The position numbers and the translations under genes are program-made. The notes beneath the pieces were generated by a model that was not told the DNA's origin, ran no database searches, and saw only the letters and a program-made list of their open reading frames with translations. DNA of 35,817 nt from a virus, in IMG/VR virus record IMGVR_UViG_3300042934_000215, positions 1 through 35,817 of that record. One strand, 5' to 3'. Positions 1 through 35,817 of the stretch are shown in pieces; the first letter of the stretch is position 1; each line of letters begins with the position of its first letter.

Positions 1-1
1 T

Positions 2-41
2 TCTGTACTCTTATTATACCGTACAGATATCTGTACGTCAA
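2..41 (-). promoter_or_regulatory. Host promoter with palindromic operator, reading out of the left edge
   Basis: On the minus strand there is TTGACG (36-41), a 17-bp spacer and TATAAT (13-18). The spacer and the edge of the -35 form the perfect 16-bp palindrome GTACAGATATCTGTAC (21-36). A further half-site, GTACAGA, lies just past the -10 (2-8). This looks like a repressor-controlled promoter of a host gene lying to the left of the window. The regulator is unknown; the palindrome does not match the Gram-positive LexA box. Confidence 0.6.
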
Positions 42-65
42 TAATAATAGTATATGCTAAATAGT

Positions 66-102
66 AAAAAAAATCCCCAAAACATTTCTGTCCTAGGGAT
101 TT
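66..102 (-). terminator. Original host rpsI terminator, displaced by the prophage
   Basis: On the minus strand AAATCCC pairs with GGGATTT (stem bases 71-77 and 96-102), followed by a run of eight T. Before integration it would have lain just after the rpsI stop codon. In the lysogen it lies downstream of the leftward late operon and can end that transcript instead. Confidence 0.7.
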
Positions 103-116
103 GAATTTTATAATGA

Positions 117-127
117 TTATCTCTTTG
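117..127. other. attL core (11-bp direct repeat)
   Basis: TTATCTCTTTG is identical to 35691-35701, where it encodes the last codons and stop of rpsI (S-K-R-stop on the minus strand). Flanking bases differ on both sides, so the visible identity is 11 bp. Host DNA lies to the left and phage DNA to the right. An integrase arm-type repeat 40 bp inside the phage side supports the call. Confidence 0.82.
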
Positions 128-168
128 CACTATGTGAACGCCCATAAATAGGCGCTTTTTTTATGCTT

Positions 169-178
169 TGCAAGTTAC
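169..178 (+). repeat. Putative integrase arm-type site, left arm
   Basis: TGCAAGTTAC here is identical to a copy at 35548-35557 and near-identical to 35559-35567 beside the integrase. Repeats of this kind on both sides of attP cores are typical arm-binding sites of tyrosine integrases. The rest of 128-218 holds only a weak hairpin (about 132-154) with a T-run on the plus strand; I see no gene there. Confidence 0.5.
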
Positions 179-218
179 AAGGATATTACCTATATTGTTA
201 CATAGGTTCTCATACTGT

Positions 219-410
219 TTATATGGCTTTTAAGCCTCTAAGCGTTTCTAGCGCTTTCTTTACCTCTTCTGGTGTTATTTTTCTCTCGCATAATCTCTGC
301 TGCTGTGCTGTCGTAAGCTCGGCATTATATAACGGGCAGAGGTCGCAGCTCGTGGCGTGTGTACAAGCTGCATAAGCCGTTACTATAATCTGTGCCTCTA
401 TCTCTTCCAT
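219..410 (-). CDS. Small Cys-rich protein after the endolysin
   Basis: A 63-residue protein whose ATG lies 3 bp past the endolysin stop, so it is translationally linked to it. It has a Cys cluster at residues 16-25 (C-x5-C-x2-C) and a fourth Cys near residue 41, followed by a helical, charged C-terminus with ITPEEVKKALETL. The Cys spacing could bind zinc. It is the last gene of the late operon. I do not recognise a function; a lysis accessory role is only suggested by position. Confidence 0.6.
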   Translation of the reverse strand: MEEIEAQIIVTAYAACTHATSCDLCPLYNAELTTAQQQRLCERKITPEEVKKALETLRGLKAI

Positions 411-412
411 GG

Positions 413-1273
413 CTATACCGCAAGCGTCCAGCCAGCTACAATGTAGTTAGCTGTAATCTTTGGATACTTAGCCTTATTAGCTGCTACGATAGCAGCTACG
501 GTTGTCCCGTTTTTCTTTGCGATAGCGCTTAAAGTGTCGCCCGCTACTACCTTATGCGTATTACTACTCGCGCTGGCTGTCGTCGTAGATGCAGTACCGC
601 TAACGTTAAGTACCCAGCCTGCTACAATATAGTTAGCTGTAATCTTCGGATACTTAGCTTTATTAGCTGCTACGATAGCTGCTACGGTTGTCCCGTTTGC
701 TTTTGCGATAGCGCTTAAAGTGTCGCCCGCTATTACCGTGTGCGTCCCTGCTGCATCTAATGTACTGGCGGTCTGCTTAATCTCCGCAGCTGCTACCGTT
801 CCTGTTCCTATATTGTCATATGCTGTAAGGTTATTGCTATTAACAATATTCATAATCTTGCTAACGTATGTAGGGTCTGTAGCGTATCCGCCATTCTTAA
901 TAGCTGTAATGCAGCCTGTAGCATCTTTTACGCACACTGCCGCAGCATATCTGCCAGAGTTCGTTATAAGGTCGTAGTAATCCTTAACGCTATCCTCTAA
1001 ACAATCGTATGCTCTGAATAATCCCGTAATTGTCGTAAAGTTTGCACCGTCGTAACATTCCTTGGTTTTAGAGCTGTATACTTTGCCTTTCCATGAGCTG
1101 CCAGCTTTAATACCAAAAAACGCTTTAGCATTGGTCATTAAAGAGCTGCTACCCCAGCCAGTCTCTAACGCTGCCTGCGCAATGCAAATACTAGGCAGTA
1201 CCCACTTGCTGCGGCTTGCTGCCTCTTTCTGTGCTAATGTTCCCAGTGTCTTAATAAATTCTGCTTTTGTCAT
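413..1273 (-). CDS. Endolysin: GH73 glucosaminidase with two LysM repeats
   Basis: A 286-residue peptidoglycan hydrolase that would cleave host cell wall at the end of infection. Residues 1 to about 150 match the FlgJ/AcmA-type glucosaminidase family (GH73): AALETGWGSS contains the expected catalytic Glu near residue 37, with the FGIKAG and YDCLEDSVKDYY segments typical of the fold. Two LysM modules follow (about 174-222 and 237-286), almost identical in protein and DNA (HTVIAGDTLSAIAK and HKVVAGDTLSAIAK), suggesting recent duplication. There is no signal peptide, so export needs a holin. The start has an AAAAGAGG ribosome site. It follows the holin candidate. Confidence 0.93.
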   Translation of the reverse strand: MTKAEFIKTLGTLAQKEAASRSKWVLPSICIAQAALETGWGSSSLMTNAKAFFGIKAGSSWKGKVYSSKTKECYDGANFTTITGLFRAYDCLEDSVKDYYDLITNSGRYAAAVCVKDATGCITAIKNGGYATDPTYVSKIMNIVNSNNLTAYDNIGTGTVAAAEIKQTASTLDAAGTHTVIAGDTLSAIAKANGTTVAAIVAANKAKYPKITANYIVAGWVLNVSGTASTTTASASSNTHKVVAGDTLSAIAKKNGTTVAAIVAANKAKYPKITANYIVAGWTLAV

Positions 1274-1290
1274 AGCCTTTTACCTCTTTT

Positions 1291-1644
1291 CTATTCTGAT
1301 TTGCTGCTAATAAAGTCCGCTATAATAATCTTAATTCTGTCGTATGTTTCCTTTATCTGCTTATATAAGTTGTCGTATCCAAACATAGCCGCATAGCATA
1401 CTAATAAGCCTACAGCTGCTACAGCTACCCAGTAGTACCATAACATTACTACATTAAAATAAGCTGCCATTACAGCTGCCGCTAAAGCCGTAGATACCAT
1501 GGCTACAATAAATACCCATACTTGCACTGGGAACTTGTCCCACGCAACTACCTTTTTTGTAATTGCTACAATTAAATTCGTCCATACCGTAAGTACCAGT
1601 ACTGCTATTAACGCTGCGACTAAATATAATATTACTTTTTCCAT
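1291..1644 (-). CDS. Putative holin
   Basis: A 117-residue membrane protein with three hydrophobic segments (about 3-29, 42-63 and 67-90) and a charged C-terminal tail ending FISSKSE. Small size, three spans, a charged tail and position directly before the endolysin fit a class I holin that forms inner-membrane lesions to release the lysin. The start is set by an AAAAGAGG site 8 bases before the ATG. No family motif is certain; the call rests on topology and context. Confidence 0.65.
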   Translation of the reverse strand: MEKVILYLVAALIAVLVLTVWTNLIVAITKKVVAWDKFPVQVWVFIVAMVSTALAAAVMAAYFNVVMLWYYWVAVAAVGLLVCYAAMFGYDNLYKQIKETYDRIKIIIADFISSKSE

Positions 1645-1662
1645 CTTGCTACCTCTTTTCTT

Positions 1663-2082
1663 TTAATCTGCTATAAGCCCGCCCGCTCCCTCTTGCGGCT
1701 CTATTGGTTGCTCTGGTTCTGGCTCTGGCTCTTGTATTGGTTTCTGTCCTATGTTACTGGTTACTATCTTGCAGCCGTTTTCTACGCCTGCCTTAACTAA
1801 GTAGCCGCCTACCACTACTCTAAATGTCTCGTTACTTTCCGTTATAAGCGTGCCTACTACTGATGCGTCGCCAGTTAATATAATGGCTCTATAACATACC
1901 AGTAGTGCATACAAGAAAGAGACAAGGTATAGGACTGTTGTAGTTATTACTACCTTTTTGCTAAATTCCCATACCCAGAGTAGCGGCGCTTTTTCTGCTT
2001 TTTCCTTTTCCCTTGCTTTTTTAGCTCGCTTTCTTATGCGGTTCTTAGCCGCTCTAAGCTCCGCTCTTTCTTTTCGTTGCAT
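1663..2082 (-). CDS. Membrane protein with basic N-terminus and Glu-Pro-rich tail
   Basis: A 139-residue protein: a strongly basic first 30 residues rich in Lys, Arg and Glu, one hydrophobic segment (about 44-67), a soluble middle, and a low-complexity EPEPEPEQPIEPQEG tail. It lies between the coiled-coil membrane protein and the holin, so it may belong to the lysis cassette (anti-holin or spanin-like role) or be a virion-associated membrane protein. I do not recognise the family. The start is supported by AAAGGAA upstream. Confidence 0.65.
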   Translation of the reverse strand: MQRKERAELRAAKNRIRKRAKKAREKEKAEKAPLLWVWEFSKKVVITTTVLYLVSFLYALLVCYRAIILTGDASVVGTLITESNETFRVVVGGYLVKAGVENGCKIVTSNIGQKPIQEPEPEPEQPIEPQEGAGGLIAD

Positions 2083-2088
2083 CTGCCC

Positions 2089-2445
2089 TTATTCCTTTCT
2101 TAGTTGTTCCTCAATACTGGTTAACCTTTTTTCGTGGTCGTCTAGCCTTTTGTGTTCAGACTTAAAGGACTGCTCCATAACAATTAATTTATCGTGGTTT
2201 TCCTTTGTATCCTGCCTTACTGTGTTAATCTCATTCTCAATACGGCTTAACGTATTTTTAATATTATCCAGTGCTAGCATAATACCCGTCTGCTGGGCTG
2301 TTTCTTCTTTTACTTTCTGCTCGTCTTTTTCCCTGTTGGTTTGCTCTGCTCGGTTCTGATTTTTTTTGATGTTGTATGTATTGCCTACCATCATAAATAG
2401 AGAAACCAGCAGGGCTGCTATAGCTATATAATTTGCTGGTGTCAT
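2089..2445 (-). CDS. Membrane-anchored coiled-coil protein
   Basis: A 118-residue protein with one N-terminal transmembrane helix (about 6-22) and then a long charged helical region with heptad character (about 60-118, NTLSRIENEINTV and KRLDDHEKRLTSIEEQL). Its ATG overlaps the reverse transcriptase stop as ATGA, so translation is coupled. The topology resembles small lysis or haemolysin-type proteins (XhlA/BhlA-like) common beside Gram-positive phage holins. Function is inferred from topology and position only. Confidence 0.65.
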   Translation of the reverse strand: MTPANYIAIAALLVSLFMMVGNTYNIKKNQNRAEQTNREKDEQKVKEETAQQTGIMLALDNIKNTLSRIENEINTVRQDTKENHDKLIVMEQSFKSEHKRLDDHEKRLTSIEEQLRKE

Positions 2446-3509
2446 ACTCGCGCGTCCCTTTCCCGCTCTGCATCTTTTACTAAAGCGTGTATTTTCTGTC
2501 TTAAGTGGTAGCTGTCTGCGTGTTCTGCGTGCCCCGTCCAGCTTGTTACGCTCTTTTGTATTTGCTCTTTAGTTAAGCTGCCCCTGCGGTACTTCTTGAC
2601 GCTTTTCTTTATCCGCTCTATGCTGTCTCGCCTTACTTTGCGGTGCGTCGGTCTGTGCTTGTACCCCACAAAGTCTATACCGTTCTTGCTGCATAGTATT
2701 GTTGTCTTAGGGTTAAGCTCTAGCTTTAGCTCTTTTGTAATATATTTCTCTATGTCAACTAGCCAGTGCTGTAGCTTTTTCTTATCTGGGCTTAATATTA
2801 TAAAGTCGTCCATATAGCGTATATAATACTTTGCTCGCAGCTCATTTTTAACATACTGGTCTAGCTTGTTAAGATAAATGTTAGCGAAAAGCTGGCTTGT
2901 AAGGTTACCTACTGGTATCCCTACGCCGTCTGGCATTTCTCCGTTGTGGTCTATAATTCTTTCTATGAGTACTAAAGCCTTTTTGTCTTTAATAACCCTG
3001 CGTATTTCTTTCTTTAGTACCTCGTGGTTAATGCTTTTAAAATACTGGTGTATATCTGCCTTAATTGCATATATTGGCTCGCTATGGTACTTACTCCAAT
3101 CGTAAAGCCATTTGTACAGCGTATCAGACGCAGCGTGCATACCCTTACCTTTTCGGCAGGCATAAGAGTTATATATAAAACGCTTGTTAAATATAGGCTC
3201 TAATACCGTAACTATAGCGTGCTGTATCACTCTGTCGTAGAATGGCAGTGCCATAATAAGCCGCTCTTTTGGTTCGTATACTTTAAAATAGCGGTACTCG
3301 TTAGGCTCATAGCTCAATAACTCTATGTCCCTGCGTGCCCGCTCTATGTTTTCCTCTTTATCTCTTGTAAATTGTAATACCTCTTTACGGTATCTTTTGC
3401 ACTTTCTCGCTTTGTTATAGGCAATAAGTATATTGTCGTAACCGCTCATGGCTGCATGTAATGTCTGTTGGTTTCCCTGTCTATCTAGTGTGCTGCTAAT
3501 CCTCTTCAA
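2442..3509 (-). CDS. DGR reverse transcriptase
   Basis: A 355-residue group II intron-like reverse transcriptase. Fingers and palm motifs are visible: the first catalytic Asp in IKADIHQYF (about D152), the GIPVGNLTSQ motif (197-206) characteristic of DGR and retron enzymes, and the YMDD box (232-235). There is no maturase or endonuclease domain, as expected for a DGR enzyme. It copies the adjacent TR RNA with errors at adenines, and the cDNA replaces VR in the target gene. The start is a TTG at 3509 with AGGA about 10 bases upstream; there is no better ATG. It lies downstream of TR and Avd in the classical VP-Avd-TR-RT order. Confidence 0.95.
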   Translation of the reverse strand: MKRISSTLDRQGNQQTLHAAMSGYDNILIAYNKARKCKRYRKEVLQFTRDKEENIERARRDIELLSYEPNEYRYFKVYEPKERLIMALPFYDRVIQHAIVTVLEPIFNKRFIYNSYACRKGKGMHAASDTLYKWLYDWSKYHSEPIYAIKADIHQYFKSINHEVLKKEIRRVIKDKKALVLIERIIDHNGEMPDGVGIPVGNLTSQLFANIYLNKLDQYVKNELRAKYYIRYMDDFIILSPDKKKLQHWLVDIEKYITKELKLELNPKTTILCSKNGIDFVGYKHRPTHRKVRRDSIERIKKSVKKYRRGSLTKEQIQKSVTSWTGHAEHADSYHLRQKIHALVKDAERERDARV

Positions 3510-3836
3510 GTTAAAATGTTCCTGCCTTTCGCCGCAGCTACTAGCCAGTAGCTTTACTTTTTCTTTTTGCCCTTAAGGGCGGGTACGTCGGCTCTGACTA
3601 TAGAATATTAAACACTTGCTAATATTCGTGTAATCCTTGCTAGTGTTCCGTAGATACGCTAAGCCTATAATGTTCTCACTAAGTCACACGCCCCACGCAC
3701 GCCGATATTCGTGTTGACATTCCACGGGTAATTGTTGCAATTCACGGCACGCGCGCCCGCGTTAACGCCATTGTTCCAGTTGCCACCCGCCAGCAGTGCA
3801 TAAGTTGGCTGTTGATAAGCCGCCGCCCCACGTATT
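3510..3836 (-). ncRNA. DGR template RNA region
   Basis: A 327-base non-coding interval between Avd and the reverse transcriptase holding the 118-base template repeat. Toward the RT gene it contains the 12-bp palindrome GCCCTTAAGGGC (3571-3582) followed by an A-rich stretch. In studied DGRs the RNA priming and Avd-binding structures lie in this position. The extent of the RNA is inferred, not read from the sequence. Confidence 0.6.
3683..3800 (-). repeat. DGR template repeat (TR)
   Basis: 118 bases, 110 identical and ungapped against VR at 4236-4353. All eight differences are A in TR (minus strand) and G or T in VR. In the target reading frame TR would read N-W-N-N and N-C-N-N-Y-P-W-N-V-N-T, so mutable AAC/AAT codons are concentrated where diversity is needed. 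TR lies between Avd and RT on the same strand. Confidence 0.96.
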
Positions 3837-4184
3837 TTATTTAAGACTTTCTATTACCCCGTGCATAATGCAGCCTATTTCTGTAAGCCGCTTGCAGCTT
3901 TCGCCGTAGTGCTGGGCGTTCATGCTGCTATACCCTAGGTCATTTGCTAGCCTTATTAACTCTTTTAACTCTTGCAGTTCTACGTCTGCGCTATAAACAT
4001 GGCTCTTTGTTCCTGTTTTCTCCCACTTTATAACGCAGCGTAGCATATCCAGTATTACGCTTTTTGTCTGTGTCTGTAGCGTGAACTTTTCCCGCTTTGG
4101 GTATCTATCTAGCAGCGGGTATACATATAGCAAAAAGTCGTATATTCTCTGGTGTAGTATACTTGTCTTTTTCATATCCGCCAT
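3837..4184 (-). CDS. avd: DGR accessory variability protein Avd
   Basis: A 115-residue, all-helical protein with the features of the Avd/S23-like four-helix bundle family: an LHQRIYDFLLYVYPLLDRYPK start, basic helices and an ELIRLANDLGYSSM segment. Avd forms a barrel-like pentamer that binds the RT and the TR RNA and is required for mutagenic homing. It lies between the target gene and TR, as in the Bordetella phage BPP-1 element. The start ATG has GAGG 7 bases upstream. Confidence 0.92.
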   Translation of the reverse strand: MADMKKTSILHQRIYDFLLYVYPLLDRYPKREKFTLQTQTKSVILDMLRCVIKWEKTGTKSHVYSADVELQELKELIRLANDLGYSSMNAQHYGESCKRLTEIGCIMHGVIESLK

Positions 4185-4199
4185 TTTTTTACCTCGTAC

Positions 4200-4218
4200 G
4201 GCTGGGCTTTCGCCCGCC
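4200..4218 (-). other. DGR target-site hairpin downstream of VR
   Basis: On the minus strand GGCGGGC-GAAA-GCCCAGCC forms a 7-bp stem with a GAAA loop and one bulged A. It starts 17 bases past the end of VR and just after the target gene stop. A hairpin or cruciform with a four-base loop just 3' of VR is a known element in BPP-1-type DGRs that promotes homing. Confidence 0.7.
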
Positions 4219-4226
4219 TAAGCAGT

Positions 4227-5354
4227 TTACAGACTGTCACACGCCCCACGCACGCCGATATTCGCGTAGACAATCCACGGGTAATCGTAGCAATCCACGG
4301 CACGCGCGCCCGCGTTAACGCCATCGTTCCAGTCGCCACCCGCCAGCAGTGCAGCTAATGAGTACGCGTAGTATTGGAATATGTTACCATGTTTGTCCCC
4401 TAACGGACTTGTTAAGTCCCAGCCCCAGCCTATACTTGCGTGGTAGGTTGGGTTAGTTGCCTGCTCTGCTCTGGTTATGAGTTCGTCCAGCCATTCCCAC
4501 ACGTTGCCTACTGCATCACGTACGCCGATAGCGCTAACTGCATTTGCTACATTTCCTGTAGTCGTTCTCGCTGTGTTGGTCGTTGCCGTCCATGCGTTCG
4601 TGTTGCTAGCGTCTAATCCCTGCGGACTTCCAAAAGCATAGGCGCAAAACTCGCTATAGTTTGGCATACGTTTGCCACTCTTTGCTAATCTTTCTGCGAA
4701 TGTATACCAGTGCATACCCTCTGTACCCGTCATAGGCGTAGCGCCGTAATCCGACTTAAGCCCGTAAGCTCCGTCGTCACTGTTTAAATAAATGTCTACC
4801 CATGTGCCGCCCCCTAAATATACCATGCCCTCTGGCGTACATTTTGGGCGGTGTCCTAAAGTCCATACGCTACGTGGTACTATTCCGTCGTATACGTTGC
4901 TTTCCCAGCTGCTACCAAAAATAACGCCGCCGCTATTGGTCGGCTGGTTATTTGCATCTACTGTACGGCATTTGCCATAGTGGAAACCGCCTATTTTTCT
5001 GCTGTTCGTAAAGTTCCAGCCCTGCGGATACGTTGAGTTAAGAGAAATATAATATTTTTCGTCGTTGTCGTTGTTCTGCGTGTCGCAGATATAAACGTAG
5101 TAATCATTCCCTACGCTAAATGCTGTACCCGTATCTAAATTTGCTGCGGTTAATACCGTTGTTGCTGTTTCAAATACGCCAGAGCCAGCTATTGCTATTA
5201 CGCAGTCGCTAAGTATTGTAAGCTGCTGCGCTCCGCTTGCATATAAATACTCTTTTGTCGGTGCTACAATGTCGCTAATTAATGCTGCCTTGGATACATT
5301 AAATAACGCTCTCCTATCTGTTTTTGTAATATCGTCTATCAATAATCTACTCAT
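4227..5354 (-). CDS. DGR target: variable receptor-binding protein (FGE/C-type lectin fold)
   Basis: A 375-residue tail-tip protein. The C-terminal half has the formylglycine-generating-enzyme-like C-type lectin fold used by DGR variable proteins: GMHWYTFAERLA, RMPNYSEFCAYAFGSPQG, RDAVGNVWEWLDE, LLAGGDWNDGVNAGARA and a final GVRGAC. The last 40 or so residues are VR. Relative to TR the changes are N-D four times, N-Y twice, N-I once and T-A once. The N-terminal part probably attaches to the baseplate. An upstream TTG in frame (5363) is less likely than the ATG at 5354, which sits 12 bases after AAAGGGGG and overlaps the previous stop. Confidence 0.92.
   Translation of the reverse strand: MSRLLIDDITKTDRRALFNVSKAALISDIVAPTKEYLYASGAQQLTILSDCVIAIAGSGVFETATTVLTAANLDTGTAFSVGNDYYVYICDTQNNDNDEKYYISLNSTYPQGWNFTNSRKIGGFHYGKCRTVDANNQPTNSGGVIFGSSWESNVYDGIVPRSVWTLGHRPKCTPEGMVYLGGGTWVDIYLNSDDGAYGLKSDYGATPMTGTEGMHWYTFAERLAKSGKRMPNYSEFCAYAFGSPQGLDASNTNAWTATTNTARTTTGNVANAVSAIGVRDAVGNVWEWLDELITRAEQATNPTYHASIGWGWDLTSPLGDKHGNIFQYYAYSLAALLAGGDWNDGVNAGARAVDCYDYPWIVYANIGVRGACDSL
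4236..4353 (-). repeat. DGR variable repeat (VR)
   Basis: 118 bases at the 3' end of the target gene, ungapped match to TR with 8 substitutions (five A to G, three A to T, none at other bases). The last 25 or so bases (minus strand) match TR exactly and are GC-rich, as expected for the initiation of mutagenic homing site. Confidence 0.96.
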
Positions 5355-5778
5355 ATTGTGCAAGTACCCCCTTTATAGCTGTTAAGTCGCTCTCTGTCAT
5401 TCCCATAGCTGCTAGTACGTCATTTGTATTCATAATGCTAATACTTTCCGCTCCCTCTGGCACTGCTGCCGTAAGCGTTAGTGCTGTTGTGCTTGGTGTA
5501 TCTGTGCTGTTGCTTAGCGTATGTGTTACTGCTGCCAGTGTTCCCGTTGCAGCTCCGCTAATAAATTTACTGCCTTTTAATGCCTCTGCACAATACATTA
5601 CTTTCAAGCTCTTTCTGTCGTCTGATGCGCTTATAACCTTGCACTCTATGTAGCGTCTTTTTTCTAACGCTGCTAATGCTGCTGCCAGTCCTGCTGCCGC
5701 TAGCTCCCCAGTCTGTACCAATGCTAGGCAGTTGTAGTAGTCCTCTTTCGTTTTAAGTATCTTAGGGTATCCTTTCAT
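5347..5778 (-). CDS. Small structural protein preceding the DGR target
   Basis: A 143-residue protein beginning KGYPKILKTKEDYYNC, then an Ala-rich segment, a beta-rich middle of Ser, Thr and Ala, and a charged end. Its stop overlaps the target ATG and its own start has a strong AAAGGAG. Position between the baseplate protein and the variable protein suggests a tail-fibre or adaptor component. I do not recognise a named family. Confidence 0.7.
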   Translation of the reverse strand: MKGYPKILKTKEDYYNCLALVQTGELAAAGLAAALAALEKRRYIECKVISASDDRKSLKVMYCAEALKGSKFISGAATGTLAAVTHTLSNSTDTPSTTALTLTAAVPEGAESISIMNTNDVLAAMGMTESDLTAIKGVLAQYE

Positions 5779-5798
5779 TAGCTTTTAGCTCCTTTCGT

Positions 5799-6659
5799 CT
5801 ATGATACTAAGTAAGTACCGCCGCAGTAGCACGCTCCTAGCCATGCCTCGGTAGTAATACTTGTACGTTCTATAAGTTCCTGCTGCAAATTTGTTACAGT
5901 ACTCTGTAGGCTCTCAATCTCGTTTTGTATGTTTCCTGCTGTGCTTTCGTCCAGTATGTCTTTAATTGATGCTACCCACGCCTCAAAAGCTACCTTTTGC
6001 TCTGTTTCATAAGTTGATAAGCCAGCCTCAAAAGCTGCTAAGGCTGTAGTAGCTGCCTGCTGGTCTGCCGCTATTGTTCCTAAGTAGTTCTGATACTCTG
6101 TTATAATCTGCTGCTTATACAGTAAAAAGAAGTTATTAAACTGTGCTGTAAGTACGCTTGCGTCTATCTGGTCTACAGTTCCAGTTACTATGCCGCATAC
6201 AGAGCTATTAAAGCGCTGGTCTGTTATGTTTGCAGTTAAAATGCTCGTAACGCCCTTTGCTACGTAAATGTCCGCTACTGCAAGGTCGTACACTTCTGTA
6301 GAGCGTGTTACCGCTGGTGCTGCTGGGCTTGCTGACGCAGTCCCTTTTAATATTCCTACATACATGTTTCTTGCGCTTAAGTCCCAGCGCACTATAATGC
6401 GGTCTATTCTCGGTAGGCTGCCGTCTGCCGTTTCTAGTGTTACGTCATAATTTGCAGGGTTTCTAAACGCGTACCCATTAACAAAAGCGTACCCAGCTTT
6501 AACCGTTACTGTCATTCCGCTGTTAACTACTGCTTGTAGCCCTGTAGATGGGCTTGGAAATATGCCGTTTCCTATGAACGTAGAAAAATACCACGCCCAG
6601 TCTTCGGCTTTGTAAACCCTATCTTTGCTTATAGAGTTAAACGGTAAACAATTTGCCAT
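5799..6659 (-). CDS. Baseplate / upper tail-fibre protein
   Basis: A 286-residue virion protein. The N-terminal 150 residues (FNSISKDRVYKAEDWAWYF, GYAFVNGYAF, LPRIDRIIVRWD, VADIYVAKG) resemble the beta-rich N-terminal domain of Gram-positive phage baseplate or tail-fibre proteins that dock on the tail tip. The remainder is helical and coiled-coil (about 180-270), ending in a short beta segment. It probably carries the DGR variable protein. Start GAGG upstream. Confidence 0.8.
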   Translation of the reverse strand: MANCLPFNSISKDRVYKAEDWAWYFSTFIGNGIFPSPSTGLQAVVNSGMTVTVKAGYAFVNGYAFRNPANYDVTLETADGSLPRIDRIIVRWDLSARNMYVGILKGTASASPAAPAVTRSTEVYDLAVADIYVAKGVTSILTANITDQRFNSSVCGIVTGTVDQIDASVLTAQFNNFFLLYKQQIITEYQNYLGTIAADQQAATTALAAFEAGLSTYETEQKVAFEAWVASIKDILDESTAGNIQNEIESLQSTVTNLQQELIERTSITTEAWLGACYCGGTYLVS

Positions 6660-6664
6660 TGTTT

Positions 6665-7819
6665 TTACCTCACTTTCCTAATTTTTTCTACCAGCGTCGG
6701 TAGGCTTTCCCCAAAGGTCGCCTCTATTTGTTCTTTCCCTTTCTGGTATGTTTCTGTTACTTCCGTAATACGTGCATCTAGTTTTATGCCCCAGCTGCGC
6801 TCTAGGCACGTTATACGGTCGCCTAGGTTAAAATCTTCCTTAAATTTCAAGTTTGAATTTACATTAATTGTACTTACAAAGTTAATTGTTTCCCCGTACT
6901 CTTCCAGCTCTGTAGCGCCTCTTGTCGCTAGATATGTCTTGTACGTTTCCAGTGGTATAGTTACCTCTGTTTCGCCGCTGGTGTATGTTCTTGCTATGTC
7001 TGATGCGTCACAAAATACCTCTTCTAAATCCAGACCAGTAGCACTAATTCCGTCTACCACAACTACTGGCTGGCTGCCTGCCTCGTCTGTTGCTCCCTGT
7101 ACATAGATAAAATTTTTGTAATTCTCTATGCTGTCCTCGTACTCCTGCTCGTTGACATTATCAAAGTCTCTGCTAAAAATGCAGGGCGTATTACCGTCGT
7201 TATTTGTAGCTGTTAGGTCTTTCCCTTTGTACAAATAAAAGCCGTATAATTTGTTGCGCTCGTCTACCAGTATGTCGTATCCCAGCTTTCCAGCCAGTGC
7301 CCTTGTTTTAACTTCTAACCCTAAGTCTACGTATGCGTCATTGGTGTAATCTACACTGCTGCCGCCTAGGTTGTCCTGCTCTATAGTAGTAAACTGCATA
7401 AATTTTCTTTTTGTGCTGGCATTGCTGCCGCAGTTATTAGCTACCAGTGTGTTAATAATACTCTGGTTTGTTGCCGTAGTTACCAGCTGTGTAGATACAA
7501 TACGCTTGCTAAGCCAGTAGCCTAACATGCTGCCTTGTACTTCTATTTGCTCCTGTCCGTTCTCGTCTTTTGTAATATGCACGTATGTTATTTGTGCTGC
7601 CCTGCGCCATGTATTGCCGCTGCCGTCTGTTACTTCCTGCTTTTCGTCATGCTTTACTAATATATTGCCTTGTATCAGTAATGCGCTGTTATTGTTTGTG
7701 ATTGGTGCTAATAGACTAAATGTACCTACTGCAAAGTATCTTAAACGCCACATAAGCGTAGCTAATTCGTCTACAGCTCCTAAAGGCTCTAGCGCCTTGT
7801 CGTATACTCTTAGCTCCAT
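6665..7819 (-). CDS. Gp37-like tail protein (siphovirus ReqiPepy6 family)
   Basis: A 384-residue tail-tip protein starting MELRVYDKALEPLGAVDE, with the two-domain pattern of the ReqiPepy6 Gp37-like family found in Firmicute siphoviruses: an N-terminal domain with ILVKHDEKQEV, a GSMLGYWLSKRI segment, and a C-terminal part with DFNLGDRITCLE. It occupies the tail-hub (Tal) position after Dit. No peptidase or lysozyme domain follows. Start supported by GGAGTG. Confidence 0.83.
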   Translation of the reverse strand: MELRVYDKALEPLGAVDELATLMWRLRYFAVGTFSLLAPITNNNSALLIQGNILVKHDEKQEVTDGSGNTWRRAAQITYVHITKDENGQEQIEVQGSMLGYWLSKRIVSTQLVTTATNQSIINTLVANNCGSNASTKRKFMQFTTIEQDNLGGSSVDYTNDAYVDLGLEVKTRALAGKLGYDILVDERNKLYGFYLYKGKDLTATNNDGNTPCIFSRDFDNVNEQEYEDSIENYKNFIYVQGATDEAGSQPVVVVDGISATGLDLEEVFCDASDIARTYTSGETEVTIPLETYKTYLATRGATELEEYGETINFVSTINVNSNLKFKEDFNLGDRITCLERSWGIKLDARITEVTETYQKGKEQIEATFGESLPTLVEKIRKVR

Positions 7820-7822
7820 TTT

Positions 7823-8710
7823 CTACACTCCTAAATATTTCGCACTGTAGTATATAGATACCTCTACACTGTTTATTCCGTCTGCTGCGTCATACCTAAA
7901 GACGTTGTCGCCTATTGCCAGCTGCATAAAAGTACTATCTACGTCTATGTATCTAAAGTAATCACTTGTAACCCCGCTACGTGTTAATGTCGCGCCCTTG
8001 CTGCCGTACTCTGTGTTTATTTCTATAACGTCGCCCGTCTGCATTGTGGCATTGATTTTAATATACTTTTGAGTATCTACGTTTAAAAGTACTGGATTAA
8101 CTACCGTTCCTAGCGCTGTAAATTTAATACGCATACCCGTTGATACGTCGCCAGCGTTATAGCAGTCCACTATTACGCTTTCCTCTCTATATCCAAAAAT
8201 CATACTTTCCGTGTTATCCTCTTCTATCTCACACGGAAACTCCCACGCAGCTACCCAGCTTGCTATATCTTCCTTTGTTTCCGCCTCTTCTCTCCAAAAC
8301 GGATTAAGGCAGCTCAAAGTAATATCAAACTCTAGTAGTACGTTTTTTCTGTAAAATTGCGGTGTACTGTCTACCCTGCAATCTATAATTCTCTTAAAAT
8401 CTCCAAATATGTAAGTAAGCGTACCTTGCAGCTCTGGATTAAGTATTTTAAGAGCTTGGCGGCGCAAGCTGTATGCCTGCGCCTTGTCTCTTGTGTTAAT
8501 CGCTCCTGTTATATCTATGTCTCTCGGTTCTATACGCTGCCCTATATATGTATCTCCATGCTGTCCCATACTGTTAGAGCTGTATATAGTGTTTTTTACG
8601 TCCGCTATCCCTGTTACGTCCTTGCTAACGTTGCAGTGATAGAGTTTATTAACGCCTAGCTCTAGGCTCTCGCCCCGCTCGTTAGTATAAATCAGTCTTT
8701 CATACTCCAT
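7823..8710 (-). CDS. Distal tail protein (Dit)
   Basis: A 295-residue protein of the siphovirus Dit family. The signature YERLIYTNERGESLELG start, IGQRIEPRDIDITGAI and the FYRKNVLLEFDITLSCLNPFWRE segment are characteristic. Dit forms the hexameric hub linking tail tube to the tip. It follows the tape measure, as usual. The ribosome site is weak, so translation may depend on coupling to the upstream gene. Confidence 0.88.
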   Translation of the reverse strand: MEYERLIYTNERGESLELGVNKLYHCNVSKDVTGIADVKNTIYSSNSMGQHGDTYIGQRIEPRDIDITGAINTRDKAQAYSLRRQALKILNPELQGTLTYIFGDFKRIIDCRVDSTPQFYRKNVLLEFDITLSCLNPFWREEAETKEDIASWVAAWEFPCEIEEDNTESMIFGYREESVIVDCYNAGDVSTGMRIKFTALGTVVNPVLLNVDTQKYIKINATMQTGDVIEINTEYGSKGATLTRSGVTSDYFRYIDVDSTFMQLAIGDNVFRYDAADGINSVEVSIYYSAKYLGV

Positions 8711-8713
8711 CTA

Positions 8714-11518
8714 TTACACCGTCCTTGCAATTAGTTTAAAGTTCTTGGCAGCCTCTTTCTGTTGTTTTGCGTAGTCTGTCTCATTAGCGTATATATACTG
8801 GTTAACCACAAGTCCGCCGCCTGCTGTAGTTCCGCCTGCGTTTCCTTTTGATTTACTAGAACTATTGCTATTTACATTTACTTTGCTCTCTACGTCAAAT
8901 TCGCTAGGTATTGCGCCCTCTATGTCTTTTGTTACATTTTCCATTTCATTCATAAAGCCAATGCCTAAACCTTTTGCCAGCCAGTATCCGTCCTCTTGTG
9001 TTTTTTTCGACGGCGACGCTATGCCAAAAAAGCTCTTAATAGAACTTAAGACACTGTCAGTAAACCCGCCTATTTTGTCTATAATCCAGTCTTTTACACT
9101 GCTTATCCCGTTCCAGATACCCTTTACTAAGTCGCTGCCTATCGTCGCCATGCTGTTAGGTAGATTTTTGAAAGTGTCGGTTATGCCTGTTACTACATTG
9201 TTCATACCCTCTACGGCTTTTGTTTTCATATTTGTGCCCCACTCCGCTACCTTTGTTACTGCTCCTACTATATTGTTCCATATTTTCGTAGGCAGTTCTT
9301 TTACAATGTTCGTAACACTTGTAACCATGGTGTTAATAACTTCTTTGGCTTTGGTCTGCATGTTAGTACCCCATTCAGCTACCTTGGTTACCGCGCTTAC
9401 AATGGCGTTCCATATCTTCGTAGGCAGTTCTTTTGCTACGGTTATAACATTCGTAACCATTGTGTTAATAACTTCCTTAGCCTTAGTCTGCATGTTAGTG
9501 CCCCATTCAGCTACCTTGGTTACCGCGCTTACAATGGCGTTCCATATCTTCATAGGCAGTTCTTTTGCTACGGTTATAATGTTTGTAACCATTGTGCTAA
9601 TAACTTCCTTGCCTTTTGCCTGCATATCCTTGCCCCACTCTGCTATTTTTGTAATAGCGTTTGTTATGGCTGCTGGCACTTTGCTAGGTAATGTCTTAAG
9701 CTCGTCTACAATTTTTGTTACTACATTTCCCATAGCCTCTACTGCTTTCGGTATCCCAGTAATAAGCCCGTTAACAATAGCTGCTATAATCTCTGGCACT
9801 GCCTTAACTAATAACGGTATAGCTGTTATAAGTCCCCCTATCAGAGCTACCATAATCTCGCCGCTGCTCTCAATTATAAGAGGTATGCCCTCTACTAATC
9901 CGTTAATGATTGCTGTAATTATCTCTGGTAATTTTTCTATAATTACTGGTATAGCCTCAATAAGTCCCTCTGCTAGTCCAGTAATAAGTTGTACCGCTCC
10001 CTCGATAAGCATTGGTATATTATCTACTAAAGTCTCGACTATAAATAGCATGAGTTCTACTATTTGCGGTATTAATTCTGGTAGTGCCTCGGCTATTCCC
10101 TGCGCTAAACTTGTAACCAGCTGTACTGCACCCTCTACTATGGTCGGTAGCATGTCTATAAGTCCTTGTACTAAGCTGTTGATAATCTTTATTGCAGCGT
10201 CTATAATCGTCGGTAAATTCTCACTTAAGCCGTCTACTAGGCTCGTTATCATGTTTACGCCCATGTCTACGAACTCTGGTAGCTTTTCTGCTATGAGATT
10301 AACCACGCTGCTAAGTGTTTCCCCTATAACAGTAGACATAGCGCCCATGTCTCCGTTAGCATCTTGTATACCTTTGCTAAAATCTCCTAGTATACTAACG
10401 CCCTCGCCTGCCAGAGTATCCAAAAACGGTAGCGCTATTGACGCTGCCGCCGTTTTAAGTCCGCCCATTCCTGCTTTTAGCTGCTGTACTTTATCGTCAA
10501 AAGCTCCCAGCGCGTCTATAGTACCGCCGCTCATTACTGCGCCCATAGCTACTGCCTCGTCGCCGTAACTCTTAAACGTTTCGCTACCAGCCTCTATAAC
10601 AGTTCTAAGGTCTTTGCTGCTCTTTCCTAACAAGTCCTGCGCTAGTGCGTCTCTTTCCGTCTCGTCTGTAATTCCTTTTAATGCGTCTATGGTTTCCCAG
10701 TATACTGTTTCACTGTCCCTAAAGCTGCCGTCACTATTCTTTAAAGTAACCCCCAGCTTTTCGTATCCCGCTGCCATTGTAGCGTTTCCGCCTGCTGCGT
10801 CTGCCATGGTCTGCTTTTGCTTTTCCATGGTTTTCGTTAATGTTTCCATGTCGCCATCTACAAAATTAAGCGCGTACTTATATTTCTGTAGGTTATCTGT
10901 AGATATGCCTGTATTAACCGACATAGTGCCTAAGTCGTCCGCCGTCGCTGCTGCATCTACGGTTAATTTTGTAAGCCCCGCTGCTGCGCCTACCGCTGCT
11001 ACGCCCATAGCTGCTACGCCTTTTGCTATAGCCCCGCCTATACTTCCCATGACGCTACCCAGCTTTTCAAATTTCCCCGTAGCTGTTGTAGCCTGTTCTC
11101 CGCTGTCCTTAACCTCGTCGCCCATGCCGTCTGCTGCTTTTTCTGCTGCCGTTAGCTCTGTAGTTGTTTTCTTAAGTTCTGCGCCTGTATTAACTAGGGC
11201 TGTCTTTTGGTAGTTTAGATTAGTTTCCAGCTTTTTAGCTGCCTCGCTGTTTTCTCCTGTTTCTTTTCTACAGCTCTCTAATGCTTTCTGCGTCTCTTCT
11301 ACCTTTTTCTTTTGTTCGTCGTATACCTTTTCTAGTGTGCTTTGCTTAGCTTTTAAAGTATCTACGCTAGCGCCGTTATTTTTGTATTCTGCTGTTACAA
11401 GTTTCATTTCAGAGTTAAGTACCTTAAGCTCGCTATTAATCTCCTTGCAGGCAGCTTTATACTGCGCCTCGCCATCAAAACTAAGTTTGGTTTTTATATT
11501 ATTTGCTTGGTCTGCCAT
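8714..11518 (-). CDS. Tape measure protein
   Basis: A 934-residue protein that sets tail length. It has an N-terminal coiled coil (1 to about 150), a glycine/alanine-rich hydrophobic patch (about 150-190), a long central series of about 22-residue hydrophobic repeats of the type LPxIIxxxxxLxxGL, then four 44-residue repeats beginning K(I/V)AEWG. The C-terminus is soluble (IGGFTDSVLSSIKSFFGIASPSK). It starts 3 bases after the frameshift product stop, with GGGGG as ribosome site. The long plus-strand frame opposite it is a shadow caused by this composition. Confidence 0.95.
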   Translation of the reverse strand: MADQANNIKTKLSFDGEAQYKAACKEINSELKVLNSEMKLVTAEYKNNGASVDTLKAKQSTLEKVYDEQKKKVEETQKALESCRKETGENSEAAKKLETNLNYQKTALVNTGAELKKTTTELTAAEKAADGMGDEVKDSGEQATTATGKFEKLGSVMGSIGGAIAKGVAAMGVAAVGAAAGLTKLTVDAAATADDLGTMSVNTGISTDNLQKYKYALNFVDGDMETLTKTMEKQKQTMADAAGGNATMAAGYEKLGVTLKNSDGSFRDSETVYWETIDALKGITDETERDALAQDLLGKSSKDLRTVIEAGSETFKSYGDEAVAMGAVMSGGTIDALGAFDDKVQQLKAGMGGLKTAAASIALPFLDTLAGEGVSILGDFSKGIQDANGDMGAMSTVIGETLSSVVNLIAEKLPEFVDMGVNMITSLVDGLSENLPTIIDAAIKIINSLVQGLIDMLPTIVEGAVQLVTSLAQGIAEALPELIPQIVELMLFIVETLVDNIPMLIEGAVQLITGLAEGLIEAIPVIIEKLPEIITAIINGLVEGIPLIIESSGEIMVALIGGLITAIPLLVKAVPEIIAAIVNGLITGIPKAVEAMGNVVTKIVDELKTLPSKVPAAITNAITKIAEWGKDMQAKGKEVISTMVTNIITVAKELPMKIWNAIVSAVTKVAEWGTNMQTKAKEVINTMVTNVITVAKELPTKIWNAIVSAVTKVAEWGTNMQTKAKEVINTMVTSVTNIVKELPTKIWNNIVGAVTKVAEWGTNMKTKAVEGMNNVVTGITDTFKNLPNSMATIGSDLVKGIWNGISSVKDWIIDKIGGFTDSVLSSIKSFFGIASPSKKTQEDGYWLAKGLGIGFMNEMENVTKDIEGAIPSEFDVESKVNVNSNSSSKSKGNAGGTTAGGGLVVNQYIYANETDYAKQQKEAAKNFKLIARTV
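9230..9660 (-). repeat. Tandem 132-bp repeats in the tape measure gene
   Basis: The DNA encoding KVAEWGTNMQTKAKEVINTM repeats with a period of 132 bp (44 codons); for example ACCTTGGTTACCGCGC recurs at 9381 and 9513 on the plus strand. Two central copies are nearly identical in DNA and the outer ones have diverged. Changes in copy number here would change tail length. Confidence 0.85.
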
Positions 11519-11521
11519 CTG

Positions 11522-11737
11522 CTAAAAACCCCCTAACGCTACGTCTATGTCGTCTGGCTCTTGTGTTGTCGATTGGCTGCTTTGTCTAAACTGCTGCGGG
11601 TTATACTCTTTATGGTACTTAAATAGCTTTGTAATCTGGTACGGCGTTTTGTGCCATGCCTCGCGCTCTGTAAATCTAAGCATTGTAACGGCTATATATA
11701 GCAGGCGCGCGGTGTCTAGCTTTCCTGCGCGCCCCCC
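11522..11737 (-). CDS. Frameshift extension of the tail chaperone (gpT-like part)
   Basis: Reading -1 from the slippery site gives an open frame with no start of its own: RAGKLDTARLLYIAVTM, then LRFTEREAWHKTPYQITK and a final DDIDVALGGF. FTEREAWHKTP resembles the typical second half of gpGT-type tail assembly chaperones. The fused product from 12114 would be about 197 residues, against 132 for the unshifted one. It ends 3 bases before the tape measure ATG. Such long forms recruit the tape measure during tail assembly. Confidence 0.85.
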   Translation of the reverse strand, partial: GGRAGKLDTARLLYIAVTMLRFTEREAWHKTPYQITKLFKYHKEYNPQQFRQSSQSTTQEPDDIDVALGGF

Positions 11738-12114
11738 GCGTTTCCCTCTTTGTCTGTATCCTCTTCGTTGTCCTCTTCGGTTTCTTCTCTCTCTTCTCCG
11801 CCGTTAGCACCTACCGCAAAAGCAGCAAATATAGCACGCTGTATTTCGTTCATGTTGCCAGTGTGTACCATTCTGCCTACTTGCTGCTCTGTTAGTTCTG
11901 CCTCTCCCTCGTCTAATCCCTCATTGATAAGCATTGTAAGTAACCACTTAAGGTCTTTTATCATGGTAGGGCTGCTGCTATCAAAAACTACGTCCAGCTT
12001 GTCGTATCCGCCGAATTTGTCTTGAATTGCGTCAAGGGCATTAAGGCTAAATAGTAAGTGGTAGTCTTTTCCGTTTAAATTTACTGGGTATCTCCCGTCT
12101 TTAATTGCACTCAT
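11716..12114 (-). CDS. Tail assembly chaperone (gpG-like)
   Basis: A 132-residue protein: a globular N-terminus (KDGRYPVNLNGKDYHLLFSL, DAIQDKFGGYDKLD), then helices, and an acidic low-complexity tail (EEREETEEDNEEDTDKEG) before the slippery site. This is the shape of short-form tail chaperones encoded between major tail protein and tape measure. The start codon has no SD directly in front; the nearest SD lies upstream of a hairpin at 12126-12153. Confidence 0.88.
   Translation of the reverse strand: MSAIKDGRYPVNLNGKDYHLLFSLNALDAIQDKFGGYDKLDVVFDSSSPTMIKDLKWLLTMLINEGLDEGEAELTEQQVGRMVHTGNMNEIQRAIFAAFAVGANGGEEREETEEDNEEDTDKEGNAGGAQES
11731..11737 (-). other. Programmed -1 frameshift slippery site GGGGGGC
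   Basis: The heptamer is read G-GGG-GGC in the chaperone frame, 12 codons or fewer before its stop, matching X-XXY-YYZ. Slipping back one base opens the gpT-like extension. The site and its position are as in other siphovirus tail chaperones. Confidence 0.85.
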
Positions 12115-12125
12115 GTTAAAAATTA

Positions 12126-12153
12126 AGAGGCGTAGCCGTTAAGCTACGCCTCT
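12126..12153 (-). terminator. Strong hairpin between major tail protein and chaperone
   Basis: AGAGGCGTAGC pairs perfectly with GCTACGCCTCT around a 6-base loop. On the minus strand TTAATTTTTAAC follows. It could be a partial terminator lowering expression after the abundant major tail protein. The only good SD (GGAAAGGAG) lies before it and the chaperone ATG after it, so it may also control translation. Confidence 0.7.
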
Positions 12154-12171
12154 ATTCTCCTTTCCTCATTC

Positions 12172-12726
12172 TTAAGCTGCTGGTGTATAAGTTTTAACTG
12201 CTGTATACCATGCCTGCGCTGTTGCGCTTGTTTCAAGTCCTACAAAGTCTGCTTTCCACTTTCCAGTACCTAAAGTCTTATAGAAAGTTCCCTCTATTTC
12301 TGGTGTCTGGAAATTGATACTTTCGCCCTTTGTCTGATACTTTTCTGCTGGGTTCTTAAACTGTACTTTTTGCAGCCATACATAGCGGTATTTTCCGCCA
12401 GTCTTTCTCGCTCTAAATCCAATAGCTACAAAAGGTGGCTCGTCGTCTGCGCCAGCCCAAACTACTTGGTTTGTGTCTACCGTCTGCCCTAATACTGCTG
12501 CCAGTACTGTAGGCTCTAAGTCTTTTACTCCCAGCTTAATAGTTCCTTTTGTAAATTGCTTTACACTCTCACTTACTGCGTCGTCTGCATAAAGCGTGCC
12601 CTCTGCTGTTGTCACTGATAAATCGCAGCTAATAACCTCTGCCATTTTAACTGGCGTTCCGTATGTTTCTACGCCGTCTGTAATCGTAATCAGAGCGTAG
12701 TATAAATCTCTTAATCCTAAAGTCAT
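12172..12726 (-). CDS. Major tail protein (phi13 family)
   Basis: A 184-residue tail-tube protein. TLGLRDLYYALITIT, an ADDAVSESVKQFTKGTIKLGVKDL segment and IGFRARKTGGKYRYVWLQKVQF match the phi13-type major tail protein family. The start is the ATG at 12726, 8 bases after AAAGGAG; an in-frame GTG at 12735 lies inside that SD and is unlikely. It is followed by a strong hairpin, consistent with high expression. Confidence 0.9.
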   Translation of the reverse strand: MTLGLRDLYYALITITDGVETYGTPVKMAEVISCDLSVTTAEGTLYADDAVSESVKQFTKGTIKLGVKDLEPTVLAAVLGQTVDTNQVVWAGADDEPPFVAIGFRARKTGGKYRYVWLQKVQFKNPAEKYQTKGESINFQTPEIEGTFYKTLGTGKWKADFVGLETSATAQAWYTAVKTYTPAA

Positions 12727-12731
12727 GCTTT

Positions 12732-13058
12732 TCACTCCTTTAATAGTTGTATTGTTATAGGCACTACCCAGTACCCCGTATCAGTTTCGTAGCTTTCGCC
12801 ATCTGTGCTGTTGATGTAATAGCCTGCGGCTTTTAGCTTTTCTAATATCTTTTGTAACGTTTCCTCGTAATCTCCTTTGCACATAAGCGTTACTCGGTAT
12901 GTTTCTTTTTGTTCCTGTGCTGTATCGTCTGCGCTAACTGCCGTAGTACCTAACACTCTCTGGTAGGTGCAGTAGCGCTTAGGCTTTGTCTTGCCTGTGT
13001 ATATATAGCGTTCTGCTGGTAGCCCAGCACTTGTTATAACTTCCTGTAGTGTCGCCAT
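12732..13058 (-). CDS. Tail terminator / completion protein
   Basis: A 108-residue protein with ATLQEVITSAGLPAERYIYTG, a CTYQRV segment and YRVTLMCKGDYEETLQKILEKL. Size, order (after the HK97 gp10-like gene, before the major tail protein) and the alpha/beta pattern fit the tail terminator family (gpU/gp17-like). Start supported by AAAGGGG. Confidence 0.72.
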   Translation of the reverse strand: MATLQEVITSAGLPAERYIYTGKTKPKRYCTYQRVLGTTAVSADDTAQEQKETYRVTLMCKGDYEETLQKILEKLKAAGYYINSTDGESYETDTGYWVVPITIQLLKE

Positions 13059-13070
13059 GCCTGCCCCTTT

Positions 13071-13553
13071 CTACCAAAGTCCGTACTCTTTGCCTGTAGC
13101 CTGCCATATCTCATAGGCTGCACTGTATGCTTTTTCGTGTACTTTTTCGTTTGCCGTTGTTAACCACGGCTGCGCTGGTATGCTGCTAGTTCCGTTTTCA
13201 AAAATAAAACCGATAGTAGCATATCTAACTTTTTGACCGCCAGACTTACCGCCCAGCTTTTTACCTTTTCTTTTAGCTCCTGTTCCGTAGTCGCTCGTGT
13301 GCGGCGCTCTTCCCTCTGGTACTATTTCAACGCAATAAGCTGTATCCTCTAGCTTTATTTCTCCTGCTTTAATGCTGTTCATAAAGCCGCCGCTATCCTT
13401 AAGCCCTAGCGCTGCTATCTGGTCTTTTTGTGCCTGCGTGTATATTTCTGCCTCTGTTTTTAGCATCTTCTTTACTGTCTCTGTGGCAGCCTCTTCTTGC
13501 CTCATAAAGGCACTGGCTAGCTCTTCTAGCCCCTCTGTGTTAAACTCTCCCAT
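13071..13553 (-). CDS. HK97 gp10-like tail completion protein
   Basis: A 160-residue protein with an amphipathic N-terminal helix (LEELASAFMRQEEAATETVKKM), a SGGFMNSI segment, and a final FIFENGTSSIPAQPWLTTANEK. The GTSSIPAQPWL region is a hallmark of the HK97-gp10 family acting at the head-tail interface. It lies between the head-closure and tail terminator genes. Confidence 0.85.
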   Translation of the reverse strand: MGEFNTEGLEELASAFMRQEEAATETVKKMLKTEAEIYTQAQKDQIAALGLKDSGGFMNSIKAGEIKLEDTAYCVEIVPEGRAPHTSDYGTGAKRKGKKLGGKSGGQKVRYATIGFIFENGTSSIPAQPWLTTANEKVHEKAYSAAYEIWQATGKEYGLW

Positions 13554-13555
13554 AG

Positions 13556-13912
13556 CTATACCCCGCTTTCTTCGGTCGTTTCTTCCTCTTCGGTAGCTTT
13601 CTCCCTTAAATCGCTTAGTGTTAGTTCTATGGTGTCGTCGTCTATTTCGTATGTCTTTAAAATGCTATAACGTTTTCCCTCTAACTCTGCCAGTACCTCG
13701 CCGTTATAGTCTACTGTATGTACTTCACACTTAAAACTAACGGTTATGCCTGCCTGCTGGCTCTTAAAGTATTCGTTATAACCTACAGACTTTTTATTAC
13801 AGAATACAGTAACCGTAGCCTCGCTTTTGGCATTAGGGATACCGTTATTATTAACCCGCTCGGTTGGTTCTGTTTCTGTTATTAGTGTTATCTCATGCGC
13901 CCACTCTGCCAT
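13556..13912 (-). CDS. Head closure / head-tail adaptor protein
   Basis: A 118-residue beta-rich protein (WAHEITLITETEP, KSVGYNEYFKSQQAGI, LEGKRYSILKTYEID) resembling the SPP1 gp16-type head-tail joining family, which seals the portal and docks the tail. The ATG at 13912 overlaps the previous stop region; a longer frame would begin with a poorly placed TTG at 13966. The acidic tail EEEETTEESGV is low complexity. Confidence 0.78.
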   Translation of the reverse strand: MAEWAHEITLITETEPTERVNNNGIPNAKSEATVTVFCNKKSVGYNEYFKSQQAGITVSFKCEVHTVDYNGEVLAELEGKRYSILKTYEIDDDTIELTLSDLREKATEEEETTEESGV

Positions 13913-13913
13913 A

Positions 13914-14228
13914 TTAAATAGTCCCCGTGGTGTCCGTTTCGGACACTGTGTTATATTCGCTGTCAAGGCTTAGCGACATTTTTTGCAAGTCGTACGACTG
14001 CCTGTATTGTTCTGCTTTTCCATTAAAATTAAAATCGGCTCTACAAAACAACTTTATAGCCCTAATTATAAGCGCGTCTGCCTCTTCAATCTTTATAACT
14101 CCTGCTGCCTTTAAATCCAGCTTACACGCCTCTATACTGTCGCTAATATCCGTGGTTATTTTTTCGCTTGTGCTGCTGATGCGCAGCGCGTCTCTTATTT
14201 TTGTAACTAATTCTTCACTAACTGCCAT
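13914..14228 (-). CDS. Head-tail connector (gp6-like)
   Basis: A 104-residue helical protein (ELVTKIRDALRI, DSIEACKLDLKAAGV, ALIIRAIKLFCRADF) of the DNA-packaging/connector gp6-like family that sits under the portal. The ATG at 14228 is preceded by AAAGGTG; an in-frame GTG at 14237 is less likely. Its C-terminus, VSETDTTGTI, contains a coding palindrome found also at the end of ParB. Confidence 0.82.
   Translation of the reverse strand: MAVSEELVTKIRDALRISSTSEKITTDISDSIEACKLDLKAAGVIKIEEADALIIRAIKLFCRADFNFNGKAEQYRQSYDLQKMSLSLDSEYNTVSETDTTGTI
13930..13946. repeat. 17-bp palindrome, copy 1
   Basis: GTGTCCGAAACGGACAC has two perfect 7-bp arms around AAA and encodes V-S-E-T-D in the connector. 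The identical 17-mer occurs in the same frame near the 3' end of parB (22656-22672). Confidence 0.9.
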
Positions 14229-14249
14229 AGCCCACACCTTTCATTAAAA

Positions 14250-14279
14250 CAAGCGGGCTATATTTCTATAACCCGCTTG
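14250..14279 (-). terminator. Hairpin between capsid decoration gene and connector
   Basis: CAAGCGGG pairs with CCCGCTTG, with an inner TATA/TATA pairing, followed on the minus strand by TTTT. It can act as a partial terminator or RNA-processing site that separates high expression of the capsid genes from the low-copy connector genes. Confidence 0.65.
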
Positions 14280-14282
14280 CAA

Positions 14283-14591
14283 TCATTTTACTAGCATAAG
14301 CCCTTTAAGCTGCGCTGCTCTTGCTGCATCTGCTGTAAAAGTTTCTCCTATTTCTACAATTCGATTAAATCTTAAATCGTTGTAGGTTTGAATTACTGTT
14401 ACGCTTACCTCGCCGCCCGTAGCTGCTTTATTCTCCGCCGTTTCTTTCTGTTCTGCTGCCGCTGCTGCGTTATCAGTTGTTTCCTGCTTAACTTCTGGCT
14501 CTGGTGTCACGGCTGCATTTTCAACGGTTTCTTTTGTTACTACTGTTTTTGGTGCTGCTGTCTTTGTTGCTGCTGCCTTTTTAGCTGCCAT
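14283..14591 (-). CDS. Ala/Lys-rich protein downstream of the capsid gene
   Basis: A 102-residue protein with a low-complexity Ala-, Lys-, Thr- and Glu-rich N-terminal 60 residues and a folded C-terminal 40 residues (VTVIQTYNDLRFNRIVEIGETF, ARAAQLKGLMLVK). The C-terminal part resembles small proteins commonly encoded just after HK97 capsid genes in Firmicute phages. It may be a head-decoration or head-fibre protein. The role is not established; SD GGGGG is present. Confidence 0.65.
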   Translation of the reverse strand: MAAKKAAATKTAAPKTVVTKETVENAAVTPEPEVKQETTDNAAAAAEQKETAENKAATGGEVSVTVIQTYNDLRFNRIVEIGETFTADAARAAQLKGLMLVK

Positions 14592-14612
14592 TTCTTATGC
14601 CCCCTTTGTTAA

Positions 14613-15851
14613 TTACACGCTAGCAACTTTTTTAAGAGTTACTAAGCTGTTCTTATCTACTACTTTACCGTCGGCTAGCATGATGCCTTTCGTTACCATG
14701 TCGTCTGTGTCGTTGTCCTCGTATTTCTTAACACCCATAGCGTAGTTAGTGTTAAGTACGTAGTCTTTGAAGTTGAAAAGGAAACCGAAAACGGTATCTA
14801 CAGCCGCAGCACTAAAGCTCGTTACATAGTCGCATACGTTTACTGGTCTGCCTAATAATGTGTACTCTGGCTTTCCTGCAATTCCATAGTTAACGCGTCC
14901 TATCGGCTGTCCGTTGGTATCTGTTAAGCCGTAGTACTGCATAAACGACTTTTTAGACATGCACCACTCTGCGCCTTTTTCGTAGGCTACTGGCAGTGCT
15001 GCCTCTGCGTTAATAAGGTCTACATATGCTGGCTTTGCTGTACTTACTACTTGCCCGTCCGCTGGTGTCTCTGCGATAATTCCTTTAGGTTGTCCTACGC
15101 CAGTACCGCTAATAATAGCCTGCTCTAATGCTTTTGTCATAGCCTCTACGATATTGTTAATTAAGAGGCTTTCAAAAGCACTTATAGCCATTGTGTCTAC
15201 TTCTAAAGATACAGCTACAGCACAACGTAACTTATGATATGCAAAAGTAATCATGCCATCTTTAGTTATTGTGTTTTTCTGCTTGTCACTGGTAGCACCC
15301 TCGTTAACCCATGTAGCAGTAGGTTTTACTGTGGATACTGGAATAGCTAAGCCGCCCTTATAAGCTGTTCTTGTAACCTTTGCCAAAATCATTCCAGTGC
15401 TTTCTAACTTCTGTACAATCTGGTTAAGCACTGTAGTAGGAATTGTAGCGCCTACGTCTGTTGTAGTTCCGATAGCGTCCGCGCGGTATTCTGCTGGTAT
15501 TTTAGTCCCTCTGCATACATACTGCATAAATGCTTTTCTGTATGCCATTGTGCCTAGTGGTTCTGCTGCGTCCCCCGCTGCGTCGCTACCGTCTGCACCT
15601 TTAAAACTTCTAAGTACTGTAGGCTGCACTGGGTTTCCGTTATCGTCTGCTACTGCTCCGCCTGCTGCGATTGTTGCTAATAATGCTGTACGCTTTTCTG
15701 CGCTTGCATCTAGCCTGTTTCTTTCTTCCTGTAGCTCGCCTACTTCTTTCTCTAATGCGGTAAGCTCCGCCTCTTTCATGTCTGCCCCTCTGGTGTCTAA
15801 TTCTGTTTTGATTGCGGCTAATCTAGCCTCGATTTCTTTACGTCTGTTCAT
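14613..15851 (-). CDS. HK97-family major capsid protein
   Basis: A 412-residue precursor. Residues 1 to about 90 form a charged coiled-coil delta domain (LAAIKTELDTRG, LEKEVGELQEERNRL) that acts as scaffold and is removed by the prohead protease. The HK97 fold follows: IPTTVLNQIVQKLESTGMILAKV, VSTVKPTATWVNEGA, ALEQAIISGTGVGQPKGII and the C-terminal LGRPVNVCDYV. It forms the icosahedral shell. Start has a strong AAAGGAG. Confidence 0.95.
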   Translation of the reverse strand: MNRRKEIEARLAAIKTELDTRGADMKEAELTALEKEVGELQEERNRLDASAEKRTALLATIAAGGAVADDNGNPVQPTVLRSFKGADGSDAAGDAAEPLGTMAYRKAFMQYVCRGTKIPAEYRADAIGTTTDVGATIPTTVLNQIVQKLESTGMILAKVTRTAYKGGLAIPVSTVKPTATWVNEGATSDKQKNTITKDGMITFAYHKLRCAVAVSLEVDTMAISAFESLLINNIVEAMTKALEQAIISGTGVGQPKGIIAETPADGQVVSTAKPAYVDLINAEAALPVAYEKGAEWCMSKKSFMQYYGLTDTNGQPIGRVNYGIAGKPEYTLLGRPVNVCDYVTSFSAAAVDTVFGFLFNFKDYVLNTNYAMGVKKYEDNDTDDMVTKGIMLADGKVVDKNSLVTLKKVASV

Positions 15852-15887
15852 ACGTTGTAATCTCCTTTGCTTTTCAAATTATTATTT

Positions 15888-16484
15888 TTATAATGCTGCT
15901 CTAATCTTTAGTAATGTAGCACGCCTTTCTAACAACTCCTGCCGTTCCGCGTCGTAACTCCTACTTGCGTAGCTGCGTGCCGATATGTCAGTATCGTTAT
16001 TAGCTGGTATGCTAACTGCTGATACGTCATATACTTTCTTGATTTTTAAAATTGTTCTCGTGTGCGTGTCTCTGTCGTAGCTATCCTCTGCTACTGTAAA
16101 AGCCCATGACATTTTAGTAATCATTCCTGCGGCTATATCTTGGTATAGCCCTTTTGCTAGGTCTGTTTTTCCTAGGTCTGCTGCTACCAGTAACCCTCTA
16201 TGGTCTGGTATCAGTATTAGCGTTTTATTTGACTGTCTGGCAAACACCCTGCCCTCATGGTCGTACTGCATTATAACGTCTTTCATGTCTGCGCCGTCTA
16301 ATGCGTGGCTGTCTATTCTTTCGTAATACTTTGTGCCGTCGTCAAATTCCCATAATACGTAAGGCTTGTCAAATGTTGTAGCGTATCCCTCTACGTAGTA
16401 CTCCGTGTCTATACGCTTAGCTGCATCTACTGCCGACAACGGCGCTGCTAATGTTCTATACTCTCTGTCTTTACAAAGTGGCAA
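15888..16484 (-). CDS. HK97-family prohead protease
   Basis: A 198-residue serine protease (U35/HK97 type). YYVEGYATTFDKPY starts the fold, the catalytic His is in MQYDHEGRVFAR (about H76), the Ser in KMSWAFTV (about S126), and KKVYDVSAVSIPAN supplies the acidic third residue region. It cleaves the capsid delta domain during maturation. The start is TTG at 16484, 7 bases after AAAGAGGG; no nearer ATG fits. Confidence 0.9.
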   Translation of the reverse strand: MPLCKDREYRTLAAPLSAVDAAKRIDTEYYVEGYATTFDKPYVLWEFDDGTKYYERIDSHALDGADMKDVIMQYDHEGRVFARQSNKTLILIPDHRGLLVAADLGKTDLAKGLYQDIAAGMITKMSWAFTVAEDSYDRDTHTRTILKIKKVYDVSAVSIPANNDTDISARSYASRSYDAERQELLERRATLLKIRAAL

Positions 16485-16500
16485 GTTTTACACCCTCTTT

Positions 16501-17769
16501 CTATTCCTGCTGCCCCTCTATTGGTTCTGCTTGGTCTGTTTGGTTTGTTCCCTCTGGTTTCGGTGGTTCTATTGGCTGCTGTATAACTGCTGGTGGCTCT
16601 CCGTCTTTATCCAGCTGGCTAACCTCTGTATACTCTTTTCTTATGTAGTACTTTTCTCCACCGTCAACGTGTGCCATGTTCCATATATCCATTACGCCAT
16701 TACGATTAAGTAGCCCTCTATCGAATAGCTGTGTTGACACTTGCAGCTTAGTATTATTGCTGGCATATTGCAGCCTGTTTGCACTAAACGTAATCATATT
16801 ACCGCAGGCTAGCTCTCTCGTTGTGTATGTCATATTAGACATTACTAACGATAGTTGCAACGCGAACGGCTCTATTTTTCCCTCGTAGTAGGCGTTCCAC
16901 GTATCCTCATTAAACTTGTTTTGTAATATATCCATGTTCGTACCAAAATGAGTACATACATTCTCGTTAATTTGCTGCATCTGTAGTGCGTTTGGTGTAT
17001 ACGGCTTACTTTCTACTTGCTTAAGGTCGCTAAATTTGTTGTCGTAAATAATCATGCCGCTTTTGTTGTCCGCGCTTAAGTTGTCCTCTGTAAATCTCTC
17101 GCGCTCTTTCTTAATATCTTCTGGTTTTAGCATGTTCGCAACTTTAGCCATAAAGCGTATGCTTGCAGAGTTCTTAACCGCATTAATAATGCCCTCGTTA
17201 TTTGTATGTATTAGCTGCATGGTCGGTAAAAGCGTCTTGTTATCTTCTCCGAAAAGGTCGTTTTGATATTGACACTTTGTAAGAATACCTACCCGCTCAA
17301 ATTCAATAGCTGCCTTTTCTCCGTTTGCAAATGTATAACGTAAATATACTTGCCCTTGGAACTCTATAACCTCGCATAGCTGCGGTAGTAGTGGATACCA
17401 GCCAGCTAACCCGCCGTACATATCCTCTATCGGAATAATAAAGGCTGTGTTATCACATTCTAGTATAGTCGCTATCCTTGCTATGAACTTGGTAGTATCC
17501 ATAAATGAATTGGGCTTAAACTGTAATATTCTTTCTAGCTGTTTATACGCATTTCCTGTAATTTCTGGTTTAAGTTTACTGCAATGCGTTGCAAAGCTAT
17601 TAATAGCCGTACGTGTCAAGTCCATTTCGTATATACCGCCGTTGTACGTAGTAAATACTGGGCTATATCCATTAAGCATTTTAAAATATTCGCCCATAAT
17701 TTTTCTGTCTTTTGTCTTAAACAAATAATCTACAAGTCCCGTGCTGTTCACTCCCTTTCTATGCTGCAT
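16501..17769 (-). CDS. Portal protein (HK97 family)
   Basis: A 422-residue portal. Typical segments are the YSPVFTTYNGGIYEMDLTRTAI N-terminus, an ILECDNTAFIIPIED strand, the IHTNNEGIINAVKNSA helix and the C-terminal DRGLLNRNGVMDIWNM. The dodecamer forms the DNA channel and docks the terminase. The tail is Pro/Gln/Glu-rich. The ATG at 17769 overlaps the TerL stop by 11 bases; a GTG at 17751 sits inside an AAAGGGAG and is an uncertain alternative. Confidence 0.92.
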   Translation of the reverse strand: MQHRKGVNSTGLVDYLFKTKDRKIMGEYFKMLNGYSPVFTTYNGGIYEMDLTRTAINSFATHCSKLKPEITGNAYKQLERILQFKPNSFMDTTKFIARIATILECDNTAFIIPIEDMYGGLAGWYPLLPQLCEVIEFQGQVYLRYTFANGEKAAIEFERVGILTKCQYQNDLFGEDNKTLLPTMQLIHTNNEGIINAVKNSASIRFMAKVANMLKPEDIKKERERFTEDNLSADNKSGMIIYDNKFSDLKQVESKPYTPNALQMQQINENVCTHFGTNMDILQNKFNEDTWNAYYEGKIEPFALQLSLVMSNMTYTTRELACGNMITFSANRLQYASNNTKLQVSTQLFDRGLLNRNGVMDIWNMAHVDGGEKYYIRKEYTEVSQLDKDGEPPAVIQQPIEPPKPEGTNQTDQAEPIEGQQE

Positions 17770-19417
17770 TTTTCAGCAGTTCGCCTATCTCTGTAAAATA
17801 TTTTTGTCTTACTGTCATAGCATCTATAACAGATACAAAACCGTCGATATGTGACCGCTGTTCTATCTTAATAGGTCTAAATTTTCTGGTTTCCATATTG
17901 TGCTTAAGAGCTACATTAAGGAAATGTGCTTTAAGCAAATTATTACTTGCAATTTTAAAGTTGCCATCTTTAATAATACCCTCGAACTCTCTTATAACTG
18001 GCGTTAGGTTCTCGCCTTGCCATACGTCGTCCATGTGGAAACCGTAACCTTTTAAGTCGTCTACTAGGTACTGTGCACTGTACCTATCGTAGCCTATCTC
18101 CAAAGTACGTATGCTGTATTCATTTAGCAGCATGACATACCAGTTAAATACGTCGTGATAGTCTACGTAATTTTCCCCGCTTAGTGTGAGGTTCTTTTTC
18201 TTTACAAAAATGTCATAAGGTACGCCGTCTGTAGCTTGTAGTGTCTCTAACCTATTTCTAGGCATAAAGAATTGAGTAAACGCATACAATACGCCCTCGC
18301 GCTCTATTATCACGCTTGCAGCTGTTAAGTCAGTTGTCTGGCTTAAGTCTATACCACCTACCGCGTAGCAGTCTCTAAAATCCTCTAGTGTAAGGTTAAC
18401 TGCTGCTGCATCTACTGTGCCATATTCCAGCCATGCTATAGAGCTGTTTTGCTTAATGTTACAGTACTTAGTTAAAAACTCTGCTTTCTTGCTTAAGCTG
18501 CCCTCTGCTACTGCTATCTCATCTATAAAGAAACCCTCTTTTACAGATACGCCCATGTTAGGGTTAGCTTTCTTTAGTTCTTCTATATCGTTCCACTTCT
18601 CTACGTCGTCTATCATGTAGAGAAATGGCAAAAGCCTACGCTCCTTGCTATTTCCTTTCAAGAAACTTGTAGCACGTTTCATAAGCTCGTCGTATATACT
18701 GTCGTTAATGTAACCAGCTGTAGAAATACTTAAAATCATAGGCTGCTTACGCGCTCCTAGTGCGGATTTCATAACCTCGTATTGTTTTAGCCCGCCGTCT
18801 CCGCTCCATGCTGCCATTTCGTCGCATACTACTAGCTGCGGGTTAAATCCGTCTGACTTTTTAGCATTAAAAGCTATAGGCTTAATAACGCTATTTGTAT
18901 CTGCTATGTAAATATCACTACGCCTTTTCTTTGCCAGCTCTAGTAGCTCGTCCTCTGCCTGTACCATCTGGTAAAATCCGTCGTATACTAATGCTGCTTG
19001 GTCTAGTTTTGGTGCTAGGCAATATATTTCTTGCCCGTACTCTGGCTCTAAATATGCCATATATGCAATTATCGCAGATGCAAATAATGACTTACCGTTT
19101 TTACGTCCAATTACTATAAAAATTTCTCTAAAAACCCTAATTTTTTCTGCATCTACTATGCCAAACATGGTACAAATTATAGATTTTTGCCATAATTCCA
19201 GCTTAATAAGGTCGTTGCGTCCTTTGCTGTGGTGGCAAAAACTTTCTATGAATTTTATAGCTTTATTTGCCTTTTTAGCGTTGTAAAAAAACTCCTGTTT
19301 TTCTAGCCCGTCTATAATGATTTTATATATATCAAGTATCCACTTTCCTACGATAATCTCGCCGCTAGTTATCTTAGCGTAGTACTCGTAAATATAGTTG
19401 CAATATGGTGCTATAAT
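17759..19417 (-). CDS. Terminase large subunit with non-canonical start
   Basis: A 552-residue packaging motor. Walker A GRKNGKS (about 104-110), Walker B LVVCDE (about 195-200) and a C-terminal RNase H-like nuclease beginning GGIDLSQTTD. The first ATG (19168) would remove 83 residues that clearly belong to the family (YYAKITSGEIIVGKWIL, FIESFCHHSKGRNDLIK). The frame is open from the TerS stop TAG at 19420, yet it holds no ATG, GTG or TTG before 19168. Candidate starts are ATT (19417) or ATA (19414), with GAGGA 5-8 bases upstream. Stop readthrough from TerS is an alternative because both genes share one frame. Confidence 0.9.
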   Translation of the reverse strand: MIAPYCNYIYEYYAKITSGEIIVGKWILDIYKIIIDGLEKQEFFYNAKKANKAIKFIESFCHHSKGRNDLIKLELWQKSIICTMFGIVDAEKIRVFREIFIVIGRKNGKSLFASAIIAYMAYLEPEYGQEIYCLAPKLDQAALVYDGFYQMVQAEDELLELAKKRRSDIYIADTNSVIKPIAFNAKKSDGFNPQLVVCDEMAAWSGDGGLKQYEVMKSALGARKQPMILSISTAGYINDSIYDELMKRATSFLKGNSKERRLLPFLYMIDDVEKWNDIEELKKANPNMGVSVKEGFFIDEIAVAEGSLSKKAEFLTKYCNIKQNSSIAWLEYGTVDAAAVNLTLEDFRDCYAVGGIDLSQTTDLTAASVIIEREGVLYAFTQFFMPRNRLETLQATDGVPYDIFVKKKNLTLSGENYVDYHDVFNWYVMLLNEYSIRTLEIGYDRYSAQYLVDDLKGYGFHMDDVWQGENLTPVIREFEGIIKDGNFKIASNNLLKAHFLNVALKHNMETRKFRPIKIEQRSHIDGFVSVIDAMTVRQKYFTEIGELLKNAA

Positions 19418-19774
19418 CTAGTCCTCGTCGCGCAGAGCTGCCAGCTTGCCGCCTTTTCTTTTTACTGCTGGTACTAAATCGGTTAGCTGCTTAATAATTG
19501 CCGTATAATTCTTGGTTAGGGCTATATATACGTCTGCCTCTGGGCTTTTCTTTGTCCCCCATTGGTTGTCGCCGTTTTGGTATTCTGATGTAAAGCCCTC
19601 TACCTCTATATGTGCTTGCAGCTCGTCTAGCTCTATTGACATGAAAGCAGCCTTTTCTATGAGCGGCGTTACTAGCTTTTTCTTGTTTTCGTCCAGCTCT
19701 TTAAAGATGCCTTTAAGTCTGGTCTTTTCACTCTTAATTCTATCTTCTTTTGTCTTTTCTTTCTTAGTTGCCAT
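19418..19774 (-). CDS. Terminase small subunit (P27 family-like)
   Basis: A 118-residue DNA-recognition subunit. Basic N-terminus, then KTRLKGIFKELDENKKKLVTPLIEKAAFM and LDELQAHIEVEG, a pattern seen in P27-type small terminases. It binds the packaging site and activates TerL. The ATG at 19774 follows AAAGGGGGG by 8 bases; a longer frame to 19924 runs through the C-rich putative cos region and is rejected. It ends with TAG directly before the TerL frame. Confidence 0.85.
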   Translation of the reverse strand: MATKKEKTKEDRIKSEKTRLKGIFKELDENKKKLVTPLIEKAAFMSIELDELQAHIEVEGFTSEYQNGDNQWGTKKSPEADVYIALTKNYTAIIKQLTDLVPAVKRKGGKLAALRDED

Positions 19775-19928
19775 AAGTTCAACCCCCCTTTGTGCATCTT
19801 GTACACCCCCACACCCCCTACACCACGTATGCGCAACCTTGCAGGGTAATTTTGTCCTATTCCCCTCGGTTACCGTCCCTTTAAAAATTATTTTTTGATA
19901 GGGGGGACTATAGGCTTTGTGCAAATTG
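19775..19928. other. Candidate cos / packaging region between HNH and TerS
   Basis: A 154-base gap with several G/C homopolymer runs (GGGGGG at 19790s, CCCCC runs at 19805-19820, GGGGGG near 19903). HNH-TerS-TerL phages usually have cos between HNH and terS. No specific overhang can be read from sequence alone. Confidence 0.4.
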
Positions 19929-20213
19929 CTAACACTCTATTACGTTCCCGTCTGCATCAAACTTATAACGCCCGTGTCTCTTTGCCTTATGATGTTCTTT
20001 GTTGTGGCAGTCTTGGCATAGAGCCTCTAAGTTATCCCAGCATAGCGTTAGCTCTGGTCTGTTTATATTGTGTCTGCTTAGCCATGTCTTATGGTGTACC
20101 ATTGTTGCTGGCTCTTCGCAGCGCTCGCATACATACTGCTGTGATATTAAATAAGCCTCTCTTGTATCTCTCCATGCTGTAGAGTTATAGAAGTCCTTAG
20201 CCCATTCTTTCAT
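19929..20213 (-). CDS. HNH endonuclease of the packaging module
   Basis: A 94-residue HNH nuclease: CERCEEPATMVHHKTWLSRHN has the first Cys pair and the His pair, and NLEALCQDCHNKEHH closes the zinc-binding beta-beta-alpha fold. Such proteins next to terminase assist cos cleavage in HK97-like phages. The ATG at 20213 is preceded by GAGAGGG; the longer frame from 20258 has no good ribosome site. It is the first gene of the late transcript. Confidence 0.93.
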   Translation of the reverse strand: MKEWAKDFYNSTAWRDTREAYLISQQYVCERCEEPATMVHHKTWLSRHNINRPELTLCWDNLEALCQDCHNKEHHKAKRHGRYKFDADGNVIEC

Positions 20214-20293
20214 AGTCTCCCTCTCTTTCTCTCTTGTCCCCAGCGCCCTAGGTTTCATGCGCTGGGTGGAGGCTTAAGAATGTCCGTAAATAA

Positions 20294-20339
20294 AAGAGCG
20301 GCTAGCCTGCTGCATTACTGCTGCCTGCTGTCCGCTCTT
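20294..20339 (-). terminator. Intrinsic terminator directly after the late promoter
   Basis: AAGAGCGG pairs with CCGCTCTT across a 30-base loop, followed on the minus strand by TTTATTT. It begins about 5 bases after the predicted late transcription start and lies before the first late gene. It also ends the early operon. Confidence 0.75.
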
Positions 20340-20351
20340 ATTCACTCTATC

Positions 20352-20380
20352 ATTATATCGCTTACACATTACCACGTAAA
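20352..20380 (-). promoter_or_regulatory. Putative late promoter
   Basis: On the minus strand TTTACG (20375-20380), a 17-bp spacer and TATAAT (20352-20357). It lies in the only gap between the early genes and HNH, just downstream of the ArpU-like regulator, the usual place of a late promoter. Confidence 0.65.
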
Positions 20381-20401
20381 CCCCACGTTATTACCATTGT
20401 T

Positions 20402-20617
20402 TTACCTAGGTACTGCCAGTACTTGTATAGTATCCCTTGGCAGTATTACTACCCTCTTGCCTATCTGTTCTGTTAGTCTGTCTTGTATACGCTGTGTATC
20501 CTCTGTGCGGTACAAGTAGCTTAGCTGTATTAGCAGTACGTCTGTATCTTCTGTTATCCCCTCTAATCTCTTAAGCTCTTCTTGCCTGCCGTCGTCATGT
20601 TCTAATAATATTCTCAT
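20402..20617 (-). CDS. Small hypothetical protein after the late regulator
   Basis: A 71-residue protein, MRILLEHDDGRQEELKRLEG then DTDVLLIQLSYLYR and a basic C-terminus ending QVLAVPR. It overlaps the ArpU-like gene by 4 bases and is the last early gene before the late promoter. No recognised family; its position suggests a role in the early-to-late switch, which is inference only. Confidence 0.65.
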   Translation of the reverse strand: MRILLEHDDGRQEELKRLEGITEDTDVLLIQLSYLYRTEDTQRIQDRLTEQIGKRVVILPRDTIQVLAVPR

Positions 20618-21117
20618 GCGCTCTTACCTCTATCGTCCTCTATTCCCCATAGCAATACTGATAGCTCATTTATTATAGCTGTTACCCAGCGCCTCGGTGT
20701 GTTCTTCCCTGTGTCTAATTCCTCTGCTATTAACTGGTAGTCTACTCCTTGCATGAAATACATTTCAAAGGCTTTATATTCCAGCTCTCTACCCTCTGCT
20801 TTGCGCCTGCGCTCTACTTCCTCTATTGCTTTGTCTATATGGTCTAGCATAAGCATTGTTTTAAAGCGTGTGCGCCTTATGCTGCGTAGGTACATTGCTT
20901 GCTGTTCCTCTGTCATTTCTTTTAGCTCTAGCTGTGTCCCCTCGCTTATGGCGTTCTCTTTATGAAAAACAGCATCACGGTAGCATTTCATAAGGCTAAA
21001 TGTGTCATGGTATTTATCGCGCTTTTTCTCTTTAGTCTCTTGCTTTTTGTATTCTGCTACGCCTGCCTTTGCCGCGTCTTGTAGCAGCTGCCTTAGCTCT
21101 TCGTCTGTTAATTTCAT
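20614..21117 (-). CDS. ArpU/sigma-like late transcription regulator
   Basis: A 167-residue helical protein. Basic and helical N-terminal two thirds (SLMKCYRDAVFHKENAI, LMLDHIDKAIEEVERR), then a C-terminal helix-turn-helix of sigma-70 region 4 type (YKAFEMYFMQGVDYQLIAEELD, NTPRRWVTAIINEL). This is the organisation of ArpU/RinA-like phage late regulators. It sits just upstream of a promoter-terminator pair, which it may activate or antiterminate. Confidence 0.82.
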   Translation of the reverse strand: MKLTDEELRQLLQDAAKAGVAEYKKQETKEKKRDKYHDTFSLMKCYRDAVFHKENAISEGTQLELKEMTEEQQAMYLRSIRRTRFKTMLMLDHIDKAIEEVERRRKAEGRELEYKAFEMYFMQGVDYQLIAEELDTGKNTPRRWVTAIINELSVLLWGIEDDRGKSA

Positions 21118-21146
21118 GCTTGTAAATACCTCTCTTTCTACTCCCT

Positions 21147-21560
21147 CTAGTTAAAGGGTAACTCTTCGTCGATACCGTCTGGTATCTGCATAAATCCGTC
21201 GTTACTACTACTGGCTGGTGGCTCTTGCCCTGCTGCCTGCTGCCTGTTCTCTGCCTCTGTTTTGCTCTCTCCAAATCCTACGCTATTTGCCAGCACTTCC
21301 GTGTAGTATATTTTTACTCCGTCTCTGTTTGTATAGTTCCCTGTTTTAATTTTCCCTGTTACCTCTGCTTTGTTGCCTTTGCTTAACCACTTTTCTACCC
21401 ATTCTGCCGTACGTCCTAAGCACCTTACGCTAATAAAGTCTGTTTCTTTGTAGTCGTCTACAGCTAGTGTAAATCTGCTAATAGCTACGCTGTTATCTTG
21501 TCCGCCGTAGCGTGTGTCTGGGTTCTTTGTAAGTCTGCCGCTCAATGATACGTTATTCAT
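21147..21560 (-). CDS. ssb: Single-stranded DNA-binding protein
   Basis: A 137-residue SSB. OB-fold markers NNVSLSGRLTKNPDTRY, ISRFTLAVDD and EWVEKWLSKGNKAEVTGKI, then a Gln/Glu-rich linker and an acidic tip DEELPFN for partner binding. It coats ssDNA during replication. It overlaps the preceding metalloprotease-like gene by 8 bases. Confidence 0.94.
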   Translation of the reverse strand: MNNVSLSGRLTKNPDTRYGGQDNSVAISRFTLAVDDYKETDFISVRCLGRTAEWVEKWLSKGNKAEVTGKIKTGNYTNRDGVKIYYTEVLANSVGFGESKTEAENRQQAAGQEPPASSSNDGFMQIPDGIDEELPFN

Positions 21561-21948
21561 ACTTTGCCGCCTCGCTTTCTGGTACTATATCAGCTTGTAT
21601 TAACCCCTCGTCTTTACATAGCTTTATATATTCTTGCTGTATTTCACTAAAAATCTTGTCCCATTCCTTGTCGTGCTGTTCTTCCTCGGTTAGTTCTTCT
21701 GGTTTCCTGTCTCTGTCTTTTTCTCTAGCTACATGTGCTGCCTCATGCGCTATTATTTCTAACACTGCTATATACGGTATGTCGCAGTTAATAAAAATAG
21801 CTGCCTCTCCGTCCTCGTCGTAATTTGTGTATCCTGCGTTTCCTGCTGCCAGTTCTGGCGGTATATACGTTAAGTCGCACTCTATATGCGTTACGTTTTC
21901 CACTGCTTGTAAAACAAGCTCTATAGGGTTATTGATAATATGTATCAT
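21553..21948 (-). CDS. HExxH zinc-metalloprotein
   Basis: A 131-residue protein with EIIAHEAAHVA, a zinc-metallopeptidase motif (about residues 65-75), in a helix after a beta-rich start. Downstream acidic helices may supply the third ligand. It could be a phage protease of the ImmA/IrrE or SprT-like type. There is no linked helix-turn-helix. The last residues PESEAAKYE arise because the next gene's ribosome site is embedded here. Confidence 0.75.
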   Translation of the reverse strand: MIHIINNPIELVLQAVENVTHIECDLTYIPPELAAGNAGYTNYDEDGEAAIFINCDIPYIAVLEIIAHEAAHVAREKDRDRKPEELTEEEQHDKEWDKIFSEIQQEYIKLCKDEGLIQADIVPESEAAKYE

Positions 21949-21975
21949 GTCTTAATATCCTCTCTTTCCTGCTGC

Positions 21976-22065
21976 TTATTTGTTCTTTTTGTCGTGTGTC
22001 CCTATAAATGCTATTGTAATACAAATAATAGCCGTAATAGCTATTGCTGTAATATTAATACTCAT
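21976..22065 (-). CDS. 29-residue single-span membrane peptide
   Basis: ATG at 22065 with AAAGAGAGG 11 bases upstream. The peptide is Ile/Ala/Thr-rich and hydrophobic over residues 3-22 with a basic end HDKKNK, a one-span topology. It fills the gap between neighbours with the same strong ribosome module used by other early genes. Function unknown. Confidence 0.6.
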   Translation of the reverse strand: MSINITAIAITAIICITIAFIGTHDKKNK

Positions 22066-22337
22066 GCTTTTATATCCTCTCTTTCTTCCCTTAGTCCCTT
22101 TGTAATACTCTTAAGTGCCTCTGCGTGGCTTTCTACTGCTGCCGCGCACATTTCTACGAATAATGCCAGCGCTGGCTTAATGTTCTTTGCAAATTGCTGC
22201 AATGCTGCCGCTGCCTGTTCTGGTGTTAGTCCGTAAGCCTTGTATACCTCGCTAGAGGCAGCGCTTAGCTGCCTTTTGCTTGGTGGATTGTATCCGTATT
22301 TCTTCTTGTAGTTCTTTTTCCGCTGCCTATACTTCAC
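22062..22337 (-). CDS. Hypothetical basic helical protein
   Basis: A 91-residue protein: strongly basic N-terminus (MKYRQRKKNYKKKYGYNPPSKRQL), then helices EVYKAYGLTPEQAAAALQQF and a hydrophobic amphipathic segment ALFVEMCAAAVESHAEAL. It overlaps both neighbours by a few bases. Possibly nucleic-acid binding; no family recognised. Confidence 0.65.
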   Translation of the reverse strand: MKYRQRKKNYKKKYGYNPPSKRQLSAASSEVYKAYGLTPEQAAAALQQFAKNIKPALALFVEMCAAAVESHAEALKSITKGLREEREDIKA

Positions 22338-22554
22338 TTTGTGCCGCCTCGCTTTCCTCTTCCAAGAGATAATTTATAAGCCTTGCGTTTTCTACCTTTA
22401 AGCGCAGTTCTTTTAATTCAATGAATTTTTCTATAAGCTGCTCTTTGCTTAAATTTTCGATACAATTTTTCGTTAGTTGAATGTCAAATTCTAATTCTTT
22501 CGCTATTGAGCATATACCGCTTTTTAGCCTTTCTACGGCTTTATCGTTTTTCAA
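22327..22554 (-). CDS. Hypothetical helical protein
   Basis: A 75-residue all-helical protein (VERLKSGICSIAKELEFD, LIEKFIELKELRLKVENARL) ending EESEAAQSEV, where the downstream ribosome site is embedded. The start is TTG at 22554, overlapping the stop of an 18-codon ORF as TTGA, with GCGAGG upstream. Function unknown. Confidence 0.6.
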   Translation of the reverse strand: MKNDKAVERLKSGICSIAKELEFDIQLTKNCIENLSKEQLIEKFIELKELRLKVENARLINYLLEEESEAAQSEV

Positions 22555-22607
22555 TTTCTTGTAGCCTCGCTTTCTGGTAGGTATTGAGGGTAGTCGTTTA
22601 TATTCAT
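22551..22607 (-). CDS. 18-residue ORF coupling ParB and the next gene
   Basis: ATG at 22607 with GAGG 5 bases upstream, reading M-N-I-N-D-Y-P-Q-Y-L-P-E-S-E-A-T-R-N. It ends overlapping the TTG start of the next gene. It may be a leader peptide for coupled translation or a degenerate gene. The embedded AAAGCGAGG gives the C-terminal ESEA. Confidence 0.4.
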   Translation of the reverse strand: MNINDYPQYLPESEATRN

Positions 22608-22615
22608 TTGTCCTC

Positions 22616-23884
22616 TTATTTCGTCGTCGTTTCTTGTGCCCCCCCCTGTTGTTCGGTGTCCGTTTCGGACACCTTTAGCGTCTCTATGCCTAATATGCAG
22701 TAATCCTCTTGTAGTCCTGTGTACTCTTCCAGCATGTATGTTATTACTGCCTCTATTGTCCTGCCTGTAAATTTTCCGTTGTTAAATTCTAGCATCTTAA
22801 GCCCGTCTCCCACTTTGTAGCCTCTATCATTCTTTCTTAGCTCAAAAGTCTTTTTACGGCTTGCTACGTCCTCGTAGAATGATGTAGCTATTTTAATCTC
22901 GTGTACTTTTTCTGCTGCTGCCTCGCTTGGTAAGTGTTCCAGCCGTTTTGTGTCTGCCTGCTCTCTTAACTTTCTTGCTGTCTCTCTGTCTATTGCGTCC
23001 TGCTCTTCGTTATAACGTTGCTCGTCTGTCTTTTCTGCATCTGCTTTGCTAACGTACTCGTCGCACTTCTCACAAGTCCCAGTTTTCACGTTGCATGTAA
23101 CGTAATTTAAGCAGTGATAGCATAAACTCGTTATGCTCTCTGGGTGCGGTGTTTTGTAATCGTCCCCAGCTTTCCGCTCTGCTACTTTTGCTGCTATCTC
23201 TTTTGCTCTAACGTCCTCGCCTGCTGCCGCAGCTGCCGCTATTGCTTTCTGGTCGTCCTCTGGCAGCTTAGATGCCTCGTAAGCAGCTGTTATACCTATA
23301 TTGCCTTTTTTAAATTCTTCCTTTGCCTCGTCCGTAAGATTATTATTAATGCTTTCCATTCTGGCTACATTAGTGCTGCTCTCTCCCATAATCTCTGCTA
23401 TTACGTCCCGCAGCTTTCCTTGTATCTCTAGCCCGTCCTCTTGCTGTGCTCTAATAAGTGCTGCCTTAAGGCGCTTAGCTTGCTCTGTTTTTTCGTAAGG
23501 TGTAAGCTCTCTGTTATACGCGTTTCCTACCAGTAAGCTAAGCTCAAAGGTCGCCTCTGTCATGTCTCTGTATAAATATCTAACACTCTTATACTCTTCG
23601 CGTCCTCTTTCAATGTTTAAAATATTAGCTAAGTTACGTCTGTGCCCGCTTATTATCTTAAATTCTCCGTTTACGCGTCCTAGTACTGTAGGCTGCTGCT
23701 GCCCTACGGTTAAAAAGCTGTCTGCTAGCTCTTCTATGTTGTTCTGGCTATAAAAGTTGCTTTCGCTTGGTTTTACGTCGTAAGGGCTTAAAAATATCTC
23801 TGTGTATTTGTCTATCGTTCCTGCTGCCTCTGCTTTGCTTTGTACATTTACAATATCCATAAAGCTAAATTTGCCTGCTGCCAT
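22616..23884 (-). CDS. ParB-like protein with zinc-finger and DUF3850-like C-terminal domain
   Basis: A 422-residue protein. Residues 30-90 form a ParB N-domain (FLSPYDVKPSESNF, EFKIISGHRRNLANIL with the GHRR box near 77). Residues 90-210 carry the central HTH region (TPYEKTEQAKRL, IMGESSTNVARMESI). A Cys cluster C-x2-C-x4-C and C-x2-C follows (about 255-275). Residues 325-405 resemble DUF3850 of the ASCH/PUA group (HEIKIATSFYEDV, KKTFELRKNDRGYKVGD, YCILGIE). It follows ParA by one base. The combination suggests DNA partition or replication control. Confidence 0.85.
   Translation of the reverse strand: MAAGKFSFMDIVNVQSKAEAAGTIDKYTEIFLSPYDVKPSESNFYSQNNIEELADSFLTVGQQQPTVLGRVNGEFKIISGHRRNLANILNIERGREEYKSVRYLYRDMTEATFELSLLVGNAYNRELTPYEKTEQAKRLKAALIRAQQEDGLEIQGKLRDVIAEIMGESSTNVARMESINNNLTDEAKEEFKKGNIGITAAYEASKLPEDDQKAIAAAAAAGEDVRAKEIAAKVAERKAGDDYKTPHPESITSLCYHCLNYVTCNVKTGTCEKCDEYVSKADAEKTDEQRYNEEQDAIDRETARKLREQADTKRLEHLPSEAAAEKVHEIKIATSFYEDVASRKKTFELRKNDRGYKVGDGLKMLEFNNGKFTGRTIEAVITYMLEEYTGLQEDYCILGIETLKVSETDTEQQGGAQETTTK
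22656..22672. repeat. 17-bp palindrome, copy 2, inside parB
   Basis: Identical to 13930-13946 and again read V-S-E-T-D-T. Arms of 7 bp around AAA. A palindrome inside parB is a possible ParB binding site. Confidence 0.9.
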
Positions 23885-23885
23885 C

Positions 23886-24677
23886 TTACTTGCCCCCTTT
23901 CATGCCTAAGTAGCTGGTTACAAATTTCTTGTAGTCCTGTGCCGCTCCGCATCTACAGCTATACTCGTATGCTGGCTTATTAAAAAAGGTGCTCTCTACT
24001 GCTTTGTCTGTGTATCTTATCTTTCCCAATACTTGTATTTGGTTCTTTTTCTCTAGCCATTCCATGCCAGCTATATTAGCGTCATTATTGCGGTACATGG
24101 TAACTAGGCAGCCTAATAACTTTATATCTGGGTTAATTGCCTTAGCCTCTTCTATCTGCTCTGTAATAATCTCTAACCCCTCTAACGCCCACTCGTCTAT
24201 TTTTACTGGTACTATAACCTCGTCTGTAATCTTAAGTGCAGCTATTACGTTGTACGCTATGTCTGGTGGATTATCAATAATCATATAATCGTAAAACTGT
24301 GCTATCGACTGGCTGCCCTCTACGTTTCCTGCTGGCGCATTTATCATTTTTTCGTATCCGCCTATCTGGTCGCCGTTACTTTTTCCCAGTTCCCATACAG
24401 TGCCCATAAGTGACATATTACTAGGTATTACGTCTACTCCGTATCTGCAATCCTTTATTAACTGCGTTGTATGCGTATACTCTCCTCTTAACGCCTTAGC
24501 TGCGTTGCACTCTCCTGTTCCCTCATAGCAGCTAAACGCCTTGCTTACATTTCCCTGCTTGTCGTTATCGAGTACTAACACTTTATAACCTCTCTTGCCT
24601 AACTCGTATGCCATATTGTAGCTGGTGTAGGTCTTTCCTACTCCGCCCTTAAGATTAATTATGCTTATTACTTTCAT
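23886..24677 (-). CDS. parA: ParA family ATPase
   Basis: A 263-residue Soj/ParA ATPase. Deviant Walker A KGGVGKTYTS (about 10-19), LDNDKQGNVS (Walker A' region), YMIIDNPPDIAYNVIAAL (Walker B) and EVIVPVKIDEWALEGL. No N-terminal HTH. With ParB it would partition or position DNA, suggesting an extrachromosomal phase or a role in replication. The ribosome site is GAAAGAGAGG, 8 bases upstream. Confidence 0.94.
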   Translation of the reverse strand: MKVISIINLKGGVGKTYTSYNMAYELGKRGYKVLVLDNDKQGNVSKAFSCYEGTGECNAAKALRGEYTHTTQLIKDCRYGVDVIPSNMSLMGTVWELGKSNGDQIGGYEKMINAPAGNVEGSQSIAQFYDYMIIDNPPDIAYNVIAALKITDEVIVPVKIDEWALEGLEIITEQIEEAKAINPDIKLLGCLVTMYRNNDANIAGMEWLEKKNQIQVLGKIRYTDKAVESTFFNKPAYEYSCRCGAAQDYKKFVTSYLGMKGGK

Positions 24678-24723
24678 TCTTAACGCCTCTCTTTCGCTCC
24701 GTTGAGCCTAGCTTATTTTTTGG

Positions 24724-25197
24724 TTACTGTATGCCTATAATGTTTGTTTCTCCTACGCAAGCTAAATAGCTTAGTGCCTTTCTTACTCTTGCTGCGTCCG
24801 TATGTTGGTCTACAAGTACCGTATGTGGTATGTCCCTGCGCCCGTCCATGCGCTTTTCTAAATCCTGCAAAATGATTAGCTTAACCTTGTTTTGTATCCT
24901 CATGTCTTTTATTTCTCTTTGCAGTAGGTCTATGTACTGTCTGTCTGCTACTATCGGTATACCTAGCTCTGCTGCCAGCTCAATAACTGCCGTTGTTTTT
25001 CCTGTCTTTCTTTCCAGCGCGTATATAATGCTGTCTGCGCCTCGTGCCCCGTCTAAGTTAAGCTCTCTAAAATCATTCTTAAGCAACTCGTATAGCTCAT
25101 GCTCTGTCTTTCTTATCCCTCTGCCTCTTATCCTGCTTATCTCGTCTAGCGCCGCCTTGCCCTCTTCCGTTATGTACTGTTTGTTTTTTGTTAACAC
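24724..25197 (-). CDS. P-loop-like hypothetical protein
   Basis: A 157-residue protein with ERKTGKTTAVIELAAELGIPIV (split here: GKTT followed by a hydrophobic helix and strand), which looks like a P-loop lacking the first canonical Gly, and LIILQDLEKRMDGRRDIPHTVLVDQ as a possible Walker B. N-terminus basic and helical. It resembles small phage ATPases beside ParA. Start GTG with GCGAGG 8 bases before. Function uncertain. Confidence 0.65.
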   Translation of the reverse strand: MLTKNKQYITEEGKAALDEISRIRGRGIRKTEHELYELLKNDFRELNLDGARGADSIIYALERKTGKTTAVIELAAELGIPIVADRQYIDLLQREIKDMRIQNKVKLIILQDLEKRMDGRRDIPHTVLVDQHTDAARVRKALSYLACVGETNIIGIQ

Positions 25198-25217
25198 TCT
25201 TAACGCCTCGCTTTCTC

Positions 25218-25418
25218 TTAGTGTCTATACCATTCTGGCTTTTCTCTGCTACATTCTGTTTTTGTAACTGTCTTTTGTTCTAAGCACTTTTCGCAAAAAT
25301 AAGTATCGTGTCTATTCCAGTCTGTATTGTATCCTCTGCTTTCTTGGCTATATGCCGTGTTTATATGTACCCACTTATGCTCGTGTTGTACTGCGCTGCC
25401 TGTTGTCGGTGCTCCCAT
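25218..25418 (-). CDS. Small His/Cys zinc-binding-like protein
   Basis: A 66-residue protein with HEHKWVHI in the first half and FCEKCLEQKTVTKTEC in the second, giving a possible zinc site. The start ATG follows GAAAGCGAGG. It lies between the nuclease and the P-loop protein. No family recognised. Confidence 0.6.
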   Translation of the reverse strand: MGAPTTGSAVQHEHKWVHINTAYSQESRGYNTDWNRHDTYFCEKCLEQKTVTKTECSREKPEWYRH

Positions 25419-25439
25419 TCTTAAAACCTCGCTTTCTCT

Positions 25440-25883
25440 TTACTCTGTTGCTGGCTGGAATACTTCGCGGTGTATGTATCCTGCTGCCGTTTCCGCTGCC
25501 TCTTTCAAAGTTCCCAGTCCTAAGTAATTTATTAGCTGCTCTGCTGCCTCTTCCCAGCCATAGCATACAATAGCTAAGTAACCCTGCTTATTAAGCTCTG
25601 CTATCCATTCTTTCTGCTTTTCCGTTGTTTTGTTCTTCCCTACCTTAAGCTCAATGTATAGCCCATGGTATCCGCCTCTTGCTACTGGTAAGTGTAAGTC
25701 TGGTACTCCTGCTTTTACTCCTTGCCTGTATAGCTTTACTGCTGTGCCTTTGTCTCGCTTTCCGCCGTTTGGTATGTGATACAGTAGCTTAAGCTCTGGG
25801 TATCTTCCTAGCTGGTACTGTATCCGCTCGAAAAGCATTTCTTGTGCCTCGTCCTCGTTTCCTGTTAATAATCTCTGCCTCAT
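25440..25883 (-). CDS. VRR-NUC domain nuclease
   Basis: A 147-residue nuclease of the PD-(D/E)XK superfamily. YHIPNGGKRDKGTAVKLYRQ, then GVKAGVPDLHLPVARG and LYIELKVGKNKTTEKQKEW give the VRR-NUC signature, with PD and ExK as metal ligands. These proteins are frequent in phage replication modules and resolve structured DNA. It follows the small membrane peptide and HUH gene. Confidence 0.92.
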   Translation of the reverse strand: MRQRLLTGNEDEAQEMLFERIQYQLGRYPELKLLYHIPNGGKRDKGTAVKLYRQGVKAGVPDLHLPVARGGYHGLYIELKVGKNKTTEKQKEWIAELNKQGYLAIVCYGWEEAAEQLINYLGLGTLKEAAETAAGYIHREVFQPATE

Positions 25884-25923
25884 TGTTTGCCTTTTTCCCT
25901 TTCTGTGCCTTTCGCACGCATGT

Positions 25924-26043
25924 CTAGTGTCTCTCTTTCTCTTGGTTCTTTCCTGCGTTCCTTATTGCCATTATAGCTGCCTCTATTGCTGCTATAACCA
26001 CCAGCGCGATAATAACCAGCCCTACTGTAATTATTGCTCCCAT
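25924..26043 (-). CDS. 39-residue single-span membrane peptide
   Basis: ATG at 26043 with GAGAGGGGGC just upstream, directly after the HUH gene. Residues 4-27 are hydrophobic (IITVGLVIIALVVIAAI) and the end is basic (RNAGKNQEKERH). Five of its eight Ile codons are ATA. Function unknown; similar one-span peptides occur elsewhere in this operon. Confidence 0.6.
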   Translation of the reverse strand: MGAIITVGLVIIALVVIAAIEAAIMAIRNAGKNQEKERH

Positions 26044-26056
26044 GTCTCGCCCCCTC

Positions 26057-26809
26057 TCATTCCAGCGCTACCATTGTGTATCTAAACCAGCCGTAACCGT
26101 AATACTCTGGGCTAGCCACTCCCTTAGCCACTGTCTCTGCATCTATGTAATAGCCTTTTTCGGCTTTTGGCTCGCATCTATACCAGCTGCGCTGCGTTAC
26201 AATCTCATACTCTGGCTCTGGTCTTATTAAGTTCTTGCTACAATTCCAGCGCTTGCCTTGTAGTGCCTCGTCTGTTCCTACTGTCTTATCTGTATATTTA
26301 ATAAAATACGCTGCTAGGTCTTTATACTGCCCTGTATCGTCCAGAGGGAATACCTTAACTCTGTTGTGTCCCTCATACGCTTTGTACCATGCCTGCTGTA
26401 ATATCTTTGTATCTATCTGGTTAATGACTAAGTGATGATGCCTAGCCCCTTTTTCTCCAATCTCCATTACGTGGATATACTTAAGTACTTTCCCTACTTC
26501 CTTGTATCCCTTTCGTAACTCTCTTAAAAATATTGCTATGTCCTGCTGCATCTGCTCTTTTGTTCTTGGTGTTTCTCCCTTGCGTCTTATGTAGTCTAAT
26601 ACTACGTGGTAATCTCCATAACCATAGTTGCCATTCATTAGCAGCCTTAACTTTCTTTCTGCTGCTCTGGTGTTTACTTTCTTCTGTTCCTCTTTTGTTG
26701 GCTTTACTTTTTCTTTTCTCTTAGTACCCCTCTTGTTATACCTACTGGTGTAATAGTACTCTACCTCTTTCGTTTTTCCTGCTGTGGTAGTCCTCTTAAC
26801 ATATGGCAT
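26057..26809 (-). CDS. HUH endonuclease, putative rolling-circle replication initiator
   Basis: A 250-residue Rep-type protein. GARHHHLVINQ (His 124 and 126 of HUH) binds the metal, and LAAYFIKYT contains the YxxK nucleophile (Tyr168, Lys171). The N-terminus is basic with a YHVVLDY strand. It would nick one strand at the origin and stay bound to the 5' end. No DNA polymerase or replicative helicase is recognised, so this is the likely initiator. The 197-bp gap upstream is rich in inverted repeats. Confidence 0.85.
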   Translation of the reverse strand: MPYVKRTTTAGKTKEVEYYYTSRYNKRGTKRKEKVKPTKEEQKKVNTRAAERKLRLLMNGNYGYGDYHVVLDYIRRKGETPRTKEQMQQDIAIFLRELRKGYKEVGKVLKYIHVMEIGEKGARHHHLVINQIDTKILQQAWYKAYEGHNRVKVFPLDDTGQYKDLAAYFIKYTDKTVGTDEALQGKRWNCSKNLIRPEPEYEIVTQRSWYRCEPKAEKGYYIDAETVAKGVASPEYYGYGWFRYTMVALE

Positions 26810-27006
26810 TTATCTTAACCCCTTTGCTATGTCTCTGTCGGTTGGTTAATACTTTTATCAAGTGTTTAATGCGGGTTTGCCCCGCTATTTTCTTGACTTC
26901 TCGCCATACATGCTATATACTAAATATAGGATTTTTTAGTAGCTGTATAGCTTAGCGCTCGTGGTATTTCAGTACCACGGGCGCTTTTTCTTTCTCTCGC
27001 AAAGTG
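26810..27006. other. Inverted-repeat-rich gap, candidate replication origin
   Basis: Three inverted repeats lie within 115 bp: GCGGG-TTTGC-CCCGC (26871-26885), CTATAT-ACTAA-ATATAG (26913-26929), and GCGCTCGTGGTA paired with TACCACGGGCGC (26955-26984, one mismatch). The last has a T-run only on the plus strand, against the direction of the genes. The gap lies directly upstream of the HUH gene, as expected of a double-strand origin. Confidence 0.45.
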
Positions 27007-27243
27007 TTATAAACTTACTGCTGGCTTTCTAAGGTTTGCTATTCTGGATAAAATACCCTTGTCCCTCTTTTTCTCTTTTGCTTTCTTCTTTTCTGCTGCC
27101 TGCACTGCTGTAGGTACTTTCCCTGTAGCCTCTTGGTATCCTCTCCACATCATACGAAACAATTTAATGCTTTTTCCGTTCTTTCCGTAGTGGCTTAATT
27201 TGTTAGCCTTTGCTCTAATTACTGCTCTCTGGTATTTTCTCAT
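27007..27243 (-). CDS. Small basic hypothetical protein
   Basis: A 78-residue, strongly basic protein (KYQRAVIRAKANKLSHYGKN, EKKKAKEKKRDKGILSRI). Nucleic-acid binding is plausible from charge. SD AGAGAGGCGG sits upstream. It is the gene just before the candidate origin. Confidence 0.6.
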   Translation of the reverse strand: MRKYQRAVIRAKANKLSHYGKNGKSIKLFRMMWRGYQEATGKVPTAVQAAEKKKAKEKKRDKGILSRIANLRKPAVSL

Positions 27244-27273
27244 GTTATACCGCCTCTCTTTACTCTGTATTTG

Positions 27274-27570
27274 TTAAACTTGGCACTTGTCCTTATCCTG
27301 CCTGCGCTGCTCTGCTCTTTCTATTAGTGCCTTACGTGCTGCTCTGGCTGCTGCCTCTTCTTTTGTTATTCCATGCCTGCGCCTAATGTCTGCGTGTTCT
27401 GCCGCTGTAAGCGCTACTCTGCTGTCGTATATATCTATCAAGTGGACTTGTCCGCATTTTTGACACGTATAGTTTACGTCGTCCCTTAATACCGCATCTA
27501 TTGGGCTGTTGCAATGCAGGCACTTAAGATAGCGGCTACTTCTCCTGCCGCATAACCTTTTTACCGCCAT
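27274..27570 (-). CDS. Zinc-ribbon protein
   Basis: A 98-residue protein with LKCLHCNSPID and YTCQKCGQVH, two CxxC knuckles about 18 residues apart forming a zinc ribbon, followed by a basic, Ala/Arg-rich helix. The start overlaps the upstream gene by 35 bases with GAGGGG in front. Possibly DNA-binding; no named family. Confidence 0.65.
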   Translation of the reverse strand: MAVKRLCGRRSSRYLKCLHCNSPIDAVLRDDVNYTCQKCGQVHLIDIYDSRVALTAAEHADIRRRHGITKEEAAARAARKALIERAEQRRQDKDKCQV

Positions 27571-27958
27571 TGTTAAGCCCCTCTCTTTGTTCGTATGCCG
27601 TAAAAGCTACGCTCCTGTGCTCTACATTTCCCTTAATCCTGTCCTCTTGTGCCTGCGCTATCATGGCTGCCATTCCTAGTAGTTCCTCTGCTGCCTGCTC
27701 GCTAATAAAGTTACTGTTAACGCAGCATGTCACATAACCGCCGATAGTCATTACCATGTCGTTAAGCTCTTCGGTGTTTCTTATCCCTCTAACGCTGTCT
27801 ATCATTTTGCATAAGCATTTAAGGTTATGAGCTGCCAGCTCGCTATCTACTTCTATCTTTACCTCTGTAGCGTGCGCTCCGCTCGGTGTCTCAAAGTGGC
27901 GTACTGTAGTGCCGTTAAGTGTTCCTCTTTTCATTTCTCTAGCCTTTTGTCCTATCAT
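27536..27958 (-). CDS. Hypothetical early protein
   Basis: A 140-residue protein with a beta-strand start (TVRHFETPSGAHATEVKIEV) and helical middle (LKCLCKMIDSVRGIRNTEEL, ISEQAAEELLGMAAMIAQAQ). Strong SD AAAGGAG. Neighbours are SSB-like and zinc-ribbon proteins, so it may be part of the replication module. Function unknown. Confidence 0.65.
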   Translation of the reverse strand: MIGQKAREMKRGTLNGTTVRHFETPSGAHATEVKIEVDSELAAHNLKCLCKMIDSVRGIRNTEELNDMVMTIGGYVTCCVNSNFISEQAAEELLGMAAMIAQAQEDRIKGNVEHRSVAFTAYEQREGLNNGGKKVMRQEK

Positions 27959-27962
27959 GTCC

Positions 27963-28583
27963 TTAGCTCTCCTTTTTCGTTATATTGTTAACTGATACCT
28001 CATAGCATGTATGCTGCTCGGTAACTGTTTCTACCACTTTGTCGTTTGCGTATAAATCTATGGTTTTAGAATACTGGCGGCTCTGTAATCTACCACTTAG
28101 CTCTACAGCCGTCCCCTCTTTCCAGTCCTTTACCTCGTCCGCCTCTTCGTTCCAGCAGATGCAAGGTATATAGCAAAGGCTCTGGCGCAGCTCGTTTGGT
28201 ACTTCTACCATAATGTCTGTAATGCGTTTGCCCCTTGGCGTAGTTCTGTATGTTATACCCCTGCCTAAGATGCCGCTAAGTTGTACCTCGTTTTGCTCTT
28301 CTCCTTTAGGGCAGCTGCCTATATGCTCCGCCAGAATGTATACTAATACTTTGCCTGTCTCAAAGTTTTTTGTAGTCTGCATCTTTCCGTATACCATCAC
28401 TCTATTATTCAAAATTTCCAGTGGTGCTGTATCTGGTACAATTACTACCGCTGTGTCTGCTACTCCGCTCGGTCTTACCGTTTCTAAAATAACCTCGTAC
28501 CCGTCGAACTTAAGCCCGTTAATATTGTCTATCTGGTTAACGCTTTTTACTTGTCCTACCAGTCCTGCTGCATTGTCTAGCAT
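27963..28583 (-). CDS. OB-fold / SSB-like protein
   Basis: A 206-residue protein with two halves that look like OB folds. The second is clear: NEVQLSGILGRGITYRTT, KRITDIMVEVPNE, YIPCICWNEEADEVKDWKEG and AVELSGRLQSRQYS follow the SSB pattern. The first, GQVKSVNQIDNINGLKFDGY, is more divergent. It is distinct from the SSB at 21147 and may be a primosome-like or ssDNA annealing factor. Confidence 0.72.
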   Translation of the reverse strand: MLDNAAGLVGQVKSVNQIDNINGLKFDGYEVILETVRPSGVADTAVVIVPDTAPLEILNNRVMVYGKMQTTKNFETGKVLVYILAEHIGSCPKGEEQNEVQLSGILGRGITYRTTPRGKRITDIMVEVPNELRQSLCYIPCICWNEEADEVKDWKEGTAVELSGRLQSRQYSKTIDLYANDKVVETVTEQHTCYEVSVNNITKKES

Positions 28584-29120
28584 CTACTCTGCCCCCTCTT
28601 CGTCTAAGTCCTCTAATGTACTCATAATCTCGCCTAAGAAGTCTACCTCGTCCTCTTTTGGCTTTCCTACTGGCGTTAATGCCTCAAAATGCGGGCAGTT
28701 AGTACCGTTCCCGTGGAAGTACGCCAGCATTTCTGGTAGCGCTATGCTGTCGCCGTCCTCTTCGTAGTCGTCCAGTACTTCGCAGCCCTCTTGCAGCCCT
28801 ACACTGCTATCTTCCTTAATGTTGTAAACACATTTACTACAGCGCTGCCCGTACTTTTGTAGCTTTCTAAATTCTGTTATACCGTCTATGCGTAGCGTGT
28901 TGCTGTCGTCAAACTCGCAGGCTGTTACTGTATATCCCTGCTTTGCGTATTCTTTTTTTACTTTCTCTCTCGCGTCGTCTAGCTCGTAATCTTCGTTACC
29001 CTCTACTACTATGTAACCGTCCAGCAGTTCGCCGTTGCGGTTGTCTCTTACCGTTGTCTTAAATCCCCATAGTAAAAGCTCTTGCTTAATTCCTAAAATC
29101 ACTGGTTTATTTTGCTGCAT
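28584..29120 (-). CDS. Hypothetical Cys-containing early protein
   Basis: A 178-residue protein. N-terminal half alpha/beta (ILGIKQELLLWGFKTTV), C-terminal half with RCSKCVYNI, GCEVL and NCPHF, which may form a zinc site, and a very acidic end. SD AAGGAG. It abuts the OB-fold gene by one base. No family recognised. Confidence 0.65.
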   Translation of the reverse strand: MQQNKPVILGIKQELLLWGFKTTVRDNRNGELLDGYIVVEGNEDYELDDAREKVKKEYAKQGYTVTACEFDDSNTLRIDGITEFRKLQKYGQRCSKCVYNIKEDSSVGLQEGCEVLDDYEEDGDSIALPEMLAYFHGNGTNCPHFEALTPVGKPKEDEVDFLGEIMSTLEDLDEEGAE

Positions 29121-29416
29121 AAGCTGTTATATATCTCCTTTCTATTTTGCTGGTGTAGCGCCTCGTGACATTCCCGCCGCATAACCAGCATATTACATGG
29201 CATAACATGTGCCTCGTCATAAATAACCATGCCCGCTCTGTATCCGTCTTTCTTGTGCCCGTCCTTTGCTGCTATTGCATATAGTATAGCGTCTGCTGCG
29301 TCCCTGTTTGCTCCGTATGCTTTCTGCATATTTACTGGCTTGTCCCTTGCCCCGCAGCTGCAATGCTCGCCAGCGTCTAAACTGCTGCCGCATATACGAC
29401 ATTTATAATGGCTCAA
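29099..29416 (-). CDS. Zinc-ribbon hypothetical protein
   Basis: A 105-residue protein beginning with a zinc knuckle pair (CRICGSSLDAGEHCSCG) and continuing with a helical domain that ends CHEALHQQNRKEIYN, a His/Cys pattern. Start TTG at 29416, 7 bases after GAGAGGG. It overlaps both neighbours. Function unknown. Confidence 0.65.
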   Translation of the reverse strand: MSHYKCRICGSSLDAGEHCSCGARDKPVNMQKAYGANRDAADAILYAIAAKDGHKKDGYRAGMVIYDEAHVMPCNMLVMRRECHEALHQQNRKEIYNSLCSKINQ

Positions 29417-29649
29417 TCCTTAACCCTCTCTTTCATAAGTGACTTGTAAAACTTCGCTTTTGCTGTTATATCGTTTGTTATTCCCAGCTCTAACGCTGCT
29501 GTTAATGCCTGCTGCCTCGTCCAATTCTTAAAAGGCTGCGTCCCGTCTATCTCTGACGCTTTCCAGTATTCCTCTATAGTGTCTAATGCCTCTTGCCCCT
29601 GCTTGTCTAGCGTTAAGCCTAGCTGTACTGTTATGTATTCCTTACTCAC
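29413..29649 (-). CDS. Small hypothetical protein
   Basis: A 78-residue protein with a strand at the start (EYITVQLGLTLDKQGQEALD) and helices (WTRQQALTAALELGI, AKFYKSLMKER), a layout reminiscent of ribbon-helix-helix regulators. Start GTG at 29649 with GAGAGGGG upstream. The assignment is tentative. Confidence 0.6.
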   Translation of the reverse strand: MSKEYITVQLGLTLDKQGQEALDTIEEYWKASEIDGTQPFKNWTRQQALTAALELGITNDITAKAKFYKSLMKERVKD

Positions 29650-30187
29650 GCTGTAGCCCCTCTCTTTTGTCTGCTATCATGGCTGCCCGTGTTCTTTTCT
29701 TAATTGCGTCCTGCATAGCCATGCGCTTAATGTCGTCCTCTGTAAGTTCTCTTACGTCTATGTTCCTGTGCGGTGCGTCGCTTGGAAATATGCCTTGTTT
29801 TTGTATGAACGCCTGCATAAATGTTTCCATTTCTTCATAAAAGCAATTTCTGTAGAACTCAAATTCTAGCTCTATCTCTATCCGCTGTGCCTTTGTGCAG
29901 TAAGTCCCTATTTTTTGCCGTGTTCCCGTTGTCCTGTAATATGCTCTGCCTGTTTCCGCTCCAATAACCTTATACATACACTGCTTAAGTAGCGTAGTTT
30001 CGTGTTTTCCGCTGTAGCTAAACAAAAAGTACTCTACCTCGTCTGTTTCCAGCTCTTCCAAACTATGTAAGCCGTTCTTTTCTAGCATCTTTTGTAACAT
30101 GGCTGCTGCGGTGTCTTTTTCCCCGCCTACACCTCTCTCTGCCAGTGCTTGCAGCTTTTTAATTCGTTGTACCGTCTTTTCGTCCAC
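29642..30187 (-). CDS. DUF2786-like protein
   Basis: A 181-residue protein whose N-terminus, RIKKLQALAERGVGGEKDTAAAM then LEKNGL, matches the DUF2786 helical motif. The middle (FEFYRNCFYEEMETFMQAF) and basic C-terminus resemble phage members of that group. Start GTG at 30187 with GAAAGAGAGG upstream. Biochemical role unknown. Confidence 0.7.
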   Translation of the reverse strand: MDEKTVQRIKKLQALAERGVGGEKDTAAAMLQKMLEKNGLHSLEELETDEVEYFLFSYSGKHETTLLKQCMYKVIGAETGRAYYRTTGTRQKIGTYCTKAQRIEIELEFEFYRNCFYEEMETFMQAFIQKQGIFPSDAPHRNIDVRELTEDDIKRMAMQDAIKKRTRAAMIADKREGLQRE

Positions 30188-30191
30188 TCTT

Positions 30192-31031
30192 TTAGCCTCT
30201 CTTTCGTGTAGTTAGTTCTGCTAACGTCATTTGCTTAAAATTGTCTTGTAAATCCTCGTCTATGTCGTCTATATCCATGCAGTCGTTAAAAATATGCTGT
30301 AAGCTCTTTCCTTTCTTCCATGTATGCTCTATTTTCATTTCCGCCCTAACGTACTGGGCTGCTATCTCTGGGTATCGTTTCATGTTCTCGGCTGCGTGTC
30401 TGTCTGGCATGAACATACAAAACATGCAGCTACAGCGCCCTATATATTCGTAACATGGGTGCGGTTCTATCTGTAATTCTCTTCCCCATTCAAACATTTT
30501 CCCTTTTTCGTAATCTAGGCAATGTCTATACCAGTGACACGTAAAATCTGCTACTCTCTTTGTCTTAAGTGTTGTGCTGTGATATTCCAGTTCTGGCAGC
30601 TTTGCTCTTCCTGCGCTTTCGTCCCTGCGCTCGCCAGATAAAAATAAGCACTTTGTACCCAGCTCCGCTCTGTGCTGCCGTATCCACTTATCAGTTACCG
30701 CAGTCTTAAGATATGCCGTACACCATCTATTTTTCATGTCTGGGAACTTAAGGCGCTCATTAAGTAGAAGTCCTAAAAATCCTCTGCTATCCTGTAGTAG
30801 TACTGGCTTAACTCCCATAAATGCGGCTACCTTATAGAAAATAGCCACGTTTTCTGGATACTCGCAGCCAGTGTCGCAGTATAGTAGGTATATCTTTTCT
30901 TTTGGAAAGTTCTTTACCGCCCAGTGTAAAACGCCCGTACTGTCTATTCCGTCGCTGTAGCTTACTATTACGCTGCTGTACTCTAAGTCGCTCTGTAAAC
31001 CCTCTGGCGGTATTATTTTTGTCCTTGCCAT
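30192..31031 (-). CDS. PAPS-reductase-family PP-loop protein
   Basis: A 279-residue PP-loop ATP pyrophosphatase-type protein. SYSDGIDSTG (26-33) is the PP-loop (SxGxDS), followed by YLLYCDTGCEYPE and WCTAYLKTAV. A Cys cluster GRCSCMFCMFMP near residue 210 could hold an Fe-S cluster. The family includes CysH and the DNA-sulfur protein DndC; phages often carry unassigned members. With no sulfur pathway partner nearby, nucleic-acid or nucleotide modification is only a suggestion. Start ATG with GAAAGAGAGG. Confidence 0.85.
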   Translation of the reverse strand: MARTKIIPPEGLQSDLEYSSVIVSYSDGIDSTGVLHWAVKNFPKEKIYLLYCDTGCEYPENVAIFYKVAAFMGVKPVLLQDSRGFLGLLLNERLKFPDMKNRWCTAYLKTAVTDKWIRQHRAELGTKCLFLSGERRDESAGRAKLPELEYHSTTLKTKRVADFTCHWYRHCLDYEKGKMFEWGRELQIEPHPCYEYIGRCSCMFCMFMPDRHAAENMKRYPEIAAQYVRAEMKIEHTWKKGKSLQHIFNDCMDIDDIDEDLQDNFKQMTLAELTTRKRG

Positions 31032-31061
31032 TCTTTCTGCCTCTCTTTCGTTGTTTTGTAA

Positions 31062-31133
31062 TGCGCCCTGCGGTAGTCGAAACCGCTCGCGCAGCTTATA
31101 AGGCTGCCGCTCTAACCGTTGAGCTAAGGGCGC
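31062..31133 (-). tRNA. tRNA-Ile with anticodon UAU
   Basis: A complete cloverleaf can be folded. Acceptor GCGCCCT/AGGGCGC, D stem GCTC/GAGC with loop AACGGTTA, anticodon stem GCAGC/GCTGC with loop CTTATAA, 4-base variable loop, T stem GCGGT/ACCGC with loop TTCGACT, discriminator A. The anticodon 34-36 is UAU, reading AUA. CCA is not encoded. It lies in the early operon between two genes. Confidence 0.9.
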
Positions 31134-31138
31134 TCATA

Positions 31139-31327
31139 TTAGTACTTTCCGTTAGGGTTTTTCTCGCTATGGCTTATGTACTGATACTTTCCGCCGCCTA
31201 CCTCGTAAAACTCGTATATCCTGCCGTCTTTTGTAATTCTTCCTATGTATGTACCGCTTGGCGTTTTGTTATGTGGTGCGCTCCATGCGTTCTCCCATGC
31301 TGCCTGTAGCGTCTTTTCGTCCCTCAT
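31139..31327 (-). CDS. Small hypothetical protein upstream of the tRNA
   Basis: A 62-residue protein with TLQAAWENAWSAP and a beta-rich second half (YIGRITKDGRIYEFYEVGGG). The ATG overlaps the previous stop as ATGA. It ends 5 bases before the tRNA. Function unknown. Confidence 0.6.
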   Translation of the reverse strand: MRDEKTLQAAWENAWSAPHNKTPSGTYIGRITKDGRIYEFYEVGGGKYQYISHSEKNPNGKY

Positions 31328-31545
31328 GCTGTAGCTCGCTCCCTTAGCTCTGCTATCTCTTCCTCTATGTTCTTCCCGCTGTATGTAGCTAACATAGGCT
31401 CGCTAATGTGATACGTCCATATGCTACTAAGTTTTACTGCCGTTCCTATTGGTAGGCGGCTAGTCTGTAGCCCTGTCCTTATAAATTGTGGGGATACTCC
31501 CAAAATGGCTGCCGCCTCTTTTACTGATATTCTGTGATTATTCAT
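31324..31545 (-). CDS. Excisionase-like helix-turn-helix protein
   Basis: A 73-residue protein with HRISVKEAAAILGVSPQFI, the winged-helix/MerR-like DNA-binding motif of phage excisionases and small regulators. The acidic C-terminal helix is EEEIAELRERATA. Size fits Xis, which would direct excision with the integrase. Placement in the early operon also fits, though a regulator role cannot be excluded. Confidence 0.72.
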   Translation of the reverse strand: MNNHRISVKEAAAILGVSPQFIRTGLQTSRLPIGTAVKLSSIWTYHISEPMLATYSGKNIEEEIAELRERATA

Positions 31546-31705
31546 TCTCTGCCTGCTTTCTTCTGGTGTTTGCTGCTATAACTCCCTGTGTGAAATAAGT
31601 TACTTTCTCCTGCTGGTCTGCTGGTAGCTCTGCCACTTCCTGCATTAACTCTTTGAACTCGTCTAGCGTATCTTTCTTTGTATCCTCGCTTGATTTCTCC
31701 GCCAT
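31538..31705 (-). CDS. 55-residue microprotein, paralogue of the 59-residue one
   Basis: ATG at 31705, 8 bases after AAAGGAG. The core FKELMQEVAELPADQQEKV matches FMELMKEVAGLPEAQQEKV of the gene at 31797, so the two arose by tandem duplication. A helix, a Pro turn and a second helix are predicted. The pattern resembles the C-terminal helices of XRE repressors (compare LGKLSKEFSKEDWEVVKKF in the phage repressor). Confidence 0.75.
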   Translation of the reverse strand: MAEKSSEDTKKDTLDEFKELMQEVAELPADQQEKVTYFTQGVIAANTRRKQAENE

Positions 31706-31761
31706 ACTATCCGCTCCTTTCTCTATTAAGTTACCATCTTGCTACCTCTCTTTCGTTATAT

Positions 31762-31781
31762 GGGCGGCAGCTGCGCCGCCC
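31762..31781 (+). terminator. GC hairpin with plus-strand T-run
   Basis: GGGCGGC pairs with GCCGCCC and TTTATTTTTG follows on the plus strand. It faces against the operon. It may stop antisense transcription or shape the minus-strand mRNA; the next SD module starts a few bases beyond it. Confidence 0.45.
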
Positions 31782-31796
31782 TTTATTTTTGTTCTG

Positions 31797-31976
31797 TTAT
31801 GCCCTGCTCTCCTGTCTCGGTCTTATTCCTGCTGCCATAAAGCCTTGAACGAATATACAGACTTTTTCTTGCTGTGCCTCTGGCAGCCCTGCGACTTCTT
31901 TCATAAGTTCCATAAAACCCGTAACCTCTTTGCCTTTTACTTCTGTAGCTGTTCTCTGTTCTGCTTTTGTTGTCAT
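31797..31976 (-). CDS. 59-residue microprotein, repressor-tail-like
   Basis: Start chosen at ATG 31976 with AAAGGAA 9 bases upstream; a longer frame to 32051 runs into the preceding gene without a ribosome site. The core FMELMKEVAGLPEAQQEKV and FVQGFMAAG is homologous to the 55-residue neighbour. Probable two-helix dimerisation module. It could bind the repressor, but this is inference. Confidence 0.72.
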   Translation of the reverse strand: MTTKAEQRTATEVKGKEVTGFMELMKEVAGLPEAQQEKVCIFVQGFMAAGIRPRQESRA

Positions 31977-31993
31977 ACTCTCTACTTCCTTTC

Positions 31994-32551
31994 TTAAAAC
32001 TCGTTTGTGCTCTTTTGTACTGCATCTATTGTGCTTATCGTTTGTTTCCAAAACTCTATGTTTCCTGCTGCGTTCTTAAATCTTGGTGCGCCGTCCTCTT
32101 CCTTTTCCTGCGCTAACTCTTCCCATGCTTTAAGCTCTCCCTCTCTGTACTTCGTAGTCATACGTATAAATGCTGTTATCGTGCTCCATTGGTCGTTAGT
32201 AAGCGTTATTGTCTTTTCTTCTTTTCCCCATGCTGCGTGTGCTGCCGCTCTTGCTGCCTGTTCCTCTACTGTTTCTATAACGTACCCGCTAACTATTCTG
32301 TATCCCCATACCTCGCCGTTGCTTTTATATGCTATAGGCTCTAACTCAAATCTGTTAATGTGTTCCCCGTCGCTAGCCTGTCCCGTTCCGTCCTCGTCAC
32401 ATCTTCGGCAACGTGTGTAAAGTCCTTTTTTCTCGTCCCAGCCGCATAAGCCTAACCAGCCGCTAAACTCTTCTACTTGTATCAGCTCCATACTTCCTGC
32501 CGTCTTTTTCTCTGTATCCTTTTTAATTGTTAATAATGTTGTGCATAGCAT
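31994..32551 (-). CDS. Hypothetical early protein
   Basis: A 185-residue protein. A Cys pair in LYTRCRRCDEDG near residue 47 and an alpha-helical C-terminal half (TNDQWSTITAFIRMTTKYRE, NIEFWKQTISTIDAVQK) are visible. Strong SD CGAAAGAGAGG. Second gene of the early operon. No family recognised. Confidence 0.68.
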   Translation of the reverse strand: MLCTTLLTIKKDTEKKTAGSMELIQVEEFSGWLGLCGWDEKKGLYTRCRRCDEDGTGQASDGEHINRFELEPIAYKSNGEVWGYRIVSGYVIETVEEQAARAAAHAAWGKEEKTITLTNDQWSTITAFIRMTTKYREGELKAWEELAQEKEEDGAPRFKNAAGNIEFWKQTISTIDAVQKSTNEF

Positions 32552-32592
32552 AATTACTACCTCTCTTTCGTTTGTGGGTGTTGCAGGCGGTT

Positions 32593-32970
32593 TTACCGCT
32601 CTGCTGTTATTCCCAGTTCTTCCATAATGTTAAGTATCGCTGTGTGCTGCTGTCTGTATCCAAATCCTGCTGTAGTTCCATCATGCCCGCCGTTTGCTGC
32701 TAGCTGTGCTTGGTATAGCGTCCATGTCTGTTTTTCTTCTTTTCTAAGTACTTCCTTTATTTTTTCCAGCTCTGCTAGTGCTTTTTCGTGGCTCATTGCT
32801 GTAGGTTTGCAAATACCGCGCCAGCTGCAATGTTCGCAGGCTTTTTGTAAGTTGTCCTCGCCTCTACCGTTAATATCTGTATAAGTAATAATGTCTGTGT
32901 CGTTATCTACGGTATATCTTATTTTCATACCGCAAGGTGCTACCTCTTTTAAATCCTCAATTCTTGCCAT
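32593..32970 (-). CDS. First gene of the early operon, hypothetical
   Basis: A 125-residue protein with EVAPCGMKIRYTVD, a Cys-rich CEHCSWRGICKP (possible zinc or Fe-S site) and helices KALAELEKIKEVLRKEE and AILNIMEEL. SD CGAAAGAGAGG. Being first after the early promoter, it is likely expressed immediately on induction; the role is unknown. Confidence 0.68.
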   Translation of the reverse strand: MARIEDLKEVAPCGMKIRYTVDNDTDIITYTDINGRGEDNLQKACEHCSWRGICKPTAMSHEKALAELEKIKEVLRKEEKQTWTLYQAQLAANGGHDGTTAGFGYRQQHTAILNIMEELGITAER

Positions 32971-33014
32971 GTTTGTTACCTCTCTTTCGTTGTTTTGCTA
33001 GACTATAGCTTATA

Positions 33015-33030
33015 TGTACCCCGCTAGTAC
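33015..33030. promoter_or_regulatory. Operator-like motif, copy 1
   Basis: TGTACCCCGCTAGTAC lies 18 bp past the -10 of the early promoter. A near copy, TGTACCCCGCAAGTAA, lies at 34404-34419 upstream of the integrase. The shared core is outside genes and is a candidate repressor site. Confidence 0.45.
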
Positions 33031-33047
33031 TTGTTGACTATGTAGCT

Positions 33048-33076
33048 ATTATATGCCACGTAGAAGCCCTTGTCAA
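33048..33076 (-). promoter_or_regulatory. Early lytic promoter
   Basis: On the minus strand TTGACA (33071-33076), 17 bp, TATAAT (33048-33053), a perfect consensus. It drives the leftward early operon and diverges from the repressor promoter. CGTGGCAT half-sites occur in inverted orientation in both promoters (33053-33060 and 33104-33111), as expected of a shared operator. Confidence 0.92.
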
Positions 33077-33096
33077 CCATATTTTAATTATTTTTG

Positions 33097-33124
33097 TTGA
33101 CAGCGTGGCATTTTATGTTATTAT
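33097..33124 (+). promoter_or_regulatory. Repressor promoter
   Basis: TTGACA (33097-33102), 16 bp, TATTAT (33119-33124). It reads into the XRE repressor. The spacer contains CGTGGCAT, inverted relative to the copy in the early promoter. Confidence 0.75.
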
Positions 33125-33160
33125 TAATATAAAATTATTATTTGAAAGGTGGTTTAATAA

Positions 33161-33532
33161 ATGAATGAGCGTATCAAAGAATTACGTATTGCTCTCGATA
33201 TGACACAAGAAAGTTTTTCGCAGCGCTTAGGTATAAAGCGTAATACTATTGGCAATTACGAGACTGGTAATAGAGTTCCTAGCAATCAAATCATTTTTTC
33301 TATTTGCCGTGAATTTAATGTAAATGAGGAATGGTTACGTACTGGTAATGGAGAAATGTTTAACGCACGTTCTACAGACGAGGAACTAGCTTATATAGTA
33401 GGTAGCGCTATCCCTGCTGCGCCAGAGTATGTAAAGAATACTTTTATAGCTCTTGGTAAGTTGTCGAAAGAATTTTCTAAGGAAGATTGGGAAGTAGTTA
33501 AGAAGTTCGTAGACGCTTTAGCAGGAAAATAA
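33161..33532 (+). CDS. XRE-family phage repressor
   Basis: A 123-residue protein. Residues 1-60 are a standard XRE/Cro-CI helix-turn-helix (MNERIKELRIALDMTQESF, RLGIKRNTIGNYETGNRVPS). The C-terminal half is a short helical region ending FSKEDWEVVKKFVDALAG. It has no S24 autocleavage domain, so induction would not use RecA-stimulated self-cleavage. It is divergent from the early promoter and so is the likely lysogeny repressor. SD AAAGGTGG. Confidence 0.9.
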   Translation: MNERIKELRIALDMTQESFSQRLGIKRNTIGNYETGNRVPSNQIIFSICREFNVNEEWLRTGNGEMFNARSTDEELAYIVGSAIPAAPEYVKNTFIALGKLSKEFSKEDWEVVKKFVDALAGK

Positions 33533-33545
33533 AAAGAGCCGCTTT

Positions 33546-33650
33546 TCAGCCGCCCTTTATCCCTAGAATGAATTGTAATATTATTTTTAGTTTTTCCTTA
33601 TCAGTAACCCCTTGTAGCGCATTATATATTTTTTTCTTAGTGTCTTGCAT
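33546..33650 (-). CDS. 34-residue microprotein with its own promoter
   Basis: ATG at 33650, with AAAGGGGGC 8 bases upstream. It reads MQDTKKKIYNALQGVT then DKEKLKIILQFILGIKGG, two amphipathic helices with a basic start. No signal peptide. It converges on the repressor gene and ends 14 bases from it. A strong promoter bracketed by a 9-bp inverted repeat precedes it. Its helix-turn-helix-like end resembles repressor C-termini. It may be an antirepressor or switch peptide; this is inference. Confidence 0.6.
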   Translation of the reverse strand: MQDTKKKIYNALQGVTDKEKLKIILQFILGIKGG

Positions 33651-33669
33651 AGCTGTTGCCCCCTTTCTT

Positions 33670-33720
33670 TACCAGTAATTATACAATTATCTTTTCTATT
33701 GTCTATACTTTTTACTGGTA
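33670..33720 (-). promoter_or_regulatory. Promoter of the microprotein bracketed by an inverted repeat
   Basis: On the minus strand TAGACA (33700-33705), 16 bp, TATAAT (33678-33683). TACCAGTAA (33670-33678) and TTACTGGTA (33712-33720) form a perfect 9-bp inverted repeat with centres 42 bp apart, about four helical turns, flanking both boxes. It suggests repression by a looped dimeric regulator. Confidence 0.65.
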
Positions 33721-33774
33721 TTTCCTATATGTCGGAAATAGTCGCAGATTTATTGATAAGTTGTAAATTATATA

Positions 33775-33963
33775 TTATTCTCTATATAGGTCACAGATAC
33801 GGCAGTCTAGTGCATGTGCTAACATTTGCAGCGTATCCAGCCTAGGGGAAACCTTAGCATTTTCTATAGCGTTAATTTCGCTTTTGCTAACCCCGCTACG
33901 TTCTTCCAGTTCTATAAGTGTTAATCCTTTGGAAGTTCGCAGCTCCCATAGTAGTATTTCCAT
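33775..33963 (-). CDS. Small XRE-family regulator
   Basis: A 62-residue protein almost entirely a Cro/CI helix-turn-helix (WELRTSKGLTLIELEERSGV, SKSEINAIENAKVSPRLDTL). It has no effector domain. The ATG follows GAAAGAGG by 6 bases. As the second HTH protein of the immunity region it may act as a Cro-like switch or control the microprotein and integrase promoters. Confidence 0.88.
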   Translation of the reverse strand: MEILLWELRTSKGLTLIELEERSGVSKSEINAIENAKVSPRLDTLQMLAHALDCRICDLYRE

Positions 33964-33998
33964 ATCATGCTAGCCTCTTTCGTAAGTGTGATATGAAA

Positions 33999-34046
33999 AT
34001 TATAACAATTGTCTTATCTTGGCGTTTATTGAGAATTGGTAATATA
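33999..34046. promoter_or_regulatory. Divergent weak promoters between small XRE gene and zinc-ribbon gene
   Basis: Minus strand: TATAAT (33999-34004) upstream of the XRE gene with no good -35. Plus strand: TTGGCG, about 18 bp and TATAAA (around 34019-34046) before the gene at 34080. Both are only partial matches. Confidence 0.35.
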
Positions 34047-34079
34047 AAAATAAAATCAAATGAAAAGAGGTAAAGTATT

Positions 34080-34301
34080 ATGAAATGTCCTAAATGTGGT
34101 AGCGAACATGTAAGCGTGCAAATTGAAAGCAAGGTATATACTAAACACCGTGGCTGCCTTGGCTGGTGTCTATGGTTACTCTTAGCTGTATGTACTCTCG
34201 GTCTTATTCTTATCATTCCTTTAATTACGAACTCTAAGACTAAGACTAAAAATAAAAAAGTTGCCCTCTGTCAAGACTGCGGTCATAAGTGGAATGTGTA
34301 A
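34080..34301 (+). CDS. Zinc-ribbon membrane protein
   Basis: A 73-residue protein. MKCPKCGSEHV and ALCQDCGHKWNV supply two Cys pairs of a zinc ribbon, split by one hydrophobic span (about 30-50, WCLWLLLAVCTLGLILIIPL). Similar small proteins occur beside immunity genes of Gram-positive prophages. It is expressed in the lysogenic direction and could serve exclusion or signalling; no function is established. SD AAGAGG. Confidence 0.78.
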   Translation: MKCPKCGSEHVSVQIESKVYTKHRGCLGWCLWLLLAVCTLGLILIIPLITNSKTKTKNKKVALCQDCGHKWNV

Positions 34302-34315
34302 CTAAATGCAGAATT

Positions 34316-34431
34316 AAAAAAGCCGCCCCTGCTGCAAACAGAAACGGCTAAACAGATACAATAAACAAACTCTAAAACCCAATACTAGGCTAGGCTGCTT
34401 ATGTGTACCCCGCAAGTAACATTATAGCATA
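34316..34431 (-). ncRNA. Candidate small RNA between zinc-ribbon gene and integrase
   Basis: On the minus strand an extended -10, TGCTATAAT (34421-34429), precedes a hairpin AGCCG...CGGCT (34321-34349) followed by TTTTTT. The transcript would be about 95 bases. No coding ORF lies in it. The start covers the second copy of the TGTACCCCGC motif, suggesting control by the repressor. Confidence 0.4.
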
Positions 34432-34436
34432 AGCCT
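34386..34436. promoter_or_regulatory. Inverted repeat and operator motif upstream of the integrase
   Basis: CTAGGCTGCTTATG and CATAAGCCTAG form an imperfect inverted repeat enclosing TGTACCCCGCAAGTAA. Further AGGCTTA copies follow to 34456. The set sits in the 193-bp gap before the integrase and probably controls it. Confidence 0.5.
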
Positions 34437-34494
34437 AGTTAATTTTATAGGCTTATTTTTTTATGCTTATCTTTAGAAAGGCGGTGCTTTTAGC

Positions 34495-35541
34495 ATGAAA
34501 TTACCTAATGGTTACGGTACTGTATACAAGCAAAAAGGCAATAGGCGTAAGCCTTTTGTCGCTCGTGTTACTGTTGGCTATGTAAATAATGAGGAAACGG
34601 GCAAGAATAAACAGTTATACCAGAATATCGGATACTACGAAACTAAAAAAGAGGCGCTTATAGCTCTGGCAGAGTATAACGCTAACCCTTACGACATTGA
34701 CGCTGCAAAGGTTACCTTTAAGGAAATGTACGATAAATTCGTAAGTACTAGCAGCTTTGATAAATTAAGCCGCAGTAGCAAGGCTGCCTACTCTGCTGCC
34801 TATAATCGTTGTGAGCCTATCTGGACTATGAAATTTGTAGACCTGCGCAAGCCCCACTTGCAGGACTGCATAGACGATATAGACGACGCGGGCTGGGGAA
34901 CTAAGAAAAAACTTAAGACGCTTTATAACCAGCTGTACACTCTGGCGCGTGAATGTGATGTATGCGAAAAGAATTATGCAGAGTTCGTAGACATTGGAGA
35001 ACGTGAAACCGTACTAGACCGTACCCCGTTTACTGATGCAGAAAAGAAACTATGCTGGCTGCATATAAAGGACATTGAATACCTAGACACTATTATTATA
35101 CTTCTCTATACTGGTATGCGTGTTAGTGAAATGTTAGATATTAAGACGGCAGACGTTGACATAGAGGGCGGCTTTATGCGTGGTGGCTCTAAGACTTTCG
35201 CAGGCATTAACCGTTTAATACCTATTCACTCTAAAATAATGGATATTGTAAAGAGATATTATAACCCAGATAATGAGTACCTTGTAACTTACCCAGACGG
35301 CGGACATATAAGCTATGGCAATTACCGCGATAGCTACTGGGATAGAATAATGCCTACGCTAAACATGACGCACTTACCACACGATACCCGCCATACTTTT
35401 ATATCTAACATGGATACCGCAGGTGCTAACCCTATGGCTGTAAAGCGTATCGTAGGGCACGCTGGTAACGGCATTACTGAAAAGGTTTATACTCATAAAG
35501 ATATAGAGGAACTTAAGAGAAATATAGAGCTTTTGGCTTAA
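34495..35541 (+). CDS. int: Tyrosine-family site-specific integrase
   Basis: A 348-residue recombinase. The N-terminal 65 residues form an AP2-like arm-binding domain (LPNGYGTVYKQKGNRRKPF), then a SAM-like core-binding domain (about 73-170) and the catalytic domain. The catalytic residues are visible: Arg209 (TGMRVSE), His296 and Arg299 (HDTRH), His322 (VGHAG) and Tyr332 (VYTHKD). It would join attP to the end of rpsI, and its gene ends 150 bp from the attR core. SD AAAGGCGG. Confidence 0.97.
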   Translation: MKLPNGYGTVYKQKGNRRKPFVARVTVGYVNNEETGKNKQLYQNIGYYETKKEALIALAEYNANPYDIDAAKVTFKEMYDKFVSTSSFDKLSRSSKAAYSAAYNRCEPIWTMKFVDLRKPHLQDCIDDIDDAGWGTKKKLKTLYNQLYTLARECDVCEKNYAEFVDIGERETVLDRTPFTDAEKKLCWLHIKDIEYLDTIIILLYTGMRVSEMLDIKTADVDIEGGFMRGGSKTFAGINRLIPIHSKIMDIVKRYYNPDNEYLVTYPDGGHISYGNYRDSYWDRIMPTLNMTHLPHDTRHTFISNMDTAGANPMAVKRIVGHAGNGITEKVYTHKDIEELKRNIELLA

Positions 35542-35547
35542 AATCCG

Positions 35548-35617
35548 TGCAAGTTACGTGCAAGTTTCTTGTATGTTACCGATAGTTTTTGAGGGTATTT
35601 CATAGAGTTTCATAGAG
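35548..35617 (+). repeat. attP right-arm direct repeats
   Basis: TGCAAGTTAC (35548) and TGCAAGTTT (35559) repeat the site in the left arm at 169. TTTCATAGAG occurs twice in direct abutment (35598-35617). They are candidate integrase arm and excisionase sites. Confidence 0.55.
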
Positions 35618-35632
35618 TAGTAGAATTAAAAG

Positions 35633-35664
35633 AAACCCAGCAAACATGCGCGCTTGCTGGGTTT
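35633..35664. terminator. Bidirectional terminator between int and rpsI
   Basis: AAACCCAGCAA pairs with TTGCTGGGTTT across a 10-base loop with T-rich tracts on both sides. In the lysogen it ends int (plus) and replaces the lost rpsI terminator (minus). In the circular phage it would end the late operon. Confidence 0.85.
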
Positions 35665-35690
35665 TTGATATTTTGAATATTTGTATTTTT

Positions 35691-35701
35691 TTATCTCTTT
35701 G
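35691..35701. other. attR core (11-bp direct repeat)
   Basis: TTATCTCTTTG, identical to 117-127. Here it is the last three sense codons and stop of rpsI plus adjoining bases, so the phage side restores the gene end exactly. Confidence 0.82.
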
Positions 35702-35817
35702 AGAACTGAGGAGCACGACGAGCTGCTTTTAAGCCGTACTTCTTTCTTTCCTTCATTCTTGGATCTCTTGTTAAGAATCCAGCTTTCTTTAATACAGGTC
35801 TGTAATCCTGATCTGCA
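35691..35817 (-). CDS. rpsI: 30S ribosomal protein S9, 3' end (partial)
   Basis: The minus strand encodes [18 protein letters not shown] and the terminal [10 protein letters not shown], the highly conserved C-terminus of bacterial S9 whose tail reaches the ribosomal P site. The gene runs off the right edge. Its stop codon lies within the att core, so the prophage leaves it intact. It carries two GATC sites, unlike the prophage. Confidence 0.96.

Follow-up and report, generated by a model that had tools for sequence, protein, structure and literature searches.

The window, by which the whole 35,817-nucleotide stretch of DNA analysed here is meant, is an integrated prophage of a temperate Lachnospiraceae siphophage from a gut bacterium, and its early region contains a canonical tRNA-Ile gene with the anticodon UAU (Table 1). 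The gene would appear, with a probability of about 0.65, to encode a functional early-operon phage tRNA which is processed and charged by the host, reads AUA codons without lysidine and supplements the host's own tRNA-Ile2(LAU).

Table 1. Positions of the tRNA gene and of other features of the prophage and its host flank in the window
Feature	Position	Strand	Basis or remark
att core TTATCTCTTTG, left prophage end	117..127		joint-longest (11-nt) direct repeat between the ends
TerL	17759..19168	-	Pfam; query for finding relatives
DUF2786 protein, next early-operon gene	29642..30187	-	Pfam PF10979
PAPS-reductase-like PP-loop protein	30192..31031	-	Pfam PF01507 (6e-10), PHROG 424 (4e-29), PADLOC SspD/DndC-type matches
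tRNA-Ile gene, anticodon UAU, 72 nt, CCA not encoded	31062..31133	-	ARAGORN, Rfam RF00005, fold z
Anticodon UAU (positions 34-36), loop CUUAUAA	31098..31100	-	sequence
62-aa ORF directly upstream of the tRNA	31139..31327	-	ORF list, sequence
73-aa ORF, PHROG 6058 (function unknown)	31324..31545	-	PHROGs
Sigma-70-type promoter-like site, candidate early promoter of the tRNA operon	33048..33076	-	12/12 match, 17-nt spacer; consensus match only
CI-like repressor, divergent from the early operon	33161..33532	+	Pfam HTH_3, Phage_CI_repr
Tyrosine integrase	34495..35541	+	Pfam PF00589 (7e-18)
att core TTATCTCTTTG, right prophage end, sharing bases with the stop codon of rpsI	35691..35701
Host flank: 3' end of rpsI (ribosomal protein S9 C-terminus)	35691..35817	-	translation and DNA identity

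An initial annotation of this DNA had placed a tRNA-Ile(UAU) at 31062-31133, and scoring with tRNA-detection software bore this out. ARAGORN reported one tRNA in the whole window, tRNA-Ile(tat), on the minus strand and with exactly these ends; the Rfam family RF00005 matched it over its full length with 63.8 bits (gathering threshold 29, E 8.9e-12); and RNA folding predicted a cloverleaf of -34.6 kcal/mol (z -2.99), with 0 of 200 shuffled sequences folding as well. The acceptor stem is GCGCCCU/AGGGCGC with discriminator A73, the D-arm stem GCUC/GAGC, the anticodon arm GCAGC-CUUAUAA-GCUGC with a normal 7-nt loop including U33 and A37, the variable loop has 4 nt, and the T-arm is GCGGU-UUCGACU-ACCGC. 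Position 34 is U instead of C, and the tRNA is thus not of the TilS substrate type. Two pairs are unusual: 53:61 in the T-stem, normally G:C, is U:A, which is also the case in the tRNA of a related prophage (L347:9768-9839), and 29:41 is A:U instead of C:G. The main identity elements for the isoleucyl-tRNA synthetase (IleRS) of E. coli are A73, C4:G69, U12:A23, C29:G41 and A38. The window tRNA possesses A73, C4:G69, U12:A23 and A35-U36-A37-A38, while C29:G41, a pair which helps the E. coli enzyme, is replaced by A29:U41.

The pairs U53:A61 and A29:U41 could point to an uncharged or inactive passenger tRNA, gained by recombination; the presence of the tRNA is variable among related prophages, and the UAU tRNA of L. 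plantarum was reportedly found not to be charged with isoleucine (work attributed to Tomikawa, 2018). Such a passenger is nevertheless very improbable, considering that every arm of the window tRNA is free of decay and that UAU tRNAs recur in the relatives L321, L460 and L347, where several stems show compensatory changes.

The statement in the initial annotation that UAU tRNAs are uncommon holds for bacteria, where they are nearly absent (PMC8007984) and where tRNA-Ile(UAU) was described from 19 species (PMC4013482), but not for phages. At least 64 viral contigs with an ARAGORN-confirmed UAU tRNA were obtained in a first pattern scan, and a second pattern yielded 80 contigs with UAU versus 37 with CAU tRNAs, the UAU set overlapping in part with that of the first scan; these counts may include viruses of eukaryotes. 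Among the matches listed for 299 Lachnospiraceae genomes, at least four UAU tRNAs were confirmed; the loose pattern returned mostly noise, plausible matches being kept only when confirmed by ARAGORN, and the count may be low, since the pattern misses T-arms like that of the window tRNA. Of these four, three have phage terminase or head genes as neighbours, and the fourth belongs to an array of eight tRNAs. Two annotated Lachnospiraceae phages, Ruminococcus phage phiRgPS_6 (MT980839.1, 36393-36466) and Blautia phage Montmirail (ON453898.1, 18649-18721), also carry a tRNA-Ile with UAU in a loop CUUAUAA, as in the window; their acceptor and T-arm sequences differ, and the window tRNA is distinguished from theirs by its place in an early operon beside a PAPS-reductase-like gene. 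By contrast, Morgado and Vicente are cited in PMC8007984 for phages being without the same tRNAs that bacteria lack. The UAU tRNA is rare in the host family and common in phages, and the copy in the window represents a known phenomenon.

The tRNA gene is situated within the phage genome, where att sites, integrase, TerL and repressor are all present. A second 11-nt repeat between the ends, GCTTTTAAGCC, equals the att core in length. The flank of about 130 nt from rpsI is closest to the Lachnospiraceae genomes G149, G423, G042 and G145 (91-97% DNA identity). The integrase shows at most 48% identity to any in the 299 Lachnospiraceae genomes; related integrases are also found beside rpsI in G145, G170, G051, G140 and G188. 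TerL is 91% identical to that of a Lachnoclostridium An196 prophage and 77.5% identical to those of Butyrivibrio phages Arawn and Idris. A temperate phage with a tyrosine integrase and one tRNA is reminiscent of tRNA-dependent lysogeny (PMC10865867), in which integration destroys a host tRNA and the phage copy takes its place. Here, however, the attB site is formed by the 3' end of rpsI and not by a tRNA gene; no host tRNA gene is disrupted, and this explanation was ruled out. The window also contains a complete diversity-generating retroelement (2442-5363), consisting of a reverse transcriptase (2442-3509), a template repeat (about 3691-3800), Avd (3837-4184) and a variable tail protein (4227-5363); over 110 nt, all eight differences between the template repeat and the variable repeat (about 4244-4353) fall on template adenines. 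ParA-like and ParB-like genes (22616-24677) occur in this phage as well as the integrase.

The stop codon of the 62-aa ORF, which matched neither Pfam nor PHROGs, lies 5 nt before the 5' end of the tRNA, and the PAPS-reductase-like gene starts 30 nt downstream. Since these gaps are too small for a promoter of its own, the tRNA is probably cut from the leftward early-operon transcript. It would be transcribed polycistronically with the early operon, released by the host's RNase P and 3'-end processing, and supplied with CCA by the host. The 73-aa ORF of PHROG 6058 stays near the tRNA also in the relative L347, as determined by tblastn.

Codon usage gives mixed support for a role in decoding. 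Of the isoleucine codons of the whole phage, 430 of 727 (59%) are AUA, corresponding to 40.5 per 1000 codons. The smaller samples on which the initial annotation had relied were confirmed by counting, namely five of eight isoleucine codons in the 39-aa ORF at 25924-26043 (minus strand), and about half in the N-terminus of TerL, where the complete gene has 21 of 37. The comparison with host genes that had been suggested there showed AUA to be rarer in nine sampled Lachnospiraceae genomes (11-34% of isoleucine codons), each phage-host comparison that was tested lying far beyond chance. Frequent use of AUA by the phage is therefore real in relation to the host family, but it does not exceed what a general preference for codons ending in A predicts: the value of A/(A+U+C) is 0.578 in four-fold boxes and 0.582 for isoleucine (ratio 1.01). 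For most of the sampled hosts the ratio is 0.28-0.82, AUA being used less than their own preference for A would predict; an exception is G014, from a small sample, with 1.49. Moreover, among 13 related prophages, carriers of a real tRNA (AUA fraction 0.36-0.50) did not differ from non-carriers (0.38-0.52; p 0.94), by which AUA richness as a mark of tRNA carriers was ruled out; it is thus a trait of the phage group. Viral contigs with UAU tRNAs and those with CAU tRNAs likewise showed no difference (median AUA fraction 0.28 versus 0.24; p 0.22). In favour of AUA decoding are a cloverleaf well above the cut-off, the isoleucine features, the excess of AUA over the host family and the mostly phage-borne nature of the rare UAU tRNAs in Lachnospiraceae; the case is weakened because AUA use is no higher than the preference for A predicts and is equal with and without a tRNA.

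On the host side, a search for TilS and tRNA-Ile(CAU), as the initial annotation had recommended, revealed both in the sampled host-family genomes. All 23 genomes searched gave a match to TilS; 22 scored above the curated cut-off, and in the remaining one the match is split in the assembly. Among the tRNAs recovered from G149, one of the genomes closest by the rpsI flank, and from GAM79 (G002), fMet, eMet and Ile2-type CAU tRNAs were present, and no UAU tRNA. A lack of TilS or of Ile2 in the host was thus ruled out for the sampled genomes. This runs counter to the earlier proposal that the tRNA could supply AUA decoding without TilS, since TilS is not missing from these genomes; the window tRNA would therefore supplement AUA decoding and replace no missing function. 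It would read AUA without requiring lysidine and, by adding to the minor host tRNA-Ile2(LAU), could help the translation of the AUA-rich phage mRNA. Bacterial tRNA-Ile2(CAU) of the lysidine type has the same codon target and a similar D-arm and anticodon loop, but carries C34 for TilS instead of U34.

The replacement of C29:G41 and G53:C61 also weakens the case for decoding, as do the dependence of UAU tRNA charging on the IleRS and the report of an uncharged UAU tRNA in L. plantarum. With the E. coli enzyme, charging of UAU tRNA is reportedly limited by Trp905 (W905), which is part of the CPRCW motif. In a comparison of seven host sequences, from which L494 was left out, the six clean ones were of the long, eukaryote-like type (type-2) and lacked the CPRCW motif that the E. 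coli enzyme has at its C-terminus. The IleRS of Mycoplasma mobile charges tRNA-Ile(UAU), whereas that of E. coli does not do so efficiently, and B. subtilis with tilS deleted survives on unmodified tRNA-Ile(UAU) (PMC4810244). Because of the missing motif and of these precedents, charging of tRNA-Ile(UAU) in the host family appears plausible by analogy; isoleucine would be attached by the type-2 IleRS of the host. The M. mobile tRNA and the B. subtilis suppressor share with the window tRNA the strategy of reading AUA with an unmodified U34 (PMC4013482, PMC4810244), but they stand in for a missing TilS, while the sampled host-family genomes keep theirs. Prophages of Latilactobacillus curvatus are likewise temperate Firmicutes phages with AUA-decoding tRNAs and with AUA use above that of the host (PMC10688831); they differ in belonging to another host family and in carrying mostly CAU, with 7 CAU and 1 UAU among 10 tRNA-Ile genes (PMC10688831).

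Three types of element alternate in a slot in the early region of related prophages, about 7-12 kb upstream of TerL. The first is an Ile2-like CAU tRNA (GAM79, [R.] faecis, G329, G319, G326 and L351; loci in L316, L318, L326 and L343), which resembles Ile2 and not Met by its loop CUCAUAA, C4:G69/C5:G68 and D-loop. The second is a UAU tRNA, found in IMSAGC_003, L460, G375 and the window, with loci of relatives in L321, L460 and L347. The third, present in many relatives, is a tRNA-like RNA, in which acceptor and T-arm are recognisable but the anticodon region is abnormal. The CAU and UAU tRNAs, having different anticodons and the same codon target, argue for a role in AUA decoding. The window tRNA is 78-82% identical to other UAU tRNAs, 66-74% to phage CAU tRNAs and 61-68% to host Ile2; judging by these identities, the UAU state would be as likely to have originated by replacement as by a single change of C34 to U34.

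The alternation of CAU and UAU among relatives might also suggest that the tRNA replaces a host tRNA-Ile2(LAU) destroyed by an anticodon nuclease of the host at infection, where U34 in place of lysidine would escape recognition; phage tRNAs were proposed to resist anticodon nucleases by changes in the anticodon loop (PMC10264068). No sign of such a defence role, which the initial annotation had also considered, and no nuclease directed at tRNA-Ile2 emerged from the analysis, and position 34 is the sole difference between CUUAUAA and the Ile2 loop CUCAUAA; we consider this explanation quite unlikely.

The tRNA-like RNAs were located at L317:6865-6938, L320:5602-5676, L322:11474-11548, L327:6582-6674, L281:1501-1593 and L325:5831-5924; a short type has a loop of 11-13 nt and a long type a bulged hairpin with two CUAUAG motifs, and more divergent versions in L314 and L319 were recognised by eye. 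Gene order varies: in the window the tRNA precedes the PAPS-reductase-like gene, whereas in L326 and L322 the element follows it. Close relatives of this gene retain the ribosome-binding region, with no tRNA upstream. PAPS-reductase/DndC-like PP-loop genes adjoin a tRNA or tRNA-like gene in L004, L322, L326 and L281, being upstream of the tRNA-like gene in L281. A link of the PP-loop neighbour to tRNA or DNA modification is possible, if speculative.

A covariance model places a conserved, strongly covarying RNA of about 170 nt in more than 20 relatives, in most cases immediately 3' of the tRNA or tRNA-like element (L003:1204-1372, L316:5930-6100, L326:11226-11395 and about 20 further loci). 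In 19 distinct sequences, 96.8% of the cells are paired, versus 35-44% for slid structures, and 19 double-change pairs (51 cells) were counted, versus 7.2 (11.3 cells) in shuffles; these statistics are biased toward pairing, because the structure served to fit the alignment. No Rfam match was obtained at E<=1. This RNA is a more novel lead than the window tRNA.

Several relatives have retained a tRNA-like RNA that lacks a normal anticodon arm, so that decoding is not the trait preserved in every case. The tRNA fold might be retained mainly for the processing or structure of the early transcript, as a site where RNase P/Z would cut and free a downstream message or RNA, with decoding secondary. 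The position of such RNAs in many relatives directly 5' of the conserved structured RNA would agree with this, as would the embedding of the window tRNA between ORFs 5 and 30 nt away. The window tRNA, however, has an intact anticodon arm and isoleucine features, and the covariance model found no structured RNA in the window (best score 10.3 bits), and we regard processing as the main role to be unlikely here. Rather tentatively, the early region could be viewed as an RNA module in which the tRNA fold is constant, usually 5' of the 170-nt RNA in relatives, while the decoding part changes freely (CAU, UAU or none usable). On this view, a phage RNA-processing module would repeatedly have gained, lost and recoded an AUA tRNA, and the UAU tRNA would be one of the resulting states; of this module, only the tRNA is left in the window.

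As a supplementary reader of AUA, the window tRNA is a candidate for an unmodified-U34 route which is carried into hosts already having the lysidine system, and a host family with a eukaryote-like IleRS may tolerate a UAU tRNA. With CAU, UAU and anticodon-less versions occurring in related prophages, roles in codon supply, evasion of nucleases and RNA processing can be tested directly against each other.
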